Positions 1-64,000 of a stretch of DNA of 64,000 bases are shown in pieces. The DNA lies in contig JAEUSV010000031.1 in the NCBI GenBank assembly GCA_016788485.1, forward strand, positions 1-64,000, written 5' to 3'. The position numbers and the translations under genes were made by a program. How positions within the stretch are numbered: the stretch's first letter is position 1; every line of letters begins with the position of its first letter. Below the pieces are notes generated by a model. It did no database searches and was not told where the DNA came from. It was given only the letters and a program-made list of their open reading frames with translations. The stretch comes from Flavobacteriales bacterium. GTDB lineage: Bacteria; Bacteroidota; Bacteroidia; Flavobacteriales_F; PHOS-HE28.

Positions 1-1731
1 TACTACTACCTGGGCACCATGTACTACGCCCAGGACAAGTTCCCCGAGGCGGCGCAGGCCTTCGACAAGTTCCTGAAGTTCCCGAGCGACGACCCGTCCA
101 AGATGGCCAAGGACGTGGACAAGAAGACCAGCGACGTGAACGAGGTGATGCCCGAACTGCAGTTCTACGCCGACTTCTACCGCGACACGCGCCCCTTCAA
201 CCCCGTGGTGATGCGTGGCGTGTGCACCGGCGCCGATGAGTACCTGCCCATGTTCTCGCCCGACAACGAGCTGCTCTTCTTCACCCGTGTGAAGCAGGTG
301 CAGGCCAAGGGCGACATCGTGAGCAAGGCCGTGGAGGAGCTCACCGAGGCGCGCCGCCCCGACGTGAGGACCGACTTCGATGCCGGCAAGGCCCTGCCCG
401 AGCCCTTCAACACAGGCGACAGCTACGGGGGCGTCACCGTGAGCGTGAACAACAAGGAGATGTTCGTCACCGTGTGCACGCCCGTGCCCGGCACGCAGTA
501 CAAGAACTGCGACATCTTCCGCACGCACTACGACAGCAGGGTCGACTTCGGCACCGGCAAGGTGGCCTACGAGTGGACCGCGCTCGAGGACCTCGGGCCC
601 AACATCAACACCCCCGATGGCTGGGAGAGCCAGCCAACGCTGAGCTCCGACGGTCGCACGCTCTTCTTCGCCACCGTGAGGAAGGACAGCAAGGGCACCG
701 ACATCTTCATGAGCACCCGCGATGAGAAGGGGCAATGGGGACCCGCGAAACCCGTGCCGGGCCCCATCAACACCCCCGGCGACGAGAAGGCGCCCTTCCT
801 GCACAGCGACAGCCACACGCTCTACTTCGCCGCCCGTGTGGCCAAGGACGAGAACGGCAAGGACGACCTCACGCGCGGCCACCGCGGCATCGGCGGCTAT
901 GACGTGTTCTTCAGCCGTATGAACGACGACGGCACGTGGAGCAAGCCGCGCAACATCGGCAACCCCATCAACACATCGCAGGACGATCACGGGCTCATCG
1001 TGAGCGCCGACGGACGCACCGCCTACTTCGCGAGCAGCCGCTTCCGCGGGGTGGGCGGCCTCGACATCTACGGCTTCGAGCTGCCCAAGGACGCCCGTCC
1101 GGAGGATGTGCTCCTGGTGAAGGGCGAGGTGCGCGACGAGAACGGACAGCTGGTGAAGGACGCCAAGGTGGAGATCAAGTACACCGACACGAAGGCCACC
1201 GAGGTGATCGAGGTGGACGGCAACGATGGGCGCTATGCGGCCGTGCTGCGCCTGAAGCCCGGTGCCGACGTGGTGATGACCGTGAAGAAGGAGGGCCACG
1301 TGTTCGATAGCCGCGCCTTCAGCGCCGAGGACACCACCCGGGGCGGTGTGGCCGCCATGGACATGAAGGTGGAGAAGATCGAGGTGGGGCGCAGCTACAG
1401 GGTGAGCGACATCCGCTACGCCACCGGCAAGGCCGACATCACCAAGGGCAGCGAGCACATCCTCGATGAGCTCATCGTGTTCCTGAAGGAGAACCCCACC
1501 ATCAAGATCAAGATCCAGGGCCATACGGACAACGTGGGCTCGCAGGCCGACAACATGGCCCTGAGCCACGACCGCGCCTTCACCGTGTTCAGCTACCTCC
1601 AGGAGCACGGCATCGCCGGTGCGCGGCTGGCCTTCGAAGGCTTCGGCCCCACCAAGCCCATCGCCACGAACGACACCGAAGAGGGCAGGGCGAGGAACCG
1701 ACGGACCGAGTTCGTGATAACTTCACGGTGA
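1..1731 (+). CDS. PorE-like OmpA-family protein (TPR, PD40 beta-propeller, OmpA C-terminal domain), 5' truncated
   Basis: The reading frame is open from base 1, so the true start lies outside the window; 576 residues are visible. The first ~30 residues look like the end of a TPR repeat (YAQDKFPEAAQAFDKFL). Next come several PD40/WD40-like blades (LFFTRV, LFFATVRK, LYFAAR, AYFASSRFRGVGGLDIY), then a carboxypeptidase-regulatory-like segment (LVKGEVRDENGQLVKDAKV), then an OmpA-like peptidoglycan-binding domain in the last ~110 residues with the GHTDNVG motif and the NRRTEF ending. This TPR / propeller / CRD / OmpA order is that of PorE, the T9SS periplasmic subunit that binds peptidoglycan, but many Bacteroidota paralogues share it. 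The family assignment is firm; the PorE role is inference. Confidence 0.85.
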   Translation, partial: YYYLGTMYYAQDKFPEAAQAFDKFLKFPSDDPSKMAKDVDKKTSDVNEVMPELQFYADFYRDTRPFNPVVMRGVCTGADEYLPMFSPDNELLFFTRVKQVQAKGDIVSKAVEELTEARRPDVRTDFDAGKALPEPFNTGDSYGGVTVSVNNKEMFVTVCTPVPGTQYKNCDIFRTHYDSRVDFGTGKVAYEWTALEDLGPNINTPDGWESQPTLSSDGRTLFFATVRKDSKGTDIFMSTRDEKGQWGPAKPVPGPINTPGDEKAPFLHSDSHTLYFAARVAKDENGKDDLTRGHRGIGGYDVFFSRMNDDGTWSKPRNIGNPINTSQDDHGLIVSADGRTAYFASSRFRGVGGLDIYGFELPKDARPEDVLLVKGEVRDENGQLVKDAKVEIKYTDTKATEVIEVDGNDGRYAAVLRLKPGADVVMTVKKEGHVFDSRAFSAEDTTRGGVAAMDMKVEKIEVGRSYRVSDIRYATGKADITKGSEHILDELIVFLKENPTIKIKIQGHTDNVGSQADNMALSHDRAFTVFSYLQEHGIAGARLAFEGFGPTKPIATNDTEEGRARNRRTEFVITSR

Positions 1732-1787
1732 CGGTGAGGTGGAAGGTGGGTTATTAACAATGGCGATTACATTTGTTGATAACTCGG

Positions 1788-3886
1788 ATGGCCATGAGAA
1801 CGCTCTTCCTCGGGCTCACGATCACGCTTGCCCACGGGCTTGACGCCCAGATCGCCCACGGCGGCAGCCCCATCGGCTGGGGCATGGGCAGCCCCCACGC
1901 CACCACCATCCCGGCCGTGCAATTGCCCGCCCTGGACCGGCAGGTGCTCGCCGCACAGGACCAGCAGGCCCATCCGGACGAGTTGCGGTACGGCGTGCAG
2001 CGCTTCCTGAGCGTGGACGTGATGGCCCAGGCGCAGGTGGACGTGCTGCCCGATGACCGCCAGGTGCGTAGGGTCCGGATCCAGAGCCCCGGCGCCGTGA
2101 TGCTGAGCGTGCAGTTCGACCAGTTCGACCTGGCACCGGGCGCCTGGGTGTTCCTTTATGATGCCGACCGCCACCGCTACCTCGGTGGGTTCACGGAGGA
2201 GAACGAGCAGCCCACCGGCGGACTCGCCACGGCCGTGGTGCCGGGTGACGAGGTGGTGATCGAGGTGCAGGAGCCCGCACCCGCCAACGGTCCCTCGCTG
2301 CTCCATGTGGCCAGCATCACGCACGGCTACCGCGACATCTTCCACTTCGGCGACCAGGGCCTGCTGCGCGACTATGATCCCGGCTACCAAAGCTCGCCCT
2401 GCCACAACAACGTGAGCTGCCCGATCGCCTCCACCTGGCAGCAACAGAAGCGGGCCGTGGCCATGTTCCTGCGTCCCGACGGCAATGGCTGCACCGGGAT
2501 CCTCCTGAACAACACCGCCCAGGACGGCACACCCTATTTCCACGCGGCCAACCACTGTTACACGCCCACCGAGGGCCAATGGGTGTTCTACTTCAACTAC
2601 GAGTCGCCCACCTGCGTGGGTACCATCGGGAACACGACACAGACGCTATCCGGGGCCACGTTGAAGTCCAACGACTATTTCGACGACTTCTGCCTGGTGC
2701 AGCTCAACAACGCGCCCCCTTCGTCCTACCAGCCCTTCTATGCCGGTTGGAGCCGGAGCACCACCGCCCCTTCGAACACCACGGTGATCCACCATCCGCT
2801 CTACGATGTGAAGAAGATCACCTTCGACAACAGCGCCGCCACCAGCACCCAGGTGACGCCCTATACCGGAGCGCCGTTCGACACCTATTGCTGGAAGAGC
2901 TTCTGGGACAGCGGCATCGTGGAGGCCGTGTCCAGCGGTGCGCCGCTCTTCGACCAGAACAAGCGGTTCGTCGGGCACATGTACGATGGCGCCCAGGATT
3001 GCAGCAACGCATCCTCGGTGTTCACCCTTTGCGCCAAGTTCAACCAGAGCTGGGACGGGTCCGCGCCCAGCACCCGTCTTCGCGATTGGCTCGACCCGGC
3101 GAACACCACCACCACGCTCAACGGCTTCGAGCCCGCGTCCACCCCGTTGGTGAAGGTGCGGGTGAAGGTGATGCTCGAGGGGCCCTACAGCACCGGCACC
3201 CAATTGATGACGGACGCCTTGCGGTCGGGGGGGCTGCTGCCGCTCTCTGAACCGTACACGGGCCTCGGCTATGTGCATGTGAACGGCGGGGGCGGGGAGA
3301 GCACCACCAGCGGCGTGCTTGCGGCAACGGGCAACACCGCCGTGGTGGACTGGGTGGTGGTGGAACTGCGCAACAAGAACAACGCTTCGCAGGTGCTCGC
3401 CACGCGTAGCGCCCTGCTCCTGCGCACCGGCAGCGTGGTCGATGTGGACGGCACCTCCGATGTCACCTTCACCACCGTGGCCACGGACGATCACTACGTG
3501 GCGGTGCGCCACCGCAACCACCTCGGCATCATGACGCAGAACCCGGTCGCGCTCAGCGCCACGGCCACGCTCATCGATTTCCCATCAGGTGCGGCCACGG
3601 CCGGTGGCACGGCCTCCACCAAGCTCGTGGGCACGGCGCGCTGCCTCTACGCCGGTGATGTGAGCGGGAACGGGGAGGTGAAGTACACGGGGTCGGGCAA
3701 CGACCGCGACCTGGTGCTCGCCCGCATCGGCGGCACCGTGCCCACCAATTCCGTGTCGGGGTATCACCCGGCCGATGTGAACATGGACGGCATAGCCAAG
3801 TACAGCGGCAACGGCAACGACCGGGACATCATCCTCGTGAACATAGGCGGTGTGACGCCCACGAGCACCCTGGTCGACGCGCTGCC

Positions 3887-3890
<4 letters not shown>
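1788..3890 (+). CDS. secreted trypsin-like serine endopeptidase (lysyl-endopeptidase-like) with C-terminal dockerin-like module
   Basis: The ATG at 1788 (or 1794) starts a signal peptide ending near LDAQ. After a ~180-residue prodomain-like region comes a chymotrypsin-fold domain of the Achromobacter lysyl endopeptidase type: His in FHAANHC (about residue 256), Asp in YFDDFCLVQL (about 300), Ser in VSSGAPLFD (about 383), and the VIHHPLYDVKKI segment typical of that group. Many Cys residues suggest disulfides. The last ~230 residues are a module also found in the protease at 6295-9387: a beta-rich part (DWVVVELR, VAVRHRNHLG) followed by two dockerin/EF-hand-like repeats (DVSGNGEVKYTGSGNDRD and DVNMDGIAKYSGNGNDRD, each before an IGG). 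There is no canonical T9SS type A tail. A serine peptidase is well supported; substrate specificity is not known. Confidence 0.88.
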
Positions 3891-4648
<758 letters not shown>

Positions 4649-4684
4649 GACGAGGCCGCGAAGATACCCGCCGACACGTTCACC

Positions 4685-6232
4685 CTACCGGGCCGCACCG
4701 ACCTCATCGCGCACACGCATAACGGTGATCACCTCGTTGCGGTTCACCGGGTTCAGCCAGTGCACGAAGCGGTCCACGAAGCCGGGCTCGGCCTGGCCCA
4801 CAGGCTCCAGCGGACCCATGGCGCCCTCCAGCCGTGCGATGCGCCGCTGCAGGTCCTCCTGGCCGATCAGGAAGGCGTAGTTCGGTGTGCGGCCGGGGTG
4901 GCCGCGCCAGAAGGTCATGGTGCTGTCGATGTTGAAGGTGGTGTCGGGCATGTCCACCACCGTGGCCTCCCAGTGCAGGCAGTAGTACTTGGGGAGCATC
5001 GGGGGCTCATGCTCGGGGCTGTCCTCCACCACCCAGCCCTCCACATCGGGGCGGTCCTTCACCAAACGCATGGCCTCCAGCCGGCTCTGCTTGCTCGTGG
5101 TGAAGCACAGCACCACCAGCAGCAGCGTGCTCACGCCCCAGGTCCAGGCCAGGATGCCCCGCCACAGCCCTTGGTGCCGCTGCCACCAAGCGGAGGAGCG
5201 TCGTAGGCCTTCCCATGCCACGAGGCCCAAGGTGAGGTACAGGGGCACGATGGGCAGGATGAAGCGTTCCTGCTTGTTGGGGAACCACGAGTGGATGGCC
5301 ACGAAGAGCACCACGGGCAGCCATACCACCAGCGGGGCGGGGCGCCGCACGAAGCCCCACATCACCAGCAGGCCGAAGGGGGGGATGAGGAGGCCGGCCA
5401 GCAGCAGCAGGTAGTTGTACCAGGGCTGCACCCCGTAGGTGGTGGTGTTCACCAGGTTATAGCCCACGTACTCCGTGAGCTCCGCGAAGGGGCGCCCCCA
5501 CAGGAACAGGTCGATGCCTCCCTGCACCACCACCAGCGGAAGCAACAGGCCGGCGCCGTAGGCCAGGGTGCCCTTCCAGTTCCGCTGGAGCAACAAAGCG
5601 AGGCCTGGTCCCGCGGCGAAGAAGATGGTCTGGAAGCGCACGTTCATGGCCATGCCCAGCCACACCCCGGCCAGCAAGGCCTCCCGCAGGCCGGGACCGC
5701 CGCTGCCGCGCACCAGCTGCCAGGCACCGAGCATCAGGAAGGGGATGCAGGCCACCTCCACCAGGTTGCGCACGCTCAGGAACGGCATGAAGCCGAGCAG
5801 CGCCAGGAAGAGTCCCGCACGCCACGCCGTCGCCGGGTCGGAGAGGCGCAGGGCGATGCGGTAGCCCATGCGCACCACCACCAGGCTCCACACGGCATGG
5901 ATCAGGCGCACCACCACCATGCAGGCGTCGGGGTCCTTCAGACCCACCAGCAGCATCAGCTTGAAGAACACCCAGTGCAGCCCCACATAGAAGAAGCTGT
6001 GCCCGCTGGGCCGTGGTGTGCCCTCCTGGTGCCAGGGCAGCCAGTAGTTGTAGTCCGAACCGTCGGCCCAACTGCGCGCCGGTTCGGCCACCAGGAAATG
6101 GTCGTCGTGCGCGAAGTATCCCCCCGAGAAGAAGGCCGCCACCACGCGGGGCACCAGGGCGATGAGGGTGAGGCGCAGGAGCGCGCCGTGGGTGGGCTGT
6201 GCGAAGAGGCGTTGCAGCATGCCGGCCGCCAA
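4685..6232 (-). CDS. GT22 (Alg9/PIG-B-like) mannosyltransferase-like membrane protein
   Basis: This is a polytopic protein of 515 residues. It has an early luminal/periplasmic acidic motif (GGYFAHDDHFLVAEPA) where GT-C transferases place their catalytic Asp/Glu. A PNKQERFILPIVPLYL segment matches the HKEERFLFP signature of the GT22 dolichol-phosphate-mannose-type mannosyltransferases. About ten hydrophobic stretches lie between, and the C-terminal ~120 residues are soluble. It would transfer a sugar from a lipid-linked donor to a glycan or glycolipid on the outer face of the inner membrane. GT-C fold is well supported; GT22 is likely; donor and acceptor are unknown. It stands alone on the minus strand, 36 bases upstream of terC. 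Confidence 0.78.
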   Translation of the reverse strand: MAAGMLQRLFAQPTHGALLRLTLIALVPRVVAAFFSGGYFAHDDHFLVAEPARSWADGSDYNYWLPWHQEGTPRPSGHSFFYVGLHWVFFKLMLLVGLKDPDACMVVVRLIHAVWSLVVVRMGYRIALRLSDPATAWRAGLFLALLGFMPFLSVRNLVEVACIPFLMLGAWQLVRGSGGPGLREALLAGVWLGMAMNVRFQTIFFAAGPGLALLLQRNWKGTLAYGAGLLLPLVVVQGGIDLFLWGRPFAELTEYVGYNLVNTTTYGVQPWYNYLLLLAGLLIPPFGLLVMWGFVRRPAPLVVWLPVVLFVAIHSWFPNKQERFILPIVPLYLTLGLVAWEGLRRSSAWWQRHQGLWRGILAWTWGVSTLLLVVLCFTTSKQSRLEAMRLVKDRPDVEGWVVEDSPEHEPPMLPKYYCLHWEATVVDMPDTTFNIDSTMTFWRGHPGRTPNYAFLIGQEDLQRRIARLEGAMGPLEPVGQAEPGFVDRFVHWLNPVNRNEVITVMRVRDEVGAAR

Positions 6233-6294
6233 GGTAGGCAGCCCCGGAACGGCCGCTGCGTCATGCTGTGTACTAGCTTCGATCTCCCGCCGCC

Positions 6295-9200
6295 ATGCGC
6301 CGCCTCCTCGCCCTGCTCCCCGCCCTGGCGGTCCTCGCCGATGCCAGCGCCCAGCTGATGCAGCGCCCCGCTCAGGAAGTGCCGGTGGTGGTGCTGACGC
6401 AGGCCGCCGATGTGCGCGGCACGGTGGAGCAACTGCCCGAGCTGCGCGCCCGCGGCTTCGGTGCCGCCGTGATCACCGGGCCGGGCTGCCTTGTTGGACG
6501 CGCACCGCTCAACTCCCTCACGGGCCTGCGCGCGCTGCCCGTGGTGCAGAACGTGGTGGAGGCCGCCACGCCGGTATCCCTCCTTCAGACCCTGCCCGAG
6601 CACCGTGCCACCGCGCTGCGCTACCTCAACGAACTGCTCGACGGCACCTTCGAGACCCCCGCGGTGCGCGCGCCCATGGATTGGAACGCCCACCCCGCAG
6701 CCCACGCGCTGGAACCGCCCGACGACCCGGGGATGCCCGCGCACGACCACGGCAACGAACGCCTCTGGATCCCGCAGGCGCAGGACTGGACCTGCGGCAC
6801 CAGCTACAACAGCGAGACCATGGAAGGGGTGGTGGTGGCCAGCACCTTCTTCATCGAGAGCAACGGCACCATCGATGCCGACCTCTACACCTGGACCGCC
6901 ACCGACATCAACAGCGTGAAGTCGCAGGTGATCGACGCGTGGAGCATCTGGAGCTACTCCGCCTCGCTCTACGGCCGCACGGTGACCGCGGTGATGGACT
7001 GGTACGAACCGGCGGGCGGCATCCCGGTGCAGGGCTACGAGCCCGTGACGCGTGCGGGTTCTTCCGACGGGCTCTGGATCGACGCGATCATGACCAATGC
7101 CGGCCGCACGGAGTTCGGCAGCTTCGGCAAGCTCAACGCGTTCAACCAGGCGCGGCGCGCGCAGTTCGGCGCCGACCGGGCGTTCTGCGCTTTCGTGGCC
7201 TACAACCCGTCCGGCGCGCCCACGGCGTTCACCGACGGCAAGATCGGCTACGCCTACCTCGGCGGTCCCTACACGCAGATCCTGTGGCGCGCCAATGGCT
7301 GGCTATCCAGCCAGATCAACCGGGTCTACGGCCACGAGGTCGGCCACATCTTCCACGCGTTCGACGAGTACTCCAGTTCGAGCACCTCGAACTGCTCCCG
7401 CTCCTTCAACGGCAGGCCGAACAGCAACTACCAGGGCAGCACCTGCAACGGCACCGCGGGCTGCGTGATGATCAACAACGCCTTCGGCGGCAGCGGCGCC
7501 ACGCGCACCTGGAACTTGTGCAGCCACACACCCTACCACCTGGGCTGGCTCGGCACCCTCACCGAGCCCGCTTCCCTGGCCCCGGTGAACGACAGCATCG
7601 TCACCGTGAACCCGGTGGTGCTGCGCTACAACCGTGCCGCGCCGCCCATCGGCACCACCTGCTACCTCAAGGTGTATGACCGCGCCAACGACTCGCTGGT
7701 GTACTGCGGGGCCATGGGCACGGCCGATACGCTGGCCCTGTCCCTGGTGAACGGGGAGTACCGTTGGACCGTGAGCGTGGGCCAGCAGAGCTCGGGCAAT
7801 GGGTATGCGGGCATCATCGGCGATGCGGCCCTCTTCCGCGTGAACGCGCCGCTCACGGCCTCCTTCACGCGCAACACCGGCACCATCTGCGCGGGCGGCA
7901 CGGTCACCTACACCAACACCAGCACGGGAGCGCCCGCCAGCTGGACCTGGAGCTTCCCCGGCGGCGCGCCAGCCAGCTGGACCGGGAAGTTCCCGCCGCC
8001 CATCACCTACATGGTGCCGGGCACCTACAGCGCCACCCTCACGGTTGGTGACGGGCTCACCACCAGCAGCACCACAATGGCCGCGGCGGTCACTGCGGCC
8101 GGTGGCGACGCGCTGCCCTTCGCGCAAGGCTTCAACGGAGGTGTGTTCCCGCCCACGGGCTGGACCCTGCAGGGCGGCACCGGTGGGCAGGGAGGGAGCC
8201 TCAATTGGAGCGCCCAGGTGGAGCCCGCGTGCGGCCAGGGCACCGCCGCCGGGGTGAACGCCTACGTGTCATCGGGCATGTACGTGTCGCCCGTGCTGCG
8301 CTCGCCCCGTATCGACCTCACGCAGGCCACCATGCCCTACCTGCGCTTCAAGCACAGCTATGTGCGGCGCAGCACGGCACCGGGCGCGCGGTTCTCCATC
8401 GCCGGCAACAACTGCAACTTCACGCGGTACGCCGAGGTCTTCAGCAAGGTCGATTCGGCGCTCAGCACCAACGGCGGAACACCGGTGGCCTCGCCGCCCT
8501 GGGTACCCGCCGCCTGCAGCGACTGGCACGAGAACATCGTCCGCCTCGACAGCCTGGCGGGCCATGTGGTGGAGCTGAACTTCCGTTTCACCGTGCCGGC
8601 CGCCGACCAGGACCTCCACGTGGACGACATCCTCGTGTTCAACGGTGTGCGACCGGCGGTGCGGGCCCTGCTCGATGGACCGTACGATCCGGTGAGCGGC
8701 CTGATGCACGACCACCTGCGCACCGCGGGCCTCATCCCCGCCACCGAGCCCTACACGGCCATGGGCTTCGCTTGGAAGGGCGAGGGCGGAGGCCAGACCG
8801 TGGCCCCGGCCGTGCTCACTGTCAGTGGACCCGATGCCATCGTGGACTGGGTGGTGCTCGAGGTACGCGACAGCATTGATGCCACCAAGGTGCTCGCCTC
8901 ACGCGCGGCGCTCCTGCAGCGCGATGGCGACATCGTGGACGTGAACGGGGTGAGCGCGCCGCGCATGCCCGTGCCCGCCGGCAACTACCGCATCGCCGTG
9001 CACCACCGCAACCACCTGCCCGTGTGCACCGCCGCTCCGCTGCCGCTGGGGCCCGGCCAGCCACTGTGCGACCTTTCACTCTCGGCCACGCCGGCGCACG
9101 GTACCGATGCCCGACGCAACCAGGCCAACGGGCGCGCCACCCTCTGGTCCGGCGATGCCGTGCGCAACCTCTTCCTCTCGTACACCGGCTCGGCCAACGA

Positions 9201-9387
9201 CCGCGATGCCGTGCTCATGCGCATTGGCGGCACCACCCCAACGGCCACCGCCACCGGCTACTGGCCGGAGGACACCAACCTCGACGGGGTGGTGAAGTAC
9301 ACCGGGGCGCAGAACGACCGCGACCCCATCCTGTTCAACATCGGCGGTACGGTGCCCACCAACGTGCGCAACGCGCAGCTTCCCTGA
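6295..9387 (+). CDS. secreted zinc metalloprotease-like protein with PKD, jelly-roll and dockerin-like modules
   Basis: This protein of 1030 residues has an N-terminal signal peptide ending near ADASAQ. A zinc-metalloprotease motif HEVGHIFHAFDEY starts at His347, with His351 and Asp357/Glu358 able to complete the site; it resembles M64-like HExGH...DEY enzymes. A PKD domain follows (about 521-600, SWTWSFPGG...YSATLTVGDG), then a MAM/lectin-like jelly roll (ALPFAQGFNG...LHVDDILVFNG, about 605-785). The C-terminal module is shared with the serine protease at 1788-3890 and has two dockerin-like repeats ending in the YTGAQNDRDPILFNIGG copy. No type A or B T9SS tail is seen. Peptidase activity is inferred from the motif alone. 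Confidence 0.82.
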   Translation: MRRLLALLPALAVLADASAQLMQRPAQEVPVVVLTQAADVRGTVEQLPELRARGFGAAVITGPGCLVGRAPLNSLTGLRALPVVQNVVEAATPVSLLQTLPEHRATALRYLNELLDGTFETPAVRAPMDWNAHPAAHALEPPDDPGMPAHDHGNERLWIPQAQDWTCGTSYNSETMEGVVVASTFFIESNGTIDADLYTWTATDINSVKSQVIDAWSIWSYSASLYGRTVTAVMDWYEPAGGIPVQGYEPVTRAGSSDGLWIDAIMTNAGRTEFGSFGKLNAFNQARRAQFGADRAFCAFVAYNPSGAPTAFTDGKIGYAYLGGPYTQILWRANGWLSSQINRVYGHEVGHIFHAFDEYSSSSTSNCSRSFNGRPNSNYQGSTCNGTAGCVMINNAFGGSGATRTWNLCSHTPYHLGWLGTLTEPASLAPVNDSIVTVNPVVLRYNRAAPPIGTTCYLKVYDRANDSLVYCGAMGTADTLALSLVNGEYRWTVSVGQQSSGNGYAGIIGDAALFRVNAPLTASFTRNTGTICAGGTVTYTNTSTGAPASWTWSFPGGAPASWTGKFPPPITYMVPGTYSATLTVGDGLTTSSTTMAAAVTAAGGDALPFAQGFNGGVFPPTGWTLQGGTGGQGGSLNWSAQVEPACGQGTAAGVNAYVSSGMYVSPVLRSPRIDLTQATMPYLRFKHSYVRRSTAPGARFSIAGNNCNFTRYAEVFSKVDSALSTNGGTPVASPPWVPAACSDWHENIVRLDSLAGHVVELNFRFTVPAADQDLHVDDILVFNGVRPAVRALLDGPYDPVSGLMHDHLRTAGLIPATEPYTAMGFAWKGEGGGQTVAPAVLTVSGPDAIVDWVVLEVRDSIDATKVLASRAALLQRDGDIVDVNGVSAPRMPVPAGNYRIAVHHRNHLPVCTAAPLPLGPGQPLCDLSLSATPAHGTDARRNQANGRATLWSGDAVRNLFLSYTGSANDRDAVLMRIGGTTPTATATGYWPEDTNLDGVVKYTGAQNDRDPILFNIGGTVPTNVRNAQLP

Positions 9388-9407
9388 GGATCGCCGAAGT
9401 TCGCGGC

Positions 9408-10058
9408 ATGAACGAAGCTGGCTGGCGCGAGGCCTGGGCCGCATGGTCCTACCGCACGGCGTTGGGCGCCGGCGTGCTGCTGGCCCTCACGCTGGCCGCG
9501 TGCCTGCCCTTCTTCTTCGCCCTGCTCCAGCAGCGCCCCGGAAGCATGCCCTTCGATCCGGTGCTCGCGCGGTTCGCCGCGGTGGATGTGACGGTGCCCG
9601 TGTTCGTGGTGCTGTACGCGGGCGTGGCGGCGGGCATCGCGCTGCTCGCGCGGAAGCCGCTGCGGCTGCTGCACATGGTTTGGGCCTACGCGCTGCTGCT
9701 GGTGCTGCGCATGTGCACCATGTACCTCTTCACCTTCGAGCCGCCGGCCGGCATCATCCCCCTGCAGGACCCCGTGACGGCGCTGTTCTATCCGGGCGGC
9801 GTGCCCTTCCTCAAGGACCTCTTCTTCAGCGGGCATACGGCCACCCTGGTGCTCTTCGGGCTGGCCGTGGGTCCGGGCCGTGCGCGCCTTGCGCTGTGGG
9901 TGCTCGCCGCCGCGGTGGGTGCCCTGGTGATGGCGCAGCACGTGCACTGGACGGTGGACGTGGTGGCGGCCCCCTTCTTCGCCGCGCTCGCGTGGTGGAT
10001 GGCCTGCCGCCTGATGCAGCGCCTCGGCCTTTCGTTCAGCGTTTCGGCAGGCGCTTGA
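9408..10058 (+). CDS. PAP2-like (sphingomyelin-synthase-type) membrane phosphatase/transferase
   Basis: This 216-residue protein has about six membrane segments. It contains the two short motifs of the PAP2_C / sphingomyelin-synthase-like group: LFFSGHTATLVLFGL near residue 140 and HVHWTVDVVAAP near residue 180, which supply the catalytic His residues and Asp. It probably acts on a phospholipid or polyprenyl-phosphate substrate at the membrane; the sequence does not say which. ATG 9408 was chosen because it opens the first membrane segment region and is preceded at four bases by a GAAGTTCG element similar to the -7 box. Its 3' end overlaps the convergent SDR gene by 23 bases. Confidence 0.8.
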   Translation: MNEAGWREAWAAWSYRTALGAGVLLALTLAACLPFFFALLQQRPGSMPFDPVLARFAAVDVTVPVFVVLYAGVAAGIALLARKPLRLLHMVWAYALLLVLRMCTMYLFTFEPPAGIIPLQDPVTALFYPGGVPFLKDLFFSGHTATLVLFGLAVGPGRARLALWVLAAAVGALVMAQHVHWTVDVVAAPFFAALAWWMACRLMQRLGLSFSVSAGA

Positions 10059-10836
10059 GGTAGATGCCGCTCGCCGTGGACTCGATCAACGACGCGGGCA
10101 GCAGCGCCTGAAGCCCCGCCGTGATGCGGTTCAACAGGCCCGGCACCACCTCGGCCCGCCCCTTGAACAGGGCATCCACCGCGCTCTTGGCCACAGGCTC
10201 AGGCGGTGTGCCGAACTTCCGCGCCAGGTCGTCCATGGCGGTCATGCCCGCCCGTTCGGTGAAGCCCGTGATCACGCTGCCGGGGCATACGCAGGTCACC
10301 TTCACACCGGTACCCTTGAGCTCCAGTCGCAGCGAGCGCGACCAGCGCAGCATGAAGGCCTTGCTGCCGCTGTACACGGCCATGCTGGCCAGCGCGTGGT
10401 AGGCCACCATGCTCGCGACGTTGAGCACCCAGGCCTCGCGCTGGGCCTTGAGGCGCGGCAGCAGGCGGTGCGTCAGCTGCACCGGTACGTCCATGTTCAG
10501 CCGCATCATGCGGTGCTGCTCGGCGAAGCCCAGCTCGTCGAAGAGGCCCCACAGGCCCTGTCCTGCGTTGTTCACCAAGGCCGTCAAGGGGCCGTCCAGG
10601 GCCTCCACCGCGTGCTCCAGCCGGTCCACCGCATCCGGGGCCAGCAGGTCCAGCGCCACCACCGACACGCGGCCGCCGTTCAGCGCTCCGGCCTCCTGCC
10701 GCAGGGTCTCCAAGGCCTGCCCGGTGCGGGCGGTGATCAGCAGGCCGAAGCCCCTGCGGGCCAGCTCGAGGGCGATGGCCCGCCCGATGCCCTGGCCGGC
10801 ACCGGTGACCAGCGCGTAACCGCGGAAGGTGCTCAT
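10036..10836 (-). CDS. short-chain dehydrogenase/reductase (SDR)
   Basis: This 266-residue classical SDR has the Rossmann motif TGAGQGIGRA at the N-terminus, the NNAG motif, the catalytic Ser in NVASMVAYHALASM, and the YSGSK catalytic Tyr-Lys pair. The PGSVITGF segment is in the usual place. It is an NAD(P)H-dependent oxidoreductase of unknown substrate; similarity to DltE/YqjQ-like SDRs is only general. The start ATG overlaps the stop of the upstream DUF4833 gene (ATGA), so translation is probably coupled in a three-gene operon with the dioxygenase-like gene. Confidence 0.9.
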   Translation of the reverse strand: MSTFRGYALVTGAGQGIGRAIALELARRGFGLLITARTGQALETLRQEAGALNGGRVSVVALDLLAPDAVDRLEHAVEALDGPLTALVNNAGQGLWGLFDELGFAEQHRMMRLNMDVPVQLTHRLLPRLKAQREAWVLNVASMVAYHALASMAVYSGSKAFMLRWSRSLRLELKGTGVKVTCVCPGSVITGFTERAGMTAMDDLARKFGTPPEPVAKSAVDALFKGRAEVVPGLLNRITAGLQALLPASLIESTASGIYLKRLPKR

Positions 10837-11390
10837 GGGATGTAGCGTTCGGTGATGGGGGCGCCCGTGCTCACGTCGGTGCCGTACAGGTCGATCCACG
10901 CGATCTTGGGCCGCCAGGCATCATCGTCGGCCTGCACGTACACGTGGTGCAGCCGCGCCATGCGCCCCTTCAGCATCACCCACGCCTCGGCCTGTCCGTT
11001 GGGGCGCAGCTGCACGATGAAGGGATACTTGTCGCTGGCCACGAACTTCATGGTGGCCATGCCGTCCTTGTGGTGCTTCTGGTTCACGCCGTAGGCGATG
11101 GTGCGCTCCACCAGGTTCAGGGGCTCGTGGCCGCCGCCCGTGGTGTGGCGGATCCAGTACACCTGCACGGGCTCGTCGGCGTCGAGCTTCCCCGTGCCGT
11201 CGCGCTTCGCCTCGTACACGATGGTGTTGGCGTTCTTGTTGCGCTGGATGTAGAAGAGCAGGTCCTTGCTGGCCGGCGGCACCGGGAAGGTGGCGAAGAC
11301 CGAACCGGGCGGCGGGGGCGGGGGTTGTGCGACGGCGCACAGCGAGACCAGGACGAACAACAGGACCAGCGGTCCCCGGCCACACCTCAC
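10833..11390 (-). CDS. DUF4833 domain secreted protein
   Basis: The 185-residue product starts with a GTG codon that overlaps the TGA of the upstream dioxygenase gene (GTGA). This places the signal peptide (LVLLFVLVSLCAVAQ) exactly at the N-terminus, which decides the start. A proline run follows the cleavage site. The rest matches the Bacteroidota DUF4833 family: LLFYIQRNKNANTIVYEA, VYWIRHTTGGG, LNLVERTIAYGV, and a C-terminal KIAWIDLYGTDVSTG. Function is unknown; location is probably periplasmic or the outer face of the cell. It is coupled on both sides to phyH-like and SDR genes. Confidence 0.85.
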   Translation of the reverse strand: MRCGRGPLVLLFVLVSLCAVAQPPPPPPGSVFATFPVPPASKDLLFYIQRNKNANTIVYEAKRDGTGKLDADEPVQVYWIRHTTGGGHEPLNLVERTIAYGVNQKHHKDGMATMKFVASDKYPFIVQLRPNGQAEAWVMLKGRMARLHHVYVQADDDAWRPKIAWIDLYGTDVSTGAPITERYIP

Positions 11391-12196
11391 CGCACCAGGT
11401 GTTGGAACTTGTGGTAGAACGGGGTGGGGGAGTCGGCCGTCTTGGGCGCGTACTTGCCGTTGATCACGGGGATGTACATCACGCGGCGGCGGCTGGCATC
11501 GCCCACCAGGCGCGAGCGCTGCACCCGGTGCCACAGGCGACCGTCGTGCACCGTGAGGTCGCCCGCCTTGATCGCGAAGCCCACCTCGTCCTTGTCGGGC
11601 TCGTTGTCCATGAAGTAGCGCTTGCGGAACACCATGTTCCACAGGCCCTGGTTGTGCGTGCCGGGGATCAGGCGCAGGCCGCCGTTCTCGGGCAGCTGGT
11701 CGTCCAGGTGGATGCCCACGTTGAGCATGGGGCCGATGCGCTTGCCCAGGAACACGTCGCGGATCGAATCGGTGTGCCAGCCCATCTGGGTGAAGTTGCT
11801 GGCGTCGGTGTTCACGTAGTGGTTCACCACCAGCCCGTCCTTCTCGTTGATGCCCAGGCGGGCGTCGGGGCCCACCAGCTCCAGCAGCGCGTTGAACCGG
11901 GGGTCCTTCAGCAGCTCGGCCAGCACGCCATGGTGCTGGTTGGCGAAGGCGAACCGCTGCACGATGCGACGGCCGTCCACATCGTTCCCGTACTTCACCG
12001 GGGTGCCGTTCACCACCTTCCGGTCCTCCTGGATCCACTGGTCCTGCACCTGCTCGATGGCCTTCAGCACGGTGTCCACCGTGCTCCGGTCCAGGAAACC
12101 CGGGAAATGAAGGAAACCGTTGGTGGCGAAGAACTCCTTCTGGGCGGCGCTGAGGCGCTCGCCGAGCTGGGAACTCGCTTCGATGATCCGTGCCAC
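11387..12196 (-). CDS. phytanoyl-CoA dioxygenase (PhyH) family Fe(II)/2-oxoglutarate oxygenase
   Basis: This 269-residue protein has the jelly-roll oxygenase iron ligands: the HTD of MGWHTDSIRD and the distal His in DGRLWHRVQRSR, with an Arg nearby for 2-oxoglutarate. A segment IHLDDQLPENGGLRLIPGTHN is typical of PhyH proteins. It should hydroxylate a small molecule or lipid; the substrate is unknown. It is the first gene of a minus-strand operon with DUF4833 and SDR genes, each joined by a four-base overlap. A TATTTTCG element sits 21 bases upstream of the ATG on the minus strand and may be its -7 box. Confidence 0.85.
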   Translation of the reverse strand: MARIIEASSQLGERLSAAQKEFFATNGFLHFPGFLDRSTVDTVLKAIEQVQDQWIQEDRKVVNGTPVKYGNDVDGRRIVQRFAFANQHHGVLAELLKDPRFNALLELVGPDARLGINEKDGLVVNHYVNTDASNFTQMGWHTDSIRDVFLGKRIGPMLNVGIHLDDQLPENGGLRLIPGTHNQGLWNMVFRKRYFMDNEPDKDEVGFAIKAGDLTVHDGRLWHRVQRSRLVGDASRRRVMYIPVINGKYAPKTADSPTPFYHKFQHLVR

Positions 12197-12281
12197 GTGG
12201 GAGGAATTCGGTGGCGGCGAAAATACACTTCAGCCAGCGATCACATCCTGTTAACGCTTGTCAATTCCCTTCAAGGCCCCG

Positions 12282-12309
12282 TTGACAGCCCCGCAACGCG
12301 GTACTTTCG
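12282..12309 (+). promoter_or_regulatory. Bacteroidota-type promoter of rimK
   Basis: TTG at 12282, a 17-base gap, and TACTTTCG at 12302-12309 match the TTG / TAnnTTTG promoter of Bacteroidota, with C for T in the -7 box. The start codon of rimK lies 14 bases further on. Confidence 0.65.
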
Positions 12310-12323
12310 CGCCCCCGCCCGCC

Positions 12324-13196
12324 ATGAACATCGTCGTTCTCTCGCGCGACACCAAGCTTTACTCCACCAAGCGGTTGGTGGAGGCGGCCCAGCTACGGGG
12401 CCACCAGGTGCGCGTGGTGGACCATGTGAAATGCGACCTCACGATCGAGAAGCGCAACCCCCGCGTGGTCTACAACGGCGAGCCGCTCACCGACGTGGAT
12501 GCCATCATCCCCCGCATCGGCGCCAGCGTCACCTTCTTCGGCACGGCCGTGGTGCGCCAGTTCGAAATGATGAAGGTGTTCACCACCACCGAGAGCCAGG
12601 CGCTGGTGCGCAGCCGCGACAAGCTGCGCAGCCTCCAGATCCTGAGCCGCGCGGGCCTCGACATGCCCAAGACGGTGTTCACCAACTACAGCAAGGACGT
12701 GGAGAGCGTGGTGGACAGCGTGGGCGGCGCGCCGGTGATCATCAAGCTGCTCGAGGGCACCCAGGGCCTGGGCGTGGTGCTCGCCGATACCAAGAAGGCC
12801 GCCATCGCGGTGATCGAGGCCTTCAACAGCCTCAAGGCTCGCGTGATCGTGCAGGAGTTCATCAAGGAGGCCAAGGCCGCCGACATCCGGGCCTTCGTGG
12901 TCGATGGCCGCGTGGTGGGCGCCATGAAACGCCAGGGCAAGGAGGGCGAGTTCCGCAGCAACCTGCACCGCGGGGGCAAGGCCTCCCTCATCGACCTCAA
13001 CCGCGAGGAGGAGGTGGCCGCCATCAAGGCCGCCAAGGCCCTCGGCCTGCACATCGCCGGGGTGGACATGCTGCAGAGCGACCGCGGCCCCCTGATCATC
13101 GAGGTGAACAGCAGCCCCGGGCTGGAAGGCATCGAGAAGGCCACTGGGCAGGACATCGCCGGCGAGATCGTGCGCTTCATCGAGCGGCACGTCTAG
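12324..13196 (+). CDS. rimK: RimK-type ATP-grasp ligase (ribosomal protein S6 glutamate ligase family)
   Basis: This 290-residue ATP-grasp protein is close to RimK in length and motifs. The N-terminal [20 protein letters not shown] and the [11 protein letters not shown] segment are typical. The ATP-grasp core shows [45 protein letters not shown] and the metal-binding [12 protein letters not shown]. In E. coli RimK adds glutamates to the C-terminus of S6. ATG 12324 begins the conserved core, and a promoter lies just upstream. A rimB-like DUF785 gene, a common partner of rimK, is at 15487-15903 on the other strand, separated here by three genes including an acquired cassette. Confidence 0.9.
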
Positions 13197-13882
13197 TTCT
13201 CCGGCGCGTACAGCTCAATCAAGGCCCCTTGGAACGGGGTCCACAGGCAGGCCCGCGCCCCGCAGGCCTTCAGCCCCCGGTTCGTCCAGCTGTTGCAGGT
13301 GCCGAACACGTGGTACCGGCCGGTGCCCTCGTAGAACACATCGGTGGCCTCGTAGTGCGCGCCCGCGATGTGCAGCGGCCGCCCATCAGCGTCCGTGCGG
13401 AACCCCGCGCGCACATGCGCCACCAGCCGGTCCATGGCCGCCGGGGTGAGCGTGAAGCGGCGGCACAGCGGCCCCTCCTGCGGGGTGCGCAGCCAGCTGA
13501 TGTGCATGGCCGAACCGCTGAGCCCGAAGGCGGCCTTCACCGCGGTGCTGGCCTTGAGCTCCGCCCAGGTGGGCGTTTCGAGGTAGAAGCCCTTGTCGCC
13601 CCAGCCGAAGGCGATCCACTCCGCCAGGCTGTCGGGACGCACCGCATGCGCCGGGTCGAGCAGCGCACGCCAGTCGTGGGGGCCCGAGCGCACGGGCAGC
13701 ACCAGGTCCGTGTGCACGCCGTTGCTCCGGATGTAGGCGGTGAGCGGCCCCGGCGCACCGGCAGGGTTCACCACCACGCGCGCCAGCAGCCAGGCGAATG
13801 CCAGGTACAAGGCCCCCGCGCTCAGCAGAACGGCCACGCCGCGCAGCAGCCACCGCAGCCCGCGCAAGGCCACCCGCCTCAT
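13193..13882 (-). CDS. DUF2459 / TIGR02117 family membrane-anchored protein
   Basis: This 229-residue protein has one N-terminal membrane segment ([19 protein letters not shown]) followed by a soluble domain with the family's signatures: [30 protein letters not shown], and [20 protein letters not shown] near the C-terminus. The conserved His, Cys and Trp residues suggest an NlpC/P60-like cysteine fold, but no activity is established. Its stop overlaps that of rimK (convergent). It follows the 201-residue secreted protein gene with a ten-base gap on the same strand. Confidence 0.88.
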
Positions 13883-13892
13883 GTGCCAGGGG

Positions 13893-14498
13893 TCAATGGT
13901 AGGCGATGGACCGGTCGATCACGCGCACCGTCTCCGTGCGTTCCGCGCTGGGCGTGCCGTCGTCGTTCTTCGTGTCCTGCACGAAGAGGAACCGGCTGCG
14001 GTCGCCACTGCCCTCCAGCTTCACCATGTCCAGGGAGAGCTTGGCACCGGCCATCTCGATGTCGAGGCGGCGACCGGTGTAGGCCTTCCCGCCCAGCTTC
14101 AGGCTGGTGTTGCTGGGCCTGCAGTTCTTGCGGCCGAACTGCTCGATCATGCCCTCCTCGAAGTCCTTCACCTCGCCCTGACCGTCCACCTCGAACACCA
14201 TCACCACCACGTTGTTGCCGTCGAGCGTCCAGTGCTGCATGCCGGCGTTGGCGCCGTCGAACTCAAAGGCGAAGTGGCGCGGGTACTCGAAGCTGAAGCC
14301 GCCGGTGTTGAGGGTGCGCGTGGCACCCAGGCGGGCCACCACGGGGGTGCCGTTCACGTCGAAGGACTCGCCCTCGGCCACCTTGCGCGTGCTGCCCCCC
14401 ACGGTCACCTCCAGCATGGTGGGCGGCTCCACCGTAGGATCGTTCTGGGCCAGCAAGGGCAGGGGCAGGAGCAGCAGGAGCGGGGCTAGGCAGCGCAT
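13893..14498 (-). CDS. secreted protein of unknown function
   Basis: I do not recognise the family. The 201-residue product has a clear signal peptide (MRCLAPLLLLLPLPLLAQ). The mature part is beta-rich and slightly acidic, with VTVGGSTRKVAEGESFDVNG, FSFEYPRHFAFEFDGANAG and a C-terminal FLFVQDTKNDDGTPSAERTE. Its base composition matches the surrounding chromosome, unlike the AT-rich cassette that ends about 80 bases upstream. It may be cotranscribed with the DUF2459 gene. A TACCTTGC box on the minus strand lies roughly 15 bases before the ATG. Confidence 0.75.
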   Translation of the reverse strand: MRCLAPLLLLLPLPLLAQNDPTVEPPTMLEVTVGGSTRKVAEGESFDVNGTPVVARLGATRTLNTGGFSFEYPRHFAFEFDGANAGMQHWTLDGNNVVVMVFEVDGQGEVKDFEEGMIEQFGRKNCRPSNTSLKLGGKAYTGRRLDIEMAGAKLSLDMVKLEGSGDRSRFLFVQDTKNDDGTPSAERTETVRVIDRSIAYH

Positions 14499-14574
14499 GG
14501 GGTGTGTTTCATGGCAAGGTAGGGTTCAGCGGCGTTCGCCTTTGCGCCAGGGTCCCTCTGTGCCTGAGAGAAAG

Positions 14575-14706
14575 GGCTAACGTTTTGCCGCTTTGCGAAG
14601 GCGGGGATTTTCAGCACTAAACTTCATTAGATGCACAAAGCTTGAATTTAGCACTTCACTGTCATAGAAGCACGAAACCCCCGCTTTTGCAAAACGGCTG
14701 TTATGC
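14575..14706 (-). repeat. attC-like palindromic recombination site closing the gene cassette
   Basis: Read on the minus strand, this 132-base element begins with GCATAAC (14706-14700) and ends with GTTAGCC (14581-14575). Between them the arms pair imperfectly: GTTTTGC with GCAAAAC, GCGGGG with CCCCGC, and AGTGCTAAA with TTTAGTGCT-like bases near the centre. This gives one long imperfect hairpin, the size and form of an integron attC site. It starts 21 bases after the stop of the cassette gene. The core GTT trinucleotide, where IntI would cut, is at 14581-14579. Confidence 0.65.
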
Positions 14707-15365
14707 GGTCGCCATTCTTTATTTTCGTTATAGTTCTTCAATTTTCTTTACATATTTTCTGTTTTCAACTGCTACTAGGTCATACTTATTCTGTCCGACA
14801 AAAAACGCTGAATATGCCCAAGTGTTTGTCGGTTTCTTTAAATCTTCAATGTAATATTGTCCTGATACTTCAAAGTCCAACATTGCAAGTTCAAAGGGAT
14901 AAATTTTATACAATGCTTTTAATACACTTGTAAAAAAGTCCGTTATCTGTTTCGGTACTTTTGGGTTTTCAGTCCAAGTTTGATACTCTGCCCCAAAGAC
15001 CTTTTCAATTGCAGCTGTGTAAAAGCAAATGTCAAACCAATTGAATCCAGTTTCGATAGGCTCGTCTTCCCGTATATTACAAGTCATAAATGGAATCTCA
15101 AAATTGTCAAGTCTTAAAAGTCCACGGTGTTGAAAATTTTCAATGTTTGTCTCTATTGCTTTAAAGTCTTCGTCAAAAGGTCCTGAAACATTGTTAAGTG
15201 TCCAAATAAAGTCAGTGTAAAGTTTTATTGGGACGTTGTCAATACTTGGGCAAACCTGAATAGCAAGTTCATAGAAGCCACCGCATCTTAAATCTTTGTC
15301 AAGAAATATGTTTTTTTGTCCTGTCATTCTTTATTCGTTGGCTGTCGTCCTATGGTGTCGCATAA
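14581..15365 (-). mobile_element. integron-type gene cassette without a nearby integrase (CALIN-like)
   Basis: The unit runs on the minus strand from TTATGC at 15365 to the G at 14581. It contains a single AT-rich gene with a 38-base leader and ends in an attC-like palindrome. The 5' hexamer TTATGC preceded by G gives GTTATGC, the exact complement of GCATAAC that opens its own attC; in a circular cassette these two form the paired core sites. The composition is strikingly AT-rich against GC-rich surroundings on both sides. No intI is present in the window, so mobilisation must have used an integrase encoded elsewhere. Confidence 0.65.
14728..15327 (-). CDS. AT-rich cassette gene, unknown protein
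   Basis: I do not recognise this 199-residue protein. It is acidic, rich in aromatic residues, and has no signal peptide or membrane segment, so it is probably cytoplasmic. Notable stretches are MTGQKNIFLDKDLRCGGFYE, FIWTLNNVSGPFDEDF, FNWFDICFYTAAIEKVFG, and FTSVLKALYKIYPFELAMLD. Codon usage is AT-rich, unlike all other genes in the window, which indicates transfer. The ATG lies 38 bases inside the cassette boundary and the stop is 21 bases before the attC-like site, as in integron cassettes. A role in defence, toxin neutralisation or a niche trait is possible, but nothing in the sequence shows it. Confidence 0.8.
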   Translation of the reverse strand: MTGQKNIFLDKDLRCGGFYELAIQVCPSIDNVPIKLYTDFIWTLNNVSGPFDEDFKAIETNIENFQHRGLLRLDNFEIPFMTCNIREDEPIETGFNWFDICFYTAAIEKVFGAEYQTWTENPKVPKQITDFFTSVLKALYKIYPFELAMLDFEVSGQYYIEDLKKPTNTWAYSAFFVGQNKYDLVAVENRKYVKKIEEL

Positions 15366-15478
15366 CTGCGGATATACGCAACTCACCTTCGCTCTATTGC
15401 AGCCGGTGGCTCAACGGCCAATGTAGTGAGCCTTAGGTACAAAACCGTCCAGTAAGCGTTTGCTTTCGGTAGTTGCCG
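15360..15478 (-). repeat. attC-like site upstream of the cassette
   Basis: On the minus strand this 119-base stretch begins with CGGCAAC (15478-15472) and ends with GTTATGC (15366-15360). The arms pair partly: AACT with AGTT and ACGC with GCGT, with CGGA/CCGA-like bases between. It starts nine bases after the rimB-like stop codon. The pairing is weaker than in the downstream site; the terminal TTATGC belongs to the inserted cassette, so a mismatch with CGGCAAC is expected. Confidence 0.45.
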
Positions 15479-15486
15479 CAACGCAC

Positions 15487-15903
15487 CTACCCCAGCAGGT
15501 TCTTCCCGCTCACGTCCACCACGAAGCGGCCGCGGAGGAACTTGCGGCCCAGCAGCACCTGGTGCTTCATGTCGCTGCGGTCGAACAGCGTGAACTGGGT
15601 GGCCACGCTGTGCCCGTTGAGCCGCACCTTGGTGGTGATGAGCCAGCGGCGGCTGGTGTCGCCGTTGCTGCTCTTGACGGTGACCCGTTGGAAGCGCCGG
15701 AAGATCTTGGTGACGCGCCGCCCGCCCATGCGCACGGTCACCAGCAGTTCCTTGCGCCCGTCCACCGTGCGGGTGCGCACCTTCTGGAAGTGGAGCGCGC
15801 TGCGGTAGGCCCCCGTGTCGATCTTGGCCTGCACGCGCTCCACGCCCAGCCCCGGCAGGGCGATGTGCTCCAGCCGGCCGATGGTGAGCTTGCCTTTGGC
15901 CAT
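15487..15903 (-). CDS. RimB-like / ATP-dependent zinc protease family (DUF785) retropepsin-like protein
   Basis: This 138-residue protein has the DUF785 signature AKIDTGAYRSALH near residue 27; the D-T-G-A triad is that of retropepsin-like aspartic proteases. The C-terminal part has LFDRSDMKHQVLLGRKFLRGRFVVDV, also typical of the family. Members are encoded next to rimK and are proposed to trim the glutamate tails that RimK adds. Here rimK lies on the opposite strand about 2.3 kb away. The attC-like element begins nine bases after its stop. A CACCTTTG element ends four bases before the ATG on the minus strand, so the mRNA may be leaderless. Confidence 0.85.
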   Translation of the reverse strand: MAKGKLTIGRLEHIALPGLGVERVQAKIDTGAYRSALHFQKVRTRTVDGRKELLVTVRMGGRRVTKIFRRFQRVTVKSSNGDTSRRWLITTKVRLNGHSVATQFTLFDRSDMKHQVLLGRKFLRGRFVVDVSGKNLLG

Positions 15904-16049
15904 GCACCAAAGGTGCGCCCGGCGGGCCAGCCGCCCACCGATGCCCGTGCAGAGGTTTCCATGCCCGCCGGTGGAAAGCGTTAATGAACTGTTGATCGCG
16001 ACCGCGGTGCGTGCCGATCACCGATCTTCGCCACGCAGACCAACACCCC

Positions 16050-16535
16050 ATGAAGCTCAGCAACGCCCTCATCCTCGGCATCGGCCTGTTCGTGGCCGCC
16101 CCCGCCTTCGCCCAGAACACCGGCCAGGAGATCGTGCCCGGCTACAAGAGCTACGGCGCCGCCATCACCACCGAGGGCGCCCAGCCCATCGGCACCTTCA
16201 TCGCCCAGCCTGCCAAGGACGGCCAGGTGGCCGGCAAGATGGAGTGCGAGGTGATCACCAGCTGCACCAAGAAGGGCTGCTGGATGGACGTGAAGATGCC
16301 CGACGGCGGCACCATGAAGGTGCGCTTCAAGGACTACGGCTTCTTCGTGCCCACCCACGGCCTGGAGGGCAAGCACGCCATCCTCGAGGGCACGGCCACC
16401 AAGGAGACCATCGACGTGGCCACCCTGCGCCACTACGCCCACGACGCCGGCAAGAGCAAGGAGGAGATCGAGAAGATCACCGAGGCCGAGACCAGCTGGA
16501 CCTTCGAGGCCGTGGGCGTGCTCATCAAGAATTGA
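16050..16535 (+). CDS. DUF4920 domain secreted protein
   Basis: The 161-residue product starts at ATG 16050, which opens a signal peptide ending at APAFAQ. The mature part matches the Bacteroidota DUF4920 family: YGAAITTEGAQPIGTF, a Cys-containing VITSCTKKGCWMDVKM, MKVRFKDYGFFVPTHGLEGK, and a C-terminal SWTFEAVGVLIKN. The fold is OB-like by family; the Cys pair could bind a metal or form a disulfide, which is inference. The location should be periplasmic. It precedes a PAP2 gene by 32 bases on the same strand. Confidence 0.88.
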   Translation: MKLSNALILGIGLFVAAPAFAQNTGQEIVPGYKSYGAAITTEGAQPIGTFIAQPAKDGQVAGKMECEVITSCTKKGCWMDVKMPDGGTMKVRFKDYGFFVPTHGLEGKHAILEGTATKETIDVATLRHYAHDAGKSKEEIEKITEAETSWTFEAVGVLIKN

Positions 16536-16567
16536 GCGCTCTACGCACCATACCGGCACTGCGGCCC

Positions 16568-17305
16568 ATGTCCCGGCGATCCGGCGCATGGGCCGCGCTG
16601 CTTTTCGCCCTGGTCCTGCGGCCGGTGGCGCAGGGCCAGACCTGGCACACGCTGAAGCCCGGTCGCGAGGCCGTGACGGTGGGGCTGGGCGTTTCGCTGC
16701 ACGGCACCGCCTGGCTGCTCAACGAACGTCCGTTCACACCGCCGCTCACGCTCAACGCGTCCGCGGTGCCGCCCATCGACCGCATCGCGCTCGACCGCTG
16801 GGACCCGCAGGCGCACACGGCCAGCAACGTGCTCTTCCTGCTCACGGCGGGCGGCGGCCTGGCGCTGGGCATCGCCAACCAGCACGGGCAGGATCCGCTG
16901 CTGCCGGCGGCGATCACCCTCGAGAGCGTGCTGCTCACCAGCGGACTTACCGATGTAGTGAAGGAGCTGGTGCACCGGCCGCGTCCGTATGCCTACGGCA
17001 CGCTGGCCCCCGCCGACGTGCGCGCCAGCGACGAGGCCTACCTGAGCTTCTGGAGCGGCCACACGGCCAACACCAGCGCGCTCACCTTCAGCACGGCCAT
17101 GCTGGTGCAGCGGAGCGATGCGTCGCCCGGGCTGAAGACCGGCACCTGGATCGGCGCGGCGGCGCTGCCCGCGGTGATGGGCCTGCTGCGCGTGAAGGCC
17201 GGACGCCATTTCCCCACGGACGTGTTGACAGGCTATGTGGTGGGCGCCGCCGTGGGCATCCTGGTGCCCTACTTTCACCGCGCCGATCCACCGGCGAAGC
17301 ACTGA
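16568..17305 (+). CDS. PAP2 family phosphatase
   Basis: This 245-residue protein carries all three acid-phosphatase motifs: KELVHRPRPYAY (motif 1), SFWSGHTANTSA (motif 2) and RVKAGRHFPTDVLTG (motif 3). An N-terminal signal-like segment (WAALLFALVLRPVAQGQ) and about five membrane segments are visible. It should dephosphorylate a lipid phosphate such as undecaprenyl pyrophosphate or phosphatidic acid at the periplasmic face. It ends three bases before the isoaspartyl peptidase gene, so the two are probably cotranscribed. Confidence 0.9.
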   Translation: MSRRSGAWAALLFALVLRPVAQGQTWHTLKPGREAVTVGLGVSLHGTAWLLNERPFTPPLTLNASAVPPIDRIALDRWDPQAHTASNVLFLLTAGGGLALGIANQHGQDPLLPAAITLESVLLTSGLTDVVKELVHRPRPYAYGTLAPADVRASDEAYLSFWSGHTANTSALTFSTAMLVQRSDASPGLKTGTWIGAAALPAVMGLLRVKAGRHFPTDVLTGYVVGAAVGILVPYFHRADPPAKH

Positions 17306-17308
17306 TCC

Positions 17309-18235
17309 ATGAGCACGTTCGCATTGGCCGTCCACGGAGGGGCGGGCACCATTCCCCGCGAGGACATGACCCCGGCCCGTGAGAAGGCCTACCGCCAGGG
17401 GCTGGAGGACGCGCTGCGCCGCGGGCATGCGGTGCTGAAGGACGGCGGCAGCGCGCTGAACGCCGTGGAGGCGGCGGTGCGCGTGCTGGAGGACTGCCCG
17501 CACTTCAACGCCGGCCGGGGCAGCGTGTTCAACGCCGACGGGCAGCACGAGATGGACGCCGCCATCATGCGCGGCAATGACCTCGGCGCGGGCGCCGTGG
17601 CCGGGGTGAACAACGTGAAGAACCCGGTGGGCCTGGCGCGCCTGGTGATGGAGCACAGCGGACACGTGCTCATCAGCGGCATGGGCGCCTTCGAGTTCGC
17701 GCACCAGCAGCGCGTGCCCCTGGAGGACGACCAGTACTTCTTCGACCAGTTCCGCTACGACCAGTGGCAGCGCACCAAGGGCACCGACACCTACCAGCTC
17801 GACCACAGCGACGGTGAACGCAAGTTCGGCACCGTGGGCGCGGTGGCGCGCGATGCCAATGGCGACCTCGCTGCGGCCACCAGCACGGGCGGAATGACCA
17901 ACAAGCGCTTCCAGCGCATCGGCGACAGCCCCATCATCGGTGCGGGCACCTACGCCAACAACGCCACCTGCGCCGTGAGCTGCACGGGGCACGGCGAGAG
18001 CTTCCTGCGGGCCGTGGCCGCGCACGACGTGCACTGCCTGATGCTGTACAAGGGACTGTCGCTGGAGGAGGCCGTGCGCACCGTGGTGCACGACAAGCTG
18101 CCTCCGCTCGACGGCGACGGCGGCCTGATCGCCGTGGACCGCGAGGGGCGCCTGGTGCTCGACTTCAACTGCAGCGGCATGTACCGCGGCCACGTGGGCG
18201 CCGACGGCGTGTTCCACACGGCCATCTGGCGCTGA
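17309..18235 (+). CDS. isoaspartyl peptidase / L-asparaginase (Ntn hydrolase)
   Basis: This 308-residue protein is a plant-type asparaginase. The N-terminal LAVHGGAGTI and NAGRGSVFNADG are family signatures. The autocleavage site is KFGTVGAVA with the catalytic Thr at residue 175; in this family the precursor splits before it into alpha and beta subunits. The downstream STGGMTNKRFQRIGDSPIIG and CTGHGESFLR substrate-binding segments are intact. It would hydrolyse L-asparagine and isoaspartyl dipeptides in the cytoplasm, as there is no signal peptide; this differs from some secreted Bacteroidota homologues. Confidence 0.93.
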   Translation: MSTFALAVHGGAGTIPREDMTPAREKAYRQGLEDALRRGHAVLKDGGSALNAVEAAVRVLEDCPHFNAGRGSVFNADGQHEMDAAIMRGNDLGAGAVAGVNNVKNPVGLARLVMEHSGHVLISGMGAFEFAHQQRVPLEDDQYFFDQFRYDQWQRTKGTDTYQLDHSDGERKFGTVGAVARDANGDLAAATSTGGMTNKRFQRIGDSPIIGAGTYANNATCAVSCTGHGESFLRAVAAHDVHCLMLYKGLSLEEAVRTVVHDKLPPLDGDGGLIAVDREGRLVLDFNCSGMYRGHVGADGVFHTAIWR

Positions 18236-18343
18236 GCCGCCCCCGGCCCGCCGATCGACCGCTCATCCCGATCCGGGACCACGCACGCGCCGTCCGCGGA
18301 AATTTGCGCCGTTCGGACCATCTTCGTGGTCCACACCCACATC

Positions 18344-18925
18344 ATGAAACGCAGCACCATCATCCTGCTCGCCGTGCTCGGCATCGCCGTGGTCTACGGC
18401 ATCAGCCTCTTCAACCGCGTGAAGACCGCCGGCGTGGCGGTGGACGAGCAATGGGCCATGGTCCAGAGCGCCTACCAGGCCCGTGCCGACAAGAGCAAGA
18501 ACCTGGTGGAGATCATCAAAGGCTCGGCCGAGTTCGAGAACAGCACCCTGCGCGAGGTGGTCGAGGCCCGCGCCAAGGCCACCAGCATCACCCTCAGCGG
18601 CGACGACCTCACGCCTGAGAAGCTCGCGGCCTTCGAGCAGGCGCAGTCGCAGTTCACCGGCGCCCTCTCGCGCCTGATGGCCACCGTGGAGCAGTACCCC
18701 ACGCTGCAGACCACCTCCGCCTTCCGCGAGTTCCAGGCCCAGTACGAGGGCATGGAGAACCGCATCAAGACCGAGCGCGACCGTTTCTCCTCGTCGGTGG
18801 CGGCCTACAACAGGCTCATCGTCACCTTCCCCGGCAATCTGTTCGCGTCCATCTTCGGCTTCAAGGAGAAGACCGGCTTCACGGCCTCGCCGGGCTCGGA
18901 GAACGCGCCCGACATCAAGTTCTGA
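18344..18925 (+). CDS. LemA family protein
   Basis: The 193-residue protein starts at ATG 18344, which opens an N-terminal membrane segment (STIILLAVLGIAVVYGISLF). The rest is the helical LemA domain: YNRLV-like NRVKTAGVAVDEQWAMVQSAYQARADKSKNLVE, the LSRLMATVEQYPTLQ segment, and ENRIKTERDRFSSSVAAYN. LemA proteins face the periplasm with a four-helix bundle; molecular function is not settled. It heads a cluster with two TPM-domain genes, the usual LemA neighbourhood in many bacteria. Confidence 0.92.
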   Translation: MKRSTIILLAVLGIAVVYGISLFNRVKTAGVAVDEQWAMVQSAYQARADKSKNLVEIIKGSAEFENSTLREVVEARAKATSITLSGDDLTPEKLAAFEQAQSQFTGALSRLMATVEQYPTLQTTSAFREFQAQYEGMENRIKTERDRFSSSVAAYNRLIVTFPGNLFASIFGFKEKTGFTASPGSENAPDIKF

Positions 18926-18930
18926 CCGGG

Positions 18931-19374
18931 GTGCCCGCGCTCAACGCCGCCGAGCTGCTCAACGAGCAGGACCTGCAGCGCGTCCGCGAGGCCGTGCGCC
19001 AGGCCGAGCTGCACACGAGCGGGGAGCTGCGCGTGCACCTGGACGACGCCATCGCCGAGCACGTGCTGGACCACGCGGCCTTCGTGTTCGAGGAGCTGGG
19101 CATGTTCCGCACCCGCGAACGCAACGGCGTGCTCATCTACGTGAGCGTGGCCGACCGGCGCATGGCCGTGATCGGCGATGCCGGCATCAACGCGGTGGTG
19201 CCCCCGGGGTTCTGGGACGGCGTGCTGAACGAGCTGCGGTCCGCTTTCGGGGCTGGCCGCTACGCCGATGGGCTCTGCGCCGCGGTGCAGGCGGTGGGCG
19301 CCAAGCTCGCGGCGCACTTCCCCCCGCGCGCCGACGACCGCAACGAGCTCCTCAACGACGTGAGCATCGGATGA
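18931..19374 (+). CDS. TPM domain protein (no membrane tail)
   Basis: The start is a GTG codon at 18931, five bases after lemA. The 147-residue product lacks a signal peptide and consists of a TPM (Psb32/phosphatase-like) domain: GELRVHLDDAIAEHV, NGVLIYVSVADRRMAVIGDAGINAVVPPGFWDGV. Such proteins accompany LemA and a second, secreted TPM protein in Bacteroidota. Its last codons overlap the next gene by four bases (ATGA), so translation is coupled. The biochemical role is unknown. Confidence 0.85.
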   Translation: MPALNAAELLNEQDLQRVREAVRQAELHTSGELRVHLDDAIAEHVLDHAAFVFEELGMFRTRERNGVLIYVSVADRRMAVIGDAGINAVVPPGFWDGVLNELRSAFGAGRYADGLCAAVQAVGAKLAAHFPPRADDRNELLNDVSIG

Positions 19375-20174
19375 GCACCCTGCGACGCCTCTTCACCACG
19401 CTGGTGCTGGTGCTGGCCGTGGGCGCGCTCCACGCGGCCAAGGACTGTTTTCCCGCCAAGCCCGACCGCGAGGACCGGCTGGTTTTCCAGTACACCACGC
19501 TCCTGGACCCGCACGAGGAGGAGCGCCTCAACAACAAGCTCACGCGCTTCGCGCAGGAGACGAGCAACCGCATCGTGGTGGTGGTGGTGGACACGCTGTG
19601 CGGGCTGGAACCGTACGCCTACGCCACGGCCATCATCGAGAACTGGGGCATCGGCGATGCCGCGCGCGACAACGGGGTGGTGGTGCTGGTGAAGCCCACC
19701 GGCGGTCCCGGGCAGCGCGCCACCTTCATCGGCACCGGCCGCGGGCTCGAGGGCGCCATCCCCGACGCGTACTGCAAGCGCATCGTCGATGAGCAGCTGA
19801 TCCCCCATTTCAGGCAGGGCGACTTCATCGGCGGGCTCGACCAGGCCACCGACACCCTGATGGGCCTGGCCAAGGGCGAGTACAACTTCGAGAGCCGCGA
19901 CAAGGCGCCGGTGGTGCCCCTGCTCATCGGCCTGTTCCTGTTCGTTCTGATCATCGTGCTTTCGTGGCGGGCCAGTGTACGCCGCTATGCGACCGTGAAC
20001 AACATCGACTTCTGGACGGCCATGCGCCTGCTCGCGGAGATGCAACAACGCCACAGCGGACGCTGGGGAGGTTTCACCGGCGGTGGCGGTGGCTGGAGCG
20101 GCGGCGGTGGGGGCGGCTTCGGTGGCTTCGGCGGCGGCAGTTCCGGTGGTGGCGGTGCAGGCGGAAGCTGGTAG
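19371..20174 (+). CDS. secreted TPM domain protein with membrane anchor and Gly-rich tail
   Basis: This 267-residue protein has a signal peptide (LVLVLAVGALHA), a TPM domain (about 35-165, with RIVVVVVDTL, NWGIGDAARDNGVVVLVKP, FIGTGRGLEGAIPDAYCKRIVDEQLIPHF), one membrane segment (about 182-202), and a glycine/serine-rich tail of about 45 residues. This is the YgcG-like layout that goes with LemA. The tail ends in GGAGGSW. It probably sits in the inner membrane with its TPM domain outside. It overlaps the preceding TPM gene and is followed by a TerB/DnaJ gene after three bases. Confidence 0.9.
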   Translation: MSTLRRLFTTLVLVLAVGALHAAKDCFPAKPDREDRLVFQYTTLLDPHEEERLNNKLTRFAQETSNRIVVVVVDTLCGLEPYAYATAIIENWGIGDAARDNGVVVLVKPTGGPGQRATFIGTGRGLEGAIPDAYCKRIVDEQLIPHFRQGDFIGGLDQATDTLMGLAKGEYNFESRDKAPVVPLLIGLFLFVLIIVLSWRASVRRYATVNNIDFWTAMRLLAEMQQRHSGRWGGFTGGGGGWSGGGGGGFGGFGGGSSGGGGAGGSW

Positions 20175-20177
20175 ACC

Positions 20178-20942
20178 ATGAGCTATAGCAAGTGGATCGG
20201 TGGAGGATTGGGATGGGCCCTCGGCGGACCCATCGGTGGCATCGTGGGCTTCACCCTCGGCGCGCTCATCGACAGCGTGCAGGGGCCGAGGCCCGAGGTG
20301 GAGGTGGAGGACCGCTACGACCGGCATACCCGTTCGCAGCACGCACAGCAGCACACCACCGGCGGCGACATGGCCGTGAGCCTGGTGGTGCTGACCGCCG
20401 CGGTGATGAAGGCCGACGGCACGGTGACGCGCATGGAGCTGGGCCACGTGCGGGAGTTCTTCGGCCGCCAGTTCGGTCCGGCGCACGCGGCCGAGCTGCT
20501 GCGCCTGCTGCGCGATGTGCTCAAGCGCGACATCCCGCTGCGCGAGGTGTGCGAGCAGGTGCGCGTGAACATGCCGCACCCCATGCGGCTGCAGCTCATG
20601 CACTACCTCATCGGGCTGGCCAACGCCGATGGGCGGGTGGACCGCGCCGAGGAGGAGATGATCCACCGCATCGCCTCGTACATCGGGGTGAACGAGAAGG
20701 ACCTGGGCAGCATGCACGCCATGTTCCGCAGGCCCGCGCCCAGCACGGCCTACCAGATCCTGGAGGTGGAGCCCTCCGCCACCGACGAGGAGGTGAAGAA
20801 GGCCTACCGCCGCATGGTGATGAAGCACCACCCCGACAAGGTGGTGAACCTGGGCGAGGACTTCCAGAAGGCCGCGGCGGAGAAGTTCCGCAAGGTGCAG
20901 GAGGCCTACGAGCGCATCTGCAAGGAGCGCGGCATCGCCTAG
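20178..20942 (+). CDS. DjlA-like co-chaperone: TerB-like domain plus C-terminal J domain
   Basis: The 254-residue protein starts with a glycine-rich hydrophobic stretch (GGGLGWALGGPIGGIVGFTLGALI) that may insert in the membrane. A TerB-like helical domain follows (about 65-180, VVLTAAVMKADGTVT...LMHYLIGLANADGRVD). The last ~65 residues are a J domain with the essential HPD in KHHPDKV. DjlA-type proteins stimulate DnaK at the membrane. Placement right after LemA and two TPM genes suggests cotranscription. Its stop overlaps the convergent OsmC gene by four bases. Confidence 0.9.
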   Translation: MSYSKWIGGGLGWALGGPIGGIVGFTLGALIDSVQGPRPEVEVEDRYDRHTRSQHAQQHTTGGDMAVSLVVLTAAVMKADGTVTRMELGHVREFFGRQFGPAHAAELLRLLRDVLKRDIPLREVCEQVRVNMPHPMRLQLMHYLIGLANADGRVDRAEEEMIHRIASYIGVNEKDLGSMHAMFRRPAPSTAYQILEVEPSATDEEVKKAYRRMVMKHHPDKVVNLGEDFQKAAAEKFRKVQEAYERICKERGIA

Positions 20943-21352
20943 GCCAGTGCGGAGGTGATCCGCAGCGGGTTCGTGAGCGTGCGGTGCACCGGGCACATGT
21001 TGGCGATCTGCAGCACACGCTGCCGCTGCTCGTCCGTGAGGTCGCCGTCCACGTGCACGGCCAGGTGGAAGCTGGTGTCCACCGCGCCGCCATCGGCCTT
21101 GCGGTCCATGGTGCAGGTCACCGTCACCTTGCGCACGGGCAGCTGCTTGCGGTCCACGTACATGCGCACGGTGATGGCGGTGCAGGCCGCGAGGGAGGTG
21201 CACAGCAGCTCGTGCGGCTTGGGCCCGAGGTCCTGGCCGCCCTGCTCCACGGGCTCGTCGAGGCGCAGGCCATGGTGGCGGATGGCGACGTGGGTCTCGT
21301 ACGGCGCGCCTTCGAGCGTGGCGGAAACGGCGAGGTGGGTCTCCTTGGTCAT
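20939..21352 (-). CDS. OsmC family protein
   Basis: This 137-residue protein has the OsmC fold signatures: PHELLCTSLAACTAITVRMY with the first redox Cys, and the second Cys in IANMCPVHRTL. The two Cys residues are the peroxidatic pair in Ohr/OsmC enzymes that reduce organic hydroperoxides; this protein looks more like the OsmC/YhfA branch. ATG 21352 was chosen because it gives the usual family length; a CAACTTCG box lies four bases upstream on the minus strand. Confidence 0.88.
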   Translation of the reverse strand: MTKETHLAVSATLEGAPYETHVAIRHHGLRLDEPVEQGGQDLGPKPHELLCTSLAACTAITVRMYVDRKQLPVRKVTVTCTMDRKADGGAVDTSFHLAVHVDGDLTDEQRQRVLQIANMCPVHRTLTNPLRITSALA

Positions 21353-21387
21353 GCCGCGAAGTTGGCACGCCGGGCCCATCACCGCGT

Positions 21388-22143
21388 TCACCAGCCGGTG
21401 ACGAGCAGCCGGCGTGCCGCGTTGAGGCCGCACTTCTGCCAGGTGTGGTACGCGCTTGCGGCGGCCTCGCGCACGGCGGCATCATCGCCCTTCGCCAGCC
21501 AGGTGTTCAGCGCGGCCTCCAGCGTGTAGGCCTCCGGGGCCATGAGCCCGGTGGTCCAGAGCAGGGGCGAGGCACCCGTGGCGCGCACAGGCTCGCGGAA
21601 GTAACGCTGGCTGATGCAGGCCAGGATGATGGTGCGGCGCAACGCGCTGTCGGCCGGCGCCTTGACCGGCGGTGCCGCGAAGTCCATGAGCCCGTCGTGC
21701 CCCACGTAGGCGTGCACATCGGCGCCGCCGCCGAGGGCATGGTCGGCGCGGCCATCGTTCACGGTGAGCGGGGCGTGGCCGCCGGCCTGGTCGAGGAAGG
21801 CGCCGGTGGCCTCCGCGATGTACCGGCCGTCCCACGCATCGGCCACCAGCACGGCCCCGGTGGCCCGGTGGCGCCACACGCAGCGTTCGAGCACATGGGC
21901 CGGCGCGGTGGTGGGCACCTTCACGCGCTCCCAGGCCTTCGAGCGGTCGAACCAGGTGCGCACGCCGTAGGCCGCGCCCCAGTACAGGTTGCGGTCCTTG
22001 TCCTGCCCGTTGCCAAGAGCGGCGGGCACCGGCACGATGCCCTGGTGCACGTTGTCGCACAACGCCACGGTAACGTGGATGGTGGGTGGCTGGGAGCGGG
22101 CGAGGCCGGCGGCCAGCAGGGCGGGAAGCAGCAGGGGGCGCAT
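21388..22143 (-). CDS. secreted protein of unknown function
   Basis: I cannot place this 251-residue protein in a named family. It has a signal peptide (LLLPALLAAGLARSQ). The mature part opens with IHVTVALCDNVHQGIVPVPAALGNGQD, a pattern seen in uncharacterised secreted proteins with a short conserved CDN..Q..VPVP motif, and continues with NLYWGAAYGVRTWF and DVHAYVGHDGLMDF. Scattered His, Asp and Cys could form a hydrolase site, but this is a guess. It is on the same strand as osmC, 36 bases away. Confidence 0.75.
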   Translation of the reverse strand: MRPLLLPALLAAGLARSQPPTIHVTVALCDNVHQGIVPVPAALGNGQDKDRNLYWGAAYGVRTWFDRSKAWERVKVPTTAPAHVLERCVWRHRATGAVLVADAWDGRYIAEATGAFLDQAGGHAPLTVNDGRADHALGGGADVHAYVGHDGLMDFAAPPVKAPADSALRRTIILACISQRYFREPVRATGASPLLWTTGLMAPEAYTLEAALNTWLAKGDDAAVREAAASAYHTWQKCGLNAARRLLVTGW

Positions 22144-22178
22144 GGGGGTTGGAATGCGCGTGGCCCTTCGAAGTAACG

Positions 22179-24182
22179 TCAGTCCTGCTCGGCCTCCGGC
22201 GCAACTGGCTTGGCGGGCAGGGCGCGCTTCAGGGGCAGCTCTCGGGCGGCCTGCAGCACCAGCGGAACCTGCTCCACGAGCGTCACGTTCGGATCGAGGC
22301 CGAAGGCATCGCGGTCGCTCAGGGCCAGCGTCTTCAGCGCGAAGTAGGCGTCGAGGATCAGGTCATCGCGCAGGGTGAACTCGTTCTCCACGCTCAGGAA
22401 GCGCTCCATCAGCACGTAGCAGATGTCGGTGTGGAAGTCGCCCTTGTGGATGGACTCGTACTTGCTCTTGAACTCGAGCTCGTGGGTGGCGTCCATCTCC
22501 TCGAGCACCTGGCGGAACAGCTTGTTGATGCGCGGCTGAACGCGGAAGCCGAGGTCGAAGTCCACGCGGATCACCTTGTCGTCCACCAGCTCCATCACGC
22601 GGTACTGCATGGTGTAGGGCTCGTCGGTGTAGTTCACGTGGAGGAACCAGTAGATGTCGGCCCGTTTCACCTTGCGCGCCAGGATGGAGTCGATCACCTG
22701 CTTCTCCACGTTGATGGGGCGGTCGGCCTTGGTGAGGTAGACCAGGTGGGTGGCGTACTTGGTGACGTCCCTGTCGTTGCTGAGGTCCTTGAGCTTGTGC
22801 GCGTAATCGGGCAGGTGGGCGAACTCGATGAAGCGGTTGGTGATCTTGCGGGCGCGGAACCAGATGTACATCACGCCCAGCAGCGCGAGCACGAAGAGGA
22901 TCAGCCAGGGCAGGCGGATCACCTTCACCACATTGGCCACGAAATTGGCCAGCTCCAGGCTGAAGAAGATGAACATCATGGCGAACACGATCACGCGCGG
23001 CCAGCGTCGCACGTAGCTCAGGTAGCCGAACATGAGGGTGGTGGTCATGAGCATGGCCACCACGATGAAGAAGCCGTAGGCCGCCTCCATGGCGCCGCTC
23101 TCGCGGAAGTAGAGCATCACGGCCACGCAGCCGCTGAAGAGCAGCCAGTTCACACTGGGGATGTAGATCTGCCCGCGGATGTCGGTGGGGAACTTCACCC
23201 GCACGCGGGGCCAGAAGTTCAGCGTGATGGCCTCGTTGATCAGCGTGAACGAGCCGCTGATCACCGCCTGGCAGGCCACGATGGCGGCGATGGTGGCCAC
23301 GCCCACGCCCACGAGCAGGAACCACTGCGGCATGGCCTCATAGAAGGGGTTGCGGCCTTCGAGCAGGTGGCCTTCCTGCTGCATCAACCAGGCACCCTGA
23401 CCGGCGTAATTGAGCACCAGGGCGGTCTTCACGAAGATCCAGCCGAGCTGCACGTTGCGCCTGCCCACATGGCCCAGGTCGTTGTACAGGCCCTCGGCAC
23501 CGGTGGTGCACAGGAACACCGCGCCCAGCAGCCAGAAGCCGCCGGGATACACCGTGAGCAATTCGAACGCGTAGTGGGGGCTGAGGGCCATGAGGATGGC
23601 CGGATACTTCGAGATCTGGTAGATGCCGATCACCAGCAGCATGCTGAACCAGGTGAGCATGATGGGACCGAAGGCGGTGCCCACGATCTTGGTGCCGAAG
23701 CGCTGGAAGAAGAACAGCCCGGCGATGATGGCGATGACGATGGTGACGGTGAGGTTGTTCCCGGCCACGATGATGCCCTCGAAGGCCTTCACGCCCCCGA
23801 GACCCTCCACGGCCGAAGCGACGGAAATCGGCGGTGTCAGGATGCCGTCGGCCAGCAGCGAGGCCGCACCGATGATGGCCGGCAGGTAGACCCACTTGCC
23901 GTAGCGGCGCACCAGGGTGTACAGCGAGAACACGCCGCCTTCACCGCGGTTGTCGGCCTGCAGCGTGATCAGGATGTACTTGAAGGTGGTCTGCAGCGTG
24001 AGCGTCCAGAAGACGCAGCTCACCCCGCCGAACACGAGCATGCGGTCGATCGGGTGCTCGCCCACGATGGCCTTGAACACGTAGAGCGGCGAGGTGCCGA
24101 TGTCGCCGTAGATGATGCCCAGTGCGACGAGAAGCGTCCCTACGGTCACCTTGCTCAGGTGGCCATGCCCCGAATTACCCAT
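22179..24182 (-). CDS. kup: KUP family potassium uptake transporter
   Basis: This 667-residue protein matches the Kup/HAK/KT K+:H+ symporter family. The N-terminal GIIYGDIGTSPLYVFKA is the family hallmark. Also present are GEGGVFSLYTLVRR, LLADGILTPPISVASAVEG, GTEGLYND-like GAEGLYNDLGHVG, and SGSFTLINEA. About twelve membrane segments fill residues 8-455, with a ~210-residue cytoplasmic C-terminal domain. ATG 24182 gives the standard length. A TACTTTCG box lies on the minus strand at 24305-24298, roughly 115 bases upstream, and may be its promoter. Confidence 0.93.
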   Translation of the reverse strand: MGNSGHGHLSKVTVGTLLVALGIIYGDIGTSPLYVFKAIVGEHPIDRMLVFGGVSCVFWTLTLQTTFKYILITLQADNRGEGGVFSLYTLVRRYGKWVYLPAIIGAASLLADGILTPPISVASAVEGLGGVKAFEGIIVAGNNLTVTIVIAIIAGLFFFQRFGTKIVGTAFGPIMLTWFSMLLVIGIYQISKYPAILMALSPHYAFELLTVYPGGFWLLGAVFLCTTGAEGLYNDLGHVGRRNVQLGWIFVKTALVLNYAGQGAWLMQQEGHLLEGRNPFYEAMPQWFLLVGVGVATIAAIVACQAVISGSFTLINEAITLNFWPRVRVKFPTDIRGQIYIPSVNWLLFSGCVAVMLYFRESGAMEAAYGFFIVVAMLMTTTLMFGYLSYVRRWPRVIVFAMMFIFFSLELANFVANVVKVIRLPWLILFVLALLGVMYIWFRARKITNRFIEFAHLPDYAHKLKDLSNDRDVTKYATHLVYLTKADRPINVEKQVIDSILARKVKRADIYWFLHVNYTDEPYTMQYRVMELVDDKVIRVDFDLGFRVQPRINKLFRQVLEEMDATHELEFKSKYESIHKGDFHTDICYVLMERFLSVENEFTLRDDLILDAYFALKTLALSDRDAFGLDPNVTLVEQVPLVLQAARELPLKRALPAKPVAPEAEQD

Positions 24183-24357
24183 GGATGATCGGCATTGGCC
24201 GTGGCGGGCGGATGAGCTGCACGCGCGTTCGTCCCTCAAGGGGCGAGCGGGTCGATCTGGACCGGTGCTGAGCGGAGGCCACGGCGTAAAAGCGGGACGA
24301 AAGTAGGTGGTGGCCCCGTGCGCCACACGGTCCGTCCCCGGATTTTCCACCATCGGC

Positions 24358-25005
24358 TCAGGGGCCGAGCGGACGGTGCTCCAGCCAGCGCGCCAGCATC
24401 GCATCGTCCAGCAGCTTGCCGATGTATCGGTAGCGCGAATCGGCCAGGGGGTTCCGGCCCCGGAGCGGTTCGGCCATCACGCCCACCTCGCGCTGGTAGT
24501 AGTTGCTGTGCACGAAGAGGGCTTCGCCGCTCTTCACCCGGATGAACCCGACGTGGTTATCGAGGCCTACGGCATAGAGCCCGTCGCCCTGCTGCCGCAG
24601 CCAGGCCTCCACCTCGTCCACGGGACGGTCGCTGAAGGCCTTACCGGCGGGCGCCACCTTGCGGATCATGGGTTCCGCGGCCAGCTGGGCCCACTTGTAG
24701 CGGGGCAGGTCGAAGCCCGCGTCCTGCAGCACCGTGGTCACGAAGTAGCCGCAGGCGATGGTGCCCTCGCGGGGCACACGCGTGGTGCCGTTGAAGTCCC
24801 AGGGCGTGCCCTTCCAGTGCTCGAACTGGGCGTCGATGGCGGTGAGCAGGTAGGCACGGGCCTTTGCGATCACGGTGTCCTTGCGGGTGGAACGCGCGTA
24901 GTGCTCGCCCAGCTGGGTGCGCTGGTGCACGATGGCCGCCTTGAGGGCGGTGTAGCCGCTGTCGGGCGCCGGGGCGAGCAGGGGAAGCAGGAGGAGGAGA
25001 CGCAT
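24358..25005 (-). CDS. secreted NlpC/P60-like protein of unknown function
   Basis: The 215-residue product starts at ATG 25005 with a short signal peptide (LLLLLPLLAPAP). Possible cysteine-hydrolase residues are visible: Cys in GTIACGYFVTTVLQDAGFDL and His in GLDNHVGFIRV, followed by an acidic/aromatic FVHSNYYQ. This Cys...His order, with the Cys at a helix start, is that of NlpC/P60 or CHAP-like peptidases, so a cell-wall hydrolase is possible. Fold assignment is inference from motif order only. A small membrane protein gene lies 34 bases upstream on the same strand. Confidence 0.72.
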   Translation of the reverse strand: MRLLLLLPLLAPAPDSGYTALKAAIVHQRTQLGEHYARSTRKDTVIAKARAYLLTAIDAQFEHWKGTPWDFNGTTRVPREGTIACGYFVTTVLQDAGFDLPRYKWAQLAAEPMIRKVAPAGKAFSDRPVDEVEAWLRQQGDGLYAVGLDNHVGFIRVKSGEALFVHSNYYQREVGVMAEPLRGRNPLADSRYRYIGKLLDDAMLARWLEHRPLGP

Positions 25006-25039
25006 GCCCGCTGAATGCGCGGTGCACCGCCGGGTAACA

Positions 25040-25393
25040 TCATTGTACCACGGACCAGCGGTAGGCGGCGATCGCCGACCACAACAACCCAGGCAGGAGG
25101 GCCACGCCCATGGAGAGCAGGGTGCCGCCCCAGAACAGGAGCCTCCGCCAGTGCGCCGGCGAAATGCGCAGCACCTCCAGCACCCAACCCGTCGTGTAGC
25201 CCACGTTGCAGGCGAAGCCGAAGAACAGTATGGCAAGGGGCTCCACCACGTCCTCGCCGGGCGGTACATGGGCGAAGCGCTCCACGAGCAGCAGGCTGCT
25301 GATGCCGGCAAGGAACACCAGCCCATTGTAGAGGAAGCGTCGCAGCTCCCACCAGCCGATGGTACCAAGGGTGCGCCCGAAATGTTCGCTCAT
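25040..25393 (-). CDS. small integral membrane protein of unknown function
   Basis: This 117-residue protein has three to four hydrophobic segments (FLYNGLVFLAGISSLLLV, EPLAILFFGFACNVGYTTGWV, LLFWGGTLLSMGVALLPGLL) and the N-terminal motif TIGWWELRRFLYN. Very similar small membrane proteins with a WELRR-x-YN start occur in Bacteroidota without known function. It is followed on the same strand by the NlpC/P60-like gene and preceded by a strong hairpin that ends the lolA transcript. Confidence 0.75.
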   Translation of the reverse strand: MSEHFGRTLGTIGWWELRRFLYNGLVFLAGISSLLLVERFAHVPPGEDVVEPLAILFFGFACNVGYTTGWVLEVLRISPAHWRRLLFWGGTLLSMGVALLPGLLWSAIAAYRWSVVQ

Positions 25394-25426
25394 GTGCGCA
25401 CCATCAACGCATGGAACGGCCGTATA

Positions 25427-25462
25427 GCATGAGCCCCCGGTGTTCCGACCGGGGGCTCATGC
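25427..25462 (-). terminator. perfect 14-bp hairpin after lolA
   Basis: Arms 25427-25440 and 25449-25462 are perfectly complementary (GCATGAGCCCCCGG and its complement) around an eight-base loop TGTTCCGA. It lies 16 bases after the lolA stop and before the next minus-strand gene. No T-tract follows, which is common in this group. The bases CCGGTGTTCCGA recur in the hairpin at 32091-32120. Confidence 0.7.
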
Positions 25463-25478
25463 GTTCCAGCGGGGGCGA

Positions 25479-26129
25479 TCAGCGCATGTCGTTGATCTCC
25501 ACGCCGGGGAACTTGGCCTTGTCGAACACGAAGTTGCTCTCGGCCAGCTCCGGGTTGCCCACGAAGCGCTTCAGGGTGTAGGTGACCACGTTGCCGTCCT
25601 TGTAGAGCACCTGGGCGGTGCGCAGCTCCACCTTGTTCTTGTCGATGCCGAGGATCACGGTGTGGTAGGGCTTCTTCGCCGGGTCGATGGGGAAGAGCTT
25701 CACGGTCTGCACCACCGCGCCGGTGGCGTCGGCCTTCTCCTCCACGAACTGGCTCTTGAAGCCCTTTTCGTACACGGTGAGCAGCTTGCTGGGGTCGAGC
25801 TCCTGGTCCATCTCGGCCGGGTCGTTCACCTGCACCTCGTTGCTCTTCTTGCTGTAGGCCCACAGCGCGGTGCCATCGTTGATCACGGTGTTGTCCGGCA
25901 GGGTCAGGCGGAAGCGCTTGCCCTTCACCTTCACGTTGCCCTCCTGCTTCACATCGAGCTTGCTGGCCGTGTTCACCAGGCGGCTGCTGAAATCGGCCTC
26001 GAAGCTGGTGTAGCTCTTGTTCTTGGCGATCAGCCGGTCCATGATGGCCTTGCTCTTGGGGTCGTCCTGCGCGTGCAGGGTGGTGGTGAGCAGCAGGCCG
26101 GTGGCCAGGAGGGAAAGCAGGGTTCTCAT
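25479..26129 (-). CDS. LolA-like outer-membrane lipoprotein carrier protein
   Basis: This 216-residue protein has a signal peptide (LLSLLATGLLLTTTLHAQ) and a LolA/LppX half-barrel: YTSFEADFSSRL, LDVKQEGNVKVKGKRFRLTL, LWAYSKKSNEVQV, and a C-terminal YTLKRFVGNPELAESNFVFD. It would chaperone lipoproteins across the periplasm. ATG 26129 rather than upstream TTG is chosen because it starts the signal peptide. A near-perfect promoter ends six bases before this ATG, so the mRNA probably has almost no leader. Confidence 0.9.
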   Translation of the reverse strand: MRTLLSLLATGLLLTTTLHAQDDPKSKAIMDRLIAKNKSYTSFEADFSSRLVNTASKLDVKQEGNVKVKGKRFRLTLPDNTVINDGTALWAYSKKSNEVQVNDPAEMDQELDPSKLLTVYEKGFKSQFVEEKADATGAVVQTVKLFPIDPAKKPYHTVILGIDKNKVELRTAQVLYKDGNVVTYTLKRFVGNPELAESNFVFDKAKFPGVEINDMR

Positions 26130-26135
26130 CGGTGG

Positions 26136-26163
26136 CAAAGGTAATCCCGCCCCGCACAGGCAA
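26136..26163 (-). promoter_or_regulatory. promoter of lolA, near-leaderless
   Basis: On the minus strand TTG (26163-26161), a 17-base gap and TACCTTTG (26143-26136) match the Bacteroidota consensus exactly. The start codon is only six bases further, so transcription should begin within a few bases of the ATG. Confidence 0.7.
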
Positions 26164-26189
26164 GGGGCGTGCCAGAACCGGGCGAGGAC

Positions 26190-26669
26190 CTATTTCGGCA
26201 GCTCCTGGCGCAGCATGGTGCCCACGCACTTGGGCGAGCCGCAGTGGCAGGCCCATTTCTCACGCTCGGCCTTGGTGAGCTTGCGCTTGATCACGATGCC
26301 GTAGTCGTAGATGATCTCCTCGCCCGGCTTGATCGAGCGCGTGGCCTCGATGATCACGCGGTCCTTGCTGCGGTCCTTGCCGGGGTGCTCGTGCACCAGG
26401 GCCTCGGCGTTCACGTCGCAGCCGGTGTTGATCCAGCGGGCGATGTTGCCCTGGCGGTTGCCGTCGATGACGTAGTCGTCGTTGAGGATGAACAGGAAGG
26501 TGTGCCCGGTCTCGGGCCCTTCGTAGCGCTTGTCGGCCTCGGAATGGGGGATCAGCCTGCCCTTGTACTCCACGATGCGTTCGCCCTTGCGGATGGGGGC
26601 GATGGCGAAGACGCCGTTGCCGTGGATCTTGGAACGGCGGCGCTTGATCTTGTGCTCGGCGAAGGCCAT
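26190..26669 (-). CDS. SET domain protein-lysine methyltransferase-like protein
   Basis: This 159-residue protein is a compact SET domain with post-SET cysteines. Visible motifs are SKIHGNGVFAIAPIRKGERIVEY (start of SET), GNIARWINTGCDVNAE (the pseudoknot NHxCxPN-like strand with WINTGCDVN), and GEEIIYDYGI (the catalytic Tyr). The C-terminal CHCGSPKCVG supplies Zn-binding Cys. The family methylates lysines using S-adenosylmethionine; bacterial targets are mostly unknown. It is 59 bases downstream of the nucleoside-recognition membrane gene. Confidence 0.9.
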   Translation of the reverse strand: MAFAEHKIKRRRSKIHGNGVFAIAPIRKGERIVEYKGRLIPHSEADKRYEGPETGHTFLFILNDDYVIDGNRQGNIARWINTGCDVNAEALVHEHPGKDRSKDRVIIEATRSIKPGEEIIYDYGIVIKRKLTKAEREKWACHCGSPKCVGTMLRQELPK

Positions 26670-26728
26670 GGGGTGGGGAAAGGGGCCGCAAAGAAAGGCA
26701 GCGGCGGCGATCGGGCTTGAAGGAGCGC

Positions 26729-28150
26729 TCAGAAGTAGGCGCTCACCACCACCACGGAGGTGATCACGCAGATCAGGTCCACCAGCAGCATCACGCCCAG
26801 CGCATAGCGGCTGTTCTTCACGCTCACGCTGCCGAAGTAGAGCGCCACCACATAGAAGGTGGTCTCGGCGGCACCTTGGAAGAGGCACACCAACCGCCCG
26901 GTGAGGCTGTCGGCGCCGTAGGTGTGCATGGCATCGAGGAGGAAGCCGCGCGCGCCTCCCGCGCTGAACGGACGCATGAGCGCGACCGGCATGGCGTCGA
27001 TCACCTCCTTGCTCACCCCGGCCAGGGCCAGGCCACGGGAAAGCCCCTCCATCACGATGTCCATCAAGCCGCTGTTGCGGAAGATGCTGAGGGCGGCCAG
27101 CATGGCGATCATGTAGGGCAGCACCCGCAGCCCCGTGGTGAAGCCGTCCTTCGCCCCGTGGATGAAACTGTCGAACAGGTTGGTGCCCTTCTCCGTGAAG
27201 TACTTCTCCTTGAGGAGCGCGTAGCCCACGATCACCGCGATGATCAGCAACAGCATGCCGTTGCTGAGGTTGTCCGTGAAATGCGACTTGCCCAGGCCGG
27301 AGAGGGAGGTGAGGTAGGCCATGAGGCCGGCGATGGTACCACCGATGCCCACCACGAAAAGGACCACGGGCAGCTTGAACAGGTTGATCCGCTGCCGGAA
27401 GGCGACGAGCACCATGGCCGAGAGCGTGCCCACGAAGGAGGTGATGATGAGCGGCACCATGATGTCCGCCGGGTTCGCCGCGCCCATCGCCGCGCGGTAC
27501 CCGATGATGCTGGCCGGCAGCAGCGTGAGGCCCGCCGCGTGCAGGCACAGGAACATGATCTGGCTGTTGGTGGCGGTGTCCTTCGTCGGGTTGTCCGCCT
27601 GCATGCTCTCCATGGCCTTCAGCCCGAAGGGGGTGGCCGCGCTGTCGAGCCCCAGGAAGTTGGCCGCGAAGTTCAGGGTCATGAAGCCGTAGGCCGGGTG
27701 GTCCTTGCGCAGGTCGGGGAAGATGCGGTGGAAGATGGGGGCGAGGAAGCGCGCGAGCTTCTCCATGGCCTTTGCGTCCACCAGCAGGTTCAACAGGCCG
27801 CAGAAGAAGGTGAGGTAGCCGATCAGGGGCAGCCAGAGGTCGGTCACCGTGTCCTTGCAAACAGGGAAGAGGCCATCGGCGCGCACGGTGCCCGAGGTCA
27901 CCTTCACCGTTCCACTGCTGGTGAGGGTGTAGGTCGAGTCGCCCGCCACCACCGGCGCCCCGGTGCGCAGGGCGGGCAGGAGCGCAGCGAGCCGGAGGTC
28001 CGCGCTGTCAAGCTCGTTCACCGTCAGCGCCTCGCCCTGTTGCCCGTTCACCAGGGTCCCCAGGGAATACTGCCGACCGGTGGCCAGCAGGATCAGGATG
28101 TAGCCGATGCTCAACAGGAGCATCCAGGACCAGAAGCGGCTCAACGCCAT
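26729..28150 (-). CDS. SpmA-SpmB-like fused nucleoside-recognition (Gate) domain membrane protein
   Basis: This 473-residue membrane protein carries two Gate/nucleoside-recognition domains. The N-terminal half resembles SpmA (FCGLLNLLVDAKAMEKLARFLAPIFHRIFP, TLNFAANFLGLDSAATPFGLKAMESMQ). The C-terminal half resembles SpmB (FIHGAKDGFTTGLRVLPYMIAMLAALSIFRNSG, FQGAAETTFYVVALYFGSV). In spore formers these are two proteins involved in core dehydration; in Bacteroidota the fusion occurs in organisms that do not sporulate. A periplasmic insert of ~90 residues lies after the first membrane segment. ATG 28150 is preferred to an upstream GTG. Confidence 0.85.
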   Translation of the reverse strand: MALSRFWSWMLLLSIGYILILLATGRQYSLGTLVNGQQGEALTVNELDSADLRLAALLPALRTGAPVVAGDSTYTLTSSGTVKVTSGTVRADGLFPVCKDTVTDLWLPLIGYLTFFCGLLNLLVDAKAMEKLARFLAPIFHRIFPDLRKDHPAYGFMTLNFAANFLGLDSAATPFGLKAMESMQADNPTKDTATNSQIMFLCLHAAGLTLLPASIIGYRAAMGAANPADIMVPLIITSFVGTLSAMVLVAFRQRINLFKLPVVLFVVGIGGTIAGLMAYLTSLSGLGKSHFTDNLSNGMLLLIIAVIVGYALLKEKYFTEKGTNLFDSFIHGAKDGFTTGLRVLPYMIAMLAALSIFRNSGLMDIVMEGLSRGLALAGVSKEVIDAMPVALMRPFSAGGARGFLLDAMHTYGADSLTGRLVCLFQGAAETTFYVVALYFGSVSVKNSRYALGVMLLVDLICVITSVVVVSAYF

Positions 28151-28260
28151 GAAGGCGAAGATCCGGACACCCACCGGTCGCACACCCTCGCGCGGGGCGC
28201 CTTCGTGAACACCGCCGTGTGGATGGGCGCGCGTAGCTTCGTGGCTCCAACGCCATCGCC

Positions 28261-29160
28261 ATGAACCGCTCGACCCTTGTGCTCTCCACCCTCGGCCTGC
28301 TCTTCCTGCTCGGCACCTCGTGCGTGAGCAAGAAGAAGTACACCTCGCTCAGCCTGTCGAACGAGACCCTGCGCAACAAGCTCGACGAGGCGAACCGCGC
28401 GCTCGATGCCTGCAAGGGTGACAAGTCGCTGCTGGAGTCGCAGATGGCGGTGATGGAGAACAGCAACCAGCACCTGAAGGACAAGGTGACCGAGCTCAGC
28501 AACACCAACGCGGTGCTGCTCGCCAACGTGGGCCAGATGGCCACCCTCAGCAAGCAGGAAGCCGTGAACCTGGAGAAGTCGCTCGAGCAGATCCGCGAGC
28601 AGGACATGCGCATCCACCGACTGCAGGACGCCCTCACCAAGAAGGACAGCGTGACGTTGGCGCTGGTGGTGAGCCTGAAGAGCTCGCTGGGCAACCTCAA
28701 CGACACCGATGTGACGGTGAACGTGGAGAAGAGCGTGGTCTTCATCAGCCTCAGCGACAAGATGCTCTTCAAGAGCGGCAGCACCGAGCTCTCCCCGCGC
28801 GCCAAGGAGGTGCTGGGCAAGGTGGCCACGGTGCTCAACGACAAGCCCGACATGGAGGTGCTGGTGGAGGGCCACACGGACAACGTGCCCATCAGCCGCG
28901 ACTGCATCAAGGACAACTGGGACCTGAGCACCTCCCGCGCCACCACCATCACGCGCGTGCTGCAGAGCGAGTACAAGGTGGACCCCGCCCGCATCACCGC
29001 CGGTGGACGCAGCGAGTACGTGCCCCTCATGACCAACGACACCCCCGAGGGCCGCTCCACCAACCGCCGCATCCGCATCGTGATCCTGCCCAAGCTCGAT
29101 CAGTTCTTCGGCATGATCGAGGACGGCCTGAAGCAGGCCGAGCAGATGGAGAACAAGTAG
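28261..29160 (+). CDS. OmpA family lipoprotein with coiled coil
   Basis: This 299-residue protein has a lipoprotein signal (LLFLLGTSC, Cys about residue 21). A long coiled coil follows (about 30-135, heptads such as LRNKLDEANRALDACKGDKSLLESQM). The C-terminal OmpA-like peptidoglycan-binding domain (about 150-285) has MLFKSGSTELSPRAKEVLGKVA, VEGHTDNVPI and TNRRIRIVILPKL. It should tether the outer membrane to the cell wall. A TAGCTTCG box sits about 25 bases upstream of the ATG and may be its -7 element. Confidence 0.9.
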   Translation: MNRSTLVLSTLGLLFLLGTSCVSKKKYTSLSLSNETLRNKLDEANRALDACKGDKSLLESQMAVMENSNQHLKDKVTELSNTNAVLLANVGQMATLSKQEAVNLEKSLEQIREQDMRIHRLQDALTKKDSVTLALVVSLKSSLGNLNDTDVTVNVEKSVVFISLSDKMLFKSGSTELSPRAKEVLGKVATVLNDKPDMEVLVEGHTDNVPISRDCIKDNWDLSTSRATTITRVLQSEYKVDPARITAGGRSEYVPLMTNDTPEGRSTNRRIRIVILPKLDQFFGMIEDGLKQAEQMENK

Positions 29161-29164
29161 GGGG

Positions 29165-30076
29165 CTACAGCACCACGATGCGCTCCTGCCCGAGCAGGAC
29201 CCCGTGGACATCGGTAAGCAGCACCACGTAAGGTCCGGGTGCGAGCCCGGTGAGCGGCAGCTCGATGCGCTCGTTGCCTGAGGCCGTGGCACGCGCATGG
29301 TCCACCAACGAGCCGCGGGCGTCCACCAGCATTACGTGCACCTGTTCCGGCCCGCCGATCAACCGCATGGAGATCCGGTCCTGGGCCGGCACCGGGTAGA
29401 ACGCGACCTGCATGGGTCCGCCGGCCGGGGACAGGCCCACGGAGAGCGGACGCAGCAACCCCACCGCAGGTCGCTTCATCGAGTTGCCCCAGTATGTGGA
29501 GCTTCCCCAGCTCACAAGGCCCGGGTCCATGAGCGAATCCTGATAGGCGTAGGTGGTGGGCGTGCAGTTGTAGGTGTAGGTGCTGTCCATCACCAACCTT
29601 GGGCTGATGCCCGGTCCGCCATTGCGGGTGACCTGGAAGTCGAGGGCAAGGCTGAATGAACCACCGGACCAGCAGAACGATCCGGGTATGACGGGAATGA
29701 CAAGCGGGCCGGTCTGCAGGTGTACACCGGTGGTGTCGCCAAGGGTAACAAGACCCACGCTGATCGGAACGCTTGCGCACTGCTGGATCACATTCCCCAA
29801 GCTCAGCTCGATATCGACCGTGGTTCCTGGGGGATCGGTGTCCAGCACGTCGACCAGGACCCCGATCACGTCGCAAGCAAGCAGGCCAGGGAACTGTGAA
29901 AGCTCGGTCGCGCTGAACAAGTAGGAGGTCCGTGCGGTGGCTGCGATGCCGGTGGGGAAAGGGGTCTCCAATGGGCCACTGCTCACGCTGTTCGGCTGGT
30001 TGATGTGCAAGGTGTCGAACTGCGCCTGGGTGTTCATGGCGCACAGAAGCAGCAAGAGGCAGGCGGTTTCCTTCAT
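29165..30076 (-). CDS. secreted protein with T9SS type A sorting domain
   Basis: This 303-residue protein has a signal peptide (ACLLLLLCAMNTQAQ). The central ~190 residues form an unrecognised beta-rich domain with a few Cys (LLACDVIGVLVDVLD, GSFCWSGGSFSLALDF). The last ~80 residues are a T9SS type A tail: VAFYPVPAQDRISMRL, VHVMLVDARGSLVD, LAPGPYVVLLTDVHG and the final QERIVVL. It should be exported and anchored on the cell surface. Function is unknown. It is divergent from the gene at 30246. Confidence 0.82.
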   Translation of the reverse strand: MKETACLLLLLCAMNTQAQFDTLHINQPNSVSSGPLETPFPTGIAATARTSYLFSATELSQFPGLLACDVIGVLVDVLDTDPPGTTVDIELSLGNVIQQCASVPISVGLVTLGDTTGVHLQTGPLVIPVIPGSFCWSGGSFSLALDFQVTRNGGPGISPRLVMDSTYTYNCTPTTYAYQDSLMDPGLVSWGSSTYWGNSMKRPAVGLLRPLSVGLSPAGGPMQVAFYPVPAQDRISMRLIGGPEQVHVMLVDARGSLVDHARATASGNERIELPLTGLAPGPYVVLLTDVHGVLLGQERIVVL

Positions 30077-30245
30077 GGTGCGTATGGCTCCAAGAGTGCG
30101 GGTCGTTGAACAGACGCCGTCGAACGATCAGGGTTGCCAGGGCGTTCACCGATCGGTCCGCCTGCCTCACCGATCCAAAGGAAGCCTCCGTCTGATCGGT
30201 CGAACATGCGCGGCCACTGCCCGTAACCACCGGAAAACAACACCG

Positions 30246-30752
30246 ATGCAGACCCGTAAGCCTGCCCGCACCCTGGCCGCCCTCGCCGCCGCCGCGCTCC
30301 TGGCGCATGCTCCCGCCCTGGCCGATGCGCCCCCCCGCAACCTCGACGAGGTCACCCTCGTGGGCTGGCTGCATGTGGTGGACTACGACTTCGCCCTCAC
30401 CACCGTGGAGGCCGAGGTGAACGGCACGGTGCTGGTGGCGCCGGTCTCCCGCACGGGCCGCTTCACGCTCGCTCTGCCCGTGAACACCGAGGCCGTGATC
30501 CGCTTCGATCACCCGGGCCACGTGGCCAAAGAGGTGAAGGTGGACACGCATTTCGCCCAGGACGGGGAGGTGGGCCAGCATCCGCGCACGATCCACATGG
30601 CCGTGGTGCTCGAGCAGGAGCGCCACATGGCGGGGTACACCTACGCCGGTCCGGTGGGTAGTATCGGCTTCGACAAGGGCGGTGGATGTGTGGTCGTGGA
30701 GAAGACGAAGAAGATGGTGCCTGCGCGCCGCGGCAAGGCGATCGAGTTCTGA
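30246..30752 (+). CDS. secreted protein of unknown function
   Basis: I do not recognise this 168-residue protein. It has an Ala-rich signal peptide (AALAAAALLAHAPALA). The mature part contains LDEVTLVGWLHVVDYDFALTTVEAEVNG and FDHPGHVAKEVKVDTHF, like the carboxypeptidase-regulatory (beta-sandwich) folds of Bacteroidota, then a short Gly/Lys-rich tail (VGSIGFDKGGG). The ATG follows a GATCGGTCGA motif by 52 bases. A strong hairpin terminator lies just after the stop. Confidence 0.7.
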   Translation: MQTRKPARTLAALAAAALLAHAPALADAPPRNLDEVTLVGWLHVVDYDFALTTVEAEVNGTVLVAPVSRTGRFTLALPVNTEAVIRFDHPGHVAKEVKVDTHFAQDGEVGQHPRTIHMAVVLEQERHMAGYTYAGPVGSIGFDKGGGCVVVEKTKKMVPARRGKAIEF

Positions 30753-30768
30753 GCTGAACATCGTCAAC

Positions 30769-30803
30769 CACGGAACCCCTTGGAAGCCCCAAGGGGTTCT
30801 GTG
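30769..30803 (+). terminator. hairpin terminator after the 168-residue secreted protein
   Basis: A ten-base perfect stem (AACCCCTTGG at 30774-30783 with its complement at 30789-30798) is extended outward by five more pairs (one G-T). The loop is five bases. It sits 16 bases after the stop codon. Confidence 0.7.
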
Positions 30804-30905
30804 CGTTCGGGCATCACCTGCTGAATGTCATTGCTATTTCGTGGGGAATTCTTAAATCTTGAACGATATAAACCCGTCGTTCGTCGACACAATCTCCCAG
30901 CGAAC

Positions 30906-31676
30906 ATGAAACATCAACTCGTTGCTGTGCTGCTCCTGGCAAGCGCATGCTCCTTGCAGGCCCAGGAGGCGGCCCCCGTGGCCGATGCGTTGTTCAGCCC
31001 CAAGCGCATCGTGAAGACCAACCTGGTCTCGTACGGTGTGCTTTCGATCAACGCGAACTATGAGCAGAAGGTGGGCACACGCACGAGCGTTGGCCTGCTC
31101 ACCGGTTTCAAGGTCCCGAGCGTGATCCACGTGGAAGCCATCGGCGAGCTTGATGGGGTGAACCAGACCTACACCGGGGACGTGACGCCGGAGGGCTTCT
31201 ACACGAACCCCTACTTCCGGTTCTACACGGGCAAGGCCATGACCGGCTTCTACTTGGAAGGCTTCCTGCGTTACTACAACTTCACCTACCTGGTGCCCTA
31301 CGACTACACCAAGGACGGCCGGGTGATCCGGGCCAACCTGGACGGCACGGCCGATGGCTTCGGCGGTGGCATGGGGCTTGGCGTGCAGCTGTCGCTGGCG
31401 AAGCACTTCTACCTCGACTTCAACGGGGGGCTCGGCGTGGCGAACGGCAGCGCCCACGTGGAGACCAACGACCCGAACCTCGACGCCGAGGACTACCAGA
31501 CGATCAAGACCAACATCGAGAACTCGGCCGATGATGCCGACATCCGCATCATGGTGCTCGACCGCACGATCAACACCCTGGAGGCCGGTGCGAACGAGAC
31601 CTCGGCCTGGGCGGACATCGAGAACGAGCTGTTCCCGATCATCCGGCTGGGGATCTCGGTCGGCTACGCGTTCTGA
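30906..31676 (+). CDS. outer membrane beta-barrel protein, DUF3575-like
   Basis: The 256-residue product starts at ATG 30906 with a signal peptide ending near LQAQ. The sequence FSPKRIVKTNLVSYGVLSINANYEQKVGTRTSVGLLTGFK and alternating polar/aromatic strands (FYTNPYFRFYTG, FYLEGFLRYYNFTYLVPYDY, HFYLDFNGGLGV) point to an outer membrane barrel of the DUF3575 type. It ends in the aromatic C-terminus GISVGYAF, typical of barrels. A long acidic loop (ETNDPNLDAEDYQTIKTN) lies before the last strands. Its upstream gap is more AT-rich than usual here. Confidence 0.8.
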   Translation: MKHQLVAVLLLASACSLQAQEAAPVADALFSPKRIVKTNLVSYGVLSINANYEQKVGTRTSVGLLTGFKVPSVIHVEAIGELDGVNQTYTGDVTPEGFYTNPYFRFYTGKAMTGFYLEGFLRYYNFTYLVPYDYTKDGRVIRANLDGTADGFGGGMGLGVQLSLAKHFYLDFNGGLGVANGSAHVETNDPNLDAEDYQTIKTNIENSADDADIRIMVLDRTINTLEAGANETSAWADIENELFPIIRLGISVGYAF

Positions 31677-31734
31677 CCTTCAGCGGTTGACCGCGCTCAT
31701 GGCCCGGGGGATGGCACTTCGCCACCTTCGGGCC

Positions 31735-32073
31735 ATGTCCGTTCAAGGGCGGCTGGTGCTGATCAAGGTGGTGCACACCGTGATCTGGGTGGTGCTCAGC
31801 GCGGTCATCTACTACCTGCTCTACGCCGTCACCGTCGACCGCATCGACCGCTGGTTCTGGTGGGGGCCGGGCCTCGTCGGGCTCGAGGTCGCCACCCTGC
31901 TCGTATTCCGCATGAGCTGCCCGCTCACCGTGGTGGCCCGCCGTTACTCCGGATCCCAACGCGCCAACTTCGACATCTACCTGCCCGAGTGGCTCGCCCG
32001 CCATAACAAGACCATCTACTCGGTGATCATGGGCGTGGTGCTGGCGGGCCTGGTGTGGCGGTTGGTGGGGTAG
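31735..32073 (+). CDS. small membrane protein of unknown function
   Basis: This 112-residue protein has three to four hydrophobic segments (TVIWVVLSAVIYYLLYAVTV, WWGPGLVGLEVATLLVF, TIYSVIMGVVLAGLVWRLV) and a conserved-looking cytoplasmic loop CPLTVVARRYSGSQRANFDIYLPEWLARHNK. Similar small proteins with the CPLT...R...N.DIYLP pattern are common in Bacteroidota and have no known role. An in-frame ATG at 31699 is a possible longer start. A bidirectional hairpin follows. Confidence 0.75.
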   Translation: MSVQGRLVLIKVVHTVIWVVLSAVIYYLLYAVTVDRIDRWFWWGPGLVGLEVATLLVFRMSCPLTVVARRYSGSQRANFDIYLPEWLARHNKTIYSVIMGVVLAGLVWRLVG

Positions 32074-32090
32074 GGGAGGTGCTCTAACAA

Positions 32091-32120
32091 CGAAGGCCTC
32101 CGGTGTTCCGAAGGCCTTCG
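32091..32120. terminator. bidirectional hairpin between convergent genes
   Basis: Arms CGAAGGCCT (32091-32099) and AGGCCTTCG (32112-32120) pair perfectly; the inner bases CGG-TGTT-CCG can also pair. It lies between the convergent small membrane protein gene and ftsK and can serve both. The central CCGGTGTTCCGA is identical to that at 25437-25448. Confidence 0.65.
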
Positions 32121-32139
32121 CTCAGTGTGTTCGTACCGG

Positions 32140-34749
32140 TCAGAAGCCCCCCACCCCCGGCCCCGCGGCCACACCCGTGTTGAGGTGCGCGGCCAGGGCG
32201 GCCTCGTTGGGGATCATCACGCGGCGGGCCTTGCTGCCCTCGAAGGGTCCCAGTACACCCGCGGCCTCCAGTTGGTCCACGATGCGACCGGCGCGGTTGT
32301 AGCCGAGCTTCAGCTTGCGCTGGATGAGCGAGGTGGAGCCCTGCTGCGTCTGCACCACCAGGCGCGCCGCCTCCTCGAACATGCTGTCGCGCTCGCCGTC
32401 CTCCAGCTCCACGCCGCCCTCGCCCTCTTCGGTGGGCACCTCGGGCAGCAGCAGGGCATCGGGGTAGCCGCGCTGCTCGCCGATGAACTCGGTGATCTTC
32501 TCCACCTCGGGCGTGTCCACGAAGGCGCACTGGATGCGGATGAGGTCGTTGCCGGTGCTCAGCAGCATGTCACCACGGCCGATGAGCTGCTCGGCGCCGC
32601 CGCTGTCGAGGATCGTGCGGCTGTCCACCTTGCTGGTCACCCGGAAGGCGATGCGCGCGGGGAAGTTGGCCTTGATCGTACCGGTGATGATGTTGACGCT
32701 CGGGCGCTGCGTGGCGATGATCAGGTGGATGCCGATGGCGCGCGCCAGCTGGGCCAGGCGGGCGATCGGGGTCTCCACCTCGCGGCCCGCCGTCATGATC
32801 AGGTCGGCGAACTCGTCCACCACCAGCACGATGTAGGGGAGGTAGCGGTGGCCCTTCTCGGGGCTCAGGCGGCGGCTGATGAACTTGGCGTTGTACTCTT
32901 TGATGTTGCGCACCTGCGCGTCCTTGAGCAGCTCGTAGCGCTCGTCCATCTCGATGCACAGGCTGTTCAGCGTGGCCACCACCTTCTTGGTGTCGGTGAT
33001 GATGGCCTCGCCCTCGCCGGGCAGCTTCGCCAGGAAGTGCCGCTCGATCTTGTTGAAGAGCGTCAATTCCACCTTCTTCGGGTCCACCAGCACGAACTTG
33101 ATCTGGCTGGGGTGCTTCTTGTAGAGCAGCGACACGAGGATGGCGTTCAAGCCCACCGACTTGCCCTGGCCCGTGGCACCGGCCATCAGCAAGTGCGGCA
33201 TCTTGGCCAGGTCGGTGACGAAGGTCTCGTTGCTGATGGTCTTGCCCAGCACGATGGGCAGGTCGGCCGGGCTGTTCTGGAACTTCTCGCTGGCCACCAC
33301 GGCTCGCATGCCCACCACCTGGGGCTTGCTGTTGGGCACCTCGATGCCGATGGTGCCCTTGCCGGGGATCGGCGCGATGATGCGGATGCCCAGCGCGGCG
33401 AGGCTCAGCGCGATGTCGTCCTCGAGGTTCTTGATCTTGCTGATGCGCACCCCGGCCTGCGGGATGATCTCGTACAGCGTGACGGTGGGACCGATCGTCG
33501 CCTTGATCTTGTCGATGCCGATGTTGTAGTGGCCGAGCGTTTCGACGATGCGGTCCTTGTTGGCCTCGAGCTCCTCCTTGGTCACCGTGATCTCGCCGGT
33601 GCCATGGTCCACCAGCAGGTCCAGGGGGGGGAGCTCGTAGCTGCTGAGGTCGAGCTTGGGGTCGTACTCGCCGAACTCCTGCAGCTTGGCCTCGATCTGG
33701 TCCTCGGTGAGCATCTTGTCCTCCGCGGCGGCCACCACGCTCATGCCGTCGACGGCGATGGGCACGGCAGGCATGATGGGGTCCACCACGGCCTCCACCG
33801 GTTGCAACCCTTCGATCTCGAGCGCGGTGCCCTCTTCCTCCTCGGCCACTTCCTCCTCCTCGCTCTCTTCAAGCTCCAGTTCGACGGCTTCGCTCGCCTC
33901 TTCCTCCTCTTCGAGCTCCTCCGCACCGAGCCCCATCACCAGGTCCTCGGGCTCGTGTTCGGCCACGAAGGGCGGTTCCTCTTCCACGGGCACCACGGGC
34001 AGCGGTTGATCGGTGCGCAGGCGGTTGCCGGCGGCGGTGGCGGGCTCTGCGGTCTCCACCTCGTCCACCACCGCGGCCTTGCGCTCGAACAGGGCGCTCA
34101 TCCAGCCGAACGAGGGGTTGAAGGTGACCACGGCGAAGGCGCCGGCGGCGAAGAGGATCAGGGCGCCGGTGCCGAAGGTGCCGAGCATGGCCCCCAGGTG
34201 CGCGGTGATGGTGTAGCCGATGCCGCCGCCCAGGAACATGTACGGGGTCTTGGCGAAAAAGAAGCCGAGCAGCGTGGGCACCCAGAAGAGGGCCATGGCG
34301 CTCCAGCCCAAGGTGCGGCGGGCGGGCAGCAGCCAGGTGCCGAGCAGCACGCGCACGCCGGCCAGGAAGCTCCACAGCACGAACACGAAGGCGGCCACGC
34401 CGAACCATTGGTGGATGAACTGGTGGCTCACCAACGCGCCCACCTTGCCCAGCCAGTTCTCCACGTGGATGCTGGCGTCGAACAGGGCGCTCAGCGGGCG
34501 GCTCGTGATGTCCTGGTCGATGCGCCAGGTGAACAGGTAGCTGGTGAAGGCGACCAGCAGGAAGGCGCTGGCCAGCACCAGGAAGAGGCCGCCTACCTTG
34601 TGCGTGCGCTCGTCGGCCACGAAGGCCTTGAAACGGGCCCAGCGGCCGTCGCCGGTTTCCTTCTTGCGGGACTTGCGTTCACGCTTGGGGGCCGCCTGTT
34701 CCTCGGCGGGAGCCTCCTCACGGATCCGGTTCTTGCGTTCGCTGGCCAC
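32140..34749 (-). CDS. ftsK: DNA translocase FtsK
   Basis: This is an FtsK/SpoIIIE protein of 869 residues from a GTG start at 34749; the start fits the promoter ~55 bases upstream. Four membrane segments lie in the first ~210 residues, followed by a very acidic Glu-rich linker (about 280-340). The motor domain has MAGATGQGKSVGLNAIL (Walker A), LVVDEFADLIMTAGREVE (Walker B) and ATQRPSVNIITGTIKANFPA. The last ~65 residues form the gamma winged helix that reads KOPS DNA (QRKLKLGYNRAGRIVDQLE). It pumps chromosome ends through the division septum and activates XerCD at dif. Confidence 0.95.
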   Translation of the reverse strand: MASERKNRIREEAPAEEQAAPKRERKSRKKETGDGRWARFKAFVADERTHKVGGLFLVLASAFLLVAFTSYLFTWRIDQDITSRPLSALFDASIHVENWLGKVGALVSHQFIHQWFGVAAFVFVLWSFLAGVRVLLGTWLLPARRTLGWSAMALFWVPTLLGFFFAKTPYMFLGGGIGYTITAHLGAMLGTFGTGALILFAAGAFAVVTFNPSFGWMSALFERKAAVVDEVETAEPATAAGNRLRTDQPLPVVPVEEEPPFVAEHEPEDLVMGLGAEELEEEEEASEAVELELEESEEEEVAEEEEGTALEIEGLQPVEAVVDPIMPAVPIAVDGMSVVAAAEDKMLTEDQIEAKLQEFGEYDPKLDLSSYELPPLDLLVDHGTGEITVTKEELEANKDRIVETLGHYNIGIDKIKATIGPTVTLYEIIPQAGVRISKIKNLEDDIALSLAALGIRIIAPIPGKGTIGIEVPNSKPQVVGMRAVVASEKFQNSPADLPIVLGKTISNETFVTDLAKMPHLLMAGATGQGKSVGLNAILVSLLYKKHPSQIKFVLVDPKKVELTLFNKIERHFLAKLPGEGEAIITDTKKVVATLNSLCIEMDERYELLKDAQVRNIKEYNAKFISRRLSPEKGHRYLPYIVLVVDEFADLIMTAGREVETPIARLAQLARAIGIHLIIATQRPSVNIITGTIKANFPARIAFRVTSKVDSRTILDSGGAEQLIGRGDMLLSTGNDLIRIQCAFVDTPEVEKITEFIGEQRGYPDALLLPEVPTEEGEGGVELEDGERDSMFEEAARLVVQTQQGSTSLIQRKLKLGYNRAGRIVDQLEAAGVLGPFEGSKARRVMIPNEAALAAHLNTGVAAGPGVGGF

Positions 34750-34805
34750 GGGGGTGTGAATGGGCGCGCACGCACGGAAAGCCCGTACGCGCGCGGGGTT
34801 GCGAC

Positions 34806-34833
34806 CAAAAGTATCCGGGCGCCCAGGGAGCAA
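34806..34833 (-). promoter_or_regulatory. promoter of ftsK
   Basis: On the minus strand TTG (34833-34831), a 17-base gap and TACTTTTG (34813-34806) match the Bacteroidota consensus. The TTG lies in the loop of the hairpin at 34818-34846. Confidence 0.65.
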
Positions 34834-34846
34834 CGTCCCGGGCGCC
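34818..34846 (-). terminator. hairpin that ends the upstream lipoprotein transcript and overlaps the ftsK promoter
   Basis: GGCGCCC-a-GGGA (34818-34829) and TCCCGGGCGCC (34836-34846) pair with one bulged A. The loop GCAACG carries the ftsK -33 TTG on the minus strand. It starts about 36 bases after the stop of the lipoprotein gene, so termination of that gene and initiation of ftsK share the same bases. Confidence 0.55.
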
Positions 34847-34881
34847 AGGCCTATTATCAACGGCGGTGTGTGGGGAAGGGC

Positions 34882-35592
34882 CTAGAGGCTGAAGGTGCCA
34901 AGCACCTCCTCCAGTTCGGCGTAAAGCACCTCGGGCGATACCTGTTGGTACTCGCTCTTGGAGGTGAAGCGCTCAGGGTCCACGGGGCCCGGGGTCACCG
35001 AGGTGGCGTCGAGGCGCATGCGCATGCCGTGCTGCACCATCTCGTAGCGCAGCAGCACGCCGGGCACCTCACTGTACGGACCGAACCAGTTCGGGTCCTT
35101 CATCTCGATGCGGTCGGTGTACCAGAGCTCGGCCTCGGGCTGCGCCAGACCGGGGTACACGGCCACGGCCTTGCGGCAGGGATAGCCCGCGATGGTGTCC
35201 ACCTGGTCGGTGTACAGGATCGTGAGCGGCTCGCTCTGGGCGTTGAACTGGTGCAGGTCGCGGGGGTGCAGGTTCGACACGAGCTTCTTGCTCATCACGC
35301 TCAGGTGATAGTCGACCTGCCGGGCCTCGGCATTGGCCATCATGTGCGTCTTGAACACGCCCATGCCGGCGCTCAGCTCGGCCACCTGTTTCTCCGGGGT
35401 GAAGGCCAGGGTTGTCTTCTCGGGCAACATGTTGGCCATCAGGCCATTGGGGTCGTATTCCGGGAAGCTCAACGCATACTCGATCACGCCCTCCTTCACC
35501 TTGCGCTGCAGTAGGTCGTGGCCGCAGCCGCCGAACAGCAGGGCGCCGGCGATGAACAAGGCGGTACCGGTGGTTCGTCGAAGGATGTCCAT
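34882..35592 (-). CDS. lipoprotein of unknown function (DUF4412-like)
   Basis: The 236-residue product has a lipoprotein signal (ALFIAGALLFGGC). The mature part begins VKEGVIEYALSFPEYDPNGLMANMLPEKTTLAFTP and later has DQVDTIAGYPCRKAVAVYPG and ELWYTDRI, features that recall DUF4412/GLPGLI-type periplasmic proteins of Bacteroidota, which share the cycle of a reporter-like beta sheet with a GYPC/GY.C.KA motif. Function is unknown. It is upstream of ftsK on the same strand with a hairpin between. Confidence 0.75.
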   Translation of the reverse strand: MDILRRTTGTALFIAGALLFGGCGHDLLQRKVKEGVIEYALSFPEYDPNGLMANMLPEKTTLAFTPEKQVAELSAGMGVFKTHMMANAEARQVDYHLSVMSKKLVSNLHPRDLHQFNAQSEPLTILYTDQVDTIAGYPCRKAVAVYPGLAQPEAELWYTDRIEMKDPNWFGPYSEVPGVLLRYEMVQHGMRMRLDATSVTPGPVDPERFTSKSEYQQVSPEVLYAELEEVLGTFSL

Positions 35593-35750
35593 GGTCCTGT
35601 CGGATTGAAAAGTGCTTCTGTCTACGGGATAATGGGCGGAAAGGTTGCCCCATGGCCTTCCACACGGGGCCGTTGAAGGCTCGGGAGCCCCCTGCTGACG
35701 GGCGCTTCGGGGCCGGTCTACCTTTGGGAGCCCCTTGAACGGGCGTGTGC

Positions 35751-36689
35751 ATGGAAGTACGATTGATCGAGGCCGCCTCCGAAATCGGGGCCGGCAAGCG
35801 GGGAGCGAGCATGGGCATGGCTGCGCTGCGCGTGGCCGCATGGAAGCTGGGCAGCGAGCTCTTCGGCCATGCCGAGGAGAGCATCCTGCGCGACGAGAAC
35901 GATGTGCTCTACGAGGACGACAAGACCCCCAACGCCCACCACATCGACGGCCTGATCCGCTTTGAATCGGACCTCGCGTACGAGGTGTACAAGTTCCTCC
36001 GCCACAACATCTTCCCGGTCGTGGTCGGCGGTGATCATTCGATCGCAATCGGCTCGGTGAGCGGCACCAAGATGGCCTACCCCGACCAGCGCCTGGGCGT
36101 GGTGTGGATCGATGCCCATGCCGACCTCCACACGCCGTGGACCACCCCCAGCGGCAACGTGCACGGCATGCCCCTGGCCCTGCTCATGAACATAGAGAAG
36201 CGTGGCAAGAACCGCCCGCGCGTGTTCACCATGGACACTTGGGACCGCCTGCGGAAGATCGGGGTGAACGGCCCCAAGCTGAAGCCGAGCGACCTGGTCT
36301 TCATCGGCCTGCGCGACTATGAGCCCGAGGAGGCGGCGATCATCCAGGAGCATGGCATCAAGGTGATCACGGTGCAGGAGGTGCGCGAGCGCGGAGTGGA
36401 GGCCATCCTGCGCGAGACCCAGGCCCACCTGGCCGCATGCGACAAGGTGCACGTGAGCTTCGATGTGGACAGCCTGGACCCCAGCATCTCGGTGGGCACG
36501 GGCACGCCGGTGCCCAATGGGCTCTTCCTCGACGAGGCGCGCGGCCTGCTCGCCGGGCTCTGTGCCGATCCGAAGACCGCCACGCTCGATGTGGTGGAGA
36601 TCAACCCCGCGCTCGACAGCAACAACGCCATGGCCGAGAAGGTGCTCACCGTGCTTGAGCCGCTGTACGACATCCTGCGGGCCCGCTGA
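35751..36689 (+). CDS. arginase (ureohydrolase family)
   Basis: The 312-residue protein has the binuclear Mn site of ureohydrolases: GGDHSIAIG, WIDAHADLHTP and SFDVDSLDPSISVGTGTPV. It should hydrolyse arginine to ornithine and urea in the cytoplasm. ATG 35751 was chosen; an in-frame GTG lies two codons upstream. A TACCTTTG box at 35719-35726 is 24 bases before the start. The CtlX-type hydrolase follows after 11 bases and argS after that, so the three form an arginine-related block. Agmatinase or formiminoglutamase activity cannot be excluded from motifs alone, but neighbours favour arginase. Confidence 0.88.
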   Translation: MEVRLIEAASEIGAGKRGASMGMAALRVAAWKLGSELFGHAEESILRDENDVLYEDDKTPNAHHIDGLIRFESDLAYEVYKFLRHNIFPVVVGGDHSIAIGSVSGTKMAYPDQRLGVVWIDAHADLHTPWTTPSGNVHGMPLALLMNIEKRGKNRPRVFTMDTWDRLRKIGVNGPKLKPSDLVFIGLRDYEPEEAAIIQEHGIKVITVQEVRERGVEAILRETQAHLAACDKVHVSFDVDSLDPSISVGTGTPVPNGLFLDEARGLLAGLCADPKTATLDVVEINPALDSNNAMAEKVLTVLEPLYDILRAR

Positions 36690-36700
36690 TCGCCGCCCCG

Positions 36701-37633
36701 ATGGAACAGCTGGCCTCCCGCGTCATCCTCATCCGCCCCACGGGCTTCGGCTTCGACCCGGAGACAGCGGTGAGCAATGCGTTCCAGCAGCTGGTCGATG
36801 ATCCCGACATCCGGCGGCAGGCCGCGGAGGAGTTCGATGCGCTGCTGCAGGCCCTCGACCGCTGCGGCATCGGTACCACGGCGCTCGATCCGGTGGACGC
36901 CTCCGCACCGAACGCCGTGTTCCCCAACAACTGGTTCAGCACGCACGGCGATGGCACCGTGGTGCTCTATCCCATGTGCACACCGAGCCGCCGCAAGGAA
37001 CGCGACCGGGCCTTCGACGAGACCCTGGAGCGCGAGGGCTTCCATGTGAAACGGCTGGTGGACCTGAGCGCCCTGGAGCAGGCCGACCGCTTCCTGGAGG
37101 GCACCGGCAGCCTTGTGCTCGATCGGGTGCGCACCACGGCCTACGCCGCGCTTTCACCGCGCACCAGCGAACGGGCGCTCAACGCCTGGTGCGGAGTGAT
37201 GGACGGTCATCAGGTGCCCTTCCTCGCCACCATGGACGGCACCCTCGGCGGTCAGCCCGTCTACCACACCAACGTGGTGATGAGCATCGGCGAGGGCTTC
37301 GCGGTGGTGTGCCTCGATGCGCTGCCCTACCCGGTGGACCGTGAGGATGTGCAGGCCGAGCTGGAGCGGTCCGGCAAGCGGATCATCCCCATCACCCTGG
37401 AGCAGATGCACCGTTACGTGGGCAACATGCTCCAGCTGCAGGCGCAAGCAGGCGGTGCCCGCTTCATCCTGCTCTCCGAGAGCGCCTTCACCGCGCTGCG
37501 TCCCGACCAGCGTCAGGCGCTGGAGCGCGAGGGGCAGCTCGTTCCCGTGCCGATCCCCACGATCGAAACGGTGGGCGGGGGCAGTGTGCGCTGCATGCTG
37601 GCCGAGAATTTTCTTCATCCCACGGGCGCCTAG
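36701..37633 (+). CDS. ctlX: citrulline utilization hydrolase CtlX-type protein (amidinotransferase fold)
   Basis: This 310-residue protein has the pentein-fold motifs of the CtlX group: NAVFPNNWFSTHGDGTVVLYPM, FLEGTGSLVLDR, YHTNVVMSIGEGFAVVCLD, and the C-terminal GGGSVRCMLAENF with the catalytic Cys. Studied members hydrolyse citrulline to ornithine; related enzymes act on arginine or dimethylarginine. It starts 11 bases after the arginase gene, so both may feed the ornithine pool. No signal peptide is present. The family call is firm; the exact substrate is inferred. Confidence 0.87.
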   Translation: MEQLASRVILIRPTGFGFDPETAVSNAFQQLVDDPDIRRQAAEEFDALLQALDRCGIGTTALDPVDASAPNAVFPNNWFSTHGDGTVVLYPMCTPSRRKERDRAFDETLEREGFHVKRLVDLSALEQADRFLEGTGSLVLDRVRTTAYAALSPRTSERALNAWCGVMDGHQVPFLATMDGTLGGQPVYHTNVVMSIGEGFAVVCLDALPYPVDREDVQAELERSGKRIIPITLEQMHRYVGNMLQLQAQAGGARFILLSESAFTALRPDQRQALEREGQLVPVPIPTIETVGGGSVRCMLAENFLHPTGA

Positions 37634-37682
37634 GTCGGAAGCGCGATCAGCGGGCGCCGAAGCATGGATCTCGATCAGCCCT

Positions 37683-37711
37683 TTGCCGGATCGGTGCGAA
37701 GGCGACCTTTG
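37683..37711 (+). promoter_or_regulatory. promoter of argS, near-leaderless
   Basis: TTG (37683-37685), an 18-base gap and GACCTTTG (37704-37711) match the Bacteroidota promoter with G for T at the first base of the -7 box. The argS ATG follows after only five bases. Confidence 0.55.
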
Positions 37712-37716
37712 CGGTC

Positions 37717-39510
37717 ATGATGACGGACCCTTTGCAGGCGCGCCTCGAACTGGCGGTGCAGCGCGCGTTCCAGGAACTGTTCGATGCGGAGATCCCCCTG
37801 AAGCAGGTCTCCTTCCAGGCCACGCGCCCCGAGTTCGAGGGCGACGTCACCATCAACGTGTTCCCCTTCCTGAAGCAGAGCGGCAAGGGTCCTGAGCCCA
37901 CCGCCACCGCCATCGGGGAGTACCTGGTGCAGGAGGAGCCCGTGGTGGCCCGCTTCAACGTGATCAAGGGCTTCCTTAACCTGGTGATCGCCGAGTCGTA
38001 TTGGACCGGCTTCGTGGCCGAGGCGGCCGCGCGCGACATCCTGCAGTTCCCCTCCAACGGCAGGAGGGTGATGGTGGAGTACAGCTCACCGAACACCAAC
38101 AAGCCGCTGCACCTGGGCCACCTGCGCAACAACTTCCTCGGCCACAGCGTCAGCCGCATCCTCAAGGCCGCCGGCCACGAGGTGGTGCGCGTGCAGGTGA
38201 TCAACGACCGCGGCATCCACATCTGCAAGAGCATGGTGGCCTGGCGCAAGCTGGGCAAGGGTGAGACGCCCCAGAGCAGCGGCCTCAAGGGCGACAAGCT
38301 CGTGGGCAAGTACTACGTGGAGTTCGACAAGGCCTTCAAGGCCGAGGTGGACACCTTGGTGGCGGGGGGCATGGTGCGCGAGGCCGCCGAGAAGGAGGCG
38401 CCGATCCTGCTCGAGGCCCAGGAGATGCTGCGGCAGTGGGAGGCCAACGACCCGGAGGTGCGCGCCCTGTGGGAGCGGATGAATGGCTGGGTGTACGACG
38501 GGTTCAACGCCACCTACACCCGCATGGGCGTGGAGTTCGACAAGCTCTACTACGAGAGCAACACCTACGTGCTCGGCAAGCAGGACGTGCTCGATGGCCT
38601 GGAGAAGGGCATCTTCTTCCGCAAGGAGGACGGCAGCGTGTGGGTGGACAACACGGCGGAAGGCCTGGACGAGAAGGTGCTGCTGCGCCGCGACGGCACC
38701 AGCGTGTACATGACGCAGGACATCGGCACGGCGATCCAGCGCTTCAAGGAGTTCCCCGGCCTGGCCCAGCTCACCTACGTGGTGGGCAACGAACAGGACT
38801 ACCACTTCAAGACCCTCTTCATCATCCTGCGGAAGCTCGGCTTCCCGTGGGCGCAGGACCTGCACCACCTGAGCTACGGCATGGTGGACCTGCCCAGTGG
38901 CAAGATGAAGAGCCGCGAGGGCACCGTGGTCGACGCCGACGACCTGATCGAGGAGGTGGTGGGCGAGGCCCGCGCCATGGGGGAGCAGCTCAGCAAGCTC
39001 GACGATTTCAGCGAGCAGGAGAAGGCCGCGCTCTTCGAGATGATCGGCCTGGCCGCGCTCAAGTACTACCTGTTGAAGGTGGACCCGAAGAAGCGCATGC
39101 TCTTCGATCCCGCGGCCAGCATCGACCTGCAGGGGCACACCGGGCCGTTCATCCAGTACACCTATGCGCGCATCCGTTCGCTGTTGCGCAAGGCGGAGGG
39201 CATGGGCACGTGGGCTTCGGACCAGCGTGGCGCATGGGACCTGCTGCCCGAGGAGCGCACGGTGATCAAGCTGCTCCACCAATTGCCGACGGTGCTCCAC
39301 GAGGCCGCGCACAAGCTCGACCCTTCCGCGCTCGCGAACCACACCTACGAACTGGTGAAGGCCTACAACAGCTTCTACCAGGCCATTCCCGTGCTTAAGG
39401 AGGAGAGCTCGGACCGCAGGGCCTTCCGCCTTGCACTGAGCGCAGCCGTGGCCGATGCCACGAAGAAGGCCATGTGGTGCCTCGGCATCAACGTGCCGGA
39501 GCGGATGTGA
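37717..39510 (+). CDS. argS: arginyl-tRNA synthetase
   Basis: This 597-residue class I aminoacyl-tRNA synthetase charges tRNA-Arg. It has the N-terminal Add-1 domain, the HIGH motif as HLGHLRNN (in VEYSSPNTNKPLHLGHLRNN, about residue 125), a KMSKS-like GKMKSREGTVVDADDL, and the C-terminal DALR anticodon-binding domain (FIQYTYARIRSLLRKAEG ... YELVKAYNSFYQAIPVL). Two Met codons are in tandem at the start (37717 and 37720). It follows the arginase and CtlX genes after an 83-base gap with its own promoter. Confidence 0.96.
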   Translation: MMTDPLQARLELAVQRAFQELFDAEIPLKQVSFQATRPEFEGDVTINVFPFLKQSGKGPEPTATAIGEYLVQEEPVVARFNVIKGFLNLVIAESYWTGFVAEAAARDILQFPSNGRRVMVEYSSPNTNKPLHLGHLRNNFLGHSVSRILKAAGHEVVRVQVINDRGIHICKSMVAWRKLGKGETPQSSGLKGDKLVGKYYVEFDKAFKAEVDTLVAGGMVREAAEKEAPILLEAQEMLRQWEANDPEVRALWERMNGWVYDGFNATYTRMGVEFDKLYYESNTYVLGKQDVLDGLEKGIFFRKEDGSVWVDNTAEGLDEKVLLRRDGTSVYMTQDIGTAIQRFKEFPGLAQLTYVVGNEQDYHFKTLFIILRKLGFPWAQDLHHLSYGMVDLPSGKMKSREGTVVDADDLIEEVVGEARAMGEQLSKLDDFSEQEKAALFEMIGLAALKYYLLKVDPKKRMLFDPAASIDLQGHTGPFIQYTYARIRSLLRKAEGMGTWASDQRGAWDLLPEERTVIKLLHQLPTVLHEAAHKLDPSALANHTYELVKAYNSFYQAIPVLKEESSDRRAFRLALSAAVADATKKAMWCLGINVPERM

Positions 39511-39564
39511 GCCAGGGACCAGGTCTTTTCCCGGGCCTGCACACCGCTGCGGCCTTCTCCAGGC

Positions 39565-40563
39565 CTAGAACTTCGGGCAGGGGATCGTGTGGAACTTGCG
39601 GTTCTTCTGCCGCGCGGGCCACTCGTAGGTGAGGCTGATCTCGTGCGAGCCGCCGGTCTTCAGCCCCAGCCAGTTGATGGTGATGTCGTAGCTGTAGATG
39701 ATCCGCAGCTGCCTGGAGGTCTGCAGGCCGCCCATCAGGATCACCGCATCGTCGTTGGGGTATCCGGGCTTGTAGGACTTCAACCCGGGAAGGCCCCGGT
39801 ACCACAGGCCGGCCAGCACGGGCTGGTGGTCCACGTACACGCCCAGGTCAAGCTGGTCCCAGTCCTGCTGCGCCTTGTAGTGCGCCGCCACGTTGAAGGT
39901 GCTGCGTGTGCGCGACATGCTGCGCCCATCGAGCGCCAGGCGATAGCCGGTGTGGATGCTGGTGCGGATGGGCAGGCGCACATCGCCGCCCACCATCAGC
40001 GATTGCTGCGGACGGTTGATGTGGTTGAACGAACCACCGAGCCAGATGTGCTCATCGTAGTAGAGGAAGCCCATGCTCGCATCGAAGTACGAGGTGCGCT
40101 GCAGCAGGGTGGGCTCCACCGAGGCGGGCGCACCGTCGCGGATCACCTGGTCGGCGAACAGGTAATTGCTCATGTCGGTGTAGCGCGTGGTGTAGCCCAG
40201 GCGCATGCCGAAGCGCACCGCGTGCGAGTGGTCGATGCGGGCCTCGTAGCTGTAGCTGCCGCCCACGTGCGTGAAGCTGAGGTTGTTGCTGCCGGCCTGG
40301 TCGTGCAGCACCATCAGGCCGTAGCCGCTGTGCGCCTTGGCGTTGTTGTGGTCGTAGGCCACCGCATAGGTCTCGTAGCCCGGTGCGATGCCCGGCCATT
40401 GGATGCGGTAGTTGAGCCCGATGCGGTCCTGGTACGTGTTGCCGGTGAGGGCCGGGTTCAGGTACATGGGCGCCGCGTAGAACTGCGACAGCTGGGGGTC
40501 CTGCGCGCGCACCGCGCACACCACCATCAGCACCGATACGGTCGTGAGGAGTCGTGTACGCAT
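39565..40563 (-). CDS. PorP/SprF family type IX secretion outer membrane protein
   Basis: This 332-residue protein has a signal peptide followed directly by the family signature DPQLSQFYAAPMYLNPALTG. The rest alternates short hydrophobic strands as in an outer membrane barrel. PorP/SprF proteins work with the T9SS and are needed to export or attach a cognate type B CTD adhesin; SprF serves SprB. Here it starts two bases after the stop of the SprB-like gene, which makes that adhesin its likely client. ATG 40563 is preferred to an upstream TTG. Confidence 0.93.
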   Translation of the reverse strand: MRTRLLTTVSVLMVVCAVRAQDPQLSQFYAAPMYLNPALTGNTYQDRIGLNYRIQWPGIAPGYETYAVAYDHNNAKAHSGYGLMVLHDQAGSNNLSFTHVGGSYSYEARIDHSHAVRFGMRLGYTTRYTDMSNYLFADQVIRDGAPASVEPTLLQRTSYFDASMGFLYYDEHIWLGGSFNHINRPQQSLMVGGDVRLPIRTSIHTGYRLALDGRSMSRTRSTFNVAAHYKAQQDWDQLDLGVYVDHQPVLAGLWYRGLPGLKSYKPGYPNDDAVILMGGLQTSRQLRIIYSYDITINWLGLKTGGSHEISLTYEWPARQKNRKFHTIPCPKF

Positions 40564-40565
40564 GG

Positions 40566-43500
40566 TCAACGGAACAGGGTAAGGTCACCGCGCTTCTCCA
40601 CCTCCTTGTCGTCCACGAAGCGGATCCACAGCTTGTACACGTAGACATCCTGCTGGCTGAGCTGGCCGCGGTAGTAACCGTCCCAGCCGATGTTGATGTC
40701 GTTCGATTCGAACACGAGCTCACCCCAGCGGTTGTAGATGAGCATGCGGTACTCCTTCACGAACTTCACGAAGGGGTAGAACACGTCGTTGCCGAGGTCC
40801 GTGGGGTCGTAGCTGCCGCCATTGCCGCCATTGGGGTTGGGCGTGAAGGCGTTCGGGATGGTGATGTCGTACACCGGCAGGATCTCCACGTCGTGCGCGG
40901 CCTCGCCCGTGCAGCCGCTCACATCGGTCACGGTGAGCACCACCTGGAAGGTGCCGATGTCGTCGTACGTGTGCGAGGGCGTGAGGCCCGCACCGGTGGC
41001 GCCGTCGCCGAAGGTCCAGTCGTAGGCGGTGATGCCCGTGCCCTGGTCCGCGGTGAACTGGATGGTGGGGGCGTCGAAGGTGGTGCTCCAGGGCGAAGCG
41101 CTGAAGTCGGCCGTGGGTGCGCCGTGGCCGATCACCACGCCGGTGTTGGTGGCGCTGGCGGTGCACCCGTTCGGGGTGGTGACCTGGAGCGACACGGCGT
41201 AGGTACCGGCCTGCGTGTAGGTGTGCACCGCGCCCGCGCCACCGCCGGTGCTGCCATCACCGAAATCCCACAGGTAGGTCACCGGGTCGGTGGTGAGGCT
41301 GTCGGGCATGGTCACCTCCAAGGGCACACAGCCCTCGGCGATCACCGGCGGCAACGTGATGGTGGGCGGCACCTCGAGGTCGATGGTCACCGTGGCGGTG
41401 AGCGACTGCCCGCAGCTGGTGCTGGCGATCACGGTGTAGGTGGCATCGCCGGTCACGGCCACCGCATGCGGTCCGGGGCCGGTCACACCCAGGCCGGGCC
41501 AGCTGAAGTTCACGGGGCCGGGGTAGTTGTTCACCGTGGCACCCAGGCCGGCCACGCTGCCCGGGCACTGCACGCCGCCACCGTAGGGCGCGAGCGTGGC
41601 CGTGCTGAGGTCGAGCACCGTGACGGGCAGGTTGAGCGTGGGGCCCTGGCAGCCGGCCACGTCCGTAACGGTGACCTGCACCACCTGCGAGGCCGGGAAG
41701 GAGTAGGTGACCGAGGGGCCCACACCGATGCCGCTCCACACGATCTGGTGCCCGCCCTGGCCGCCGCCGGCCTGCGCCGTGAGCACGGTGGGCGCGTTGA
41801 TGCACACCGTGTCGGGCACCTGGGCCGTGAGGGTGACGGCGGGCGGCGCGGTGAGCGTGATGGTGCCCTGGGCCATGCAGCCCGCCGCATCGGTGATCAC
41901 ACAGTTGAAGGTGCCCGCCCCGAGGTTCACCGCGGTGGGCGTGGTCTGCCCGCCCGCGTTGGCGCTCCATTGGTAGCTGTAGCCCGGTGTGCCACCGCTG
42001 GCGTTCACCGTGGCCGAGCCGTTGCTGCCGCCGAAGCAACTGGGGGCGATGCTGTTGATGGTGGTGGCCACCAAGGCAGGGGGCGCGGTGACCTGCGCCA
42101 CCATGCTCGTGTCGCAGCCGTACGCATCGGTGATCTGCAGCGTGTAGGCGCCCGAGGCGAGGTTGTTGATCACCGGCGTGGTGGCGCCGCCCGGGCTCCA
42201 CAGGTAGGTGAGGCCTGCGTTCGCGGGGGAGTAGGCGGCCGTACCGGTGCTGGCGTTGCTGCACGCCGGACTGGTGGTGATGGTGGCGCCCTGGAAGCTG
42301 TTGGTGAGGGTGAGCGTCACCTGGTCGCTCACCGGCGGACAGCTCGTGTTGCCGACCGTGGTGAGGGTGAGGATGGCATAGCCCGCGCTGATCTCGCTGG
42401 CCGAGGGGATGTACTGCACATTGAGGCCACCTCCCAGGAAGGTGCCGCCACCGCTCCACATGCCGCTCGTGGCGTTGACGACGGCGCCCTGCATGGCCAC
42501 CGGCCAATCACCGTAGCACAGCGTCATGTCGGCGCCCGCGTTCGCCTGGTTGGGCTGGCCGGCCGCGTTGATCACGGCGGTGGCCACCACGGGCGCGCAG
42601 TTGTTGGCGTCGGTGACGGTGATGCTGTACGAACCCGCACCCGCGGTGATGGAGGGCGTCGTGGCCCCGTTGCTCCAGGTATAGCTGTACGGTGAGGTGC
42701 CGCCGAGCATGGCGATCGAGGCCGTTCCGTTCAGCTGGCCGGCGCAGGTCTCATCGGTGCTCGTGAGGCTGGCGATGGTGAGCGCCTGCGGCTGAGCGAT
42801 GGTCACCGGGAAGGTGCTCGTACAGCCCAGCGCATCGGTCACCGTGAGGCTGTAGGCGCCCGCGGCAAGCCCGGTGGCGAGCGGACCGGTCTGCACCGGG
42901 TTCGTGCTCCAGCCGTACGTATTGCCGGGAAGGGCCGGCGTGTAGGTGGCGCTGCCCGTGGCGGTGCCGTTGCACAGGGCGTTCACGGAGGCCACGCTGG
43001 CGTTGGTGAAGGCGTTGCTCAGGTCGATGTGCAGCAGATCGGTGGCCGTGGGACAGCCCGCAGCCGAGACCGCGCTCAGGGTGAGGTCCACGCCGCCCGC
43101 GGCGATCTCACCGGCCGTGGGCATGTACAGCACGTTAGTGCCCGTGCCCGTGATGGTGCCCGCTCCGCCGCTCCAACCGCCCGAGGCGGCATTGGTGATC
43201 GCGCCGTTCAGGCTGATGGGCAGGCTGTTGGCGCAACCGATGAGGTCGGGCCCCGCATTGGCCGTGGGGTTCTGCGCGTTGGCGAGGATCGTGGCGCTGG
43301 CGGTGATAGGCGCGCAGCCGTTGGCATCGGTGATGGTCACCGTGTAACTGCCCGCCCCACCGACCATGGTGCTGCTGGTGGAACCGTTGCTCCAGAGGTA
43401 ACTGTACGGTGCGGTACCGCCCAGCGCGGTGACCGAGGCGCTGCCGTTGTTCTGGCCAGCGCAGGTCTCGTTCACCACCTGCACACCGGCCACGGTGAGC

Positions 43501-46079
43501 GCCTGCGGCTGACCGATGGTCACGGGGAAGGTGCTCGTGCAGCCGAGCGCGTCGGTGACGGTGAGGTTATAGCCACCAGCGGAAAGTCCGATCGCGGTTG
43601 GAACGGTCTGCACCGGGTTGGTGCTCCACGCATATGTGTTGCCGGGCAGGGCGGGGGAGTAGGTCGCGCTGCCCGTGCCGGTGCCGTAGCACTGTGCGTT
43701 GATCGCGGTGACGCTCGCGTTGAGGAAGGCGTTGCTGAGGTCGATGTGCAACAGGTCCGTGGCCGTGGGGCATCCGCTGCCGGACACAGCGCTCAGCATG
43801 AGGTCCACGCCGCCCGACGCGATCTCGCCCGCGGAAGGCATGTAGAGCACATTGGTGCCGGTGCCCGTGATGGTGCCCGCACCACCGGTCCAACCGCCGG
43901 AGGCCGCGTTGGTGATCACACCGTTCAGGCTGATGGGCAGGCTGTTGGCGCAACCGATGAGGTCGGGACCGGCATTGGCCGTGGGGTTCTGGGCGTTGGC
44001 CGCGATGGTGGCGCTTGCCGTGAGCGGAGCACAGCCTGCGGCGTCCGTGATGGTGACGGTGTAGTTGCCCGCTCCACCGATCATGGTGCTGCTGGTGGAG
44101 CCATTGCTCCAGAGGTAGGTGTAGGGTGCCGTGCCTCCTTGCGGTGTCACGGTGGCGCTGCCGTTACCCTGGCCGGCGCAGGTCTCGTTCACCACCTGCA
44201 TGTTCGCCACGCTCAAGGCCTGGGGCTGGCCGATGGTGACGGGGAAGGTGCTGCTGCAGCCGAGCGCATCGGTCACGGTGAGGGTGTAACCACCGCCGGC
44301 CAGACCGGTCGCAGTAGTGCCGGTCTGCACGGGCGAGGTGCTCCAGGCGTACGTGTTGCCGGGCAGGGCAGGGGTGTAGGTCGCGCTTCCGGTGGCGGCG
44401 CCGTTGCACGTGGCGTTCACCGCGCTCACCGAGGCGTTCACGAAGCTGTTGCTCAGGCCGATCTGCACGGCGTCCGAGGCGTTCGGACAACCGTTCCCGC
44501 TGATGGCGTTCAGCATGAGCGTGGTGCTCCCTGCAGCGATCTCGCCCGCACTGGGGGTGTACTGCACGCTGGTGCCCGTGCCGGTGAAGGTGCCGCTGCC
44601 ACCGCTCCAGCTCGCACTGGCGGCATTGGTCACGGCACCGTTGAGGTTGATGGGGAAGCTGCCGCCGCACACCACAAGGTCGTTGCCGGCGTTGGCCGTG
44701 GGGGCACTGGGCGCGGTGACGATGGCCGTGGCCGGAGCGCTCTCGCACCCGTTGGCATCGGTCACCTGTACGTTGTAGGTGCCAGCTCCCACTGTGATCA
44801 GCGGGCTGTTGAAGGGCAGTGCGCCCCAATCGTACTGGTAGGGTGCCGTACCGTCGTACACGGTCACCGCCACGCTACCGTTGTTCACGCCCTGGCAGCT
44901 AGCCGGTGTGGCCGCCGCGCTGATGAACACGCCATCGAGCACGTGGATGGTGTACGCATAGGTCTGGATGCCGGGGATGGGGCACGCCCCGTCGTTCACG
45001 TTGATGGTGAAGGGATAGAAACCGGCGGTACCGTTACTGCCCGTCCAGCAGACCGTGCAGGTGATCGGGTTCGTCCCGCTCACGCTCATCGTGGCCCCGG
45101 GTAGCACGCTGGCCAGGTTGGTGGTGGCCGTGAGCACGTTGGCCGGGTTCACGTCGTTGATCACCAGGTCCACGCACATGGAAGCGCTCTCGCACACCTC
45201 GATGGTGCGCGGGCCCAGCACCACGGCGCCACCGCTGGGGTTGGTCACGGTGCCCGAGCTGGCGTTGGGGGGCACGTTGCTGCACGGGTAGGCCACGAAC
45301 TGCATGTCGCGCATCACCGTGCCGATCAGGGTGCCGGTGGAATCGTACGCGTTCACCTGCACTACCACCACCCAGTTGCCTGCCTGTGTGGGCGTGAAGC
45401 TCAACAGGCCGGTCTGGGGGTTGATCGTGAGGCCCGTGATGGGCTGCTGGCCCGACCAGGGAGCATTGTAGGCCAGGATCGAACCGTTCACGCCGCGCGC
45501 ATCGATCAGCTGGTAGGTGAGGGAGTCGCCATCGCTGTCATACGCACCAAGACTGTAGGTCACGGGATAGTTGAGGCATACGAAGGGGCTGGCGATGCTC
45601 GTGAACTGGGGGGAGTCATCACAAGGGTCCACCGTGTTGTCCAAGGTGGCCTCGATGTACATCTGCTGGTTGGCAGGCGCCGTGAGGTTGGCGATGGCAC
45701 CGTTGCGGTTGCTCAATGACCAGCTGATCGTCCAGAAGTCGCAGGGGGGGAGCGTCACCACCGTCTGGTAGGCATACTGCTGGATGCCGGGCAGCGTACC
45801 GCCGTTGCAGGTGCTGTTCGGCAGCTGCTGGCCACAGAGCTGGGACACTTCCGTGCCCACCGGCGTGTTCACTGTGCGGGTGAACGTGCTGCACGGGCTG
45901 CTGAAGTTGACGGTGTACGACGCGTTGAGGTTGATGCCGGCGCAGTCCCGGTAGATCATCAGGGTGATCCGGTACTGGTCGTTCCCCAGGCAGTCGTAGT
46001 AGATCTCGCCTCCGCTGAAGTGCGTGGCATGGGCGGAGAGCGCGATGGCGAGGCTTGCGGCGGTAAGGATGCGCTTCAT
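40566..46079 (-). CDS. giant SprB-like surface adhesin with T9SS type B (gliding motility) C-terminal domain
   Basis: This 1837-residue protein has a signal peptide ending in SAHA and an N-terminal domain (THFSGGEIYYDCLGNDQYRITLMIYRDC) common in gliding adhesins. A long array of SprB-type repeats follows (GTAPYTYLWSNGSTSS ... YTVTITDAAGC). Four larger units of about 239 residues are arranged in tandem, each with the NPTANAGPDLIGCANSLPI-like segment. Two PKD domains come next (YLWDFGDGSTGGG; YDWTFGDGATGAG). The last ~95 residues are the type B sorting domain (IPNAFTPNPNGGNGG, LIYNRWGELVFES, DVYVYKLWIRF). It should be displayed on the surface for adhesion or gliding. Confidence 0.93.
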   Translation of the reverse strand: MKRILTAASLAIALSAHATHFSGGEIYYDCLGNDQYRITLMIYRDCAGINLNASYTVNFSSPCSTFTRTVNTPVGTEVSQLCGQQLPNSTCNGGTLPGIQQYAYQTVVTLPPCDFWTISWSLSNRNGAIANLTAPANQQMYIEATLDNTVDPCDDSPQFTSIASPFVCLNYPVTYSLGAYDSDGDSLTYQLIDARGVNGSILAYNAPWSGQQPITGLTINPQTGLLSFTPTQAGNWVVVVQVNAYDSTGTLIGTVMRDMQFVAYPCSNVPPNASSGTVTNPSGGAVVLGPRTIEVCESASMCVDLVINDVNPANVLTATTNLASVLPGATMSVSGTNPITCTVCWTGSNGTAGFYPFTINVNDGACPIPGIQTYAYTIHVLDGVFISAAATPASCQGVNNGSVAVTVYDGTAPYQYDWGALPFNSPLITVGAGTYNVQVTDANGCESAPATAIVTAPSAPTANAGNDLVVCGGSFPINLNGAVTNAASASWSGGSGTFTGTGTSVQYTPSAGEIAAGSTTLMLNAISGNGCPNASDAVQIGLSNSFVNASVSAVNATCNGAATGSATYTPALPGNTYAWSTSPVQTGTTATGLAGGGYTLTVTDALGCSSTFPVTIGQPQALSVANMQVVNETCAGQGNGSATVTPQGGTAPYTYLWSNGSTSSTMIGGAGNYTVTITDAAGCAPLTASATIAANAQNPTANAGPDLIGCANSLPISLNGVITNAASGGWTGGAGTITGTGTNVLYMPSAGEIASGGVDLMLSAVSGSGCPTATDLLHIDLSNAFLNASVTAINAQCYGTGTGSATYSPALPGNTYAWSTNPVQTVPTAIGLSAGGYNLTVTDALGCTSTFPVTIGQPQALTVAGVQVVNETCAGQNNGSASVTALGGTAPYSYLWSNGSTSSTMVGGAGSYTVTITDANGCAPITASATILANAQNPTANAGPDLIGCANSLPISLNGAITNAASGGWSGGAGTITGTGTNVLYMPTAGEIAAGGVDLTLSAVSAAGCPTATDLLHIDLSNAFTNASVASVNALCNGTATGSATYTPALPGNTYGWSTNPVQTGPLATGLAAGAYSLTVTDALGCTSTFPVTIAQPQALTIASLTSTDETCAGQLNGTASIAMLGGTSPYSYTWSNGATTPSITAGAGSYSITVTDANNCAPVVATAVINAAGQPNQANAGADMTLCYGDWPVAMQGAVVNATSGMWSGGGTFLGGGLNVQYIPSASEISAGYAILTLTTVGNTSCPPVSDQVTLTLTNSFQGATITTSPACSNASTGTAAYSPANAGLTYLWSPGGATTPVINNLASGAYTLQITDAYGCDTSMVAQVTAPPALVATTINSIAPSCFGGSNGSATVNASGGTPGYSYQWSANAGGQTTPTAVNLGAGTFNCVITDAAGCMAQGTITLTAPPAVTLTAQVPDTVCINAPTVLTAQAGGGQGGHQIVWSGIGVGPSVTYSFPASQVVQVTVTDVAGCQGPTLNLPVTVLDLSTATLAPYGGGVQCPGSVAGLGATVNNYPGPVNFSWPGLGVTGPGPHAVAVTGDATYTVIASTSCGQSLTATVTIDLEVPPTITLPPVIAEGCVPLEVTMPDSLTTDPVTYLWDFGDGSTGGGAGAVHTYTQAGTYAVSLQVTTPNGCTASATNTGVVIGHGAPTADFSASPWSTTFDAPTIQFTADQGTGITAYDWTFGDGATGAGLTPSHTYDDIGTFQVVLTVTDVSGCTGEAAHDVEILPVYDITIPNAFTPNPNGGNGGSYDPTDLGNDVFYPFVKFVKEYRMLIYNRWGELVFESNDINIGWDGYYRGQLSQQDVYVYKLWIRFVDDKEVEKRGDLTLFR
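42200..44860. repeat. four tandem ~711-720 bp coding repeats in the SprB-like gene
   Basis: Equivalent sites recur at about 42203, 42914, 43631 and 44351 (the TYxWS segment) and at about 42513, 43231, 43948 and 44668 (the ANAGPDL-like segment). The spacing of 711-720 bases is a whole number of codons. The two central copies are most alike at the DNA level, including a shared GCGCAACCGATGAGGTCGG block. Confidence 0.8.
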
Positions 46080-46219
46080 GCGGCCCGCAGTTGCCCGGTT
46101 GTGTCGGGTCTGCGGGTGTTCCTACCGATGCTGGGCTGGAAATGTTACCTGAATTCGACGGAACGGTCCGGATCTTCGACGGAACCGCTCTTCGGGGCGC
46201 AGCGATCGGCTTGGACCGC

Positions 46220-47068
46220 TCAACGCAGAAGCCGCACCACTACCGGGAAATGGTCGCTCACCTGGCGGTCGTTCACGGCAGGATGAGGCACATCGTAGGC
46301 CACCACCTGCCAGCGCGTGGGAGAGATCAGCACGTGATCGATGCGGGGCAGGGGCGGTTCCACGGTACCAAAGCCGTTGTACGTGCCTTCCGCGGAACGG
46401 TTATCGGGGCAGGTGCTCAACAGGAACTGGCCGAGGGTGCGCACCGAGGTCTCCTCCACCGTGGCGTTGAGGTCGCCCATCAGCAGCACATCCTTGCCTG
46501 CCACGAGCACGGGGTGCAGCCGCTCCAGCAGCAGCGCGGCGCTGTTCCGCCGGGCCTCCACGCCCACATGGTCCCAATGGGTGTTCACGACCCAGATGCT
46601 GTCGCCGCGCTGCCGGTCGCGCAGCACGGCCCATGTGGCGATGCGCACGCAGGCCGCGTCCCAGCCCCGGCTCACCGAGTCGGGCGTGGGAGAGAGCCAG
46701 AGGGTGCGCCCTTCGGCGAGCGCGAAACGGGCCGTGTCATAGTAGATCGGGCTGTGCTCGCCGGCCGCGTTGCCATCGTCGCGGCCCACGCCGAAGCGCG
46801 CATGGCCTGGCCATCGCGTGTCAAGGTCGCTGAGCTGGTTGGCCAGCACTTCCTGCAGCCCGATCACGGCAGGACGCTGTTCACGCACGAACAGGGCTAG
46901 CGCCTCCTTGCGATGGTCCCACCGGTCAGCGCCGTCCTGGGGGGTGTCGTAACGGATGTTGTAGCTCACCACCGTGACCGTGTCCCGCTGCGCCTGGCAT
47001 GCACCGGAGACCAGCAGGAACGCCGGTAGCAGCAGGTGTTCAATGCCTTTCGGCGCGAGCGGAAGCAT
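46220..47068 (-). CDS. endonuclease/exonuclease/phosphatase (EEP) family hydrolase, secreted
   Basis: The 282-residue product has an N-terminal hydrophobic signal-like stretch (LLLPAFLLVSGACQA), which could also be a lipoprotein signal with its Cys. EEP motifs follow: VVSYNIRYDTPQDG, VIGLQEVL (metal-binding Glu), WVVNTHWDHVG, LLMGDLNATVEE, and the final RQVSDHFPVVVRL with the catalytic Asp-His. Such proteins cleave phosphodiesters in nucleic acids, lipids or sugars; the substrate is not evident. It is 20 bases after the T9SS beta-propeller gene. Confidence 0.88.
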   Translation of the reverse strand: MLPLAPKGIEHLLLPAFLLVSGACQAQRDTVTVVSYNIRYDTPQDGADRWDHRKEALALFVREQRPAVIGLQEVLANQLSDLDTRWPGHARFGVGRDDGNAAGEHSPIYYDTARFALAEGRTLWLSPTPDSVSRGWDAACVRIATWAVLRDRQRGDSIWVVNTHWDHVGVEARRNSAALLLERLHPVLVAGKDVLLMGDLNATVEETSVRTLGQFLLSTCPDNRSAEGTYNGFGTVEPPLPRIDHVLISPTRWQVVAYDVPHPAVNDRQVSDHFPVVVRLLR

Positions 47069-47088
47069 GGTGCTGGTTGGTCAGGTGA

Positions 47089-48780
47089 TCACTCCATCAC
47101 GAGGCGGCACAGGCCGATGCGCTCTCCGTTCCGCAGCAGTTCGCAGAGCAGCGCACCACGTACGCCGGGTTCCACGGACAGCCTTGCGGCAGGCTGCACG
47201 TCGCGCGCCAAAACCACGCGCCCGAGCGCATCGAGGATGCGCACCCCATCGAACGGCACATCGATTTCAAGCGTCACCGTTCCATTTGCGGGCACGGGGT
47301 AGGCGATGACCTCCGCTACGGCACCTGGGCCGTCCACCATCGTGGGGAAGCTGCCGCTGCGGGCCACGAACATCGCATTGGTGTTGGGGTTGACCATCTG
47401 CATCACCGGCACGCCGGGTAAGGCCAGGGAGTCCTGGAAGTACCCGGCCGCATAGATGTTGCCGCCGTCATCCAGACCGATCCCACGGATCCCGCGCGGA
47501 TAGGAATTGCGCTGGGCCTGCACATTGAGCAATGCGCTGCTGCTGTCGAACCGCGCGAGGAAGAACCCGTAGGTGCCGCTGATCCCACTGTTGGGCGTGA
47601 TGCCGCCGATGGTGAAGTTGCCTTGGTGCCAGCCACCGACGAGCAGCTTGTCGGGCGCCTCCAGCACCATGGCCTCGATGTCGTGGTCGTAGGTGCTGTT
47701 GCCCATGCGGGTGCCCCAGGTGATGTCGCCGGCCGCGTCCAGCTTCAGCACCACGTTCTTGTACGTGCCGAAGTTGCCGCTCACGGCGATGTTGGGCACC
47801 CCAAGATGTCCGTAATCGCCCTCCCGATGGATGGCGGCATAGAGGTTCCCGTCGGCGTCGGCCTGGAGCACCTGCGCGTCATCGTAGCCGTAGCCCCCGA
47901 TCACCTTGGTCCACTGCGGTGCGCCGTTCAGGTCGTACTTCACCAGCACCACATCGTGCGCCTGCCCGCTGGGTTGGATGTTGAGCAGCGTGTCGCCTTC
48001 GAAGAACAGGGTGTCGCCACGGGCGCGGAAGCCGGCGTACAGCATGCCGTCGGCGCCCACGGTGAGGGCCTGCACCTCGCTCGCGCTGTAGCTCCACTGC
48101 TCGCCGCAATCGGGCCGTCGGCTCCAGATCCCGTTGCCGTTGGGGTCCAGCTTCAGGAGGAAGCTGTTGTAATACTGGCTGCAGCCCTGCAGGCCGGGCA
48201 GCCCGGACACATCGAGCGTGTACTTGAAGCATCCGCCCACATAGATGTTGCCGTTCGCATCGCAGGCGATGGCCTTTGCCCATTCCAATTGCCCGCTCTG
48301 GAAGTCATTGCTGCCGTAGCGCTGTGCCCAGGCCCAGCTCCCGTCGGTGGCGCTCAATTTCGCCACGAACACGTCCATGCCGCCCACCTTCGTGAGGGTG
48401 GTGGTGCCGAAGGCCGCGGTGGCGCTCTGGAAGTAGCCGGTGATCACCACGCCGCCCGTGCCATCGAGGGCCAGGTCGTACGCGTCATCGAAGTTGTTCC
48501 CTCCCGCACGAACGACCCACAGCGGCACGCCCTGGTTGTCGTACTTCACCACGAACACATCGCTCTGGCCCACGCTGGTGATGGGGGGGAGCGCCCCGAA
48601 GGTCACGGTGCCGTAGAAGGAGCCGGCCGCGTAGCTGTTCCCCAGGTCGTCGGTGGCGAAGCCCATCACGCCCGGTGCGGCGCTGGCGCCTGTGGTGGGT
48701 TCGGCCCACTGCCAGTTGAAGGGTTGGGCCAAGCCGGCCAGTGCGAGGCAGCAGGACAGGGTAAGGAAGGAGGAGCGCAT
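47089..48780 (-). CDS. T9SS type A surface protein with SBBP-like beta-propeller repeats
   Basis: The 563-residue protein starts at ATG 48780 with a signal peptide (FLTLSCCLALAGLAQ). Residues 20-475 consist of repeating blades of the SBBP/NHL kind: ATDDLGNSYAAGSF, DVFVVKYDNQGVPLWV, ACDANGNIYVGGCF, LDDGGNIYAAGYF. The last ~80 residues are a T9SS type A tail (VIAYPVPANGTVTLEI, VRILDALGRVVLARDV, GLCRLVM). It should be anchored to the surface; function is unknown. It lies in the same minus-strand run as GH3 and EEP genes. Confidence 0.85.
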   Translation of the reverse strand: MRSSFLTLSCCLALAGLAQPFNWQWAEPTTGASAAPGVMGFATDDLGNSYAAGSFYGTVTFGALPPITSVGQSDVFVVKYDNQGVPLWVVRAGGNNFDDAYDLALDGTGGVVITGYFQSATAAFGTTTLTKVGGMDVFVAKLSATDGSWAWAQRYGSNDFQSGQLEWAKAIACDANGNIYVGGCFKYTLDVSGLPGLQGCSQYYNSFLLKLDPNGNGIWSRRPDCGEQWSYSASEVQALTVGADGMLYAGFRARGDTLFFEGDTLLNIQPSGQAHDVVLVKYDLNGAPQWTKVIGGYGYDDAQVLQADADGNLYAAIHREGDYGHLGVPNIAVSGNFGTYKNVVLKLDAAGDITWGTRMGNSTYDHDIEAMVLEAPDKLLVGGWHQGNFTIGGITPNSGISGTYGFFLARFDSSSALLNVQAQRNSYPRGIRGIGLDDGGNIYAAGYFQDSLALPGVPVMQMVNPNTNAMFVARSGSFPTMVDGPGAVAEVIAYPVPANGTVTLEIDVPFDGVRILDALGRVVLARDVQPAARLSVEPGVRGALLCELLRNGERIGLCRLVME

Positions 48781-48844
48781 GGGCAGGTCGGTTGCGTGGG
48801 ACGAAGATCGGTCGCCGCGCCGTTCATGCCGTGCACGCCTTGGT

Positions 48845-49612
48845 TCAGCGCGCGGGCAGCTCGCGCATGAGGGCCAGCACAAGCTCCACGAGCTCCCGGC
48901 GTTGGTCGGGCGTCCCCGCATCGCCCATGTTGTTGTGGGGCACGCTGGAGGTCACCACGCGCATGTGGAGGTCCTCGGCTTCCCGGGGAGTTGGCAGCAC
49001 GCCCTCATCGGCGGGTTGATCACTGCTGCGGATGCTGCACACGAACGGCTTGCGCGTTCGAGGCAGCGGCATGCGCCGGTTATCAAGTGATAACACGCAT
49101 TCCACCAGGTCGGGGTGCAGTTGCGCGAACAGCATGCTGATGTCGCCGCCCTGGCTGTGGCCCATCACCGTCACGCGCGATACATCGAGCATGGGGCGTT
49201 CCGTGCGCAACCTGTCCAGTACGAAGTGCAGGTTGGCAGCGCCGCGCTCCCAGCTTGGCCTTCGCACCACCTGGGCCACACCGGTCAACGGCAGTGGATC
49301 ATCGGTGGGCAGTTCGTGCTGCACGCTCACCACGCACCAGCCGGCGGTGGCGAGCGCTTCGGCCAGGTGGCTGTAGTGCAGGTAGGAGCCGGGGCGGTTC
49401 TCATTGTAGCCGTGGCTGAGGAGCACCACGGGCTTTCCGGTGTCGGCACCGGTGGTGTGGTAGAATGCCACCGGTACCGGGCGATGTCGGGTGCTGTCCA
49501 ACCAAGTGAGCGTGTCCATCACCACCTGGCCACGCAGGTTGCACGAAGCGTGGATGACGAGCGCGATGGCCACGATGGACCGCATGTTGAGCAGGGCGTT
49601 CGTTGTGCTCAT
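48845..49612 (-). CDS. alpha/beta hydrolase (secreted)
   Basis: This 255-residue protein has an N-terminal hydrophobic signal-like segment and an alpha/beta-hydrolase core. The oxyanion motif is VVLLSHGYNEN, the nucleophile elbow is VTVMGHSQGGDIS, and a late His (SSVPHNNMGD) can complete the triad with an upstream Asp (SLDNRRMPL). It is probably an esterase or acyl hydrolase of the PET-hydrolase-like/dienelactone type. Its start overlaps the stop of the GH3 gene by four bases (ATGA), so the two are translated together. Confidence 0.87.
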   Translation of the reverse strand: MSTTNALLNMRSIVAIALVIHASCNLRGQVVMDTLTWLDSTRHRPVPVAFYHTTGADTGKPVVLLSHGYNENRPGSYLHYSHLAEALATAGWCVVSVQHELPTDDPLPLTGVAQVVRRPSWERGAANLHFVLDRLRTERPMLDVSRVTVMGHSQGGDISMLFAQLHPDLVECVLSLDNRRMPLPRTRKPFVCSIRSSDQPADEGVLPTPREAEDLHMRVVTSSVPHNNMGDAGTPDQRRELVELVLALMRELPAR

Positions 49613-52269
49613 GGCGCCAGTTCGATCACGGTGCGCAGCCGGATATCCTTGCTGGAACCGCCGATCATCAAGCGGAAGGCACCAGGCTCAGTGACCTCCA
49701 CGAGCGCTTCGTTGAGCATGCTCAGCCGTTCAGCGGTGAGGTGGAACGTGACGCGCTGCGATGCGCCGCCGGCGAGCTTCACCCGCTGGAAGTCCTTCAG
49801 TTCCTTCACGGGACGCGTTACGCTGGCCAGCTCGTCGCGCACGTAGAGCTGCACCACCTCTTCTCCGTCCACCTCGCCGGTGTTGGTCACCGTGAAAGAG
49901 ATGTGCACGGTGTCCTTGGCCGTGAAGGTGCTGTCGCTGATCAGGAGGTCGCTGTAGGTGAAGCTGGTGTAGCTGAGCCCATAGCCGAAGGGGAAGAGCG
50001 GCTGGCCCGTGCCGTCCACGTAATCATCGCCGCGGCCGGTGGGGTGGTGGTTGTACACCAACGGCAGCTGGCCTTCGTTGCGGGGGAAGGTCATGGGGAG
50101 GCGACCGCTGGGGTTCCGCGTTCCGAGAAGCAGGTCGGCGATGGCGAGGCCGCCTGCTTCGCCCGGATACCATGCCATCAGCACGGCATCCACCTCATCG
50201 ATCCAGTTGTCCATCGTGATGGCGCTGCCACCCACCAGCACCACGGTCACGGATCTGCCGGTGGAGGCCACCCGCTTGATCAGCTCCTCCTGCCGGCCCG
50301 GCAGCTTCAGGCTGCTCCGGTCGCGGAACTCACCTTCCTCAATGCCGGCCACGATGATCACCCGGTCGTGCTTCCGTGCCAGTTCCACCGCCTCGCCGAT
50401 CGAGCGCTCGTCCCGTGCCCCATCCAGACCTGCGTCCCACACCAACCGGAAGCGTGCGTTGCCGGCGCGTTCGCGGTATTCGATGCGCAACGCGGTGGCC
50501 TGGCCCTTCGTGAACAAGAACGGCATCACGGTGGTGCCATGGCCTTGTTCCTCCCAGCGGTCGATGTAGAGCTCGCCGTCCAGCCACAGGCGATAGCCGT
50601 CGTTGCCTTCGACACCGATGTTGAACACACCGCTTTCCTTGGGCATGATCGTGCCTTCCCAGCGCACTCCAAAATGGTCGTAGGCCACGCGCGGGTCCGG
50701 ACCGAAGAGCGTCCACTGGAAGTCGATGGTTCCATCGGTGCGCGTGAAGGCGGGCGTGGCATCCAGGTCGATGCCGTCGTAGTAGGTGCCCAGCAGTCCT
50801 GGCTTGCTTATCGCGCCTTCACTGTGGAAGAGCACGCTGTCCGGAACGGTGGGGTACCGCACGCTGCTGCGCCCGCAGCCTTTGGTCCATGATAGCCGGC
50901 CCACCCAGTGCACACGTCCTTCCATGGCATCCCAGATGGACACCGGCCGGTTCCCGGGACCGCTGTAGCCGCCAAGGCGCGCCTCCCGGGCCTCCTCACC
51001 GATCACCAGGATGCTCGGCGCGTTCTTGGGCAGTGGAAGCGTCCGGTTGCGGTTCTTCAGCAGCACGGCGCTCTTCACCGCCGCTTCGTAGGCAAGCTCG
51101 CGGTGCGCATGCATGTCCAGCGCGCGGAGCAACGAGTCGTCCGCGTATGGCCGGTCGAAGAGCCCCAGCTCGAATTTCATCCGCAGCACCCGCGCCACGG
51201 CACTATCGATCGCCGCCTGCTTCGCGCTGCCGTCGAGGTATGGCGGGATGAACAACGCCTCATGTGCCAGGTCGGTCTGGAAGATCACGTCCTGGCCGTT
51301 CTCCACGCTCTGCCGGCCCGCATCCGCGTAGTCCTTGGCGGTGAAGTGGAGAACGTTCGCACCGCCGGTCGCCGCCGCATCGCTGATCACGAAGCCACGG
51401 AAGCCCCAGTCTTTGCGGAGCACATCGTTCAGGAGCCAGCTGTTCGCGCTGCACGGGCGCCCGTTCAAGCTGTTGTAGGCGGTCATCAGGGAGCGCGCAC
51501 CGCCCAACTTCGCGCAGGCCTCGAAGGGCTTCAGGTGGGTCTCGCGCAGCAGCCGTTCGCTGTGGAAGGCCGGATAGCTGTCGCGTCCGCCGTCGCCATG
51601 GTTGGCCACGAAGTGCTTGGGCGTGGTGATGATGCCGCGGCTTTCCAGGGCCTTCACGTAGGCCACGCCCATCCACGAGGCCAGGAGCGGGTCCTCGCCA
51701 TAGGTCTCCTCCACCCGGCCCCAGCGCACGTCGGTGGCCAGGTTCACCACGGGGCTCAGCACCATGCGGATGCCGCGGGCCCTGGTCTCCAAGGCGATGG
51801 CCGTGCTCACCCGCCCCATCAACGTGGTGTCGAAGCTGGCGGCCAGGGCGATGCTCTGCGGGAACGCCGTGGCGCCGGGCAGCACCAGCCCGTGCAGCGC
51901 TTCCTCGTAGGGGATGAAGGGGATGCCCAGGCGGGTGCGCTCGCGGAAGTAGCGCTGGCTGGCGTTGATGCGTTCCAACAGGGGGGCGCCGGCAGTGCCC
52001 TGCGCGTGGCCGATCACCTGCTGGGTGGCGGTCTGTGCGTTGGTGCCGCGGTCGAGCTGGAGGCCGAAGATCCCGTTCGCGTAGCGCGCGCTGTCAGGCC
52101 CCACTTCACCCACCACCATGAATAGCTGCCTGAACTTCTCCTCCAGCGTCATGCGCCCGAGCAGGTCCTGCACGCGCGCGGCCGTGGAACGCGAAGGGTC
52201 CTGGTAGGGAAGCTGGGCCCGGAGCGCAGGACCGCCGAGCAAGAGGAGCAACAGGAGTGGGCCGCGCAC
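49609..52269 (-). CDS. glycoside hydrolase family 3 beta-glucosidase-like enzyme with PA14 domain
   Basis: This 886-residue secreted enzyme has a signal peptide (LLLLLLLGGPALRAQ), the GH3 N-terminal barrel (GIPFIPYEEALHGL, ETYGEDPLLASWMG, TTPKHFVANHGDGGRDS) and the nucleophile Asp in RGFVISDAAATGG. The GH3 C-terminal sandwich (SAVLLKNRNRTLPLPKNAPSILVIGEEA) is interrupted by a PA14 domain (about 500-650, GTYYDGIDLDATPAF...GYRLWLDGELYIDRW). A fibronectin-III-like domain ends it (VTNTGEVDGEEVVQLYVRDE). It would release glucose or a related sugar from beta-linked oligosaccharides in the periplasm. Confidence 0.93.
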   Translation of the reverse strand: MRGPLLLLLLLGGPALRAQLPYQDPSRSTAARVQDLLGRMTLEEKFRQLFMVVGEVGPDSARYANGIFGLQLDRGTNAQTATQQVIGHAQGTAGAPLLERINASQRYFRERTRLGIPFIPYEEALHGLVLPGATAFPQSIALAASFDTTLMGRVSTAIALETRARGIRMVLSPVVNLATDVRWGRVEETYGEDPLLASWMGVAYVKALESRGIITTPKHFVANHGDGGRDSYPAFHSERLLRETHLKPFEACAKLGGARSLMTAYNSLNGRPCSANSWLLNDVLRKDWGFRGFVISDAAATGGANVLHFTAKDYADAGRQSVENGQDVIFQTDLAHEALFIPPYLDGSAKQAAIDSAVARVLRMKFELGLFDRPYADDSLLRALDMHAHRELAYEAAVKSAVLLKNRNRTLPLPKNAPSILVIGEEAREARLGGYSGPGNRPVSIWDAMEGRVHWVGRLSWTKGCGRSSVRYPTVPDSVLFHSEGAISKPGLLGTYYDGIDLDATPAFTRTDGTIDFQWTLFGPDPRVAYDHFGVRWEGTIMPKESGVFNIGVEGNDGYRLWLDGELYIDRWEEQGHGTTVMPFLFTKGQATALRIEYRERAGNARFRLVWDAGLDGARDERSIGEAVELARKHDRVIIVAGIEEGEFRDRSSLKLPGRQEELIKRVASTGRSVTVVLVGGSAITMDNWIDEVDAVLMAWYPGEAGGLAIADLLLGTRNPSGRLPMTFPRNEGQLPLVYNHHPTGRGDDYVDGTGQPLFPFGYGLSYTSFTYSDLLISDSTFTAKDTVHISFTVTNTGEVDGEEVVQLYVRDELASVTRPVKELKDFQRVKLAGGASQRVTFHLTAERLSMLNEALVEVTEPGAFRLMIGGSSKDIRLRTVIELAP

Positions 52270-52397
52270 GGCGGAAAGCTAGTGAGCGGGATGTTGATCA
52301 ACGGTCCGCGGTCCTGGCACCCTGCCGACTAACTCTACCAAGGACCTGAAGTGCGAACAAGCGCTGCATCTTCGGAAGGGCCGGGCCCCTGGGTCCA

Positions 52398-52865
52398 TCA
52401 ACCGGCACAGGAAAGCACTTCTTCCGCGCGTTCGGACTGACCTTCGAAGAGGAATGCGACGCCGTCATCCACCGATCGGAAGTAACCCACCTTGAAGGGG
52501 ATCTTGGGCGAGGAATGGTCCATGATCCGCTCCACGCTCATCTGGTTGAAATAGTCCGAAGAGGGTAGGATGGCCATGCGCTCCAACATGCCTGCCGCGA
52601 TCAACCGCGGGAACCAGTTCTCGTTGGTCCATGTCTCTTCAGGCTTGAGGATCGCGGTCATCAACCGCAGATCGGCGAGCCATCGCTTGACGCGGTGCTC
52701 CACAACGAAGGCCAGCGCGGTTTCGAGCCCTTGTCGGTATTGTGCCGGGTCAGCATAGCCCTTCCAATGCAGCACGACCAAGGCATCCTGCGGCTTGTGC
52801 ACGATCTCGAGGAAAGGCTCGTCCATGACGAGCACTCTATCCCCATTGTTCAATACGCGTTCCAT
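52398..52865 (-). CDS. SpoIIAA/STAS-like protein of unknown function
   Basis: This 155-residue cytoplasmic protein resembles a Bacteroidota group of unknown role that has a STAS/SpoIIAA-like fold. Conserved features are FLEIVHKPQDALVVLHWKGY, YRQGLETALAFVVEHRVKRWLADLRLM, ENWFPRLIAAGMLERMAILP and the C-terminal FRSVDDGVAFL. The WLAD.R motif is the most recognisable. No partner gene is nearby: it lies alone between a GH3 gene and ffh. A TAACTTGG box lies about 15 bases upstream on the minus strand. Confidence 0.8.
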   Translation of the reverse strand: MERVLNNGDRVLVMDEPFLEIVHKPQDALVVLHWKGYADPAQYRQGLETALAFVVEHRVKRWLADLRLMTAILKPEETWTNENWFPRLIAAGMLERMAILPSSDYFNQMSVERIMDHSSPKIPFKVGYFRSVDDGVAFLFEGQSERAEEVLSCAG

Positions 52866-53063
52866 GCGGCCTAGAAGGAACCAAGTTAGCCACTCCAGGC
52901 GCTGATCGCAATGGCGCCTGCTTTTCAGGAGGTCGATCCGGCCTGACGGGCTCCGGTCATGGTGTGGGTACTCCGGGGGGATCCCGTCACCAAGGCACGG
53001 CCCGGGCTGAAGAAGCCTGAACTGCGCGCCTCCCTAACTTCGTGCCCCTCAAGCGAAAGCGGG

Positions 53064-54404
53064 ATGTTCGAGAACCTCAGTGACAAGCTCGAAAGAGCGT
53101 TCAAGGTCCTTAAGGGCCAGGGCCAGATCAGCGAGATCAACGTGGCGGAGACCGTGAAGGAGATCCGCCGGGCGCTGCTCGATGCCGACGTGAACTACAA
53201 GACCGCCAAGGACTTCACCGACCGTGTGAAGACCAAGGCGCTGGGCCAGAACGTGCTCACCAGCATCAGCCCGGGCCAGCTGCTCACCAAGATCACCCAC
53301 GACGAGCTGGCGGAACTCATGGGCGGGCAGGCGGCCGGCATCAACATGGGCGGCAACCCCACGGTGGTGCTCATGAGCGGCCTTCAGGGGTCGGGTAAGA
53401 CCACCTTTAGCGGCAAGCTGGCCAATTACATCCGCAAGAAGGGCAAGCGCCCGCTGCTGGTGGCCTGCGACGTGTACCGCCCCGCGGCCATCGACCAGTT
53501 GGAGACCCTGGGCAAGCAGCTCGACATCGCCGTGTACAGCGAGCGGGCCAACAACGACCCAGTGGCGATCGCGCAGAACGCCATCGCCTTCGCCAAACAG
53601 CACGGTTTCACCGCCGTGATCGTGGACACCGCCGGCCGCCTTGCGGTGGACGAGGCCATGATGGACGAGATCACCCGGGTGAAGAAGGCCATCCAGCCGC
53701 AGGAAACGCTGTTCGTGGTGGACAGCATGACCGGCCAGGACGCCGTGAACACCGCCAAGGCCTTCAACGACCGCCTCAACATCGACGGCGTGGTGCTCAC
53801 CAAGCTCGACGGCGATGCGCGCGGCGGTGCGGCCCTCAGCATCCGCAGCGTGGTCGACAAGCCGATCAAGTTCATCGGCACCGGCGAGAAGATGGAGGCG
53901 CTGGACGAGTTCCACCCCGATCGCATGGCCGGCCGCATCCTGGGCATGGGCGACGTGGTCAGCCTGGTGGAGCGCGCACAGGAGCAGTTCGACGAGAAGC
54001 AGGCCCGCGAGCTCAGCAAGAAGATCGCGAAGGACCAGTTCGGCTTCGACGACTTCCTGGAGCAGATCGGTCAGATCAAGAAAATGGGGAACATGAAGGA
54101 CCTCATGGGCATGATCCCCGGTGTGGGCAAGGCGCTCAAGAACATCGACATCCCCGACGACGCGTTCAAGGGCATCGAGGCCATGATCAAGAGCATGACC
54201 CCCGACGAGCGCAAGAACCCCGCCCTCATCAATGGCAGCCGTCGCACCCGCATCGCCAAGGGCAGCGGCACCAATGTGGAGCAGGTGAACAAGCTGCTCA
54301 AGCAGTTCGAGGAGACCCGGAAGATGATGAAGATGATGGGGGACAAGACCAAGATGATGAACATGATGCGCCAGATGCAGCAGGCGCAGGGCATGCGTCG
54401 CTGA
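53064..54404 (+). CDS. ffh: signal recognition particle protein Ffh
   Basis: This 446-residue SRP54-family GTPase targets nascent membrane and secreted proteins to FtsY/SecYEG. The NG domain shows GLQGSGKTTFSGKLA (G1), DVYRPAAIDQLE (G2), DTAGRLAVDEAM (G3), and TKLDGDARGGAALS (G4). The M domain (about 325-446) is rich in methionine, ending in MMKMMGDKTKMMNMMRQMQQ, and has the RRTRIAKGSG RNA-binding motif. ATG 53064 starts the conserved MFENLSDKLERAF. A TAACTTCG box 21 bases upstream may be its -7 element. I did not find a 4.5S RNA gene nearby. Confidence 0.96.
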   Translation: MFENLSDKLERAFKVLKGQGQISEINVAETVKEIRRALLDADVNYKTAKDFTDRVKTKALGQNVLTSISPGQLLTKITHDELAELMGGQAAGINMGGNPTVVLMSGLQGSGKTTFSGKLANYIRKKGKRPLLVACDVYRPAAIDQLETLGKQLDIAVYSERANNDPVAIAQNAIAFAKQHGFTAVIVDTAGRLAVDEAMMDEITRVKKAIQPQETLFVVDSMTGQDAVNTAKAFNDRLNIDGVVLTKLDGDARGGAALSIRSVVDKPIKFIGTGEKMEALDEFHPDRMAGRILGMGDVVSLVERAQEQFDEKQARELSKKIAKDQFGFDDFLEQIGQIKKMGNMKDLMGMIPGVGKALKNIDIPDDAFKGIEAMIKSMTPDERKNPALINGSRRTRIAKGSGTNVEQVNKLLKQFEETRKMMKMMGDKTKMMNMMRQMQQAQGMRR

Positions 54405-54439
54405 TCCCTCGTGCTCCCTGGTCCAGCGCTCCACCGCAT

Positions 54440-54985
54440 ATGTCCGTCCCCACCGACCCCCTCGAGGCGCTCAAGTACCCCATCGGTCGCTTCGTGCGCG
54501 GCACCAAGGCCTCCACACCGGAGCGCCGTCGGGAGCTGATCGCCCGCATTGAACGGTACCCGGTCGACCTGGAGGCCGCGCTGGAGGGCTGGTCCGATGC
54601 GGACCTGGACACACCCTATCGTCCAGGCGGGTGGACCGTTCGCCAGCTCGTGCACCACATCGCCGACAGCCACGGTCAGAGCCTGCACCGCTTCAAGCTG
54701 GCCTTGACCGAGGAGCGCCCGACCATCAAGCCTTACAAGGAGGCGCTATGGGCCGAGCAGGAGGATGCGCGCATCATGCCCCTGGCTCCCTCGCTCGCCA
54801 TCATCCGCGGATCGCATGCGCGATGGGCCGTGTTGATGCGGGCCATGACCGATGCGGAGTGGGACCTGAGCTTCTTCCATCCGGAGCAACAGCGCGAGAT
54901 CGGCCTGGCCGAGGCGCTTGAGCTGTACGCCTGGCACAGCGCGCATCACCTGGCGCACATCGCGCGGTTGAAGGCACGGGGATGA
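54440..54985 (+). CDS. YfiT/DinB family bacillithiol transferase-like protein
   Basis: This 181-residue four-helix protein matches the YfiT group of the DinB superfamily. The N-terminal DPLEALKYPIGRF, WTVRQLVHHIADSHGQSLHRF and the C-terminal ELYAWHSAHHLAHIARL supply three His residues for a divalent metal. Homologues are annotated as putative metal-dependent hydrolases or bacillithiol transferases; the activity in this organism is not known. It follows ffh by 35 bases. Confidence 0.9.
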   Translation: MSVPTDPLEALKYPIGRFVRGTKASTPERRRELIARIERYPVDLEAALEGWSDADLDTPYRPGGWTVRQLVHHIADSHGQSLHRFKLALTEERPTIKPYKEALWAEQEDARIMPLAPSLAIIRGSHARWAVLMRAMTDAEWDLSFFHPEQQREIGLAEALELYAWHSAHHLAHIARLKARG

Positions 54986-55053
54986 TCCGAAAGCGTTCGT
55001 AGGAGATCCGCTGCGATCGGTCGAGCGCGGAACCAATTTCGTCGATCCCGCGT

Positions 55054-55059
55054 AGGAGG
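55054..55059 (+). promoter_or_regulatory. perfect Shine-Dalgarno AGGAGG
   Basis: AGGAGG ends six bases before the ATG at 55066. Such perfect sites are unusual in Bacteroidota and in this window, and it decides the start of the downstream gene among the in-frame Met codons at 55066, 55069 (other frame) and 55078. Confidence 0.6.
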
Positions 55060-55065
55060 GCCGTC

Positions 55066-56904
55066 ATGATGGCTCCCATGCGTTACCTCGCTATTGCCTT
55101 CCTCGTTCTTGGCGGACCCTCCTACGCCCAAACGGGGCCCGGTGGCGTCGGCAGCAGCGCGAACAACGTGCTCTGGCTCCGTGCGAACTCGGGCGTGACC
55201 CACAGCAGTGGTGCGGTGACGCAATGGAACGACCAGAGCGGGAACAACAACCACGCCTACCTGCCCGGTTCGATCCCCACGGCCACACCCATGCTGGTCA
55301 CCAATTCGGTGAACGGCTATCCCTCACTTGATTTCGACGGTTCCGATGACCAGCTGTGGGTGAACGATGCCGCCTCGCTGGACCTGACCCAGTGGCATTT
55401 CTTCATCGTCGTCACGGTCGACCTTCAGAAGGACTACAACGCTTGGTTGGTGAAGGGGAACGACGGGCAGGAGAACTACGAGATGTTGAGCTACACGGAC
55501 GGGAACATCCACACCCCGACCTACTACACCGATGGCACACGGACATTCCCGAGCTCCGCTGCCGGCCAGGTCACGACGACCACATTCGACGTGATCGAAT
55601 ATTCCTACAATACGGCGGTGGGGCGCGATGTGTACAAGAACGCGACCAACATCGTCACGGACAACGAGAACAAGACCCCCCAGGTGAACAACCTGCCCTT
55701 GTACATCGCCAACGAACGGAGCACGACCGGCAGGAACGTGAACGGCGATATCGCCGAGGTCGTCGCGTTCAACGCGCGGCTCAATGGCACGCAACGGATC
55801 ATCGTCAACAACTACCTGGCCGCCAAGTACGGTCGCTCCCTTGGGGTCAACGACATCTATCTCCAGGACCTTCCCGCCAACGGCAACTACGACCACGACG
55901 TGGCCGGTATCGGCCGCATCAGCGCGGCCAACCAGCAGAACGATTCCCATGGGTCGGGCGTGGTGCGCATCAACAATGCGACCGGCCTTGGCGACAACGA
56001 GTTCCTGATCTGGGGCCACGACAACCGCGACATGGACGCCTGGGGCATCTCCGATTTCCCGCCCGCCATCCAAGGCCGTGTGGCAAGGGTGTGGCGCGTG
56101 AACGAGGTGAGCACGGCGGGCGCTGCCGTGGATGTGGGCAACGTGGACATCACGTTCGACCTGGCCGGTTTGGGCGCGGTCACCGCGGGCGATCTACGCC
56201 TGTTGGTGGATACTGATAACGACGGGTTGTTCGCGGACGAGACGCCGATCGGTGGCGCGACCAATCCGAGCGGCAGCCTCTATCGCTTCACGGCGGTCAA
56301 CGCGCTTGCCAACAACCTGCGCTTCACCATTGGTACGGCGAACGCCATCGGCACCCCGCTGCCCATCGAGCTCATCGCGTTCAACGCCCGGCCCATCGGT
56401 CCACGTACGGTACGCACCTGGTGGTCCACCGCCACGGAGACGAACAATGCGGGCTTCCAGGTCGAGCGCAGCATCGACCTGCTCTCCTGGGAGGTGACGG
56501 CCGAGGTGGCTGGCGCTGTGAACTCGGCGGCCATGCTGAACTACGAGGCTTTCGACCGGGAGGCACCTGCCGGAACCGTCTATTACCGTCTGCGACAGAC
56601 CGATCTCGATGGCCGGAGCGAAGTGTTCGATCCGGTCGCCGTTCGCCTTGATGCGGATGCGGGTGATGACCTGCTTGTCTTCCCCAACCCGATCGATGGT
56701 CCGTTGAACGTGGTGGTGAACGATGCGGGTGATGCACAGGTGCGTTTCCAGCTTTTCGATGCCGAAGGCCGGGAGATGCTGGTGCGAACTGAGACCATGG
56801 GCCCCGGGGCCTATCGCCTGGGCACGGAGAAACTGGTGCCGGGTGGTTACATCCTTCGTGTGTTGATGCCCGGACAGGTCCGCACGGTTCGCCTGGTCCG
56901 CTGA
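55066..56904 (+). CDS. T9SS type A surface protein, tandem paralogue 1
   Basis: This 612-residue protein has a signal peptide (LAIAFLVLGGPSYAQ) and the mature N-terminus TGPGGVGSSANNVLWLRANSGV, which opens a concanavalin/LamG-like domain (about 25-260, ending VVAFNARLNGTQRIIVNNYLAAKYG). A second domain follows with GNYDHDVAGIGRIS and DNEFLIWGHDNRDMDAWG. A third beta domain starts at LPIELIAFNARP (about 430). The C-terminus is a T9SS type A tail (LLVFPNPIDGPLNVVV, YILRVLMPGQVRTVRLV). It should be surface-anchored; function is unknown. The downstream gene is a close paralogue. Confidence 0.87.
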   Translation: MMAPMRYLAIAFLVLGGPSYAQTGPGGVGSSANNVLWLRANSGVTHSSGAVTQWNDQSGNNNHAYLPGSIPTATPMLVTNSVNGYPSLDFDGSDDQLWVNDAASLDLTQWHFFIVVTVDLQKDYNAWLVKGNDGQENYEMLSYTDGNIHTPTYYTDGTRTFPSSAAGQVTTTTFDVIEYSYNTAVGRDVYKNATNIVTDNENKTPQVNNLPLYIANERSTTGRNVNGDIAEVVAFNARLNGTQRIIVNNYLAAKYGRSLGVNDIYLQDLPANGNYDHDVAGIGRISAANQQNDSHGSGVVRINNATGLGDNEFLIWGHDNRDMDAWGISDFPPAIQGRVARVWRVNEVSTAGAAVDVGNVDITFDLAGLGAVTAGDLRLLVDTDNDGLFADETPIGGATNPSGSLYRFTAVNALANNLRFTIGTANAIGTPLPIELIAFNARPIGPRTVRTWWSTATETNNAGFQVERSIDLLSWEVTAEVAGAVNSAAMLNYEAFDREAPAGTVYYRLRQTDLDGRSEVFDPVAVRLDADAGDDLLVFPNPIDGPLNVVVNDAGDAQVRFQLFDAEGREMLVRTETMGPGAYRLGTEKLVPGGYILRVLMPGQVRTVRLVR

Positions 56905-57086
56905 CCGGTCTCCCGATCCCTGGTTTCGTCCAACATCGCTGTTCCCACGCCTCCGTGCGATCACGGTCGCGACCCCGTTCCATGCACTGACAGGGCGCAG
57001 GGTTCGCCGACCGGTCCAGCTATCCTGTCCGGGATGCATCCTGATCGGTCGAACATCCGTATGAAGCCTCGCCAGTTCAAGATCCC

Positions 57087-58949
57087 ATGAAACACGTCCT
57101 GTTCCTCGCAGTGCTTTGCTCCGGATCCATGCAGGCCCAGACCGGCCCGGGTGGGGTGGGTTCGAGCACCACGAACGCGCTCTGGTTGCGCGCTGATCGC
57201 GGCGTTTACCGCGATGCCGGAACGAACCTGGCCACGAACGGTGAGAACGTCTTCCAATGGAACGACATGTCCGGCAACGCGCTCTTTGCGAGCGAGCCGT
57301 TCTCCGTGAACCGCCCCGACCTGCGAACCGGCGTCCTGAACGCCCAACCCGTGGTCCGTTACACGGCCGCCAGTAACGATCGGCTCATGGTCTCGGGGCT
57401 CACCTCCGGTAACCAGGCCTCCGTGTGGGTCGTGGCGCGGCACACCTCGTTGCCTTCGCCCAACCCGGGCCTGATCCAAGGCAGCTCGACCGGCAACGCC
57501 TATTCGGCCAGCGCGAACCTGAAGCACGTGGGCATGTGGGTGAATTCGACCAACACACAGCCCTGGGGACGTGGGGTCCGCTCCGATGGTACAGAACTGA
57601 ACATCACGCAGACCACGGCGACCACCTCGGGCACCTTCTACATCCTCAACAACGATTACGGTGCCACCACCATCCAGCAGTACATCAACAACGCAACGGC
57701 CGGATCGGTGGCGACGAACGGCACGCTGCGCTCGTGGTCCGACATGGCGATCGGGGTGCAGGCGGGCACCGAAGGCTGGAACGGTGACATCGCCGAGGTC
57801 ATCGCCTTCAACGTCTCGTTGAACTCGGTGCAGCGCATCATCGTAGCGAACTACCTGGCCGCCAAGTACGGCTTGGGATTGACCACCAGCGACCTGTACC
57901 TCCAGGACAACCCGGGCAACGGGAACTACGACCACGATGTGGCCGGCATCGGCCGGTTGAGCAGCACCAACCTGCACACCGACGCGCGTGGTTCGGGCAT
58001 CGTCCAGATCTCCAAGGCCGGTCACGCAGGCCTCGGCGACAACGAGTTCCTGATCTGGGGCCACGACAACCGCGACATGGACGCTTGGGGCGTCACCGAT
58101 TATCCGCCCACGATCCAGGGCCGCGTGGCGCGCGTATGGCGTGTGAACGAGGTGAACACATCGGGCACCGCGGTGGATGTGGGCAATGTGGACATCACCT
58201 TCGACCTCGCCGGCATGGGGTCCGTGACCGCGGGCGACCTGCGCCTGCTGGTGGACACGGATAACGATGGGCTGTTCGCGGATGAGACGCCCATCAGCGG
58301 TGCGACCAATCCGAGCGGCACCCTGTACCGCTTCTCGGCCGTGAACGCGCTCGCCAACAACCGCCGGTTCTCCCTGGGCACGGCCAACGCCATCGGCACG
58401 CCGCTGCCCATCGAGCTCATCGCGTTCAACGCCCGACCCGTGGGCGCACGCACGGTACGCACCTGGTGGTCCACCGCCACGGAAACGAACAATGCGGGCT
58501 TCCAGGTCGAGCGCAGCATCGACCTGATCACCTGGGATGAGGTCGCAGGGGTCGTTGGGGCCGTGAACTCGTCAGCTGTGCTGCATTATGAGGCCTATGA
58601 CGAGGAGGCTCCTGCTGGAACCGTCTATTACCGCCTGCGACAGACCGACCTCGATGGCCGGAGCGAGGTGTTCGATCCGGTCGCGGTGCGCCTCGATGCG
58701 GGTGCGGACGATGACCTTCTGGTCTACCCCAACCCGATCGACGGCCCAATGACCGTGGTGTTGGGCGATGTGGGCGATGCACAGGTGCAGTTCCAGCTTT
58801 GTGACGCCAGGGGCCGCGAGGTGTCGGCGACGCTCGAGCCCATGGGCCTGGGTGCCTATCGACTGGCCACCGGGCACCTGATGCCTGGCAGCTACGTCCT
58901 TCGCGTGCAGTTGCCCGGGCAGGTCCGCACCGCGCGATTGGTGCGCTGA
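57087..58949 (+). CDS. T9SS type A surface protein, tandem paralogue 2
   Basis: This 620-residue protein shares layout with the gene at 55066: signal peptide, TGPGGVGSSTTNALWLRADRGV, a LamG-like domain, GNYDHDVAGIGRLS, DNEFLIWGHDNRDMDAWG, LPIELIAFNARPVG and a type A tail (LLVYPNPIDGPMTVVL, YVLRVQLPGQVRTARLV). The C-terminal two thirds is nearly identical in places, whereas the N-terminal LamG-like region (about 40-230) is clearly divergent. The two genes look like a duplication in which the ligand-facing part changed. A GATCGGTCGAAC motif lies 44 bases before the ATG. Confidence 0.87.
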   Translation: MKHVLFLAVLCSGSMQAQTGPGGVGSSTTNALWLRADRGVYRDAGTNLATNGENVFQWNDMSGNALFASEPFSVNRPDLRTGVLNAQPVVRYTAASNDRLMVSGLTSGNQASVWVVARHTSLPSPNPGLIQGSSTGNAYSASANLKHVGMWVNSTNTQPWGRGVRSDGTELNITQTTATTSGTFYILNNDYGATTIQQYINNATAGSVATNGTLRSWSDMAIGVQAGTEGWNGDIAEVIAFNVSLNSVQRIIVANYLAAKYGLGLTTSDLYLQDNPGNGNYDHDVAGIGRLSSTNLHTDARGSGIVQISKAGHAGLGDNEFLIWGHDNRDMDAWGVTDYPPTIQGRVARVWRVNEVNTSGTAVDVGNVDITFDLAGMGSVTAGDLRLLVDTDNDGLFADETPISGATNPSGTLYRFSAVNALANNRRFSLGTANAIGTPLPIELIAFNARPVGARTVRTWWSTATETNNAGFQVERSIDLITWDEVAGVVGAVNSSAVLHYEAYDEEAPAGTVYYRLRQTDLDGRSEVFDPVAVRLDAGADDDLLVYPNPIDGPMTVVLGDVGDAQVQFQLCDARGREVSATLEPMGLGAYRLATGHLMPGSYVLRVQLPGQVRTARLVR

Positions 58950-59053
58950 GCCACCGAAGCCCGCCAGGACCACCGCCAAGGTCATAGCGGCCATGGGTTC
59001 CCCTGGCGCTCGTGGTCATGGTCCGTGCCCGGGGGATCTCGTACCCTTGTGGC

Positions 59054-59941
59054 ATGGCGGATGTGGCCACCTACCAATTACTGGATGGCAAGCGCTGCGG
59101 CGATGCCCTCCGCGTGGAGATCGCTGCCGGGGCGGCCGAGGTGAAAGCGGTGCGGGGCCGTGAGCCCCACCTGGCCGCCGTGCTCATCGGTGACGATGGC
59201 GCCAGCCGGACCTACGTGGAGAGCAAGGTGAAGGCGTGCGAGAGCGTGGGATTCAGGAGCACCCTGATCACAAGGCCGGCGTCGACCTCGGAGGCTGAGC
59301 TGCTGGCGCTCGTGGGGCAGTTGAACAACGACGCGGAGCTCGATGGCTTCATCGTGCAACTGCCGCTCCCCGAGCACATCGACGAGGAGAAGGTGACCCT
59401 GGCCATCGACCCGGCCAAGGATGTGGACGGCTTCCACCCGGAGAACATCGGACGCATGGTGCTCGGCCTGCCTTGCTACCTGCCGGCCACGCCCGCGGGC
59501 ATCATGGAGCTGTTGAAGCACTATGGCGTGCCCACCGCAGGCAAGCACGCGGTCGTGGTCGGGCGCAGCCACATCGTGGGCACTCCCATGGGCATCCTGC
59601 TCAGCCGCAATACCGACCCCGGTAACTGCACCGTCACCATCGCGCACAGCAGGACGCGTGACCTGGCCTCCATCACGCGTCAGGCCGATATCCTGGTCGC
59701 TGCGGTCGGTCGCCCCGAGATGATCACCGGCGACATGGTGAAGGAAGGTGCCGTGGTGGTGGATGTCGGCATCCACCGTATCCCCGATGCGTCGAAGAAG
59801 AGCGGGTTCCGGTTGGTCGGCGATGTGAAGTTCGACGAGGTGGCGCCCAAATGCAGCTGGATCGCCCCCGTGCCGGGCGGTGTGGGGCCCATGACCATCA
59901 CGAGCCTGCTGCTGAACACGCTGAAGGCGGCGCAGCGTTGA
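59054..59941 (+). CDS. folD: bifunctional methylenetetrahydrofolate dehydrogenase/cyclohydrolase FolD
   Basis: This 295-residue enzyme interconverts 5,10-methylene-THF, methenyl-THF and 10-formyl-THF in one-carbon metabolism. It has YVESKVKACESVGF with the catalytic Tyr-Lys pair, DGFIVQLPLPEHID, KDVDGFHPENIGRM, the NADP site VVGRSHIVGTPMGILL, and PGGVGPMTITSLLLN. ATG 59054 is preceded after four bases by TACCCTTG, so its mRNA may be leaderless. No operon partner is obvious; the next gene has its own promoter. Confidence 0.96.
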   Translation: MADVATYQLLDGKRCGDALRVEIAAGAAEVKAVRGREPHLAAVLIGDDGASRTYVESKVKACESVGFRSTLITRPASTSEAELLALVGQLNNDAELDGFIVQLPLPEHIDEEKVTLAIDPAKDVDGFHPENIGRMVLGLPCYLPATPAGIMELLKHYGVPTAGKHAVVVGRSHIVGTPMGILLSRNTDPGNCTVTIAHSRTRDLASITRQADILVAAVGRPEMITGDMVKEGAVVVDVGIHRIPDASKKSGFRLVGDVKFDEVAPKCSWIAPVPGGVGPMTITSLLLNTLKAAQR

Positions 59942-59960
59942 AAAGCCGCATGGCCGGTGC

Positions 59961-59992
59961 TTGACACCCCCTGTACGGTCGGGGTACTTTTG
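59961..59992 (+). promoter_or_regulatory. promoter of the small T9SS protein gene, leaderless
   Basis: TTG (59961-59963), a 21-base gap and TACTTTTG (59985-59992) match the Bacteroidota consensus. The ATG at 59997 follows after four bases, so transcription should start at or next to it. Confidence 0.7.
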
Positions 59993-59996
59993 TGTC

Positions 59997-60743
59997 ATGA
60001 TGACACGTTACGCCCTTTCCGCTGCCACGGTCCTTCTGTTCGCGGCACACGGAGCTGCCCAGTGCACGGTGGACCTGGGGCCGGACACGGTGTCCATCTA
60101 TTTCGGCTACGACCCGATGGCCTGCACCACGCTGCAGCCCGCCATGTCGGGCCCGGCGCCGTACGACTTCCAATGGAGCAACGGCGATAGCGCCGCGGCC
60201 ATCACGGTCTGCGACACGGCCTCGAGCTGGTACTACGTCAGCGTGATCGATGGCGACACCTGCCTCGCCGGCGACTCGGTCTTCGTGAACGTGGTCGATG
60301 TACGGTGCGGCAACAACAACAACAAGGTGCTGGTATGCCACATCCCGCCCGGCAACCCGGCGAACGCCCACACCATCTGCATCAGTGAGAACGGCGTGCC
60401 CGCCCATCTCGCCCATGGTTGTGTGCTGGGCTCCTGCGCTCCGGACACGGCCCAGGTGCAGGTGGTGGGAGGGACGCTTCAGATGGCGCTCGCCCCGAAC
60501 CCCATGGCCGATGCCACGCAGATCACCATCACCAGCACGGAGGACCAGGCGATCGACCTGGCCTTGTTCGATGCCGGAGGCCGTCGGGTGATGCAGGTGT
60601 ACCAAGGCACCATCGCGGCCGGCGAAACGCGCACCTTCCCCCTGGCCGGCAAGGCCGTGGGCGCCACTTCGCACATGGTGTGGATGCACCTGCGCGGCTC
60701 CAGCGGCGATCGCGTGCAGCATGCCTTGATGCTGGAGCGCTGA
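59997..60743 (+). CDS. T9SS type A secreted protein with cysteine-rich CHIPPGN domain
   Basis: This 248-residue protein begins MMTRYALSAATVLLF with signal peptide to GAAQ. A beta domain (about 25-95, with APYDFQWSNGDSAAAITVCDTASSWYYVSV) precedes a Cys-rich segment (VLVCHIPPGNPANAHTICIS, HLAHGCVLGSC). This CHxPPGNPxNxHTIC pattern is recurrent in surface proteins of Bacteroidota. The last ~80 residues are a T9SS type A tail (QMALAPNPMADATQITITS, LALFDAGGRRVMQVY, VGATSHMVWMHLRG). Function is unknown. The promoter gives a leaderless mRNA. Confidence 0.83.
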   Translation: MMTRYALSAATVLLFAAHGAAQCTVDLGPDTVSIYFGYDPMACTTLQPAMSGPAPYDFQWSNGDSAAAITVCDTASSWYYVSVIDGDTCLAGDSVFVNVVDVRCGNNNNKVLVCHIPPGNPANAHTICISENGVPAHLAHGCVLGSCAPDTAQVQVVGGTLQMALAPNPMADATQITITSTEDQAIDLALFDAGGRRVMQVYQGTIAAGETRTFPLAGKAVGATSHMVWMHLRGSSGDRVQHALMLER

Positions 60744-61478
60744 TCAGCGCGTGAAGGCCCTTGCACGTTCCGAGAGTGCCTCCACCAACGCTGCACGGCC
60801 ATCTCCGGAAGGCTGCAGCTGCTTGAAGCACGCGTTGTTGCTCTTCTGCTGAAGGATCCGCTGCACCTCGTCATCATCCGGGCTGTCCGGTACGATCATG
60901 TACAACAGCCCGGTCTCCGCCGTCCACGCATAGCGATGCGCCGGCCCTTCATCCGCGGTACGCAGGATAAGGACCGTGAAGGTGTGCGTACGATACACGG
61001 ACAGGCAGCCGGAGCGGGCCTCCCGGGGCAGTGATCGAGCCTTGATCGGTATCGTATCCTCCACCAGCAAAGGCCGCCTTGTGGTGCGTACACCGGCCAC
61101 GTTCCAGTCCCCCGTGCGGTAGGGAACTGCGCGTGCCTCGACGAATCGGCCATCGGAACGCCGGACGATGCGCAAGGTGTCCAGGATGTTCGCCCGGACC
61201 GGCCATGGCTCGCAATAGCGCATGTACTCCCAGGTAAGGCTGTCCGGTTCCGCGGACCGGCGCATCCGCATGTGCATGCTTGAATGCCAGCTCGTCGTGC
61301 CCTGCCCGAGCAGGTCGTTCCCCTCGGAGCTCCATGCCAACGAGCCGCCCAGGCATCCTTCAACACGGATGTCGTCCGAACAGATCAAGGTGAACAGGTC
61401 GGGGACCTGAGCATGAGCCACCGTCAGGAGGGGCCCTCCAAGGACGAGCGCGAGCACTCGCAACGTCACCTTCTTCAC
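60744..61478 (-). CDS. secreted protein of unknown function, translationally coupled to acs
   Basis: The 244-residue product starts with GTG at 61478, overlapping the TGA of acs by four bases (GTGA); this start places a signal peptide (LRVLALVLGGPLLTVAHA) at the N-terminus. The mature part has Cys residues in LICSDDIRVEGCLGG and CLSVYRTHTF, and an internal AHRYAWTAETGLLYMIVPD. I do not recognise the family. It is odd to find a secreted protein coupled to a cytoplasmic acetyl-CoA synthetase. The convergent T9SS gene ends immediately next to its stop. Confidence 0.75.
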   Translation of the reverse strand: MKKVTLRVLALVLGGPLLTVAHAQVPDLFTLICSDDIRVEGCLGGSLAWSSEGNDLLGQGTTSWHSSMHMRMRRSAEPDSLTWEYMRYCEPWPVRANILDTLRIVRRSDGRFVEARAVPYRTGDWNVAGVRTTRRPLLVEDTIPIKARSLPREARSGCLSVYRTHTFTVLILRTADEGPAHRYAWTAETGLLYMIVPDSPDDDEVQRILQQKSNNACFKQLQPSGDGRAALVEALSERARAFTR

Positions 61479-63388
61479 ACCCTTCCCGCCTTGATCTCCT
61501 CCACCACCGCCGGGTCCAAGAGGGTGGAGGTATCCCCCAAACTCCCCAGCTCGTTCTCCGCCACCTTCCGCAGGATCCGCCGCATGATCTTGCCGCTGCG
61601 TGTCTTGGGCAGGCCGCTCACGAACTGGATCTTGTCCGGCTTGGCGATGCGGCCGATGCTGGCCACCACCGCTTCGATCACTTCGCCGCGCATGTTCTCC
61701 ACGGCGATGGCGTCTTCGGCGGGGATGGGCTTCTCGCACACCACGTAGGCGTAGATGCCCTGTCCCTTGATGTCGTGCGGGTAGCCCACCACAGCGCTCT
61801 CCACCACGCCCTTGGCCTGGTTGATGGCGTTCTCGATCTCGGCCGTGCCGAAGCGGTGGCCGCTCACGTTGATCACATCGTCCACGCGACCGATGATGCG
61901 GTAACGGCCGTCGGCATCGCGCTTGGCGCCATCGCCGGTGAAGTAGTAGCCCTTGTAGCTGCTGAAATAGGTCTGGCGGCAGCGCTCGTGGTCGCCCCAG
62001 GTGGTGCGCAGGATGCTGGGCCAAGGGAACTTCATGCATAGAAGACCCTCCACTTCATTCTCCAGGATCTCCTTTCCCTCGGGCGTGAGCAGCACGGGCT
62101 GCACACCGGGCAGGGGCCACGCGGCGTGCGCGGGTTTCTCATCGTTCACACCGGCCATGGTGCTGATCAATATGCCGCCGGTCTCCGTCTGCCACCAGGT
62201 GTCCACGATGGGGCAGCGGTCCTTGCCCACGTGGATCTTGTACCAGTTCCAGGCCTCCTCGTTGATGGGCTCGCCCACGCTGCCGATCACCCGCAGGCTG
62301 TCCAGCGAGTAGGCGAGCACATGGTCCAGCCCGGCGGCCATCAGGCTGCGGATGGCCGTGGGCGCGGTGTAGAAGATGTTCACCCCGTGCTTGTCGATCA
62401 CCTGCCAGAAGCGGCCGGCATCGGGGAAGGTGGGCACGCCCTCGAACACCAAGGTGGTGGCGCCGTTCAGCAGCGGACCGTAGATGATGTAGCTGTGGCC
62501 GGTGATCCAACCCACATCGGCCGTGCACCAGTACACATCGCTCTCCTCGACCTGGAACACGTTGCGGAAGCTGTGGTCGGTGTACACCATGTAGCCCCCG
62601 CAGGTGTGCACCACGCCCTTGGGCTTGCCGGTGCTGCCGCTGGTGTAGAGGATGAAGAGCGGGTCCTCCGCATCCATCACCTCGACCGGACAGTGCTTGT
62701 CCACGTGGAGCAGCTCGTCGTGCAGCCACACATCGCGGCCTTCCTGCATGTTCACGCTCCAGCCCAGCCGCTCGGTCACGATCACCTTCTGCACCGTGGG
62801 ACAGGTCTCCAGCGCCTCGTCCACCACGCGCTTCACGGGGATCTGCTTGTGCCCGCGGTTCAGGCCGTCGCTCGTCAGCACCATCGTGGCGGCGGCATCC
62901 TGGATGCGGTCCGCGAGGCTCTGTGCGCTGAAGCCGCAGAAGACCACGCTGTGGATGGCGCCGATGCGCGCGCAGGCCAGTGTGGCGATCACCAGCTCGG
63001 GGATCATCGGCATGTAGATGCAGATGCGGTCGCCCTTCTTCGCTCCATTGCGCTTCAGCACATTGGCATACTGGCACACGCGTTCATGCAGTTCGCGGTA
63101 GGTGAGCCGCACGAAGCGCTCCTTCGGGTCGTTCGGTTCCCAGATGATCGCGAGCTTGTTGCCGCGCTGCTTCAGGTGCCGGTCCAGGCAGTTCTCGGTG
63201 ATGTTGAGCTTGCCGCCCGCGAACCACTTCACATCGGGCTTCTCGAAGTCCCACTGCAGGGTGGTGTCCCAGGTGCGGTGCCAGGAGAAATGCCCGGCCA
63301 GGGCCGCCCAATAACCTTCGGGGTCGCGGATGGCCTCCGCGCAGGCGTCGTCGTAATCGGCTTGGGTGCGGATGCGTTGCAGGGCCAT
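61475..63388 (-). CDS. acs: acetyl-CoA synthetase
   Basis: This 637-residue AMP-forming enzyme activates acetate to acetyl-CoA. The N-terminal YWAALAGHFSWHRTWDTTLQWD, the P-loop-like ILYTSGSTGKPKGVVHTCGGYMV, YWCTADVGWITGHSYIIYGPL, the substrate-site VDTWWQTETGGILIS, and the GYYFTGDGAKRDADGRYRIIGR motif are all present. The C-terminal LPKTRSGKIMRRILRK holds the lysine that is acetylated to switch the enzyme off. A TAACTTGG box lies about 30 bases upstream on the minus strand. The secreted protein gene that follows is coupled through a GTGA overlap. Confidence 0.95.
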   Translation of the reverse strand: MALQRIRTQADYDDACAEAIRDPEGYWAALAGHFSWHRTWDTTLQWDFEKPDVKWFAGGKLNITENCLDRHLKQRGNKLAIIWEPNDPKERFVRLTYRELHERVCQYANVLKRNGAKKGDRICIYMPMIPELVIATLACARIGAIHSVVFCGFSAQSLADRIQDAAATMVLTSDGLNRGHKQIPVKRVVDEALETCPTVQKVIVTERLGWSVNMQEGRDVWLHDELLHVDKHCPVEVMDAEDPLFILYTSGSTGKPKGVVHTCGGYMVYTDHSFRNVFQVEESDVYWCTADVGWITGHSYIIYGPLLNGATTLVFEGVPTFPDAGRFWQVIDKHGVNIFYTAPTAIRSLMAAGLDHVLAYSLDSLRVIGSVGEPINEEAWNWYKIHVGKDRCPIVDTWWQTETGGILISTMAGVNDEKPAHAAWPLPGVQPVLLTPEGKEILENEVEGLLCMKFPWPSILRTTWGDHERCRQTYFSSYKGYYFTGDGAKRDADGRYRIIGRVDDVINVSGHRFGTAEIENAINQAKGVVESAVVGYPHDIKGQGIYAYVVCEKPIPAEDAIAVENMRGEVIEAVVASIGRIAKPDKIQFVSGLPKTRSGKIMRRILRKVAENELGSLGDTSTLLDPAVVEEIKAGRV

Positions 63389-63529
63389 GGTCTGGTGCGT
63401 CGGAAGGGCCGGCGCATGGCCAAGTTAGCCGCGTTGCACCATCATGCCAGGGACATCCATGCGGTTTGGGACGTATGTCCACCATCGGGAACTGCGATGC
63501 GGTCCCAAGGACCTTTCTATACTTATGGA

Positions 63530-64000
63530 ATGAAGGCCGTCAACATCGCGCCGACGTTCCCAAGGCGCTACCTCCCCCTGCGCACCTGCCTGCTGCTCGT
63601 GGCCACCGCGATGCTGGCCGGGCAGGTGCATGCCCAAACGAAGACCCAACGGGCCGACATCGAATGGGGCGACCTGCTGGACGACAAGAAGGACGGGGAT
63701 TTCAGACGCGTGATCGACCGCACAGGCGATGCGGTCTACCAGCTGATGTACAGCAAGAAGGACGGATTCCTGGTGCAGCGCATGGATCTGGACATGCGCC
63801 CTGTTTACCGCAAGCCCATCGAACTGGAGATGGGCAAGGATGAACTGGAACTGGAGGATGTGCACATCATCGGGCGCAACATCGTGGTGTTCGCTTCGAG
63901 CCATGACAAGCGGAACGACGAGCGGAACCTCTTCGTGAAGGTCTACGCCGCGGCCGACATGGGACCCGTGAGCATGTACACCAAGGTGGCACGCATGGAC
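63530..64000 (+). CDS. secreted protein of unknown function, 3' truncated by the window edge
   Basis: The frame is open from ATG 63530 to the last base (157 codons). The product has a signal peptide (CLLLVATAMLAGQVHAQ) and a mature part with IEWGDLLDDKKDGDFRRVIDR, VYQLMYSKKDGFLVQRMDLD, and VHIIGRNIVVFASSHDKRNDERNLFV, which looks like a blade-type beta repeat. The family is not recognised from this part. A TATACTTATG sequence just upstream may be part of its promoter. Confidence 0.7.
   Translation, partial: MKAVNIAPTFPRRYLPLRTCLLLVATAMLAGQVHAQTKTQRADIEWGDLLDDKKDGDFRRVIDRTGDAVYQLMYSKKDGFLVQRMDLDMRPVYRKPIELEMGKDELELEDVHIIGRNIVVFASSHDKRNDERNLFVKVYAAADMGPVSMYTKVARMD

Follow-up and report, generated by a model that had tools for sequence, protein, structure and literature searches.

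Lone integron cassettes can occupy sites known as attG. The attC palindromes of integrons measure 57-141 bp and carry two extrahelical bases, which are contacted by the alpha-I2 helix and the beta-4,5 strands of the integrase IntI, and the IntI insertion helps to read attC (passages on attC recognition in PMC3053210). Where PMC8138268 and PMC9668308 discuss this insertion, it is called essential or necessary for integron recombination. Under the default of IntegronFinder 2, a CALIN consists of at least two attC sites without an integrase (definition in PMC9024848). An 'Integron-like' subgroup of tyrosine recombinases is named in PMC8138268, and the passages there on this subgroup tie no cassette arrays to its insertion-less members. 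Among the top matches listed by a literature search, with subscription papers and preprints outside its scope, we found no description of a cassette system with an insertion-less recombinase.

Here, we compared a locus in a 64-kb stretch of a Flavobacteriales genome (the window) with these systems. Our data indicate that the window very probably holds a mobile gene cassette of a Bacteroidota integron-like system that comprises an insertion-less tyrosine recombinase, hairpin sites and an attI. The sequences themselves show the cassette borders, hairpin covariation, linkage to the recombinase, the attI boundary, different cassettes at the same site in two species and the presence of the gene in distant hosts. 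The cassette (14581..15365, minus strand) begins 5' at G|TTATGC, finishes 3' on the G of G|TTAGCC and holds one gene (14728..15327, minus strand) for a 199-residue protein with no assigned function. The GC content of the ORF stretch is approximately 35%, compared to 63-73% in the surrounding DNA, and the gene has a 38-nt leader and lies 21 nt from the hairpin; an earlier reading made from the sequence only had described the same leader and gap and an AT-rich gene in GC-rich DNA. That reading also noted complementary cassette ends, which we recovered, with the insert start G|TTATGC at 15366-15360 and a downstream element opening with GCATAAC at 14706-14700. This R''-type box (14700..14706, minus strand) is complementary to the 5' end of its own cassette at 8 of 10 nt, and an R'-type box, GTTAGCC (14575..14581, minus strand), spans cassette end and flank. 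Each box is one position off RYYYAAC and GTTRRRY, respectively, and size and AAC/GTT cores fit attC. A search of Rfam over 14000-16000 gave no match.

The attC-like hairpin of 132 nt (14575..14706, minus strand) contains an imperfect inverted repeat (14587-14610 and 14675-14698; 24-nt arms, 83% complementary). It folds beyond chance on the minus strand (z -2.64, 2 of 200 shuffles as good), in agreement with the sequence-only reading, and on the plus strand (z -3.26, 0 of 200), with a weaker value for looser borders (z -1.16, 25 of 200). In a recombinase-linked array of a congener (L170, genome G028), two elements each match the hairpin at 125 of its 132 letters. A covariance model built from 18 elements with the window excluded (R1) matched it at 99.2 bits (E 2.1e-21), and R1 found no second distinct element of the class in the 64-kb window, the only other match being the same hairpin on the opposite strand. 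Given the cassette ends and the fold, the cassette reading was right, and what stands here is a lone cassette with an attC-like site; the label CALIN does not apply, as one element was found and at least two attC sites are required. Of the two flanking palindromes that had been proposed, the downstream one is present. The upstream stretch (15355-15490) folds no better than shuffled sequence (z -0.07), so the second palindrome is not there, and we rejected the upstream element as a second attC.

The upstream element (15366..15486, minus strand) resembles, in its sequence, an attI-type attachment site and not a hairpin. It has no adjoining recombinase and is flanked upstream by a host gene of a zinc-protease family (PF05618; 15487..15903, minus strand) that is found in 38 of 45 genus genomes, 37 of them outside the window's own genome. 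We read 29 of these 37 flanks downstream of the zinc-protease gene and found an element at the site in the sister species G037 only, where a different AT-rich cassette encodes a 177-aa protein, carries a hairpin of its own and finishes on the right with the same AAAACGTTAGCC. None of the 29 flanks held an empty attachment stretch, and thus the clean empty site that had been anticipated in relatives was not seen. Over the 120 nt that precede the insertion point, the window and G037 are homologous (attI Z 24.5), and the last 17 nt of the G037 site recur in the recombinase-linked attI of L147. A weak PADLOC match to HEC-02B (E 5e-4) was obtained for the G037 cassette protein (L019:2040-2573). The window element also contains a promoter-like TACATTGG (15418..15425, minus strand), which we take to resemble the Bacteroidota -7 promoter motif TANNTTTG; it recurs in G037 as TACCTTGG and in the recombinase-linked attI of L145, and it lies approximately 60 nt before the joint in both the window and L145. 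The best scores of the window element against recombinase-linked attI were Z 6.8 (L145) and 7.4, a likeness that is moderate when taken alone because random GTT sites sometimes score as high (7 of 90 reach Z 6, the highest being 30.2, in a set not cleaned of true attI). The last 20 nt of the window attI ranked 4th, with 23 ties, among 1426 GTT sites.

As the sequence-only reading had it, the 199-aa protein is unrecognised, with no match in Pfam, NCBIfam, PADLOC or PHROGs, and a structure predicted for it (pLDDT 79.5) matched nothing in the PDB at E <= 0.001 (best E 0.009, TM 0.31). The protein was absent from the plasmids, phages and viral contigs searched and was not found in 97 relatives searched. 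The same gene is present in seven other genomes at 58-95% protein identity, namely the isolates Aquimarina aggregata and Flavobacterium lotistagni and bins labelled Flavobacteriales, Cytophagales, Kapaibacterium, Ignavibacteriota and Flammeovirgaceae. The cassette gene apparently moves, with distant hosts sharing the same gene. Both cassette ends are kept in L010, L012, L013 and L016 (GTTATGCGGCACC.. and ..CGCATAAC, or varied forms) and are followed by different hairpins; L014 keeps an upstream hairpin, L011 the 5' end alone and L015 neither end, and neither L011 nor L015 has a downstream hairpin of the 132-nt class. In L013, the gene lies within an array of one-gene cassettes with 131-134-nt hairpins, and cargo domains of this array include Fic, PagL, dioxygenase and TonB_C. 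Another tyrosine recombinase is present in five of the seven gene-carrying genomes (best piece approximately 100-120 bits).

We asked whether the hairpins form a class. Covariation in the R1 training set was high, with 84.9% of cells paired compared to 57.6% in shuffled and 34-40% in slid alignments, and 97 further elements (those at E <= 1e-6, from 28 of 38 regions) gave 88.7% versus 53.5% in an alignment fitted to the model. Near-copies, shorter subclasses, the window, G037 and the two window-like L170 elements were kept out of alignment A1, and L012:8722, L168 and L167 (outlying) and a further near-copy, L140:13800, were dropped between A1 and A2. The element length is 130-133 nt in 81 of the 97, and one A.C mismatch follows 13 pairs in 88 of them, again in an alignment fitted to the model. 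Setting this mismatch aside, the 5' arm is free of additional letters in 92 of the 97 elements and the 3' arm in 87, and a single element has an arm with two additional letters; in 47 of 95, the innermost pair of the model is open. A subclass of 122-123 nt (AACATGCGCTTGCCGCAAGCC...) was seen in different species of the genus (L082:610-731, L146:17047-17168, L173:1850-1972). Short hairpins of 68 nt stand beside long ones in the Aquimarina array L012 (4900-4967, 10289-10356), so that hairpins of several sizes may belong to the system.

The class is linked to a tyrosine recombinase. In a first set of 28 recombinase loci, from which L178, a cassette contig without a recombinase, was left out, a simple hairpin finder placed 29 matches on the strand of the gene and 3' of it, spread over 16 loci (L163 among them, at threshold), and 6 matches elsewhere; another 5 contigs stop no more than 170 nt from the recombinase gene. 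Six loci with a recombinase, L147, L149, L151, L152, L160 and L163, had no 3' match by R1 or by the finder, apart from the threshold match in L163. A second set of 38 regions from 35 phylum genomes of other genera was chosen by recombinase profile (the best rows and some lower ones). Here, R1 gave 139 matches, of which 132 lie 3' of the recombinase on the same strand, in 33 of the 38 regions; without L244, which shares DNA with L143, the source of one training element, the counts are 124 of 131 in 32 of 37. The remaining seven matches fall in L241, L271 and L272, with L271 and L272 matched solely on the wrong side or strand, and three of the five regions without a 3' match lie on contigs that end 107-233 nt past the gene. 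Assemblies often stop at this distance, as if broken at a repeated array (L166, L169, L171, L141, L241, L243, L246). On the Chryseobacterium plasmid NZ_CP041688.1 (L277), the recombinase is followed 3' by five R1 matches, the last of the stretch falling within one of them; R1 found no element on a second plasmid (L278) that also encodes the recombinase.

Within the genus, R1 matched 91 elements, which are spread over 32 of 45 genomes and include two in the window's own genome; these counts are lower bounds because the search scored at most 75 candidates per genome with strict filters. Twelve of the 91 lie within 10 kb, 3' and on the same strand, of the 23 recombinases (approximately 0.065 expected). 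Over the same distance, the opposite side and the opposite strand have none, and 79 elements lie farther than 10 kb from any of the 23. Broken contigs and recombinase relics account for only part of these 79. Recombinase fragments lie upstream of elements in L280, L282 and L294; in L280 (4575-8089), the G004 recombinase gene is in two pieces approximately 2 kb apart and elements still follow downstream.

Complete recombinases of the first set have 355-471 residues, and an Arg, His, Arg, Tyr set, which we take to be the catalytic residues, is invariant in 23 aligned rows. The recombinases lack the IntI-specific insertion: the IntI patch motif occurs in 0 of 52 recombinases, 16 of 20 IntI and 0 of 9 Xer proteins, and the two catalytic boxes are 91-96 aa apart (51 of 52 measurable), compared to 133 in IntI (4 of 20 measurable). 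In a tree, the IntI rows and the Xer rows are each well set apart, and the new recombinases form one group with weak support (45/31). By sequence, the nearest proteins of solved structure are a XerC-like protein, IntI4 and XerA. For four recombinases scanned, the top NCBIfam model was NF040815 'recomb_XerA_Arch' (two over its cut-off of 220 bits, at 226.2 and 224.8, and two under, at 217.8 and 205.6), with TIGR02249 below cut-off. From XerA, XerC and XerD, the new recombinases differ by an N-terminal extension in many, by their linkage to cassette arrays and by standing apart from the nine Xer-labelled rows of the tree. The family may fall in the 'Integron-like' subgroup as that subgroup is outlined in PMC8138268.

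We next considered how cassettes and attachment sites are arranged. The 5' end is complementary to its own R'' box (7 of 7 nt) in 69 of 78 cassettes (shuffled mean 4.3, maximum of 2000 shuffles 11; counted over pairs at most 2500 nt apart that have GTT/AAC), and 64 of the 78 have ends that are exactly complementary over 9 or 10 nt. With the insertion point placed by the cassette rule at 9 of 10 letters, the first cassette starts +66 to +123 nt past the recombinase gene in 30 of 39 placed loci, among 47 examined. Two species (L149 and L160) are identical at 698 of 700 nt up to the GTT and at 64 of 250 thereafter. The recombinase loci share an attI with a sharp boundary. In the window's own genome, contig C148 carries a broken recombinase end, an attI like that of L150 (Z 44.7), one cassette and one element; a search of this genome for the cassette-start pattern with 3 mismatches was uninformative (127+132 versus 91+88 in the control). 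We placed the start of 12 more genus cassettes in stretches where no recombinase was found; of these, seven have an attI at Z >= 12 (L279, L281, L283, L290, L292, L296, L297) and five do not. Two of these orphans, L279 and L281 in G004, match the recombinase-linked attI of G004 (Z 44.8 and 70.9).

These arrangements suggest a mechanism in which the insertion-less recombinase would cut the folded attC-like hairpin of approximately 132 nt at CG|TT, and the excised cassette would be joined to an attI-like site, usually approximately 100 nt past the recombinase gene, so that cassettes would stack behind the recombinase in its direction. The attI-like site ahead of the window cassette would either have been deprived of its recombinase or have lacked one from the outset, and C148 would represent a degraded recombinase end with attI and one cassette. 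Cassette recombination itself, the linked recombinase as the cutting enzyme and single-stranded hairpins as its substrate are presumed from this layout, and orphan attI sites would be either served in trans or relics. We somewhat favor a fuller version, a second Bacteroidota integron-type system in which the recombinase acts on approximately 132-nt hairpins where one A.C mismatch takes the place of the two extrahelical bases. Some genomes would hold several dispersed attI copies, such as the two orphans of G004 that closely resemble its linked one, which one recombinase could serve in trans; lone cassettes like that of the window would then be regular captures.

The sequence-only reading suggested a lone, CALIN-like gene cassette of the integron type. 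As an ordinary integron cassette, it would be a CALIN remnant moved by canonical IntI, perhaps from classes of the phylum that have IntI. The attC-like architecture would fit, as would the length of 132 nt (inside the range given in the attC passages of PMC3053210), the finding that 105 of 395 genomes of the phylum have an IntI over cut-off and the presence of the gene in bins labelled Kapaibacterium and Ignavibacteriota. We nevertheless consider this reading unlikely, since IntI exceeds the TIGR02249 cut-off in none of the seven gene-carrying genomes and in none of the 45 genus genomes, the hairpin class was found near none of 21 IntI genes (25 stretches, most with 1.5 kb on each side) and is linked to another recombinase, and its members have a single A.C mismatch and not two extrahelical bases. 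The window's own genome likewise has no IntI over the cut-off, and none of its hits lies on the window contig, in keeping with the remark that no integrase is nearby; the search for intI and other attC sites that had been proposed thus yielded two elements of the hairpin class and no IntI. IntI-scoring proteins on contigs C35 and C59 were rejected as integrases and group with rows labelled Xer in the tree.

Were the recombinase a passenger, hairpins and 9-10-nt inverted ends might belong to a transposon-like element with an unrelated transposase, and the exact inverted repeats in 64 of 78 cassettes and the many solitary units away from a recombinase could be read in this way. The one-sided, same-strand linkage, the shared attI with its sharp boundary and the ordered arrays of different genes, which were not systematically searched for transposases, make this still less likely. 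That the hairpin is a mere transcription terminator beside a vertically inherited AT-rich gene has in its favor a single hairpin after a gene, and is barely credible: the gene is in 0 of 97 relatives but up to 95% identical in other genomes, the cassette ends are complementary, a different cassette occupies the same site in G037 and the flanks of relatives already argue against it.

The insertion-less system, as we read it, shares with the integron one-gene cassettes in arrays, hairpin sites, the core G|TT, a cassette 5' end complementary to its own R'' box and an attI near the recombinase gene. The attI in cis is present at recombinase loci, while the window itself has no recombinase in cis. 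The system differs from the integron in that its recombinase lacks the IntI insertion and its gene precedes the array on the array's strand, the complementary ends are mostly 9-10 nt and the sites are mostly 130-133 nt with one A.C mismatch and no two extrahelical bases. The joint absence of the IntI insertion and of the two extrahelical bases fits the contacts described in the recognition passages of PMC3053210. Like a CALIN or attG cassette, the window cassette has no adjoining integrase; unlike these, it stands at an attI-like site and has another class of hairpin. The window cassette would work like an integron cassette, yet its comparison with the IntI family places it elsewhere.

An enzyme without the IntI insertion adjoins cassette arrays. 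Roughly half of the class genomes sampled contain relatives of this enzyme, and IntI is all but missing from them as a class. The recombinase profile reached E <= 1e-70 in 53 of 97 sampled class genomes (own genome uncounted), rows that may include relatives with another function, with no values between 1e-59 and 1e-69; IntI over its cut-off was found within the class in G131 only. True IntI and the insertion-less recombinase occur together in G249, G375, G190 and G394, two cassette systems in one genome. Since arrays are present in cultured Flavobacterium and on a Chryseobacterium plasmid, the question is testable. Cassettes beside a different enzyme point to a second, widespread gene-capturing system in Bacteroidota. 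Should this system prove functional, there would be another route for the recombination of folded DNA, the true requirements of strand choice could be put to the test, and a large reservoir of mobile genes, which IntI-based searches may overlook, would come into view.
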